Shown here one piece after another: positions 1 through 28,568 of a stretch of DNA of 28,568 bases. The notes beneath the pieces were generated by a model. It had not been told where the DNA came from. It ran no database searches and saw nothing but the letters and a program-made list of their open reading frames with translations. The position numbers were made by a program, and so were the translations under genes. The stretch is taken from positions 1-28,568 of the IMG/VR virus record IMGVR_UViG_3300025771_000134. One strand, 5' to 3'. Each line of letters starts with the position of its first letter. The first letter of the stretch is position 1. The DNA is from a virus.

Positions 1-1
1 A

Positions 2-421
2 GAACACAGGATTCGCCCAACTGTGGTGGATATTGGTGCTTATAAAAAGCGAGATATCCCGAAATTAAAAGGAAGATATCTAAAAAACACGAAGGAATGG
101 TGGGAAGACTTCTGGAACAGTGATCTTGCAACTGCTATTGATCACAAATCAGATCAATCAGCTGTTTATCGACTTGCAACACTGATCGATGAGCGAGAGA
201 GAGTCTATAAACAAGCTAAAAAGGATCGATTAGTCGTTGGATCACAAGGACAAGTCGTTTTAAATCCCTTATACAGTGCAATGTTGAAATTAGATGCAGA
301 GATCAGACAATTAGAAGATCGCATTGGAATGAATCCAAAATCGAGAGTATCACTTGGAATCCAGATCGGTGGTTTAAAGAAAACTCTTGCTGATCTTAAT
401 GCTGATCTTGAAGAAGAATGA
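2..421 (+). CDS. terminase small subunit, P27-like (5' end uncertain)
   Basis: Likely the DNA-recognition subunit of the packaging motor. The reading frame is open back to the first base, so the N-terminus may lie outside the window; GTG codons at 23 and 26 are internal start options. Seen: a WW-containing helix (KEWWEDFW), a middle segment (VVGSQGQVVLNPLYSAM) followed by a helix with LEDRIGMNPKSRVSLG, which matches the P27/Terminase_4 pattern of 'G..V.NP' then 'lGl.P.sR..lg'. It ends by ATGA overlap with the large terminase, the usual gene order. The family call rests on pattern and position. If the window closes into a circle, the frame would extend back into its last bases (TTG at 28555). 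Confidence 0.75.
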   Translation, partial: EHRIRPTVVDIGAYKKRDIPKLKGRYLKNTKEWWEDFWNSDLATAIDHKSDQSAVYRLATLIDERERVYKQAKKDRLVVGSQGQVVLNPLYSAMLKLDAEIRQLEDRIGMNPKSRVSLGIQIGGLKKTLADLNADLEEE

Positions 422-1890
422 AAACTCAAGGCAATCGAGTTATAAAATTTATAGAAAAGTATTGTGTTCACTCTTCTGGTGATTATTTAGGAAAACCATT
501 CATCTTAAGAGACTGGCAGAAAGAACTGATCAGAGAACTCTTTGAATTAAGAGAAGATGGATCATTCAAACACCATACAGCTTATATTTCACTCCCAAAA
601 GGAAATGGAAAAACTGAACTTGCTGGAGCATTAGCTGTTTATGGTTTGCTCGGATCTGGAAACTCAGCTCCTATCATTCCAGTAGTTGCTTCAAGTTATG
701 ATCAAGCTGATCTTGTCTTTGGTAGTGCAAAAGCAATGATCTCAAATGGTGAATTAAGACACTTTGTTGATCTACAAGAACGAAAGATCATAGTTAAGGA
801 CAATCCGAACGCTTATATCTTAAGAGTTCCTTGTGTTGGTGGTGGAAACGATGGTTTAAGACCAGCTCCCTTTGGTATCTTTGATGAGATCCACGAGATG
901 GTTGGCAATAAAGAAAAAGCTCACTTAGTGATCCAGAATGGTTTAAGAAAAAGAGCAAACACCATAGGGATCAACATAACAACAGCTGGGGTTGAAAACT
1001 CCTTGGCTTATAGATTATATAAATACGCTAAAAGCATAGAAGAGGGACAGATCGAGGATGATGGTTTTTATTATAAGATTTATGAAGCAGATCAAGACTT
1101 GGACATTGCAGATCCCAAGCAAAGAACGAAAGCTTTGGAACAGAGCAATCCAGCTCTTGATGACTGGGTTGATCGTGAACAGCTTGAAAGGGCTTTTCAA
1201 CAAATACCAGAAAATGAGTTCAGAAGATACTTTTTAAATCAATGGACATCCACAGCTGAGAGATGGCTTCCAGCTGGTGTATGGGAGGAATGTTATGTCG
1301 AAAAAAAATTGGAACAAGGATCAAAAATTATTTTGGGCTTTGATGGATCATACTCAAGAGACTCCACAGCTCTGGTCGGATTATCGTTTGAAGAGGAACG
1401 ACCACACTTGGAAGTTCTTGGTCACTGGGAAAGACCAGTCACTGAAAACAAACTTTGGAAAATACCTAGAGATGAAGTCATCGCAAGAATCCACAAGATA
1501 TTTAAAGATTATGAAGTGGTTGAGTTCGTTGTTGATCCGATGGGGTTTCACTCGGAACTTGCCGAGCTAGAAGATCGCTATGGCGAAGATATGATCCTTT
1601 ATTTTGAGGGAAATTATCGAAAAAGAATGGCAGAGGCAACTTCGAGGTTTTATACAGCTGTATTAGAAAAAGATCTCTCTCACGATGGTGATTTTGATCT
1701 CTTTCAACATTTAATCAACTGTGTGCCTAAAGAGACTCCACAAGGAACTCTTGTCACAAAGTTAAACAAGTCATCTGCAAGAAAGATCGACTTGGCTATT
1801 GCTTCAATAATGGTTTTTGATAGATGGTCAGATCTAAGAAGAGAAGATCCAGAACCAGAATCAAAAGCTCCAGAATTTATAAGTTTATAA
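418..1890 (+). CDS. terL: terminase large subunit
   Basis: ATP-driven packaging motor and headful or cos nuclease; 490 residues, normal for the Terminase_1 family. Seen: Walker A KGNGKT at about residues 61-66 and Walker B GIFDEIHE at 153-160 (D156, E157). The C-terminal RNase H-like nuclease domain begins at ILGFDGSYSRDSTALVG (acidic D309), has a second acid in FVVDPMGFHSE (D373), and a third near KIDLAIA towards the end. The start overlaps the small subunit stop (ATGA), implying translational coupling. It acts at the portal vertex of the prohead. Identity is very secure. Confidence 0.97.
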   Translation: MKTQGNRVIKFIEKYCVHSSGDYLGKPFILRDWQKELIRELFELREDGSFKHHTAYISLPKGNGKTELAGALAVYGLLGSGNSAPIIPVVASSYDQADLVFGSAKAMISNGELRHFVDLQERKIIVKDNPNAYILRVPCVGGGNDGLRPAPFGIFDEIHEMVGNKEKAHLVIQNGLRKRANTIGINITTAGVENSLAYRLYKYAKSIEEGQIEDDGFYYKIYEADQDLDIADPKQRTKALEQSNPALDDWVDREQLERAFQQIPENEFRRYFLNQWTSTAERWLPAGVWEECYVEKKLEQGSKIILGFDGSYSRDSTALVGLSFEEERPHLEVLGHWERPVTENKLWKIPRDEVIARIHKIFKDYEVVEFVVDPMGFHSELAELEDRYGEDMILYFEGNYRKRMAEATSRFYTAVLEKDLSHDGDFDLFQHLINCVPKETPQGTLVTKLNKSSARKIDLAIASIMVFDRWSDLRREDPEPESKAPEFISL

Positions 1891-1901
1891 GAGGATTAGA
1901 G

Positions 1902-2045
1902 ATGTTAAATAATTTAATCGTTTTCAGCGTGGGATTCATAAGCGTGTCTGTCTCGGCATTTTTAGTTTCAACACAAGTGGGACTGCTTGTTGTTGGACTT
2001 GGCTTAATTGCAATCGCTCTGCTGTTTGATTTTGAGAGAATATGA
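1902..2045 (+). CDS. 47-residue two-helix membrane protein between terminase and portal
   Basis: Starts at ATG 1902 after GAGG and ends in an ATGA overlap with the portal gene. The product is almost wholly hydrophobic: one segment around LIVFSVGFISVSVSAFLV and a second around VGLLVVGLGLIAIALLF, then a charged tail FDFERI. Two short membrane helices in a hairpin are suggested. Function unknown; possibilities are a holin-like protein, a membrane anchor for head assembly, or a small regulator. Coupling at both sides supports a real gene although it is short. Confidence 0.6.
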   Translation: MLNNLIVFSVGFISVSVSAFLVSTQVGLLVVGLGLIAIALLFDFERI

Positions 2046-3253
2046 GATTATTAGAATTTTTTAGACCAAATGTCGAAACCAGAGACATTGATGCTTCATT
2101 GTTCAATCTGGGATTAGAAGACAAAACAAAAACAAGCTCTGGAAAAGCAGTTGATCCATCATCTGCAATACAGAGTTCAACAGTTTATTCGTGTGTTTCG
2201 CTGATCAGTGACTCTATTGCCACAATGCCAGTAAAAACATATAGAAAAACACAAGATTATCGTGAACCTACTGCCCCTCCAATATTTTTAGATCAAGTTA
2301 ATGGAATGCCTAATGCTGAAACTGATCTTTTCACTTGGATGCACAGAACAATCAATTCATTGTGCCTTTATGGAAACTCTTATTGGTTAATCACCTCAAG
2401 AGATCGCAATGGATTCCCTAGTTCTTTATATAACTTGCATCCAGATGATGTGATGATTGAAAGAAAAAATGGGAAAGCGATCTACACATACAATGGCAAA
2501 GAAAAGTTCACAAGATACACAGTTTTAAATCCATCTGGTGAAATTGTTCACATTAAGAACTTTGAACAAGGATCAGACTATGGATTGTCCCCAATTGAAG
2601 CTGGATCAGAAGCAATTGGATCAGCATTAGCTCAAGATGAGTTTGCTGGGACATTTTTTAGGAATGGAGCTGTTCTCTCTGGCGTTATAGAGATGAACTC
2701 GACTCCTACTGAAGAGCAATTGAGAATCTTTAAGCAATCTTTTAATAGAAAGCATCAAGGATCTAACAAAGCTCACAATATTGGAATTTTGACAGAGGGA
2801 AGCACTTGGAAACCACTTGCTCTCGATCACGAACAGATGCAGTTCCTACAATCTAGGAAATACACTAAATCTGAGATCTGTGGACTTTTTAGAGTCCCAG
2901 CATATTTGATCGGTGATCTGTCGGAAACAACGAAGCTCGGATCTAGTATCGAGGAGCAGAATAGAATCTTTTATGAACTGACTCTTCTCCCCTATATCAA
3001 CCGAGTGGAAACTGCACTGACAATGTTGCTCCCAAGAAATCAATTCGCAAGAATAGATGTCTCTGGGTTGCTTCGTGCAAATATCAAAGCTCGTTATGAA
3101 GCTTATAATCTTGGCAGAAATGCTGGGTTCTTATCAGTGAATGAAATTCGAGCTAAAGAAGATCTTTCACCAGTTGATTCAGAAATTGGAGATTCGTATC
3201 TGCAAAACTTGAATCAAATTGCAGTGGAAGACACAGAAGACCAATCCGAATAA
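2042..3253 (+). CDS. portal protein, HK97 family
   Basis: Dodecameric ring at the unique head vertex through which DNA enters; 403 residues, typical of the HK97-type phage portal family (PF04860). Seen: STVYSCVSLISDSIATMPVK near residue 45, the hallmark opening of the family, then LYGNSYWLI, a YGLSPIEAG segment, the conserved VPAYLIGDLSETT loop and a late EIRAKEDLSPV segment. Preceded by GAGAG and coupled to the small membrane gene. Followed after 15 bases by the nuclease-like gene rather than directly by the protease. Confidence 0.97.
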   Translation: MRLLEFFRPNVETRDIDASLFNLGLEDKTKTSSGKAVDPSSAIQSSTVYSCVSLISDSIATMPVKTYRKTQDYREPTAPPIFLDQVNGMPNAETDLFTWMHRTINSLCLYGNSYWLITSRDRNGFPSSLYNLHPDDVMIERKNGKAIYTYNGKEKFTRYTVLNPSGEIVHIKNFEQGSDYGLSPIEAGSEAIGSALAQDEFAGTFFRNGAVLSGVIEMNSTPTEEQLRIFKQSFNRKHQGSNKAHNIGILTEGSTWKPLALDHEQMQFLQSRKYTKSEICGLFRVPAYLIGDLSETTKLGSSIEEQNRIFYELTLLPYINRVETALTMLLPRNQFARIDVSGLLRANIKARYEAYNLGRNAGFLSVNEIRAKEDLSPVDSEIGDSYLQNLNQIAVEDTEDQSE

Positions 3254-3268
3254 ATACGCTAAGTCGGA

Positions 3269-4081
3269 ATGGACTATATGTCATTAAGACACCAATGGAG
3301 GATCGCTGATCCATCCAATATCGAAAACGATATAAACAAAACAAAAGAGATGCTTGGTATCTTTGGAAAAGATCACCAACGATTCAAGAAAAATATTGAT
3401 TCAAGAAACTTCGGTGAGGAGTGTTTTGAGTTTGATATGTCTCTAAACAATATTAAGCGATTTGAACAAGGTTGGAAATGGGAAGACTTTGTTGGACAGG
3501 TTGGATCATATCAACGATTCGGTCTTGATCCATTTGAGTATCACATACCAAATGCAGTCGCTTTCACACACGATCCCAAATTCTATAAACCAGATTATTC
3601 AGTTCTTTATTGGAAAAGAAATAAAAATGGATCTCTGAGTCTTATTAATAAGCTTGTAGAAGTTAAGGGAAGCCGAAACATTAAGAACCAAGACTATGAC
3701 ATTTATCGAGATTATCAAAGATATGTTGTTGATCCACATAATCAAAAAGTTAAAGATTATGCAAAAGATCACTTTGTTCCTAAATGTTTAATTGAATTTG
3801 AGCTGTTTATTTATCCAACTGCTTATGCAAGTGGTTTGAATGCTCAAGATCCATCTTATTGGACACCAACTATTGGTCTGACTGAAAAATTAGAAGTCTG
3901 GTCAATAGATGAACTTGAAGTCGCTTGGAATAATACTAAAAGAGACTTTAAAGATCCATATAAAAAGATGGACACCAAATCCATATTCAATCCAGCAAAA
4001 GTTAATGCCATTGATGGTGTTGAGAATTGGAGTGATGAACATTATAAAAAGGCAATTCATCGTGATGCCTTAAACTATTAA
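3269..4081 (+). CDS. putative PD-(D/E)XK nuclease-fold protein in the head cassette
   Basis: Not recognised as a named phage family. Of its 270 residues, the centre contains YKPDYSVLYW (P108, D109), then after 21 residues LVEVKGSRN (E131, K133). This spacing and the 'PD...ExK-G' pattern are those of the PD-(D/E)XK nuclease superfamily; E50/E51 in an upstream helix could be the extra acidic residue. Cysteines are few and no membrane segment is seen. It lies between portal and prohead protease, where most HK97-type phages have nothing, so roles in trimming DNA during packaging, resolving branches, or attacking competitor DNA are all inference. The start at 3269 has only a weak Shine-Dalgarno; ATG 3278 is an alternative. 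Confidence 0.6.
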   Translation: MDYMSLRHQWRIADPSNIENDINKTKEMLGIFGKDHQRFKKNIDSRNFGEECFEFDMSLNNIKRFEQGWKWEDFVGQVGSYQRFGLDPFEYHIPNAVAFTHDPKFYKPDYSVLYWKRNKNGSLSLINKLVEVKGSRNIKNQDYDIYRDYQRYVVDPHNQKVKDYAKDHFVPKCLIEFELFIYPTAYASGLNAQDPSYWTPTIGLTEKLEVWSIDELEVAWNNTKRDFKDPYKKMDTKSIFNPAKVNAIDGVENWSDEHYKKAIHRDALNY

Positions 4082-4090
4082 AGGAATTTA

Positions 4091-5380
4091 ATGCCATATC
4101 CAGAGCAAGATCAATTTGGATCTAAATCAGAAGCACTAGAAAAAGCAAAAGTCATTGGTTGTTATATTGATGAAACATCTTTCCACGAAATGGAAATTGA
4201 TGAAGAGGTTCTCTATATGCCTTGCAAAACTCATCAAGAATACGATGACAAGATGCTTAATAGAGCTGAGGAACGATCAGAGCATATTAATGTGCCAGAT
4301 TATGTCCAAGCTAATGCTCAAAGAGGTTTAGACAACTTAGATCTTGCTGGAGATGGACTTGTTGATGCAACAAAAAGCGAAGCAAGACTGTTGGCAAGAG
4401 GATCAATCACCGAGGAAAAGTTAAGAAAACTCAGTGCGTGGATAAAAAGGCACAGAGGTGATCTTCAATCTGAACAAGTTAAAGATGGAGAGATCAGTGC
4501 TGGTGTGGTTGCACACTGGCTTTGGGGATCTGGATCAGCAGAGATTTCTGTTGGTGCAATGCTTCAAGGAGCTGATCGAACTATTGCTTGGGCAGATCGA
4601 GAGATTGAAAAATTAGACAATAATGGAGAAAGAACATTGGAAAAGATAAACGAAAAAATCTTCAGTTCAGAACCTAAACAAGTCAGACCAACACCAACTC
4701 ACGATGTGAGATATATAGTCAATGAATTTGAAGCAAGAGCATTAGATGGCTCAAAAGCTGTGATCAGTGGATATGCTTCGATCTTTGATAGGTCTTCTCA
4801 AGTGCTTGGTGGAGGTTTTGTTGAGCAGATCAAAAAAGGTGCATTCACTAAAACACTACAAGAAAGAGGAACACAAACCTCAAGGGATGACATAAAAGCT
4901 TTATTCAACCACTCTACTGATCTAGTTCTTGGATCAAAGAGAGCTGGAACATTAAAACTCACAGAAGATGCAAAAGGACTTCATTATGAAGTTAATTTGG
5001 ATCTTGATATCACACATCATCGATCAGCATTCAAAATGATTGAAAGAGGCGATGTGACAAACTCATCTTTTGGTTTTGATGTTATTGAAGAGAGATGGTC
5101 AGTGCCAGAATCTTCATCTGAACCAGTTATGCGAGAAGTGTTAGAGACAAGACTTTATGAAGTTAGTCCAACACCATTCCCAGCGTATCAAGACTCATCA
5201 GTCACAGCTGAGAGATCTTTTAAAGGTTTAGCTGAACTTAGTGGACTTGATCTTCGAGATCTAGTTGAAGCAAACAATCAAGGATTATTGAAAGATCTTC
5301 TCACAGAAGAGAATGAAACTGTTTTTAATGCAGAAGCTAGAAAAAGAAGATTAGATCTTCTCAAATCGAAAGATTTATAA
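4091..5380 (+). CDS. prohead protease with two extra N-terminal domains
   Basis: 429 residues, about twice the usual HK97 (S78/U35) protease. The protease domain covers about 208-385: ISGYASIFD, then LFNHSTDLVLG with candidate catalytic H274, then TNSSFGFDV with catalytic serine S325 or S326, and the family hallmark YEVSPTPFPAY. In front are (1) residues about 5-55, a small domain with IGCYID and YMPCKTHQEY, and (2) residues about 68-165, a helical domain beginning VPDYVQANAQRGL and containing WIKRH and VAHWLWGSG. That second domain resembles one I know from other phage head proteases. Cleaves scaffold and capsid N-termini during head maturation. Start follows AAGGA. Confidence 0.9.
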   Translation: MPYPEQDQFGSKSEALEKAKVIGCYIDETSFHEMEIDEEVLYMPCKTHQEYDDKMLNRAEERSEHINVPDYVQANAQRGLDNLDLAGDGLVDATKSEARLLARGSITEEKLRKLSAWIKRHRGDLQSEQVKDGEISAGVVAHWLWGSGSAEISVGAMLQGADRTIAWADREIEKLDNNGERTLEKINEKIFSSEPKQVRPTPTHDVRYIVNEFEARALDGSKAVISGYASIFDRSSQVLGGGFVEQIKKGAFTKTLQERGTQTSRDDIKALFNHSTDLVLGSKRAGTLKLTEDAKGLHYEVNLDLDITHHRSAFKMIERGDVTNSSFGFDVIEERWSVPESSSEPVMREVLETRLYEVSPTPFPAYQDSSVTAERSFKGLAELSGLDLRDLVEANNQGLLKDLLTEENETVFNAEARKRRLDLLKSKDL

Positions 5381-5485
5381 ACAAAGATAGAGACTCGATG
5401 ATAAATCAGTCTTTATTGCCTAACAACCGACTCGGATAAGTCGAACACAATTCACTTGTCCAAATTTTCATATAAGGAGAAAAAT
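5381..5485 (+). promoter_or_regulatory. leader of the capsid gene with a small hairpin
   Basis: A 105-base gap, long for this packed operon. It carries a 5-bp hairpin CGACT-cggata-AGTCG (5428-5443) and a looser pairing AGACT...AGTCT upstream. A strong Shine-Dalgarno AAGGAG sits at its end. No convincing -35/-10 pair is seen. Likely mRNA processing or translation control for high capsid output; that role is inference. Confidence 0.3.
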
Positions 5486-6667
5486 ATGAGCAATCCAATA
5501 GTTGAAAAACTATACGAGGAAAGAGCCAATCTCTGGGATCAAATGAAAGAACTCAACGATCGTGAGATCAAAGAGGAAAGATCACTTGATGCTTCAGAAA
5601 AAGAAGCTTGGGACAAGATGAATGACAGAATGTCTGAAATCGATGCCAGAACTTCTGAACTTGCATCTGTTGAAGAAGCAAATAAAAAATCTGAAGAAGC
5701 AAGAGCAATCTTTGAATCTTCATCCCCAGCTCCAGTCATTGAAAAAGAAGTTGAAGCTCCAAGTGATGCTTCTATCTTAAGAGCAATGGCAAATGGCGAA
5801 GTTAGATCACACAACTTTGAAAAAAGAGATTTAACTGTCGGAGCAGATGGTGGACTCGTTCCCCAAGGTTTTTATGACCAAATAATTGCGAAACTAGATG
5901 AGAACGCTGTCGTGAGACAGTTTGCAACAGTTGTTTCAACAGCTGGTGGCGAAGACATCAAGTTTCCACAAATCACAGCTTTATCATCTGCATCATTAGT
6001 TGCAGAGGGTGGAGCAATTGGTGAAAGCGATCCAACAAGTGCTTCAGTCACATTAGGAGCTTTCAAATATGCCTACCTCACTCAAGTATCTTCAGAGCTT
6101 TTAGCTGATGAGGGTGTTGACATCGAGGGATTCTTAGCAAACGATGGTGGTCGTGCATTAGGAAATGGAGCAGGAACTGACTATGCAGTCGGCAATGGCT
6201 CAAGCAAACCAAATGGCGTTATGAACGCATCTGGAACTGGTGTCACTTGTGCATCAGCAACAGTTATCACACCAGATGAGGTTATTGACCTTTATCACAG
6301 TGTGACTTCCCCATATAGAATCAATGGTGCTTGGATAATGAATGATGCTACTTTGAAAGAAGTTAGACAGTTCAAAGATTCCAATAATCAATATTTATGG
6401 CAACCATCATTGCAACAAGGAAATCCAGATACACTTCTTGGATCTCCAGTTGCTACTGATCCGAACATTGAAACAATTGCAACAGCAAAGAAAGTTATGG
6501 CTTTCGGAGATATGAGCAAATATTTCATTCGTGAAGTTCAAGGCATACAAGTTGACAGATCTGTTGACTTTGCATTTGCCAATGATTTGGTCACATTCAG
6601 ATTCATCTATCGTGGTGATGGAGATCTAATGGACACAAACGCTGTCAAAAGAATGGTCATGGGCTAA
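5486..6667 (+). CDS. major capsid protein, HK97 fold
   Basis: 393 residues. Start chosen at ATG 5486 behind AAGGAGAAAAAT; an in-frame upstream TTG at 5456 is less likely. Residues 1-90 are a charged coiled coil (delta/scaffold domain) that the protease would remove. The mature shell begins near residue 100. Family features: DGGLVPQGFYDQII, AEGGAIGESD with LGAFKYAYLTQVSSELL (the E-loop/spine region), and the C-terminal VDFAFANDLVTFRFIYRGDG. Main building block of the icosahedral head. Flanked on both sides by the only sizeable gaps in the head operon. Confidence 0.95.
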   Translation: MSNPIVEKLYEERANLWDQMKELNDREIKEERSLDASEKEAWDKMNDRMSEIDARTSELASVEEANKKSEEARAIFESSSPAPVIEKEVEAPSDASILRAMANGEVRSHNFEKRDLTVGADGGLVPQGFYDQIIAKLDENAVVRQFATVVSTAGGEDIKFPQITALSSASLVAEGGAIGESDPTSASVTLGAFKYAYLTQVSSELLADEGVDIEGFLANDGGRALGNGAGTDYAVGNGSSKPNGVMNASGTGVTCASATVITPDEVIDLYHSVTSPYRINGAWIMNDATLKEVRQFKDSNNQYLWQPSLQQGNPDTLLGSPVATDPNIETIATAKKVMAFGDMSKYFIREVQGIQVDRSVDFAFANDLVTFRFIYRGDGDLMDTNAVKRMVMG

Positions 6668-6812
6668 TCCCCTAACCTTTCTTAGTCTTTTATCAAGCAA
6701 TTGATGAAGATGGTCAAGATCCAGCAATGGATCATTGACTGAGATATTTGGCTTCAAACATTCAATCTCTACTTCCAAAGTCGAATGTCTCAGTGAATTA
6801 ATAGGAGAACCA
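6668..6812 (+). promoter_or_regulatory. structured RNA region after the capsid gene
   Basis: 145 gene-free bases that fold well. Hairpin A: ATCAA-GCAA-TTGAT at 6692-6705. Hairpin B: GTCAAGATCCA-GCAA-TGGATC(A)TTGAC at 6713-6739, 11 pairs with one bulged A. Both loops are GCAA, a GNRA tetraloop. Element C: TGAGA (6740-6744) with TCTCA (6788-6792), enclosing CATTC (6759-6763) with GAATG (6783-6787); the outer C stem can extend to compete with the last bases of B. No T-tract follows, so these are not simple terminators. mRNA stabilisation, RNase processing or an RNA with its own function are possible. Confidence 0.5.
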
Positions 6813-6998
6813 ATGAAAATCAAAATGAAGATCACTATGTCTGGTCTATACAATGGAAAACCAATTCCTCCAGCTGGAGAGATTTGGGAAACTGATAAGA
6901 ACAACGCTGTTGATCTTATTGAAAAAGGATGGGCAGAACCAGTTAAGTCTGCTCCAAAAAAGAAAGCTGATAAACCAGCTGGAAATGAAAAAAGTTAA
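6813..6998 (+). CDS. 61-residue small head protein, possible connector or decoration protein
   Basis: ATG 6813 follows TAGGAG. A short beta-rich body (ITMSGLYNGKPIPPAGEIWE), then AVDLIEKGWAEPV and a lysine/alanine tail (KKKADKP). The pattern 'G..pPaGe....d...A..Li..G.AeP' is common in small proteins next to phage capsid genes. The 52-residue product at 8396 has a similar plan, so the two may be distant paralogues. Ends in TAATG, coupled to the 21-residue peptide. Exact role unknown. Confidence 0.7.
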   Translation: MKIKMKITMSGLYNGKPIPPAGEIWETDKNNAVDLIEKGWAEPVKSAPKKKADKPAGNEKS

Positions 6999-7063
6999 TG
7001 CCATACCACTATGGCAAGAAGATGAAATCTAAAAAGAAAAAAGGATCTAAAGGTCGCAAATGA
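6998..7063 (+). CDS. 21-residue very basic peptide
   Basis: Reads MPYHYGKKMKSKKKKGSKGR then K and TGA; about half the residues are Lys or Arg. The ATG overlaps the previous stop (TAATG) and its stop overlaps the next start (ATGA at 7060), so both junctions are coupled exactly as in the neighbouring real genes. It is too short for normal gene finders. A lysine-rich peptide made with the head proteins could bind DNA or RNA or the inner capsid surface; this is inference. An unused coupling linker is the alternative. Confidence 0.5.
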   Translation: MPYHYGKKMKSKKKKGSKGRK

Positions 7064-7950
7064 TCGGTTATTCAGTTGGAAATGGAACTCAGCATATATA
7101 TAAAGATTCGTTAGGTCGGATCTATGTTAATGCTTATATTGATGGCACTCTCACAAATGCCAGTGGATCAGTCACAGTCACTGTGACAGATGAAGCTGGA
7201 AATGTGATCATTAATGAACAAACAGCAACAACTGACACCACTGGGATTTATTATTATGATCTAGGCATTGCAAACACAACCAATGTGAACAAACTTTATG
7301 CAGTTTGGTCTGGAACTTGGGAGTCTGTGGTTCAAAAGCTTAGAACAAATCACGAGATCCTTGGATTTCCTTTATTCACTGAAGCACAAGCAAGAACATT
7401 CGATATTGAACAACTTGCTTCTGCTAGTGACTATCCAGATGCAACTATCTTAGAAGAGAGAGCAAAGATCACTGATCTATTAGAACAATGGACAGGAGCT
7501 TCGTGGACACCTAAATATTCTTTAGAAAAAATGGAGGGTGACACAACAAGAGTGTTATCTGTCCCACATTTCAATGTGAATAAGGTGATCTCTGTGACCA
7601 TACTCGGTGAAACAATTGCAACCTCTAACTTTGAAATTGATAACAAAGCAGGATTCATTCACAGAACAGATGGATTCTTTCCAGAAGCAACTTCTGAATA
7701 TCCAATGCCAATTGTTATATCTTATGAATATGGTTGGGACTTTCTCAAGAATGGTGTTGATCGTATTGCGTTAAAGCTTTTATTAGATCGTATTATCTCA
7801 ACAAACATTCCAGATCGAGCAACTTCTTTCAATGATGAGATGGGGAATATCTCTCTTGTCACACAAGGAGGAGGATTCAAAAATCCTACAAGAATCCCAG
7901 AAGTTAATCAATGGATCGATGAAAACTCAGAAAAGGTCTTTGGTGTTTAA
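7060..7950 (+). CDS. head-to-tail connector (adaptor) with N-terminal Ig-like domain
   Basis: 296 residues. The first 110 or so are beta-rich (YVNAYIDGTLTNASGSVTVT, GIYYYDLG, KLYAVWSGTW), like an immunoglobulin-fold domain. The rest starts SDYPDATILEERAKITDLLE-QWTGASWTPKY, the classic pattern of HK97 gp6-like and actinophage head-tail adaptors, and continues with a strand-rich body and DRIALKLLLDRII. Expected to sit under the portal ring. Coupled to the genes before (ATGA) and after (TAATG). Confidence 0.85.
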   Translation: MIGYSVGNGTQHIYKDSLGRIYVNAYIDGTLTNASGSVTVTVTDEAGNVIINEQTATTDTTGIYYYDLGIANTTNVNKLYAVWSGTWESVVQKLRTNHEILGFPLFTEAQARTFDIEQLASASDYPDATILEERAKITDLLEQWTGASWTPKYSLEKMEGDTTRVLSVPHFNVNKVISVTILGETIATSNFEIDNKAGFIHRTDGFFPEATSEYPMPIVISYEYGWDFLKNGVDRIALKLLLDRIISTNIPDRATSFNDEMGNISLVTQGGGFKNPTRIPEVNQWIDENSEKVFGV

Positions 7951-8393
7951 TGGCGATCAACTCAGTTGTTAAAACAGTAAGAGACAACTTAAAAACGCAG
8001 TTATCTGCAAGAGCTGGTCTCAATGGTGTTGCAATCTTTAAATATGCTCCTATTGATCAAGCTCCAAAGAAAGAGATGATCTATTTAGGAGATGCAAACT
8101 CTTCAACCGATTTTCAAGCTTTTGGATCAGTCTATGAAGAAGATCTGGATCTAAAAATATTTATATACACGCTTCGAGCTGGAGCTGGAGACTCTGTTGC
8201 CTCCACCACAGAAAGCAGGTCTCTGGCACTAGCTAATGAAGTTATAGATCAATTAAACGATGATTCAACCATTAATGGAGCTGTGATTGTCTCACGAATC
8301 TCAAATATGCAGATTGAAAACACACTATCTGATGAGGGCAGAATATGTCTCATCGAGATGGACTTAGAAGCTCAAGCAACACTATCGGAGTAG
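7950..8393 (+). CDS. tail terminator / head-tail joining protein
   Basis: 147 residues, coupled by TAATG to the adaptor. Starts AINSVVKTVRDNLKTQL; a middle strand segment EEDLDLKIFIYTLRAG and ESRSLALANEVIDQLND, then IENTLSDEGRICLIEMDLEAQA. Length, position between adaptor and tail-tube genes, and the helix-strand plan fit tail terminator/joining proteins (lambda gpU, SPP1 gp17-like). The sequence motifs alone are not decisive; the call leans on gene order. Confidence 0.65.
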   Translation: MAINSVVKTVRDNLKTQLSARAGLNGVAIFKYAPIDQAPKKEMIYLGDANSSTDFQAFGSVYEEDLDLKIFIYTLRAGAGDSVASTTESRSLALANEVIDQLNDDSTINGAVIVSRISNMQIENTLSDEGRICLIEMDLEAQATLSE

Positions 8394-8395
8394 AT

Positions 8396-8554
8396 ATGAC
8401 AAAAAAGACAAATTATATTGCAATCGTTGATTGTGAAATTAAGAAAAAAGAATTTAAAGCTGGTGATCCAGTCGATGTGCAAGTTCCAAGGTGGATGGTT
8501 TTGCAAGGACTTGTTCTGCCAGAAGACAAAGCAAAGAAATTAGAAGAGGAATAA
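8396..8554 (+). CDS. 52-residue small protein in the tail-junction cluster
   Basis: Start at ATG 8396 behind CGGAG; a longer in-frame start at 8345 would overlap the previous gene heavily. Body: NYIAIVDCEIKKKEFKAGD then VPRWMVLQGLVLPEDKAKKL. The 'G..V.V....m...GlvlPed' pattern resembles the small protein at 6813 and other small phage neck proteins. Function unknown; one base separates its stop from the next start. Confidence 0.65.
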   Translation: MTKKTNYIAIVDCEIKKKEFKAGDPVDVQVPRWMVLQGLVLPEDKAKKLEEE

Positions 8555-8555
8555 T

Positions 8556-9272
8556 ATGCCCACATTTATCGCAGGAAAAGACAACAAGATTTTATTTGGA
8601 GCTAATGATCTAACTGCATTCTTTAGTGATGCAAGTTTTTCAAGAGAACAAGCACTAAACGAAACAACAACCTTTGGCTCAAATCAAGCAACTTATATTT
8701 CATCCATTGAGACAGCATCAGCTTCTCTAACTGGATTTTATGATGGTGGATCAGAAGCAGTTGATGAAGAACTTCAAGCTGTCATTGGATCAGCAACTCC
8801 AACTCCCCTTTCTATATATCAAGGTGGAGACACAGCTGGGAACAAAGTTGTCTTATTAAATTCAAAAATTCAAAACTACACCATTGATTCGAGCGTTGCA
8901 GATGCTGTTGGTGTCTCTGCCTCATTCACTGGTGATAACTTTGGAAATGGGAAAAGCTTATATGCTTTGACCAATACAAGTGCAACAGCTAACACAACTG
9001 CTGTTGACTTTGGTGCTAGTTCATCATTAGGTGGTCAAGCATTTCTACATTGCACAGCTCACAGCTCTGCAAATATCTCAGTGAAAATACAATCATCAGC
9101 AGACAACTCATCTTTTGCAGATGTCTCTGGTTTTTCTTTCACTGCAATCACAGGGACAACCTCTGAAAGAATAGCAACCACAAACACAGTGAATCGATAT
9201 GTTCGCATAGTGATCACAGTGACTTCTGGTTCTGCAACCTTTTCAGTTGGTTATGCCCACAATTTAAAGTAA
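8556..9272 (+). CDS. major tail tube-like protein with extra C-terminal beta domain
   Basis: 238 residues. The first 135 form a tube-type beta barrel (GKDNKILFGANDLTAFFSD, TTTFGSNQATYISSIE, YTIDSSVADAVGVSASF) clearly related to the next gene's product. Residues about 140-238 (ATANTTAVDFGASSSLGGQA through NRYVRIVITVTSGSATFSVG) are a separate Ser/Thr-rich beta domain of the Ig/carbohydrate-binding type that would project from the tube surface. Either an alternative or minor tail-tube subunit carrying a surface domain. Confidence 0.75.
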   Translation: MPTFIAGKDNKILFGANDLTAFFSDASFSREQALNETTTFGSNQATYISSIETASASLTGFYDGGSEAVDEELQAVIGSATPTPLSIYQGGDTAGNKVVLLNSKIQNYTIDSSVADAVGVSASFTGDNFGNGKSLYALTNTSATANTTAVDFGASSSLGGQAFLHCTAHSSANISVKIQSSADNSSFADVSGFSFTAITGTTSERIATTNTVNRYVRIVITVTSGSATFSVGYAHNLK

Positions 9273-9299
9273 TTAATTAATTTAATTTAGGAGAACAAA

Positions 9300-9689
9300 A
9301 TGGCTTTCAAATCTGGAAAAGATTCCTTTTTTAGTGTAGATGGAACTGACATATCAAGTTATGTCAATCAACTGTCATTGTCTCGTGATGTTAACACTCT
9401 TGAAACTACTTCGTTTGGATCAGATCAAGCTTCTTTCGTAGTTGGTATTGAGGGATTATCCATTTCTGGATCTGCGACATTCGATGCAACAGCTGATGGA
9501 GTTTTTGCTGGTTTATTCGATGGCTCACAAGTTGCTTTCGAGTATCGACCAGACAACACAAGCTCACAACCAAAATACACAGGCAATGCCTTTGTCACTA
9601 ACTACACACTTGACTCAAGTGCAACTGATCTCGTTTCGATATCATTTTCGCTAATCGTGACAGGTGCAGTGACTAGAGGAACTGTCTAA
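9300..9689 (+). CDS. major tail tube protein (second paralogue)
   Basis: 129 residues behind a TTTAGGAG Shine-Dalgarno. KSGKDSFFSVDGTDISSYVN, LETTSFGSDQASFVVGIEG and YTLDSSATDLVSISFSL line up with the same elements in the preceding protein, so the two arose by duplication; this one lacks the C-terminal extension. Stacked hexamer rings of such proteins form the tail tube. Which copy is the main tube protein cannot be told from sequence; the compact one with the stronger ribosome site is the better candidate. Confidence 0.82.
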   Translation: MAFKSGKDSFFSVDGTDISSYVNQLSLSRDVNTLETTSFGSDQASFVVGIEGLSISGSATFDATADGVFAGLFDGSQVAFEYRPDNTSSQPKYTGNAFVTNYTLDSSATDLVSISFSLIVTGAVTRGTV

Positions 9690-9697
9690 CACTTAAA

Positions 9698-10213
9698 ATG
9701 GTCTCACAAAGAAGAAGACTTAAACGAACTGCAAAAGGTCTGGGAACTCTAATCGAAGTCTCTGGTGTGGATATTGCCAACCAGAAGAGATTGATTGAGC
9801 TTCTCGGATCTGATGCTGTCAAAATTTATAAACAATTTAACTTTCAATTTGGTGAAAATGTTGCCAAGGATGTTCGGAAAGAACTTCCAAAAGATTCTGG
9901 AAAGTTAGTTGCATCAGTTAGAGCAACCAAGACCAAACAAGGAGCATCGTTCCGAGTTGGTTATAAAAGCAGAATAACTTATGCACGACTCCAAGAGTTC
10001 GGTGGATTTAATCCCTATGGAGGATCTCTCAGAAGAGGTCGGAAACTCTATAAACCACAGAAAAAAGAGGGATATTTTATATTCCCATCTGTGAGAGATC
10101 GACTTCCAGAAATGCAAAGAGATTATGTCAGAAGACTTAACAAACTGGTCATCGCTCTCTATGGCAAAGCTGGAAAGACAGGATCATCAAGAAAGTTAAT
10201 GGGAAAAAGCTAA
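9698..10213 (+). CDS. HK97 gp10-like tail component
   Basis: 171 residues, basic. Seen: VAKDVRKELPKDSGKLVASVRA, GASFRVGYKSRITYARLQEFGG and YFIFPSVRDRLPEMQ. The order 'lp.dtG.L..s......g....vG......YA...efG' is typical of the HK97-gp10 family of minor tail/neck proteins. In many phages this gene lies before the tail tube; here it follows it. Start ATG 9698 lacks a strong ribosome site. Confidence 0.8.
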   Translation: MVSQRRRLKRTAKGLGTLIEVSGVDIANQKRLIELLGSDAVKIYKQFNFQFGENVAKDVRKELPKDSGKLVASVRATKTKQGASFRVGYKSRITYARLQEFGGFNPYGGSLRRGRKLYKPQKKEGYFIFPSVRDRLPEMQRDYVRRLNKLVIALYGKAGKTGSSRKLMGKS

Positions 10214-10223
10214 GAGGAGAAAT

Positions 10224-10520
10224 ATGGCAGAAGAGGACAACAATCTTCCAGTTATCGTGATCAAAGATAAACAATATCTTTTGGATTATTCAGATATAAC
10301 TGGGATCGAATGGCGAGAGATCAAGAAGATCACTGGTCTAAATTCAATGGAAGCAATAGGTCAGACATCAATGATGGACTTTGAAGCTCTTGCATCTATT
10401 GTGCTGATCTTTGCAAAGAGAGAAGACAAGAATATCAAATATGAAGACATCTTGGCAGAACTAACCATTGAATCAGTTAAAACACAAGAGGAACTGGATC
10501 AAGAAGTCCCAAAAGACTAA
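10224..10520 (+). CDS. tail assembly chaperone, short form (gpG-like)
   Basis: 98 residues behind GAGGAG. Small acidic protein: PVIVIKDKQYLLDYSDITGIEWREIKKITG read in two parts, then MMDFEALASIVLIFAKRE and a Glu/Asp-rich end. Position immediately before the tape measure and the ribosomal slip site near its stop identify it as the G-type chaperone that coats the tape measure during tail assembly. The last codons contain the slippery heptamer described separately. Confidence 0.85.
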   Translation: MAEEDNNLPVIVIKDKQYLLDYSDITGIEWREIKKITGLNSMEAIGQTSMMDFEALASIVLIFAKREDKNIKYEDILAELTIESVKTQEELDQEVPKD

Positions 10521-10660
10521 GGAGAGTTTATAGGAAGCATCTTCCAGCTCTCAGTCATTTTTTTGGAATTAGACCTTGGGAATTTGATTTGCTCACTATG
10601 GGAGAGATCAATGAATACCTCGAACAACTTAATGAATTTATAAGGAATCAGAATGGCTAA
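10224..10660 (+). CDS. tail assembly chaperone, frameshifted long form (gpGT-like)
   Basis: Predicted product of -1 frameshifting at 10508-10514: codons 1-97 of the short form, then the -1 frame from 10514 to the stop TAA at 10658-10660, about 145 residues. The extension reads LPALSHFFGIRPWEFDLL and then TMGEINEYLEQLNEF. 'gi.PwefD.Lt..Ei' is the conserved C-terminal motif of tail chaperone T domains in long-tailed phages. The region has no usable start of its own and its stop overlaps the tape-measure ATG, so frameshifting is the natural explanation. Confidence 0.85.
10508..10514 (+). other. slippery heptamer CCCAAAA for -1 frameshifting
   Basis: In the chaperone frame this is C CCA AAA, a standard X XXY YYZ site, two codons before the zero-frame stop (TAA 10518-10520). 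Slipping one base back gives CCC AAA and joins the T-domain frame. A GGAG lies 6 bases downstream. The site is read directly from sequence; efficiency cannot be judged. Confidence 0.85.
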
Positions 10661-12839
10661 AGGAAACAGTCAAATAAATGTTGCTATTGCTTTGGACACA
10701 GCTCCTCTGGAAGCTGGTCAAAAAAGAGCAATTAGACAGTTTGATAAAATCGGATCAGTAGGTCAAAGAGCTAGTGGTGGTCTTAAAACTCTAGGCAAAG
10801 GGATGGCGAAAGTCGGTCTCTTAGCTGGTGCAATGGCAGGAACAGTTGGAGTAGTTGCCAATAAAATGGTTCAACTTGCTTCTGATAGTGAAGAGAGTGC
10901 AAACGCATTTGGTGTCACATTCAAAGAAGCATCACAAGGTCTCAATCAATTTGTCGATGAGTTCTCTACAAAAGCAGGTTTCACAACAGCTGAACTGCAA
11001 CAACTACTTTCTTTCACTGGTGGCGTTGTTAATGGTATGGGAGCAAGTGCTGAGGCATCAGCTGAGTTCTCTAAACAAGTCGCAGTTCTTTCTGGTGACA
11101 TTGGTTCTTTAAGAAACATTGATCCATCAGATGTCCTTGATCGTATCACTAAATCTTTAACAGGTGAACGAGAGGGCTTAAAGCAACTCGGTATTGTTAT
11201 AAATCAGACAGAGCTTGATCAAAAAGCTTTGACAATGACAAACAAGAATGCTGTCTCTGAATTAACAGCAATGGATCGTGCAACAGCGACTTTGACTTTG
11301 ATTCAAGAGAGATCAGCAGATGCAATTGGTGATCTGGATAATACTTCAGATGGCTTTGCAAACACTCAGAGAAGATTAAAAGCTGAACTTAGGGAAACAG
11401 CAACTGCTATGGGTGAATCATTGATGCCAAGTGTTAATGCTGTGCTTCCACTGATTTCAGAAATGGCTTCAGACATCCTACCTAAAATGGCAAAAGCTTT
11501 TGCTAATGGTGTTGAAAAAGTTAAAGAGTTCAATAAACAATTTGGTGAAGAGATAACAAGCAGACTTAAGAAGTCCTTTCAGTTTATGAAAGATGGAATC
11601 ACCATAATAGGACATTTCATTGGCAAGTTTGTAGAGATGATCTCGAACTCAAAGATCCTTAGTGCAATCTTTGGTGAGTTGGATAAAGCTCAAGGTGGAC
11701 TAATGGATGCAGTTAATAATTATGCAGAGAGCATAAGAGAATCAAACGCTGAAGAAAAAAGAGCTGTTAGATCTCGTGAAGATATGATCAAGAAATATAC
11801 AAAGACTGAAACTGTCTTAAACAAGACACAGATGGCTCAGTTTAGATTCACACAGGAAATGCGAGAATCTACTGAAGCAGTTGAAGATCATACTGATGAA
11901 ATAGTATATGGTGCAGTTGAGTTCCAGAAATATACTGGATCAATTAACAAAGCTCTCTCTTCTATTAAGACTCTCACTGGTTTGCAAGAACGAGGCAAGA
12001 GAGAACAAGAACGACTTGATGAAGCAACTGGCGAACTTGAGGAATCAAATATCCAAGTTGCTAAAGCTCAACAAGTTTTGGCTAAGTCTCAAGATGAAGT
12101 GACCAGACTTCAAGCTGATGGCACTGAAGTCACAGCTGATGAAGAGTTGGCAATTATACAATTAAAGAAATCTATCGAGGAGCTAACTGAAGCTCAAGAT
12201 GGATCAAGAGAGAAAGAACTTGAACTGATCCTTGCTAAAGAGGAACTTATCGAGTTAGAAAAAGAAGCAACTGCTCAATCTGATGCTTATTTTGATGCTG
12301 TTAGATCAGTTGAACAAGCTGAGGAAGATCTCGCTGATGCAATTGAGGATCAAAAACAAGCGAGAGAAGATCAGATTAAAGCTAAGAATGATCTTGCTGA
12401 AGCAACAAAGATCAGTGCTCAAAACCTACTCACTGAAGCTCTTGCTGTTAAAGAATTAGAAAAAGCTTTCGGATCATTTGAAGCTGGAACATTTAAAAAG
12501 ACACTAGAAGAGATCGCAACTCTAACTGGTAGAAAGATAGCTGAGATAGAACAAGCATTTGCTAATGCAGGACTAACAGAAAGCTCTTTCACTGCTCCAG
12601 ATAGTGGATCAAGTGCAGGATCTACTCCTCCAGTCGCAACTCCAACCTTTGCAGAAAGCAATTCAAATGAAACTGGAAATGTTGGAACTGGATCTGGTGG
12701 CAATGGTGGAGCTGGTGGATCAGTGGCTCAACCAGTCAAAATTTATACAACTTTAAACATAGGATCAGAGAGATTTGAGACTGTGACACAAGATGCGATC
12801 ATTAATTTGCAGAAGCAAGGCAAACGAGTTCTGATATGA
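10653..12839 (+). CDS. tape measure protein
   Basis: 728 residues, the longest gene, as expected since its length sets tail length. N-terminus: INVAIALDTAPLEAGQKRA with a glycine/alanine hydrophobic patch at about 42-65 (GLLAGAMAGTVGVVA), then LNQFVDEFSTKAGFTTAELQ, a pattern usual for this family. Residues about 430-590 are long charged coiled coil rich in E, Q, K and A. The C-terminus is a Gly/Ser/Thr-rich linker followed by a short strand region ending QKQGKRVLI. The start overlaps the chaperone long-form stop; the stop overlaps the next start (ATGA-type). Confidence 0.96.
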   Translation: MAKGNSQINVAIALDTAPLEAGQKRAIRQFDKIGSVGQRASGGLKTLGKGMAKVGLLAGAMAGTVGVVANKMVQLASDSEESANAFGVTFKEASQGLNQFVDEFSTKAGFTTAELQQLLSFTGGVVNGMGASAEASAEFSKQVAVLSGDIGSLRNIDPSDVLDRITKSLTGEREGLKQLGIVINQTELDQKALTMTNKNAVSELTAMDRATATLTLIQERSADAIGDLDNTSDGFANTQRRLKAELRETATAMGESLMPSVNAVLPLISEMASDILPKMAKAFANGVEKVKEFNKQFGEEITSRLKKSFQFMKDGITIIGHFIGKFVEMISNSKILSAIFGELDKAQGGLMDAVNNYAESIRESNAEEKRAVRSREDMIKKYTKTETVLNKTQMAQFRFTQEMRESTEAVEDHTDEIVYGAVEFQKYTGSINKALSSIKTLTGLQERGKREQERLDEATGELEESNIQVAKAQQVLAKSQDEVTRLQADGTEVTADEELAIIQLKKSIEELTEAQDGSREKELELILAKEELIELEKEATAQSDAYFDAVRSVEQAEEDLADAIEDQKQAREDQIKAKNDLAEATKISAQNLLTEALAVKELEKAFGSFEAGTFKKTLEEIATLTGRKIAEIEQAFANAGLTESSFTAPDSGSSAGSTPPVATPTFAESNSNETGNVGTGSGGNGGAGGSVAQPVKIYTTLNIGSERFETVTQDAIINLQKQGKRVLI

Positions 12840-14083
12840 GCGTGGCGTTCAACTCTGATGTTGATCTCACTGTTGAAATTGCTTTTGATTCAGATCCCTT
12901 TGCTACATCACAGACTTTTTCAGATGTCTCTGCTTATATAAGAGAATTTAGTATTGACAGAGGAAGACAACACGATCTTGCTGACTACCAAACTGGAACT
13001 GCTTCAGTATTGTTAGACAATTCAGATGATCGGTTTAATCCACTGAATACAAGTTCACCTTATTATGGAAAAATCAGTCCTTTTAGACAGATCAAGATCT
13101 CAGCTGAATATGATTCGACAACAACAGTTTTGTTTAGAGGATTTATAACAGCTTATCCAGAATCTTTTGGTGGACAAGGTGCAGACTCATCTGTTCGTGT
13201 TAGTTGCGTAGATGCGTTTAAAATATTCAATCTCAATACTATTGGAGCAAGAGGTTGGAAACTTGGTTCAAGTGGATTTTCCAATTTGGGACAATCAACT
13301 CGTTTAGGTTATAACGATATTCAAGAATTGTCTTCTGCCCGAATATCAAGACTCTTAGATGCTTTTGGTTGGTCATCAACTGATCGAGCAATCTCAACAG
13401 GTGACTTGCAAGTTCAAGCTGGTCAGAGTGTTAATGACAACCTTTTGACTGCAATGAAAAATGTTGAGTCAGCTGAACAAGGTCAGTTCTATATGTCAGC
13501 AGATGGCAAAGCTACTTTTCGAGATCGAAATTATAAAAGAACACAACAATTCAATTCTCAAGCAACATTTGGGACTGGAGTTGGAGAACTGCCTTTCAGT
13601 GATGTGATCACGACATTGGATGATTCAAAAATCTTAAACTTGATCTCTGTCACTAGAAATGGAGGAACTGAACAAGTCTTGTCTGATACAGATTCAATTG
13701 CTAAGTATGGAGCAAGAGAAAACTCTCTATCTGGAACATTGAATGTCACTGATGCAGATGCTTTGTCTATTGCAGAACAGCGATTGACACAGTTTAAAGA
13801 GACAAGTTCAAGGATTGAGGGACTGATCGTTAATCCCCTTTCTGACACAAATTTATGGAATCAAGTTCTGATCAGAGAACTTGGTGACAAAATAACAATC
13901 AAAATTCCAACCACAGTTTCAACAACGATGGAATTTGATGTTCATCTTGACCGAATAAGTCATTCAGTGTCTGCAATCAATCAGACTTGGACTTGGCAGG
14001 TTAGAACATCAGCAGGATCAGAAGTTGGATCGTGGGTTTTGGGATCATCACGACTAGGACAAGAAACAAACTTGGCTTGGTAG
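12836..14083 (+). CDS. minor tail protein (distal tail / tip)
   Basis: 415 residues, coupled to the tape measure. N-terminal 110 residues are beta-rich: VSAYIREFSIDRGRQHDLAD, GTASVLLDNSDDRFNPLN, YYGKISPFRQIKI, VLFRGFITAYPES. This block ('i.......rG....l.....G....tl.n.dg.f.P.n..spy......g..v.i....') is common in actinophage minor tail proteins. The C-terminal half is a beta-rich body (LNLISVTRNGG, IKIPTTVS, FDVHLDRISHSV). Likely part of the baseplate below the tape measure. No enzymatic motif seen. Confidence 0.83.
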   Translation: MSVAFNSDVDLTVEIAFDSDPFATSQTFSDVSAYIREFSIDRGRQHDLADYQTGTASVLLDNSDDRFNPLNTSSPYYGKISPFRQIKISAEYDSTTTVLFRGFITAYPESFGGQGADSSVRVSCVDAFKIFNLNTIGARGWKLGSSGFSNLGQSTRLGYNDIQELSSARISRLLDAFGWSSTDRAISTGDLQVQAGQSVNDNLLTAMKNVESAEQGQFYMSADGKATFRDRNYKRTQQFNSQATFGTGVGELPFSDVITTLDDSKILNLISVTRNGGTEQVLSDTDSIAKYGARENSLSGTLNVTDADALSIAEQRLTQFKETSSRIEGLIVNPLSDTNLWNQVLIRELGDKITIKIPTTVSTTMEFDVHLDRISHSVSAINQTWTWQVRTSAGSEVGSWVLGSSRLGQETNLAW

Positions 14084-14098
14084 ATATAGGAGAAAAAT

Positions 14099-14764
14099 AT
14101 GGCTTATAAGGGAAACTGGGCAACTGGTGATCTGATCGATACAACAGCTTTTCAAGAGCTTGTGAACTCGGCAGTCTATTCATTTGCATCACTTTCAGCA
14201 TTAACATCTGCAATCACTACACCAATAGATGGTCAGATCGCTTTTGCTCAAGATACAGAATTATATTATCGATGGGATGCTGACTCTTCAGCGTGGACAT
14301 TGCTACTAGGTGGAGCAGACATCACAGCTGTGACTATTAACACAAATGCAGATTCTGGGCTTTCTGGTGGAACTTCCACTTCATCTGGAGCTTCAACAAC
14401 AACTTTGTTGATAGATGCTAATAATTTAGCAGTTGCGACAGCTGTATCTAGTGACTATCTAGTCATTGAAGATGTGACTGATGGATCAACTAAAAAAGCA
14501 TTGATCTCAGACATTGTCTCACTTGGTGACATCACTGCTGTCAATACAGCTTCAAACTCTGGTCTTGCTGGTGGTGGAACATCTGGAGATCTAAGCATCA
14601 CAGTAGATCCAAGCAATTTAACAGATGGATCAAGCATCTCTGTTGATACTGCCAACGATTTAATGATTTTAGAGGATGTCACAGATGGCACAGTCTATAA
14701 AGTGACTCCAAGTCAGTTTGCATCGAGTGGAACTGATATTGGATTAATTATTGCACTCGGATAA
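14099..14764 (+). CDS. tail fibre-type protein with two internal repeats
   Basis: 221 residues after ATAGGAG. N-terminus GNWATGDLIDTTAFQELV, then DGQIAFAQDTELYYRWD, a segment common in phage fibres. Two imperfect repeats follow: DITAV...SGLSGGTSTSSG...YLVIEDVTDGSTKKALISDI and DITAV...SGLAGGGTSGD...LMILEDVTDGTVYKVTPSQF. Each has 'GL.GG' followed by 'l.IeDVTDG..yk...s', a unit of trimeric fibre shafts in marine phages. First gene of the putative adhesion cassette. Host receptor unknown. Confidence 0.72.
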   Translation: MAYKGNWATGDLIDTTAFQELVNSAVYSFASLSALTSAITTPIDGQIAFAQDTELYYRWDADSSAWTLLLGGADITAVTINTNADSGLSGGTSTSSGASTTTLLIDANNLAVATAVSSDYLVIEDVTDGSTKKALISDIVSLGDITAVNTASNSGLAGGGTSGDLSITVDPSNLTDGSSISVDTANDLMILEDVTDGTVYKVTPSQFASSGTDIGLIIALG

Positions 14765-14778
14765 TTTAGGAGAATAAA

Positions 14779-15108
14779 ATGCCAAATGCTTTTAAAAATG
14801 CGTATCACGATGTCACGACAGTTGATACTGCTGTTTATACTTGCCCAGCTTCAACTGAAGCCATTGTCTTAGTGTGTAGAGTTTCAAATGTCGATGGAAC
14901 AAATACAGCTTTTGTTAATGCTAGAATTTTGGACAACGATGGATCAACTGATGCTTCAATTGGAAAAAATATCGATGTTCCAGCAAAAGCAACAATTGAA
15001 TTAGCTGGAACTTCAAAACTTGTCTTATTAGCTGGAGATAAATTGTATCTACAAGCACAAGCAGACTCTGATCTTGAAGCTTTTATTTCAATCTTAGAAA
15101 TCACATAA
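14779..15108 (+). CDS. small beta-rich virion protein of the fibre cassette
   Basis: 109 residues after TTTAGGAG. Alternating strands: DTAVYTCPASTEAIVLVCRV, NVDGTNTAFVNARI, DVPAKATIELAGTSKLVLLA and GDKLYLQAQADSDLEAFIS. The 'y..p.....v..v.v.N.d.....v.v.i.d' and 'l.aGd.l...a..d....v..sile' plan is that of small beta-sandwich proteins beside phage tail fibres. Could be a fibre head domain, a decoration protein or an adhesin adaptor. No catalytic residues seen. Confidence 0.65.
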   Translation: MPNAFKNAYHDVTTVDTAVYTCPASTEAIVLVCRVSNVDGTNTAFVNARILDNDGSTDASIGKNIDVPAKATIELAGTSKLVLLAGDKLYLQAQADSDLEAFISILEIT

Positions 15109-15117
15109 GGAGTAATT

Positions 15118-16074
15118 ATGCCAGAATCAAATAATTTTGGATTTATAGGTGAAATCTCTGAACAAGGTGGAGATGAAGGGAATAATGGAGTCTTTGATGT
15201 GTCAGAAATAGATTATCTTCAACAACGAGGAAAGTGGTCAAAGAAAGAATTCCAAGTTGAATACTTAGTGATCGCTGGAGGAGGTGGAGGTGGAAATGGA
15301 AATATTCACGGATCTGGTGGTGGAGCTGGTGGATATAGAAATTCATATTCCAACGAGTCCTCTGGTGCAAACTCAGTTTCAGAAGCATCATTCACTTTGA
15401 GAGATGCTGTTGGCTACTCTGTGACTGTTGGAGGTGGTGGTGCAAATGGTGGCATTAATGGATCTGATTCATCTTTTGCTGGAACAAATACGATCACTTC
15501 CACTGGTGGTGGTGGAGGTGGAAACACTAGCCAAAATGGGAAAACTGGTGGATCTGGTGGAGGTGCTGGTTCATACCAAGATGCAGGTGGAACAAATACC
15601 AGAACTGGTGGTTCAGGAACTGCTAATCAAGGACAAGCTGGTGGCAATGGTAGAGAAACTGAAAACTCTTTCAGAGGTGGTGGAGGTGGAGGTGGAGCAT
15701 CTAACTCTGGAGGATCAACAAATGCTGGAAACTCAAATCCAACTGGAGGAAATGGACTTGCTTCCTCAATAACTGGAACTTCAACTTTTAGAGCTGGAGG
15801 TGGTGGAGGTAGAGTTCAAAACTCAACCAAAGCTGGTGGAACTGGTGGAGGTGCTGGATCGAACTCATCAAATGCAACAGCAAACACTGGTGGAGGTGGA
15901 ACATCGTTTGGAAACAATTCAACTGCTGGAGCTTCTGGTGTTGTGATACTTCGTTATCCAAACACTGTCACAGCTTCAACATCAGCTGGATTAACAGATG
16001 GTGGAGAACAAACTGATGGCAACGATAAATATATAGTAATCACTGGTGGCAGTGGAACAGTCACTTGGTCTTAG
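15118..16074 (+). CDS. glycine-rich tail adhesin
   Basis: 318 residues after AAGGAG. A 45-residue head containing VSEIDYLQQRGKW, then VEYLVIAGGGGGG opening a region to about residue 270 made mostly of Gly, Ser, Asn and Thr with runs of 4-6 glycines. It closes with SGVVILRYPN and a small beta end (KYIVITGGSGTVTW). The 'vEyLvVAGGGGGG' start and 'SGiVilRYp' end are typical of phage glycine-rich adhesins, whose Gly runs can pack as polyglycine-II helices, as in the S16-type gp38 adhesin. Expected to bind the host surface at the fibre tip. The repeats make it prone to recombination. Confidence 0.8.
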   Translation: MPESNNFGFIGEISEQGGDEGNNGVFDVSEIDYLQQRGKWSKKEFQVEYLVIAGGGGGGNGNIHGSGGGAGGYRNSYSNESSGANSVSEASFTLRDAVGYSVTVGGGGANGGINGSDSSFAGTNTITSTGGGGGGNTSQNGKTGGSGGGAGSYQDAGGTNTRTGGSGTANQGQAGGNGRETENSFRGGGGGGGASNSGGSTNAGNSNPTGGNGLASSITGTSTFRAGGGGGRVQNSTKAGGTGGGAGSNSSNATANTGGGGTSFGNNSTAGASGVVILRYPNTVTASTSAGLTDGGEQTDGNDKYIVITGGSGTVTWS

Positions 16075-16082
16075 GAGGAAAA

Positions 16083-16505
16083 ATGGCACATTATTGTTTT
16101 TTAAATAGTTTAAATATAGTTGAACAAGTAATTGTTGGAAAAGATGAAGATGATCTTGTTGATCTCCCAGAAGAGTTTGAATCTTGGGAGGACTTCTATG
16201 GTGATCTACATAAAAAAAAGTGTTTAAGGACTTCATATAATACTTATCGCAATCAACACATATATTTTAATGAAAGTGGAGATCCAGTCGAAACCGACAC
16301 TCCAGAGAAATCATTTCGAGGAAATTATGCAGGAATCGGATTTTTTTATGATGAGGAGAATAATGTTTTTATTCCTCCACAGCCATTTGAGAGCTGGAAT
16401 TTAAATGAAACAATTTGGGATTGGGAGTCACCAGTTCCCTATCCAGATGATGGTCAATATTATGAATGGTCAGAAAAAGTAGAAAACTGGATTTTAATCC
16501 CTTAA
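16083..16505 (+). CDS. conserved fibre-associated protein, possible adhesin chaperone
   Basis: 140 residues; start at ATG 16083 behind TAGGAGG. Motifs: MAHYCFLNSLNIVEQVIVGK, CLRTSYNTY...H, FRGNYAGIGFFYDEENNVF and IPPQPFESWNLNE, ending with WESPVPYPDDG and YEWSE. The combination 'CkRTSYNT', 'RGNYAGIG', 'FI.P.Py.SW.L' is one I recall from marine cyanophage and other oceanic phage proteins next to tail fibres. Whether it is a virion part or a folding helper is not known. Confidence 0.7.
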   Translation: MAHYCFLNSLNIVEQVIVGKDEDDLVDLPEEFESWEDFYGDLHKKKCLRTSYNTYRNQHIYFNESGDPVETDTPEKSFRGNYAGIGFFYDEENNVFIPPQPFESWNLNETIWDWESPVPYPDDGQYYEWSEKVENWILIP

Positions 16506-16525
16506 CAATAAGCAGAGGACACATT

Positions 16526-17254
16526 ATGAATATAAATATTTTTCCAATTAAGGAAGAATTTGAATCGTTGTTGGAATTATATCCACCACAACTTGCAAAC
16601 AAGTTTTTGCCAGAATGGTATAAGAAACAAGACTTTGCAAAATATTTAGATACAAGAAACACTGGCAAAAGTATTCAAGCAAGGAACTGTCCAGCTATCC
16701 AAGACATTATGACAGATGGAGTGATCATTCCAGCTTGGTCTGATTTTTATATGTATTTGAATGGTGATGATATTGTTTGGGAAGTTCCAGTTTCAAAAGC
16801 ATTTGAAAATTATCAATGGATGGGAAATCAAGGAGCAGATCAGATAAAAGATATGCCATTCAAATATCACACAAATTTTGGAATGTTAAAAATAAACTGC
16901 CCTTATTATTTTCAAGCTCCAGATGGTTATGGCATTGAATTTTCTGATCCAGCATATCACTTAAGAAGAGACATAAAGATTTTAAGTGGTCGTGTTGAAT
17001 CTGATATTTGGCACGAAACAAACTTTCCTTTTGAATTTCAAGTTGATCTCGAAAGACTTGAGGGAAAAAAATTAATGATCAAAGCTGGTGATCCATTAAT
17101 TATGTTGAGACTTTATAAGAAAGATTTAAGAACAAATGTCTCGATTGAAAAATACACTGAGGATTTTAATTTGAAACAAAAGAAAAACTCTGTGATCCAT
17201 AATGCTTCAAGCAATGAATGGATTAAATACAAAAGGAGAAAAAATGAATCTTGA
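16526..17254 (+). CDS. conserved unknown protein of the fibre cassette
   Basis: 242 residues. Start at ATG 16526, within a poor ribosome-site context (GAGGACACATT). Aromatic-rich: LANKFLPEWYKKQD, RNCPAIQDIMTDGVIIPAW with SDFYMYLNGDDIVWEV, then MLKINCPYYFQAPDGYGI. There is a C-terminal basic stretch (KYKRRKNES). I recall similar proteins from marine phages but cannot name a function. Beta-rich with conserved W, Y, C and D; an enzyme or a receptor-modifying protein are possible. Its 3' end overlaps the next gene by 11 bases. Confidence 0.62.
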   Translation: MNINIFPIKEEFESLLELYPPQLANKFLPEWYKKQDFAKYLDTRNTGKSIQARNCPAIQDIMTDGVIIPAWSDFYMYLNGDDIVWEVPVSKAFENYQWMGNQGADQIKDMPFKYHTNFGMLKINCPYYFQAPDGYGIEFSDPAYHLRRDIKILSGRVESDIWHETNFPFEFQVDLERLEGKKLMIKAGDPLIMLRLYKKDLRTNVSIEKYTEDFNLKQKKNSVIHNASSNEWIKYKRRKNES

Positions 17255-17834
17255 ACTTTTAAGATTTAGCTCAACTGAAGACTCTACATCTGGAATCTTA
17301 TCGATCGTGAATGATGATGGATCTAAAGAGTTTTTGGCTTATACAGTAGAAGATCCATATCGTGAAAAGAAGATCAAGCACATCACAAGATTCGCTGATG
17401 GGCGTTATCAGATCAAGTTTCGTGCAGTTGGAGGTTTCCAGAGTCGTTATTTGAAACGCTATGGAGCTGAGTTCCATTCAGCTGGAATGTTAGAGCTTCA
17501 AGATGTGAAAGGTTATTCTGGTGCAGAATACACCTATGTCTTGATCCACGCTGGGAATAGTGCAAAATCGAGCTCTGGATGTATAATTTTGGGCGATAAT
17601 CAGACCAATAACCAGATCAAAGAGTTTGGTTGGGTTGGATCATCAAGAAATAATTATTTAAGGACATATCCAATCATTAGAGATGCTCTGCTCAAAGGCG
17701 ATGAAGTCTGGCTTGATGTTATAGATCACGACAGACCAACAGAGAAAGAACACAACTCAACAGATCAAAACATTATTGATGTAGGTGGAGGAATCTTTTG
17801 CAGACAGTGTTCAACCAAATTCACAATCGAATAA
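17244..17834 (+). CDS. DUF5675-like protein, probable lysis or cell-wall enzyme
   Basis: 196 residues; start ATG 17244 after AAAGGAGAAAAA. Seen: GILSIVNDDGSKEFLAYTVEDPYR, FADGRYQIKFR, YTYVLIHAGNSAKSS (H102) followed by SGCIILGDNQ (C113). The 'D G.Y.i....' plus 'iHaGN....SsGCi.lG' pattern belongs to DUF5675, found in phage lysis regions and reminiscent of L,D-transpeptidase folds with His and Cys. Here the C-terminus adds GGGIFCRQCSTKF (C186, C189), half a zinc-binding site. Enzymatic activity is inferred, not established. Confidence 0.72.
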   Translation: MNLELLRFSSTEDSTSGILSIVNDDGSKEFLAYTVEDPYREKKIKHITRFADGRYQIKFRAVGGFQSRYLKRYGAEFHSAGMLELQDVKGYSGAEYTYVLIHAGNSAKSSSGCIILGDNQTNNQIKEFGWVGSSRNNYLRTYPIIRDALLKGDEVWLDVIDHDRPTEKEHNSTDQNIIDVGGGIFCRQCSTKFTIE

Positions 17835-17853
17835 TTAAGAAAAGAGGACAACA

Positions 17854-18093
17854 ATGGCGAAAAAAACACTTAAAAAATATTATCAAGAGAATCCATCTAC
17901 AACTGGACAAGGAAGCTTCTTAGATCGAGAAGATATCAAGGATCTAGTTGATGAGGGTATTCAAGGAATTAAAGATGGCATACCAGCAACAGTTGTTGCT
18001 CGATGGCTTGTCTCTGAAGCTCCGACTGATCTAAATAGGAAATTTCACACAATAAGACAAGGACTTCTTCATCGTGCCAAAGAAATCTCTTAA
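17854..18093 (+). CDS. 79-residue helical protein before the phosphoesterase
   Basis: Start after AAGAGGA. MAKKTLKKYYQENPS resembles the start of the next protein (MPKKSLKNYNKDN), a sign of local duplication or a shared tag. The remainder is helical (IKDLVDEGIQGIKDGIPATV, ARWLVSEAP, LNRKFHTIRQGLLHRAKEI), like a short DNA-binding or adaptor domain. Its last 20 bases contain the GTG start of the phosphoesterase gene. Function unknown. Confidence 0.6.
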   Translation: MAKKTLKKYYQENPSTTGQGSFLDREDIKDLVDEGIQGIKDGIPATVVARWLVSEAPTDLNRKFHTIRQGLLHRAKEIS

Positions 18094-19282
18094 AAATTAT
18101 AACAAGGACAACACAGTCATTAAAGGCGTGGATAAGTCCGAGAAAGTTAAGATCTCCAGAAAAGATGACAAAGCAACTGCAACTCTGCCAGTTGGATCAT
18201 CAGATATTAATGAAGTCTGGAGAATGTTAGAAGAACGAGGATTCTCTCCAGATGACTGGGAGATCCAGAGTCTAACTGTTAACCAGTGGGAAGCTCCATC
18301 AACTGATGGCGTTCAACTGTTTGAACAGACTAAAGCGACACTGAAACAAAAACCAAAGTATTTGGGAGAGTTAATCAGTTCACTTGGATCAATTGGGAGT
18401 GCTGGTTTCAGTCCTCAACCAAAGCTCAAAGCGAAAGCTAAACAAGAGATGCTTGTGATTCTCGGTGATCACCAACTGCCATTTCGGAATGAGATATTGA
18501 CTGAACTCTCCCACTCTTTCTTAAATGATCTTAAACCAGATGGTTTAGTGTATATGGGAGATCTTATTGACTTCCCTAACTTGTCACACTTTGCAACGAA
18601 TCCAGATTTCACATCTACTGTGCAACAAGGGATTGATCTAGGTCATAGAACACTTAGAGATCTAAAAGACTCAGCTGGTCTAAAAAAGGGATCAGAGATG
18701 ATCTTTATTGAGGGCAATCACGAAGTCAGACTGAGAAAAGCATTAGTTGAGAAACTCCCCCAGCTTTTTGGTATAAAGAAAGCTGATGTGACTGATGATG
18801 AAAAGTCTGTCTTGCATTTAGCTTCTTTAATGAGATTTGATGATCTAGGTTGGACTTATTGGGATGAACCATCAGATGTCTATCCTCATCCAGAATACGA
18901 AATCGTTAAGGGACTATTTGCCCGACATGGCAACTTTGTTCGAGCAAAGGCAGGAATGTCTGCACTTGCTAACTTGGATCGTGTTGATGGATCAATAATA
19001 CAAGGACACACGCATCGACTTGCGATCACTCATCATTCAAGATGGACTGGTCAACAGATGAATTTATATACAGCTATCGAGACAGGAACTATGGCAGATC
19101 TTAAAGGTCTTGGTTATTCAAAACAACCAGACTGGCAAGGAGGATTCATAACTCTTGTTGTTGATCGCAAAACAAACACATTTCATCCAGAATTAGTGAT
19201 CTTTAATGAAGACACGATCACTTGGAGAGGATTCTTCTGGAAATACACAACCAAAGGAATTAAAACAAATTATGGATATTAA
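18074..19282 (+). CDS. calcineurin-like metallophosphoesterase
   Basis: 402 residues with the full set of metal ligands: LGDHQ (D132, H133), MGDLIDF (D163), EGNHE (N215, H216), ARHG (H286) and GHTHR (H312, H314). The N-terminal 120 residues are an extra domain (WRMLEERGFSPDDWEIQSLT, then a linker). Start is GTG 18074 inside the preceding gene, with AAGGA upstream; no other start suits. Phage enzymes of this class cleave phosphodiesters or phosphate groups on nucleic acid or cyclic nucleotides; the substrate here is unknown. Its place among lysis and tail genes is unusual but also seen in actinophages. Confidence 0.88.
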   Translation: MPKKSLKNYNKDNTVIKGVDKSEKVKISRKDDKATATLPVGSSDINEVWRMLEERGFSPDDWEIQSLTVNQWEAPSTDGVQLFEQTKATLKQKPKYLGELISSLGSIGSAGFSPQPKLKAKAKQEMLVILGDHQLPFRNEILTELSHSFLNDLKPDGLVYMGDLIDFPNLSHFATNPDFTSTVQQGIDLGHRTLRDLKDSAGLKKGSEMIFIEGNHEVRLRKALVEKLPQLFGIKKADVTDDEKSVLHLASLMRFDDLGWTYWDEPSDVYPHPEYEIVKGLFARHGNFVRAKAGMSALANLDRVDGSIIQGHTHRLAITHHSRWTGQQMNLYTAIETGTMADLKGLGYSKQPDWQGGFITLVVDRKTNTFHPELVIFNEDTITWRGFFWKYTTKGIKTNYGY

Positions 19283-19502
19283 GTTGAATATGAATCAGCT
19301 GATCGTTGGAGGGCTAGGAACTATCCTCACTGGTCTGGTTAGTTGGTTATTTAATACAGTTAGGGCTTTAGAGCTACAAATGGGCATATTGCAGTCTGAA
19401 GTCCAAGGAATGATGGACAAGCAATCAGAGTTATTAGGAATCCTTTCATCAGTTGATGCAGAGATCACAGAGATCATCTGGAAGATCGGTGGCAATGGAT
19501 GA
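19272..19502 (+). CDS. 76-residue membrane protein with coiled coil
   Basis: Start ATG 19272 overlaps the phosphoesterase end by 11 bases; ATG 19290 is another option. One membrane helix (LIVGGLGTILTGLVSWLF, residues 10-27) then a cytoplasmic or external amphipathic coil (LELQMGILQSEVQGMMDKQ). ATGA overlap with the next gene. Size and neighbours fit an accessory holin, antiholin or spanin-like lysis protein. Confidence 0.6.
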   Translation: MDIKLNMNQLIVGGLGTILTGLVSWLFNTVRALELQMGILQSEVQGMMDKQSELLGILSSVDAEITEIIWKIGGNG

Positions 19503-19981
19503 TCGGAAAGATTAAAGATAATCTCGCAATCATAGTCACTTCATTCACACTTTTAGGATCTATCGGTGCTGGTTTATCTACTGCAACAGAGATAGTGAAT
19601 AAACTACAAGGCATCGATGATCGTATGGCGTTTGTTGAGCGAGAGTTTGGCAAATTAAAAGAAGACACAATGGTCACTTCTGACATATCTGTCTTATATG
19701 AAAAAGTCTATCAATTAGAACTGGTCAGCAATCAAGCTGATCAATTTCGTGAACAGGTTGCTTATATGCAGTCTCAATTGCAGACTTTAGAACAAACCAT
19801 CAGAGATGAGGGTTTCGACACACAGAATAAATATATACCAGAGAAATGGGAATGGCAGGATCTAAATGATTCGATCACTCGCATAGAGACTCTAAATCAA
19901 ACCATTCAAAACAAACAATGGGAAATTGATGATCTAAAGACTCGACTGGCGTATCTAGAAGCAAACAATCACAACCATTAG
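19499..19981 (+). CDS. membrane-anchored coiled-coil lysis-cassette protein
   Basis: 160 residues: an N-terminal helix (LAIIVTSFTLLGSIGAGLS, about residues 9-27) followed by about 120 residues of coiled coil (KVYQLELVSNQADQFREQVA, LQTLEQTIRD, IQNKQWEIDDLKTRLAYLE). Ends in HNH. The plan is like holin-associated or spanin-like proteins linking membrane to cell envelope. Coupled by ATGA to the previous gene. No enzymatic motif. Confidence 0.65.
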   Translation: MIGKIKDNLAIIVTSFTLLGSIGAGLSTATEIVNKLQGIDDRMAFVEREFGKLKEDTMVTSDISVLYEKVYQLELVSNQADQFREQVAYMQSQLQTLEQTIRDEGFDTQNKYIPEKWEWQDLNDSITRIETLNQTIQNKQWEIDDLKTRLAYLEANNHNH

Positions 19982-19989
19982 GAGAAAAA

Positions 19990-20187
19990 ATGTTTAAAGA
20001 TTTAGATTTTAAAGATCTCGGAGAGCGATCAATCGCAACATTTGTCGAGACATTTATTGCAATGATAACAGCTGAAGCACTAACAGGAAGCGATGGAGAT
20101 CTACTCAGATCAGCTTTTGTTGGTGGATTAGCTTCTGTCTTGTCACTGCTTAAAACAGTTATGAAAAACTATAATGCAAAAAAATAG
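19990..20187 (+). CDS. holin, phage r1t family
   Basis: 65 residues after TTAGGAG. DLGERSIATFVETFIAMITA forms helix one with a polar start, then a short Gly/Asp loop (TGSDGD), then LLRSAFVGGLASVLSLLKTV and a basic tail. This 'DlgERa..Tf.q.f.a.l...l...g..a..aaaLsllKs' plan is that of the r1t holin family common in actinophages. It forms the timed membrane lesion for lysis. Together with the flanking membrane proteins it anchors the lysis cassette call. Confidence 0.85.
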   Translation: MFKDLDFKDLGERSIATFVETFIAMITAEALTGSDGDLLRSAFVGGLASVLSLLKTVMKNYNAKK

Positions 20188-20347
20188 CGATCCAAACTTC
20201 ACTCAAAAGGAGCTACTGCAAATGGTCTTAGAGAAGATCGATAAAATTGAAGAGAAGTTGGACAATAAGCTCGATAAGTCAGAATTTTATAAAGTATTAG
20301 GATTGATGGCAACATTGATCCTTATCTTCGCCAGTTTTTCTATGTAG
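20174..20347 (+). CDS. 57-residue tail-anchored membrane protein (XhlA-like plan)
   Basis: Starts inside the holin end (14-base overlap) at ATG 20174. N-terminal charged coil (KELLQMVLEKIDKIEEKLDN) followed by a C-terminal membrane helix (FYKVLGLMATLILIFASFSM). Coil first, anchor last is the plan of XhlA-type holin partners. A second start ATG at 20222 would give only the coil-anchor core. Probably a holin modulator. Confidence 0.62.
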   Translation: MQKNSDPNFTQKELLQMVLEKIDKIEEKLDNKLDKSEFYKVLGLMATLILIFASFSM

Positions 20348-20368
20348 TTAAACAATAAAGGAGATCTG

Positions 20369-20506
20369 ATGTTTAAATGTCCGATTTGTCTTCACGCTAG
20401 TTGTTCTCTTAGATGGAACAGACTCATTAATGCACTTGAGTTGCATTGTCACAGGTGTGGTCGTGGAACAAAAGTTCTGTCAGATGATGCTAAAGAAATA
20501 CATTAA
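20369..20506 (+). CDS. 45-residue zinc-ribbon protein
   Basis: ATG 20369 follows AAGGAGATCTG. MFKCPICLHASC ... LHCHRCGRG gives CxxC at C4/C7 and C27/C30, a treble-clef or zinc-ribbon pair. Last plus-strand gene of the late operon; the terminator begins 9 bases beyond its stop. Could be a small regulator of late transcription or of host RNA polymerase; no direct evidence. Confidence 0.65.
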   Translation: MFKCPICLHASCSLRWNRLINALELHCHRCGRGTKVLSDDAKEIH

Positions 20507-20512
20507 AATTTA

Positions 20513-21967
20513 TTAAAAGGGTGGATTCTTCTGCCCTTTTTTTGTTTTTGTAGAGGTTTTTTTTGTCTTAGGTTTATATAGCTCATTAGCTTTGTGCCAG
20601 AGATAATAAACTTCCTTTTTAGTTGATTCATCATCATACTGTTTGTCGAGATCATCTAGGATCTCAGATTCTTTCATCTCTAAAAATAAATTAATCCATT
20701 GTTTTAAATATCCACTGTCTTTCATAACTTGCTTTTCAGTTAATCCTTTTCCTTGTAGGTCTGAAGTTATTCTTCTTAATGAAGCTCTCTCCCACAACAA
20801 ATCTTTTGGATCTTTTATCTTCATATCAGTTGTTTGCAAAATTATATCTGGAGTTGGAAATCTCGAATCAAAATCATTTCCAAATAAAATAAAATCGTTT
20901 AGAAAAGACATTATCTCAGAATTTGTTAGTGGTCTCCACTGAATATCTGGGAGATGTTTTAAATTTGCTCGATAATGAGCATTCGACAATCTTAACTGGA
21001 GGAGATAATAAGAATGTTCAGTGAAAACTTTAAGAACATCTTTCCAGTGATTTTTGACAAAAGATGGTTCATCAGTCTCCTTTTCCTCCCAGTATTTAAT
21101 CCCCTTGTTATCAATGCTGATTCCTTGTTCAGATAACCAGAAAGCAAGTTTGTTTTGTGATAAACCACATAAATATTGTCTAACATAAGCAAACCTCTGC
21201 TGAATGGTGTTAATCTCAATCTTCTTTTTCATTGACCAATCCTCAGTTGCAAATTCTGGATCATTAAAATAACTTGCAACACCATTGACTTGTCCAAAAT
21301 GCATCATCACAACTTTTTGAGTTTTTTTAAGACCAAGCCATTTCTCATCAAAGAAATGTTGTGCCTTGTTTGAATACTCTTCAAGTTGTTGCTTTGAATG
21401 TTTAGATGGATAAACAATTGATCTAGGTTCTTGATTGTTATTATGAAAAACAATTGCAGAGATGTATGAACCATCTCCATTTAGATTCTGATCAAGTTCA
21501 CTTATATGATCTTTGTCAGTGACACCATACCAAACAACAAATGTATTCCAGTTTTTCGCAAGAGACATTGATCCAAGAAACTTAACCTCAGCGAGAATTG
21601 ATTGTTGCATATCATAAGTTGATGCTGTCTTAGTTTTATCAAGATATTTAGCAAACCTTTTAATTGCTGGTGTTGATAGATCAACTTTTGTCTCTAGTAT
21701 TTCTTTTTCAGTCGTTGGCTTGGTCATCTTTTTAAGCAGACCTCTAGTTGGATATTTCTCATAGGTTGAAAGCATAAGACTGATGATTCGTTTATCAGTT
21801 AAAGAAGCATACATTGTGTCAATGCCCTCTTGGTATAGATCATCATCCCAACCAGTGACAATGTTCTTCCAAGCATTTGGATCAATGCCCTCAGCTTTTA
21901 TCTTTGAACTTTTAGAATTAAATATGAGATTCTGAAATTCAATATCTTTTTTGTCTCTATCTTCCAT
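20513..21967 (-). CDS. large orphan protein with internal XRE-like helix-turn-helix, in repressor position
   Basis: 484 residues; with the small gene at 27634-27825, one of only two minus-strand genes. Not recognised as a family. Residues about 258-315 (FAYVRQYLCGLSQNKLAFWL ... GIKYWEEKETDEPS) match the XRE/Cro helix-turn-helix pattern: 'yvR..l.GlsQ..lA..L....i.i....i..WE....P'. The N-terminal 250 residues are mixed, with a segment ILAEVKFLGSMSLAKNW and VVMMHFGQVNGVASYF; the C-terminus is helical and ends in a Lys/Thr tail (KTKKTSTKTKKGQK). Lies divergent to the excisionase-like gene, the classic place for a CI-type repressor, but is about twice a normal repressor. Its promoter predicts a leaderless mRNA, as for lambda cI. 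Alternatives: superinfection-exclusion or defence gene expressed in the lysogen. Confidence 0.72.
   Translation of the reverse strand: MEDRDKKDIEFQNLIFNSKSSKIKAEGIDPNAWKNIVTGWDDDLYQEGIDTMYASLTDKRIISLMLSTYEKYPTRGLLKKMTKPTTEKEILETKVDLSTPAIKRFAKYLDKTKTASTYDMQQSILAEVKFLGSMSLAKNWNTFVVWYGVTDKDHISELDQNLNGDGSYISAIVFHNNNQEPRSIVYPSKHSKQQLEEYSNKAQHFFDEKWLGLKKTQKVVMMHFGQVNGVASYFNDPEFATEDWSMKKKIEINTIQQRFAYVRQYLCGLSQNKLAFWLSEQGISIDNKGIKYWEEKETDEPSFVKNHWKDVLKVFTEHSYYLLQLRLSNAHYRANLKHLPDIQWRPLTNSEIMSFLNDFILFGNDFDSRFPTPDIILQTTDMKIKDPKDLLWERASLRRITSDLQGKGLTEKQVMKDSGYLKQWINLFLEMKESEILDDLDKQYDDESTKKEVYYLWHKANELYKPKTKKTSTKTKKGQKNPPF
20515..20543. terminator. bidirectional terminator between convergent genes
   Basis: AAAAGGGTGGA-ttct-TCTGCCCTTTT, 11 pairs including two G-U, followed by further T on the plus strand. 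On the minus strand the stem is followed by AATAAATTTT. It ends the late operon and the opposing minus-strand gene, overlapping the last codons of the latter. Confidence 0.8.
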
Positions 21968-21973
21968 ACAGGA

Positions 21974-22001
21974 ATTGTTGCAGAATTATTTAGTTTGTCA
22001 A
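21974..22001 (-). promoter_or_regulatory. predicted leaderless promoter of the minus-strand orphan
   Basis: Read on the minus strand: TTGACA (22001-21996), 16 bases, AACAAT (21979-21974), then TCCTGT and the ATG at 21967. A start site about 7 bases after the -10 falls on the A of ATG, and there is no Shine-Dalgarno, whereas most other genes in the window have AGGAG. A plus-strand TTGTCA (21995-22000) overlaps the same -35, with a weaker GAAAAT 16 bases on, so divergent transcription may compete. Confidence 0.6.
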
Positions 22002-22073
22002 GAGTATAGGTATAAAGAAAATTTCTTGCCTAACAATGCCATCATAATGACACATAGGTGTTAAAGTATTTAT

Positions 22074-22107
22074 TAGTTAGGTAGAAAATATAGATTCTAC
22101 CTAGCTA
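22074..22107 (+). promoter_or_regulatory. 13-bp hairpin / operator-like inverted repeat in the early leader
   Basis: TAGTTAGGTAGAA-aatataga-TTCTACCTAGCTA, 13 pairs with one G-U. It lies between the divergent promoters and the leader terminator. As DNA it could be an operator for a dimeric repressor; as RNA, the first stem of an attenuator or small RNA. Confidence 0.6.
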
Positions 22108-22114
22108 GGAAGAC

Positions 22115-22149
22115 AAAGGGGCAATGTGGTTTTCACACTTGCCCTTTTT
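22115..22149 (+). terminator. strong terminator upstream of the first early gene
   Basis: AAAGGGGCAA TGTG-gtttt-CACA (C) TTGCCC TTTTT: stem of 10 pairs with outer A-T and G-U pairs and one bulged C, then five T. It stands 17 bases before the ATG of the excisionase-like gene, inside the early transcript, so it should block or regulate read-through. Confidence 0.85.
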
Positions 22150-22166
22150 AATTATAGGAGATTGAA

Positions 22167-22352
22167 ATGAAAAGATTGCTCTCAGTCAAAGAGATTATGG
22201 AGATCACAGGTTGGTCTAAAGCTTTCGCATACAAACTCATTAATTCAAACAAACTTCCAGCAATCCCAACAAATTCAGAAGAGAAGCTCCTCCCAATTCG
22301 TGTAGAGATTTCAGAACTAGAAAAGTTGATCAAAGGTGGTGCTGATGTCTAG
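22167..22352 (+). CDS. excisionase-like helix-turn-helix protein
   Basis: 61 residues after ATAGGAG. LLSVKEIMEITGWSKAFAYK followed by LINSNKLPAIP is the HTH_17/excisionase (AlpA/Xis) winged-helix pattern: recognition helix, then a 'g.lP.i' wing. First gene of the early operon, divergent from the repressor-position gene, so it may act as excisionase, Cro-like switch protein, or both. ATG plus strong ribosome site make the start certain. Confidence 0.82.
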   Translation: MKRLLSVKEIMEITGWSKAFAYKLINSNKLPAIPTNSEEKLLPIRVEISELEKLIKGGADV

Positions 22353-22734
22353 CAAAGCAAAGCGTGATATTTGGTATCAACTAGATGCAAGATTGTTTGA
22401 AAAATTTGAAGTGATGCGAATAGCTCAAGCATTAAAAATAAGTATTAACGAAACAGTTGGAGCATTGGTCAGACTCTGGTCAATATCCATAACACAGTTT
22501 CCAGAGGGCAAAGGAGAACTTGTCGCTGGAAAATTAAAGGTGTCTGTCCAAGATCTTCCAGTCATTATGGCATTGGAGAATGATGGACAAGCAATATTTG
22601 ATGCTCTTGCAGAGTGTCAATGGATCGAAGAGCGTGATGGGATAATTGTCATCCCAAAATGGGATATGAAAATTGGTCAAACCATTATCAAGCTCGAAAA
22701 AGATCTCGAACGAAAAAGAAAGCTGGAGGATTAA
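22345..22734 (+). CDS. replisome-organizer-like DNA replication protein
   Basis: 129 residues from ATG 22345 (GTG 22336 would add three residues); overlaps the previous stop by 8 bases. WYQLDARLFEKFEVMRIAQA, NETVGALVRLWSISITQFPE, then ALAECQWIEERDGIIVIPKW. The pattern 'W..l...l...kv..la..lg....ea.G.lv.LW.......pdG' followed by 'L...gwi.....g..i..w' is typical of phage replisome organizer N-terminal winged-helix domains. Ends in a basic helix (EKDLERKRKLED). Likely binds the origin and recruits the host helicase; only the N-terminal domain is present. Confidence 0.7.
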   Translation: MSSKAKRDIWYQLDARLFEKFEVMRIAQALKISINETVGALVRLWSISITQFPEGKGELVAGKLKVSVQDLPVIMALENDGQAIFDALAECQWIEERDGIIVIPKWDMKIGQTIIKLEKDLERKRKLED

Positions 22735-22738
22735 TTAT

Positions 22739-23119
22739 ATGTCAGACTTAGCAAACTCCAGCTCTTCTTGGAAAGAGACTGTCTATCCAAAGATTAAAGA
22801 TGCAATTTTTGAGAAGTTTGTGGATCTAACTCAAACAGATCTACGAATGAGCGAATCTCAGAAAAAGGGCTTTTTTAGAGCTTATCACGATCTAGTTGCA
22901 CAAGAACCAACTCTTGAAGAGATGGATGTTGCATTCACCTCATACACCGCACACTTTGATCACATACCAAGTCCTTTTGCGTTTTCTAAACACTTCAACA
23001 GATTTCGATCTGGAATTATGCCAAACCAAAAGGGTGAAACTATTAAAAAAATTGAGAAACAACAAAAAGAATTAAAAATGTTGCAGTGGATCAAGGAAGC
23101 AGAAGCACAAGATGAGTAG
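22739..23119 (+). CDS. unknown early protein, replication neighbourhood
   Basis: 126 residues from ATG 22739 (TTAATTATATG context, weak ribosome site). Seen: WKETVYPKIKDAIFEKFVD, KGFFRAYHDLVAQEPTLEEM, YTAHFDHIPSPFAFSKHFNR and a helical basic end. Mostly helical. Position after the organizer-like gene suggests a helicase-loader or replication accessory role, but no motif proves it. Overlaps the next gene by 8 bases. Confidence 0.5.
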   Translation: MSDLANSSSSWKETVYPKIKDAIFEKFVDLTQTDLRMSESQKKGFFRAYHDLVAQEPTLEEMDVAFTSYTAHFDHIPSPFAFSKHFNRFRSGIMPNQKGETIKKIEKQQKELKMLQWIKEAEAQDE

Positions 23120-23561
23120 AGTCACTTTAAACGAATCTATCCAGTTCCTTAAATCCATAGATGTTTGGCACGAGTTTAAATTCAGCGATGAACAGCTTAT
23201 GCGTGTTGCTCCAGAGCTTCAAGACTTTGGTCGTGAGGTTCTAACTAGAGCATTAGAGCTGATCAAGACAATGGAGAAAAAACCATCACCAGCAAAGATA
23301 ATGCAAATGTGTCGTGATCAGCAGGTCATTATAAAAAGTGAACGAGCATTGGAAACAAGTCCAGAGGAAGATCCCTCAACTTGGATGACATCAAAAGAAT
23401 ATGCTCAGTCACAGGGATTTCCAACGCTAACTGCCCTAATAAAGCACAAGATAGAGGAGCAACAAACTTCCGAGGTCGAGCAGACTAACACTGCCCCACA
23501 GTCATCTCTGCTCGATCCCTCTATCGAAAATGTTATTGATAGTCTGGAGGATTCTGCGTGA
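23112..23561 (+). CDS. unknown early protein
   Basis: 149 residues. The first 90 are helical (ESIQFLKSIDVWHEFKF, REVLTRALELIKTMEKKPSP, AKIMQMCRDQQVI), then an acidic low-complexity tail with many Ser, Thr, Gln and Glu (QQTSEVEQTNTAPQSS). Single CR near MCRDQQ. Overlaps both neighbours (8 bases before, GTGA after). Possibly replication-associated; not recognised. Confidence 0.5.
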   Translation: MSRVTLNESIQFLKSIDVWHEFKFSDEQLMRVAPELQDFGREVLTRALELIKTMEKKPSPAKIMQMCRDQQVIIKSERALETSPEEDPSTWMTSKEYAQSQGFPTLTALIKHKIEEQQTSEVEQTNTAPQSSLLDPSIENVIDSLEDSA

Positions 23562-23905
23562 AAAAGAACTCTAAGACTAGAGAGAACCTTGAAATTATAT
23601 TGAGCTTTTTAGAAGTTGTCTCAGATGCTGGAAAACCAAAACTTTCAAACAATAAACTTGAGAAGAGTGTCTCTGGAACAAGAGACAACTCCCCTTATGA
23701 CTACAACTTTGCATTCTGGAATGGAAAAAAGCAATCAGTTGAACGCAAGATCTCTGATCTAGCTAAGTTCTGTCTTAAAACTATTGCTCCAGAAGAAAGA
23801 AAATCTGTCTCTAAACAGTGCAAAAGAAAAGATTGTGATCTTAAGAACAAAAGAGTTGAGATAGCTCAGAAGTTTTGTGCTGGTTGTGGGAGAAAGTATG
23901 AATAA
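23558..23905 (+). CDS. unknown early protein with C-terminal zinc ribbon
   Basis: 115 residues, GTG start at 23558 with GGAGG 7 bases ahead, overlapping the previous stop. N-terminus helical (ENLEIILSFLEVVSDAG), middle 'NSPYDYNFAFWNGKK', and a C-terminal CKRKDC ... CAGCG (C88, C93, C107, C110), a zinc site. Could be a nucleic-acid-binding accessory. Next gene starts inside its end. Confidence 0.58.
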   Translation: MKKNSKTRENLEIILSFLEVVSDAGKPKLSNNKLEKSVSGTRDNSPYDYNFAFWNGKKQSVERKISDLAKFCLKTIAPEERKSVSKQCKRKDCDLKNKRVEIAQKFCAGCGRKYE

Positions 23906-24377
23906 AATCTATACAGCAAACAGATCAAATGTTATAAATATTGAATATGGGCTTGAGAGACTTAAAGGAGAAGCTCAACAAGAGAATTGGCAGAGAGCCA
24001 AAAAACTGCACATTCATCTCATCTCTGGTGTTGTTTGCAGAAAAGAAGCTCTTGAGATTTATCCTCGATTTCAAAAAATATCAAAACCAATTTTTGACAA
24101 GGACTGGGATCAGTTAAGTAGTAAATCTCCATATTTTTTAGAGAACAAAATTAGCTTAGGCAAAAGAAGAGGGACTTGTTCTTGTAGATGCTCCCTCGAA
24201 TATATTGCAGATGAAGTCCTTTATGGTGGTGGCTTTCCAAAAGTTAAACCAAATCCTTTTCTTGGTCTAAGGCAAGAAGAAGATTATGGATATCGATTTG
24301 ATGGAGAAGATCCAGTCAAAGCAAAACTTCCTCCATTCGTTTTTTCAACAAGTCAAAAATTAATCAAGGAAGCTTAA
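23898..24377 (+). CDS. unknown early protein with Cys cluster
   Basis: 159 residues from ATG 23898 (GGGAG ahead), overlapping the previous gene by 8 bases. Helical first part (ERLKGEAQQENWQRAKKLHI), VCRKEALEIY, then an unusual TCSCRCSLEY cluster (C94, C96, C98; also C47). The rest is Pro/Gly-rich (KVKPNPFLGLRQEED). The cysteines suggest metal binding. Not recognised. Confidence 0.5.
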   Translation: MNKIYTANRSNVINIEYGLERLKGEAQQENWQRAKKLHIHLISGVVCRKEALEIYPRFQKISKPIFDKDWDQLSSKSPYFLENKISLGKRRGTCSCRCSLEYIADEVLYGGGFPKVKPNPFLGLRQEEDYGYRFDGEDPVKAKLPPFVFSTSQKLIKEA

Positions 24378-24386
24378 GGAGGTGAA

Positions 24387-24872
24387 ATGAACCAAAAAAT
24401 TGATCAAGCACTTAGACAAATAGAACTATCAAAGAAAGCAATTAGTGATGCAGAACTTATTCTCGCTGATCTACTGCAAGAAGATAATGTTCCAAGTGTT
24501 ATTGAGCCAGAACCAATGCAACAAGTCAAAGAAGATATGAAAGAAGTTGGAATGGAGTTCACAGATAAAACTCCTCCTCGAACCGATCTTCAGTGTCCTT
24601 TATGCACTTCAAAAGTCTATGACAATAGACCGAACAAAGAATCTGGTCAATATAAAGCGACAGCTCCAGACTTCAGTTGTTCTAATAACAATGACTGCTC
24701 TGGTATGACACAAGGAAATCAAAGAATGCTTAGAAAAGCTTGGTGGTTAGATTCAAAAGATCTACCACAAGACTGGATCAATACAACTGTGCCAGTTAGT
24801 GCCGATGATGATCGTGTTGTTATAGATCCACCACAAGAGAATGCTGAAGACATCGGCGTTCCATTTAACTAA
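24387..24872 (+). CDS. early protein with coil and zinc-finger domain
   Basis: 161 residues after TTAAGGAGGTGAA. N-terminal helix (IDQALRQIELSKKAISDAEL) and acidic linker; then LQCPLCTSKVYDNRPNKESG and PDFSCSNNNDCSGM give C70/C73 and C98/C104. The pattern 'CP.C.s...dnR..k..g....p.f.Cs...C' is seen in small DNA-binding phage proteins of actinophages. Acidic Pro-rich C-terminus (ENAEDIGVPFN). Possible single-strand or replication accessory. Confidence 0.6.
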   Translation: MNQKIDQALRQIELSKKAISDAELILADLLQEDNVPSVIEPEPMQQVKEDMKEVGMEFTDKTPPRTDLQCPLCTSKVYDNRPNKESGQYKATAPDFSCSNNNDCSGMTQGNQRMLRKAWWLDSKDLPQDWINTTVPVSADDDRVVIDPPQENAEDIGVPFN

Positions 24873-24891
24873 ATACCTAGGAGGTAGAGAT

Positions 24892-25431
24892 ATGTCAGAG
24901 ATTGACAAAGACAGGAAGAAATTCCAAGAACCATACAATTTGGATCATTTATTTGATCCACTAACAGATATGGATGACTCAGACAGCAAAGTCTTTATGG
25001 CAGAGACTGAAGAGGAAGCACATAAGATCCTTTTTGCTTATGTTAATAAAGAGATCAAGAAAGTCTGGGATCAGAGCATAAAAGCGTTCAGTGAACTTGA
25101 TAGCTTAACAAAGAAAATCGGTTCGGTTAGTGAATGGAAATTGGCTAAGACTGTATATAAAAAAGATGACTGGATCGCAACACAAGACAAGATTGCGATG
25201 ACAGATATTGGAAGTCTTGATTTTTATCAAATTAATAAACTGCAAGATGAGGTTGATCAGTATCGATTGCAAGTTGCTATTGAAAAATTTCAACACATAA
25301 GAAATATAAATAAAAACTTAGATGATTTGAGTTTTGAATTAACTCACATAATCAGTCACTTGTCAGAAATTATAAGCGATCCAGATGCTATTGAAGTATT
25401 TGAACGCAAAGAGGGAGAAGCTCCCTTTTAA
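24892..25431 (+). CDS. unknown acidic early protein, mostly helical
   Basis: 179 residues; start ATG 24892 behind AGGAGGTAGAG. Acidic opening (LDHLFDPLTDMDDSDSK), central helices (KEIKKVWDQSIKAFSELDSL), then a long coil (INKLQDEVDQYRLQVAIEKF, LDDLSFELTHIISHLSEI). Acidic, non-enzymatic look; possible structural or inhibitor protein. The 3' end carries the small terminator of the early operon. Confidence 0.5.
   Translation: MSEIDKDRKKFQEPYNLDHLFDPLTDMDDSDSKVFMAETEEEAHKILFAYVNKEIKKVWDQSIKAFSELDSLTKKIGSVSEWKLAKTVYKKDDWIATQDKIAMTDIGSLDFYQINKLQDEVDQYRLQVAIEKFQHIRNINKNLDDLSFELTHIISHLSEIISDPDAIEVFERKEGEAPF
25409..25429 (+). terminator. small terminator at the end of the early operon
   Basis: AGGGAG-aag-CTCCCT then TTTTA, overlapping the stop of the preceding gene. 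Six strong pairs with a tight loop and four T; upstream A's can extend the stem. Separates the early genes from WhiB. Confidence 0.55.
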
Positions 25432-25438
25432 CGACTAA

Positions 25439-25491
25439 CAACAAGCTGATCAGTCCATAATTGCCCAATTGTCTTCTGGTCAGCTTTGTTG
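25439..25491 (+). promoter_or_regulatory. 15-bp hairpin directly upstream of the WhiB start
   Basis: CAACAAGCTGATCAG (25439-25453) pairs with CTGGTCAGCTTTGTTG (25476-25491), 15 pairs with one bulged T and one G-U; AATT pairs in the loop too. No T-tract follows. The hairpin ends 7 bases before ATG 25498, where no Shine-Dalgarno is visible. Control of WhiB translation or an operator is possible. Confidence 0.6.
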
Positions 25492-25497
25492 CATTAT

Positions 25498-25824
25498 ATG
25501 AACAATGAACTTTTGCCTCTTGGAGAGGTTAAGGAATTAATAAAAGATCCAAACTATCGTTGGCGAGATCGTGCCAATTGTCTTGGTGTAGATGTCAACA
25601 GCTTCATTATTGATCGAGATGCTAGAGGAAAGAAGATCGAGAAGATCTATGAGAAAGCTCTCTCCTACTGTGAAGACTGCGATGTCAAAGCTGAGTGCCT
25701 CGCATTCGCTATTGAATACAAATGTTTGGATGGTGTCTGGGGAAATCTTCTGCCAGATCAAAGAAAAGGACTGCACAATCATAGAAAGGTGCGTGACTTA
25801 TTAAAGGAAAGAAAAAGAAAGTGA
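25498..25824 (+). CDS. WhiB-family iron-sulfur transcription regulator
   Basis: 108 residues from ATG 25498; in-frame TTG 25486/25489 are alternatives. Four Fe-S cysteines: C28 (RANCLGVD), C58, C61 and C67 (YCEDCDVKAEC, the C-x2-C-x5-C of the family), plus GVWGN at 79-83 (the G-V/I-W-G turn) and a basic tail (RKVRDLLKERKRK). WhiB proteins bind sigma factor and RNA polymerase and are restricted to actinobacteria and their phages. Here it could redirect host transcription or block superinfection, as known for phage TM4 WhiB. No ribosome site; hairpin upstream. Confidence 0.92.
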   Translation: MNNELLPLGEVKELIKDPNYRWRDRANCLGVDVNSFIIDRDARGKKIEKIYEKALSYCEDCDVKAECLAFAIEYKCLDGVWGNLLPDQRKGLHNHRKVRDLLKERKRK

Positions 25825-25952
25825 TGAGTGACAAATATAGATGCCAATCTTGTCATTCGATCCTAAAAAGAATAAATGAATCAAATCAATATTATTGTGA
25901 TCAACCAAGCTCTCAATGTGTCGATTCTCTTCGTGTTTTTAACATAATTTAA
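25824..25952 (+). CDS. 42-residue zinc-binding mini-protein
   Basis: TGATG overlap with WhiB couples it. KYRCQSCHSILKRINESNQY then YCDQPSSQC gives C7/C10 and C25/C32. Small metal-binding proteins beside WhiB may be partners in redox or transcription control; this is inference. Too short for most gene finders. Confidence 0.55.
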   Translation: MSDKYRCQSCHSILKRINESNQYYCDQPSSQCVDSLRVFNII

Positions 25953-25956
25953 TCTC

Positions 25957-25977
25957 AGAGCGACCATAGAGCGACCA
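25957..25977 (+). repeat. AGAGCGACCA direct-repeat pair (upstream)
   Basis: AGAGCGACCA at 25957-25966 and 25968-25977, start-to-start 11 bases, about one helical turn. The second copy covers the -35 position of a TATAAT promoter. The same pair recurs at 26191-26211. Confidence 0.8.
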
Positions 25978-25999
25978 AGAGGTTTTTTCCGACTATAAT
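25971..25999 (+). promoter_or_regulatory. promoter with consensus -10 and repeat over -35
   Basis: TATAAT at 25994-25999; 17 bases upstream is GCGACC, matching TTGACA only at three positions and forming part of the AGAGCGACCA repeat. This suggests an activator- or repressor-controlled promoter. An ATG lies 7 bases after the -10 (26007). Confidence 0.55.
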
Positions 26000-26006
26000 G
26001 AATATT

Positions 26007-26231
26007 ATGGAAGTTGAGAAAACCAATAAACATTGGGCTTTTAAGGACTTTCTAATACTTGAAACAGATGTGAATACCACCTTGTCGATAGTTTTTAGAG
26101 GTTTTTTTTTAAAGCTCATATTTGAAAGTCTAATTGAACATTGGTCTTTTAAGTCTATGGATTCTCTAATTTCTATGCTGATTCGGAATGAGAGCGACCA
26201 AAGAGCGACCATTGACACATCAGCTTCATAA
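26007..26231 (+). CDS. 74-residue possible leaderless orphan with internal repeat
   Basis: ATG 26007 falls where transcription from TATAAT would begin. The product has two related blocks, KHWAFKDFLI and EHWSFKSMDSLI, mirrored in DNA as two copies of ACATTGG(G/T)CTTTTAAG. The second AGAGCGACCA pair lies inside its 3' end, so the frame may instead be control DNA. No homology recognised. Codon use near the T-runs is poor. Confidence 0.35.
   Translation: MEVEKTNKHWAFKDFLILETDVNTTLSIVFRGFFLKLIFESLIEHWSFKSMDSLISMLIRNESDQRATIDTSAS
26191..26211 (+). repeat. AGAGCGACCA direct-repeat pair (downstream)
   Basis: AGAGCGACCA at 26191-26200 and 26202-26211, again 11-base spacing, 234 bases from the first pair. 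TTGACA (26212-26217) abuts it and the integrase start is at 26249. Two pairs flanking the region suggest looping by one DNA-binding protein. Confidence 0.8.
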
Positions 26232-26248
26232 TGAAAGGAAGTAATTAA

Positions 26249-27481
26249 ATGAGGAATATTATGAATCCGAAAGAAAGAAGTCCACACAAGGACACTAGAG
26301 GAAAGAAAGTTCGTTGGAAAGCGAGTTATTCAATTGAGGTTGATGGCAAAGTAGTTCGCAAACAGATCGGAACTTTTGACACTCAAGCTGAAGCAAAAGC
26401 TGAAACAACAAAGAAAGTATCTGAGTTAAAAGCTCTCTATGACAATGAGGTCATTATCTCTGATATGACTTTGATCCAGTTCTTAGAAAAAGAATGGAGA
26501 TCTTATAGAAGAGAAAGAATGGTTGATCGAGGTGACACTGATCGCTTCATTAGATTAGTTGAGAAGACTTCATTGGCAGAGGTTAGATTGAACAAGATCA
26601 ATGCCCAGTCACTAAGAAGATTCTGGCTTGAGATTGAGGACATTGTTATTGATAAAGGTTATTCAAAAAGCTATCCCTCTCACACAAGAGGACATCTCAA
26701 TTCGGCTCTCAACTTAGCTGTTCAGAAGTCTTATATGGCAGACAATATGAACTATAACCTTAAGGGCAAGACTGAACGACTTAACAAATTAGCAAGAGAA
26801 CAATCTGCAAAAGCTAAGTTCGACAGAACAAAGAAGATCTGGACACCAGAACAGGTTATGAAGTATCTTCCCTTATATAAAACAATGAACAAGAAGCCAA
26901 AGAATGTCGATCCGATAATGTGGTGGGCATTTATGACCATTGGTCTCTATACAGGATTAAGAAGAGGTGAATTGTCTGGATTAAGATTCTCTGATTTCGA
27001 TCGTGAAAAAAGAGTTCTCACAGTTCAAAGAAATGTTCAAGTTAAGAGTCAACCTAGAGAGATCCATATTGTGGATCCCAAAGCTGGATCATTCGGTGAT
27101 GTGAGCTATGGTGATGAGGTTGAAGAGGTTTTGGATACCTTGGAAATGTATCATCAGATGAATGGCACTATTGACAATGAATATTTGTTGCAATACAGAT
27201 GGGGTGGGTTAATTGATCCTACTTATTGGACACAGATGTTTATGAGAGTTCAAAAGATTGCTGGGATTCCACATTCAGAAATGCTCCCCTCTGCTCACTA
27301 TATGAGACATACTCACTTGAGTCTTTTGTCTTTTATGGGCTTTTCAATTAAAGAGATCCAAGAAAGAGCAAGGCACACAGATCCAAGAACAACTTCTGAA
27401 TTTTATATTCATTTAGTAGAGGGAAAAGATAAAGAGATGGCAGACAAATTCTCTGAGGTATTGAATAAAGAACGAGACTAA
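26249..27481 (+). CDS. int: tyrosine-family site-specific integrase
   Basis: 410 residues; AAAGGAAG is 8 bases ahead of ATG 26249. N-terminal arm-binding domain (VRWKASYSIEVDGKVVRKQI, residues 22-41), SAM-like core-binding domain (about 75-180), catalytic domain from about 198. Catalytic set: R238 in YTGLRRGEL, K278 in VDPKAGSF, H350 and R353 in SAHYMRHTH, H376 and nucleophile Y386 in ARHTDPRTTSEFYIH. Inserts the phage genome, very likely at a tRNA gene, since a tRNA-like gene lies 18 bases beyond its stop. Confidence 0.95.
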   Translation: MRNIMNPKERSPHKDTRGKKVRWKASYSIEVDGKVVRKQIGTFDTQAEAKAETTKKVSELKALYDNEVIISDMTLIQFLEKEWRSYRRERMVDRGDTDRFIRLVEKTSLAEVRLNKINAQSLRRFWLEIEDIVIDKGYSKSYPSHTRGHLNSALNLAVQKSYMADNMNYNLKGKTERLNKLAREQSAKAKFDRTKKIWTPEQVMKYLPLYKTMNKKPKNVDPIMWWAFMTIGLYTGLRRGELSGLRFSDFDREKRVLTVQRNVQVKSQPREIHIVDPKAGSFGDVSYGDEVEEVLDTLEMYHQMNGTIDNEYLLQYRWGGLIDPTYWTQMFMRVQKIAGIPHSEMLPSAHYMRHTHLSLLSFMGFSIKEIQERARHTDPRTTSEFYIHLVEGKDKEMADKFSEVLNKERD

Positions 27482-27499
27482 ATTAGACTGATGTGACTG

Positions 27500-27573
27500 G
27501 GGGCGTTAACTCAGTCTGGCAGAGTGTCACCTCGACAAGGTGAAAGTCATAGGTTCAAATCCTATACGCCCCA
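27500..27573 (+). tRNA. tRNA-Val(GAC)-like gene next to the integrase, probable attP
   Basis: Full cloverleaf: acceptor GGGGCGT/ACGCCCC, D-arm ACTC/GAGT with GG in the loop, anticodon stem TCACC/GGTGA with loop TCGACAA (anticodon GAC at 27534-27536), T-arm ATAGG/CCTAT with TTCAAAT, discriminator A. GAC and A73 agree with valine. Position 33 is C, not the usual U. CCA is not encoded. As it lies directly 3' of the integrase, the 3' half is a likely crossover site. Confidence 0.78.
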
Positions 27574-27575
27574 CA

Positions 27576-27625
27576 AGATCTGTCTTTCGTGATTTTGAAC
27601 CAATCTTAATTCGATGGACAGATCT
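27576..27625. repeat. 9-bp inverted repeat after the tRNA
   Basis: AGATCTGTC (27576-27584) and GACAGATCT (27617-27625), a perfect inverted repeat with a 32-base spacer, starting 3 bases after the tRNA. No T-tract. Possible binding sites of integrase or excisionase in the attachment region. Confidence 0.5.
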
Positions 27626-27633
27626 ATTGATCT

Positions 27634-27825
27634 TTATTCATCAAACAAAAAAGCGATCGGTGTCTGATTGCGTGATCTTTGTCTTCTTTCTGATGGTTTT
27701 TGCAGACATTCATTGCAAGTTGGGATCTTATCTGGATATAAAAGGAAGCGTTTGCCACACATATCGCAGTCAACTAATCGCTTAGTGTTGTCATGTTTGT
27801 CATCATAAGGCAGTGCTGATCCCAT
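27634..27825 (-). CDS. 63-residue zinc-ribbon protein
   Basis: Starts at ATG 27825; upstream residues of the open frame are encoded by repeats and are not credible. MGSALPYDDKHDNTKRLVDC then DMCGKRF ... CNECLQK: C20/C23 and C37/C40, then a basic stretch (SERRQRSRNQ). No Shine-Dalgarno; TATATT stands 6 bases ahead of the ATG, which would fit a leaderless mRNA. The 11-bp array begins at its -35 position, so it may be controlled by, or be the ligand of, that array. Confidence 0.6.
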   Translation of the reverse strand: MGSALPYDDKHDNTKRLVDCDMCGKRFLLYPDKIPTCNECLQKPSERRQRSRNQTPIAFLFDE

Positions 27826-27858
27826 ATAAATAATATAACAGAGACCACTGACATTTCT

Positions 27859-27924
27859 TTCCAAGGAATTTCCGAGGAAGTTCCAAGGAATGTCCAAGGA
27901 GTTTCCATACCTTTTCCAAGGAAA
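27859..27924. repeat. six-unit 11-bp array of TTCCAAGGAAT
   Basis: Units start at 27859, 27870, 27881, 27892, 27903 and 27914: TTCCAAGGAAT, TTCCGAGGAAG, TTCCAAGGAAT, GTCCAAGGAGT, TTCCATACCTT, TTCCAAGGAAA. Five are good copies of a TTCCnnGGAA near-palindrome, and the fifth is degenerate. Exact 11-base phase puts all on one DNA face. It lies in the 301-base gene-free region 27826-28126. Confidence 0.9.
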
Positions 27925-27934
27925 ATCTGACATA

Positions 27935-27976
27935 AGATAAGATAAGACTAGATAAGATAACATCAAGATAAGAGAA
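27935..27976. repeat. GATAA-rich 15-bp tandem repeat
   Basis: AGATAAGATAAGACT (27935-27949) and AGATAAGATAACATC (27950-27964), followed by AAGATAAGAGAA. GATAA occurs five times. Purine-rich and AT-rich, next to the 11-bp array. Possible unwinding region or second set of binding sites. Confidence 0.75.
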
Positions 27977-27989
27977 CATAAGTTATTGC

Positions 27990-28005
27990 GTCAGCTGAAG
28001 CTGAC
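27990..28005. repeat. inverted repeat GTCAGC-tgaa-GCTGAC
   Basis: Perfect 6-bp arms around TGAA. Sits between the GATAA repeats and the next gene; could be an operator or a short hairpin. The rest of the gap (28006-28126) shows nothing else clear to me. Confidence 0.45.
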
Positions 28006-28126
28006 AAATATAGTCAAGCCCTTGAGAAGCAAAATAATCAAGAAATATGGGCAAATTTTTAAATGAGTGACACTTGGGTGGTATTGTTATATTAATCATC
28101 CAACAACTATCTCTTGGAAACCTCTT

Positions 28127-28423
28127 ATGATCAACGCAACAGAACATCCCTCTTATAGTTATTTAGCTGAGTTGAATGCTGATGCAGTTATCTTGCCAGA
28201 GTTCACTCCAGCATATTTAGGTGTCGGAACAAATGGAACTAAATCAATTGCAGTATATGACTTCAGTCAATGTGTCATCCAACTGGTAGGACAAGAAGAT
28301 ATGAAGCCATCAAAGGCAAAAGAGTTCTTGTTCTTAGATGTGATCAGTCAATTAGATTCAGTCAACTCCCCTATGTTCTTAATGGCTAATCCCATAATGG
28401 AAGAGATGGTCTGGTTTGATTAA
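28127..28423 (+). CDS. unknown small protein upstream of terminase
   Basis: 98 residues from ATG 28127; GTG 28067 is a longer option but has no better ribosome site. HPSYSYLAELNADAVILPEF, TPAYLGVGTNGTKSIAVYDF, then DVISQLDSVNSPMFLMANP. A small alpha/beta protein with no recognised motif; acidic. First of the genes that precede the terminase in the genome, if the window closes into a circle. The end overlaps the next frame. Confidence 0.5.
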   Translation: MINATEHPSYSYLAELNADAVILPEFTPAYLGVGTNGTKSIAVYDFSQCVIQLVGQEDMKPSKAKEFLFLDVISQLDSVNSPMFLMANPIMEEMVWFD

Positions 28424-28568
28424 AGCATTAATTGGCTATGTTGTTTCGCTGTTAGTAATCATCACAATGTTCGCAATAGTATTGCAAGACTTTAATGAAC
28501 AGATGGAAACTAATAAAGTTATGATCACAATGCTTAAGGCAGATATTAAGAACCTTGAAAGTATTCAA
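28416..28568 (+). CDS. membrane protein with coil, cut by the window end
   Basis: TTG 28416 overlaps the previous stop (TTTGATTAA). IKALIGYVVSLLVIITMFAI is one membrane helix, then QDFNEQMETNKVMITMLKAD, a coil. Runs off the end after 51 codons. If joined to the window start in circular form it would end at base 45, overlapping the terminase frame. Confidence 0.5.
   Translation, partial: MIKALIGYVVSLLVIITMFAIVLQDFNEQMETNKVMITMLKADIKNLESIQ

Follow-up and report, generated by a model that had tools for sequence, protein, structure and literature searches.

The regulator locus and its neighbours

In the 28.6-kb IMG/VR virus record analysed here over its full length (hereafter the window), we found an intact minus-strand open reading frame of 484 codons with an ATG start (20513-21967), which we refer to as the regulator. 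As the preliminary description had stated, it is divergent from an AlpA/excisionase-like gene (22167-22352, plus strand) with which the early operon begins; this gene has matches to HTH_17 (E 1.1e-7) and to the PHROG excisionase/regulator family phrog_66 (E 3.3e-6). On the other side lie a holin-like gene and the end of the rightward late genes, which a terminator-like stem (20515-20540) closes where the regulator has its 3' end. The late genes and the regulator are separated by a 45-aa cysteine-rich ORF (CPIC, HCHRC; 20369-20506, plus strand). Further to the left, a metallophosphoesterase gene (18074-19282, plus strand) is distantly similar to a cluster A phage gene (e.g. of Bxb1), in a stretch that carries the annotation metallo-phosphoesterase and recombination directionality factor there; the window itself encodes a tyrosine-type integrase.

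The host is probably an actinobacterium, because the window carries a WhiB-family gene (25486-25824, plus strand; PF02467, E 5.5e-12; also in the relative L012, 3030-3365), a family known in actinophages (PMC8612146), and because, judged by terminase, Streptomyces phages and the Pontimonas phage phiPsal1 are among its nearest annotated phages. Two further early proteins (24841-25431 and 24387-24872, plus strand) end in EGEAPF and EDIGVPFN, endings that are similar to the acidic tip at the C-terminus of single-strand-binding proteins; in the alignment of the regulator family the protein end in most lineages is PPF. An Rfam search returned tRNA only, and a complete tRNA-Val(gac) directly after the integrase (27500-27574, plus strand), found also in L003 and L004 and not in L012, L027 and L036, may mark attP or a host junction. 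Near the integrase end, five 18-nt copies of TTTCCAAGGAA-type repeats in 11- or 22-bp steps (27858-27930) are possible recombinase arm or packaging sites.

A constrained gene in a constant slot

The regulator is a real gene under purifying selection, since its dN/dS against relatives at 86-60% identity is about 0.2-0.34 over the whole protein and 0.08-0.11 in residues 249-340, compared with 0.15-0.6 in the remaining parts. A member of its family was present in the same slot, between the holin-like and AlpA/excisionase genes, in 24 of the 24 IMG/VR contigs that reach far enough, most of which were found via neighbouring genes or share them, so that the shared neighbourhood is by construction; only part of the IMG/VR searches used the regulator protein itself as query. 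Homologues lying away from switch regions, which the preliminary description had named as evidence against its reading, were not seen among these largely anchor-derived contigs. The members measure about 455-540 aa and are 23-100% identical to the regulator; those of L027, L033 and L034, at 23-25%, were found with neighbouring Rep and holin-like proteins as queries. The member of L010 (2028-3425) is almost identical to that of L012 except for an 18-residue in-frame gap right before the helix-turn-helix (HTH) region.

Searches of the whole protein against Pfam, PHROGs, NCBIfam and PADLOC and a PDB-sequence profile search gave nothing significant, and no relatives were detected in 84,980 genomes or 50,697 phage records, so that IMG/VR is the sole source of the family. 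The gene had been called an orphan; this holds with regard to named libraries, but relatives do exist in IMG/VR. Weak matches to the PHROG "anti-repressor" family phrog_9438 were obtained for five of eight members (E 0.044-0.054; the regulator itself 0.054). We call the family a previously unnamed, large and fast-diverging family of putative repressors, of a known functional kind and with an unusual predicted architecture.

The preliminary description had offered, as its second option, that the prophage expresses this gene for superinfection exclusion or defence. Such a function would suit a large, diverse and divergently expressed gene, and two relatives, L013 and L015, have a weak DUF4379-like N-terminal zinc finger, a treble-clef element absent from the regulator of the window, while one member matches an endonuclease PHROG (E 7.3e-4). 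However, PADLOC returned no match, all phages of the group, not a scattered few, carry a member, the strictest constraint falls on the putative DNA-binding part, and the operators described below diverge and move with the regulator, joint travel with early-promoter dyads being unexpected for a defence gene. We therefore regard a defence role as very improbable.

Domain architecture and the putative helix-turn-helix

The AF2 model of the regulator (eight sequences; mean pLDDT 67, moderate confidence) places helices between residues 42 and 135, an alpha/beta domain (residues about 115-233; 21269-21625, minus strand) assigned from AF2 secondary structure, then the HTH helices, and a helical C-terminal domain (residues about 349-464; 20576-20923, minus strand) that is also visible in the alignment. 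The preliminary description of two unrecognised large domains around an HTH was correct in that neither gave a named family or a significant fold match. The putative XRE-like HTH itself (residues about 255-318; 21014-21205, minus strand) comprises predicted helices at 255-266, 271-280 and 287-295, followed by a long helix at 302-336, and coincides with the most conserved region of the protein. Ten diverged members share R258, R263, S270, L274, K288, Y292, W293, E294 and P301, among others, and by our reading R263, S270, L274, E294 and P301 occupy the positions most conserved in XRE domains.

The pattern R..R..S..L(A)....E.....P is thus invariant in the members and the helices are present in the full model, but modelling the domain in isolation gave a low-quality result (pLDDT 59, with helices 1 and 2 fused) that is too poor for use in fold searches; Foldseek with the full and isolated models gave no significant match. 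Neither Foldseek nor PDB-sequence profile searches confirmed the HTH, Pfam HTH families did not match the regulator even at E<=10, and PF01381 and PF12844 (XRE / HTH_3) had no match in 7 records, let alone one above the curated cut-off. The HTH fragment of one diverged relative matched PHROG transcriptional regulators and repressors weakly across the whole region (E 0.011-0.14), and a hand-written XRE consensus aligned over 22-23 residues only, at 7-15% probability, which we take as a lead only. An HTH in mid-protein, first proposed at about 258-315, is likely on the grounds of the modelled helices and invariant residues, although no profile or fold threshold was passed.

Predicted promoters and operators in the divergent region

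Upstream of the regulator, a predicted promoter (TTGACA, 16 nt, TGc AACAAT; 21974-22001, minus strand) has its start point at or beside the ATG. The same order, a -35, a 16-nt spacer and a -10 that lies 6-8 nt ahead of the start codon, was readable in nine lineages, i.e. the window and eight others, of which L013 and L027 are weak; the regulator mRNA is therefore probably leaderless. For the early promoter PR, we identified a candidate extended -10 (TGTTAAAGT; 22059-22067, plus strand), with TGnTAnnnT at the equal place in five of nine lineages (the window, L006, L012, L027 and L034) and absent from L013, L015, L016 and L033. The early leader contains an intrinsic-terminator-like hairpin with a visible T-run (22115-22148, plus strand; -17.1 kcal/mol, z -4.2), kept in L006, L010, L013 and L016 (z -3.8 to -5.2), which follows the second of the dyads described next in the window type and close relatives, is not evident in L044, and may attenuate the early transcript. 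In L033 (3498-3565) and L034 (3260-3327) a long stem with 23-nt arms between this dyad and AlpA replaces the terminator-like hairpin.

The 199-bp divergent region harbours two 26-bp dyads of like geometry, the predicted operators O1 (TAGGTATAA..TTCTTGCCTA; 22007-22032) and O2 (TAGGTAGAA..TTCTACCTA; 22078-22103). Using a half-site matrix trained on L013 and L016 alone, whose regulators are about 40% identical, we scanned the whole window; O2 ranked first, with none of 300 shuffles as good, and O1 second, with 25/300 shuffles as good. Against shuffles O1 alone is unexceptional (7/300, 25/300) and by itself weak, because 25/300 were as good; its support is conservation. Apart from O1 and O2, no convincing stoperator-like site stood out in the 28.6 kb. 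The spacing of the two sites varies between 71 and 82 bp across lineages with no fixed phase, and DNA looping by helical phasing was rejected on this basis.

Within a genome the half-sites of both dyads change in step, reading TAGGTAGA in close relatives and TCGGTATA in L013 and L016. L033 and L034 have the half-site TGGGAAA in dyads of 37-38 bp, and the arrangement of two sites persists in distant lineages although their arms differ; the operators of L027, L044 and L048 were resolved only in part. Residue 287, in the predicted recognition helix, is N in the TAGGTAGA group and Q in L013 and L016, with Q occurring in two lineages only.

In all well-resolved lineages the predicted operators flank the predicted promoters, one beside each. 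This placement speaks against a replication or recombination protein that would use the dyads as its origin or an accessory site and control transcription only secondarily, as does the finding that conserved aligned columns lack a clear catalytic motif. Such a protein would accord with AlpA and a Rep-like protein opening the early operon and with weak, non-significant Foldseek matches of the regulator to RNase H and transposases, yet we judge it highly unlikely.

Exchange of the regulator together with its operators

Comparison of L027 with L012 revealed 92% identity up to the regulator stop, then no detectable DNA match through the gene and its operators, until similarity resumes at 84% within the O2 region. 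Relative to the window, the left breakpoint lies at 20509, 4 bp past the regulator stop codon, in L027, L038, L044 and L045. The right breakpoint of L027 is at 22084, inside O2, and that of L044 and L045 is at 22399, beyond the intergenic region, so that in these two AlpA was replaced too. Because the left break is shared and the right one falls inside O2 or at 22399, regulator and operators travel as one exchangeable cassette in near-identical phages. Joint exchange of a regulator with its operators is the behaviour of immunity modules, as in lambdoid phages.

Proposed function

The preliminary proposal of a lysogeny regulator is strongly supported by the gene in its invariant slot, the paired dyads, the divergence of the operators with the regulator and the joint cassette exchange. 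On this evidence the regulator is very probably the immunity (prophage-maintenance) repressor of a marine actinophage group, binding O1 and O2 around the early promoter. In the mechanism that we infer, the gene would be transcribed leftward from its leaderless promoter, with the ATG itself as predicted start, and the protein, probably a dimer, would bind O1 and O2 via the mid-protein XRE-like HTH. O1, between the two promoters and beside the regulator's own -35, would serve autoregulation, O2 lies just downstream of the predicted early start, and occupation of both would block the rightward operon of AlpA, replication, WhiB and integrase genes.

The S24 peptidase (PF00717) was absent at E<=10 from 9 records, including the whole 28.6-kb window, and was detected in 14/14 controls. 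Lambda-type RecA-stimulated self-cleavage is for this reason unlikely, and induction would probably proceed via another signal or an antagonist, for which we can only guess at AlpA or some further partner. Oligomerisation and, replacing the S24 peptidase, reception of the induction signal would probably fall to the N-terminal, alpha/beta and C-terminal helical domains around the HTH; the preliminary description had likewise suggested sensory domains there, which is possible.

The main rival of the immunity repressor would be a regulator of the decision or of the lytic side, whether Cro-like, activator or antirepressor, acting on the same operators, with lysogeny kept by another or a host-supplied repressor. 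Position and operators alone fit a repressor and an activator equally, the site next to the regulator's own -35 suits an activator too, and the weak phrog_9438 matches point in the same direction. Nevertheless, the window contains no other HTH_3/HTH_19 candidate or S24 match, no other long gene in the switch region runs leftward, and joint exchange with the early operators is typical of an immunity repressor, which makes Cro-like or antirepressor action unlikely.

Marine actinophages have few known lysogeny switches. If our assignment is true, it adds a family of repressors whose operators are predicted, together with natural variants of site specificity and natural cassette swaps, and immunity specificity would become readable and testable from metagenome sequence. 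Moreover, the size of the regulator and the absent S24 peptidase raise the question of the route of prophage induction.

Comparison with known repressors

Among actinophage immunity repressors, those of cluster A (L5 gp71, TipsytheTRex) resemble the present system in that operator motif and repressor diverge together (PMC9283540, PMC6550527). They are proteins of about 183 aa with an N-terminal HTH and a stoperator domain, which bind as monomers to >20 asymmetric 13-mers (PMC9283540, PMC6550527), whereas the 28.6 kb of the window show no more than two outstanding symmetric dyads; for want of many asymmetric sites in this stretch, a repressor of the cluster A stoperator type was rejected. The phiC31 repressor c (683 aa) is likewise a very large actinophage repressor, but homology was rejected (hhalign probability 0.1%), and hhalign gave no match of the regulator to lambda Cro or two phiPsal1 HTH proteins either. 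In phiPsal1, the nearest isolated phage by terminase, phiPsal1_028 is a minus-strand HTH gene at a comparable place after the holin, noted as "related to cI and cro", but it encodes 67 aa without detectable similarity to the regulator.

MrpR of the Bacillus prophage SPbeta is a large non-CI master repressor without S24 peptidase, whose fold is that of a tyrosine recombinase and whose repeated element differs from the dyads here (PMC10516654). The regulator too is large, non-CI and without S24 peptidase; an MrpR-type protein was rejected, as no Pfam or significant Foldseek match to the tyrosine-recombinase fold was found with a model of only moderate AF2 confidence. A doubtful further reading would be a repressor class around an exapted, catalytically dead RNase H-like/nuclease-type domain, with an embedded HTH, large flanking domains sensing a non-RecA inducing signal and, in some members, a DUF4379 zinc finger; such a class would parallel MrpR as an exapted recombinase.

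With lambda-type CI the regulator shares the switch position divergent from the early operon, the paired symmetric predicted operators lying between and by both promoters, a probable XRE-like HTH and cassette exchange. It differs in its 484 aa, in the putative HTH at 255-318, compared with residues 1-92 in lambda cI (PMC9283540), in the absent S24 peptidase and in that no sequence homology was found. Its action would thus be that of a CI-type repressor, a class to which it does not belong by the criteria of an N-terminal HTH or an S24 peptidase; most likely, it is a regulator about twice the usual repressor size, with its probable DNA-reading part in mid-protein, that is traded between viruses with its target sites.
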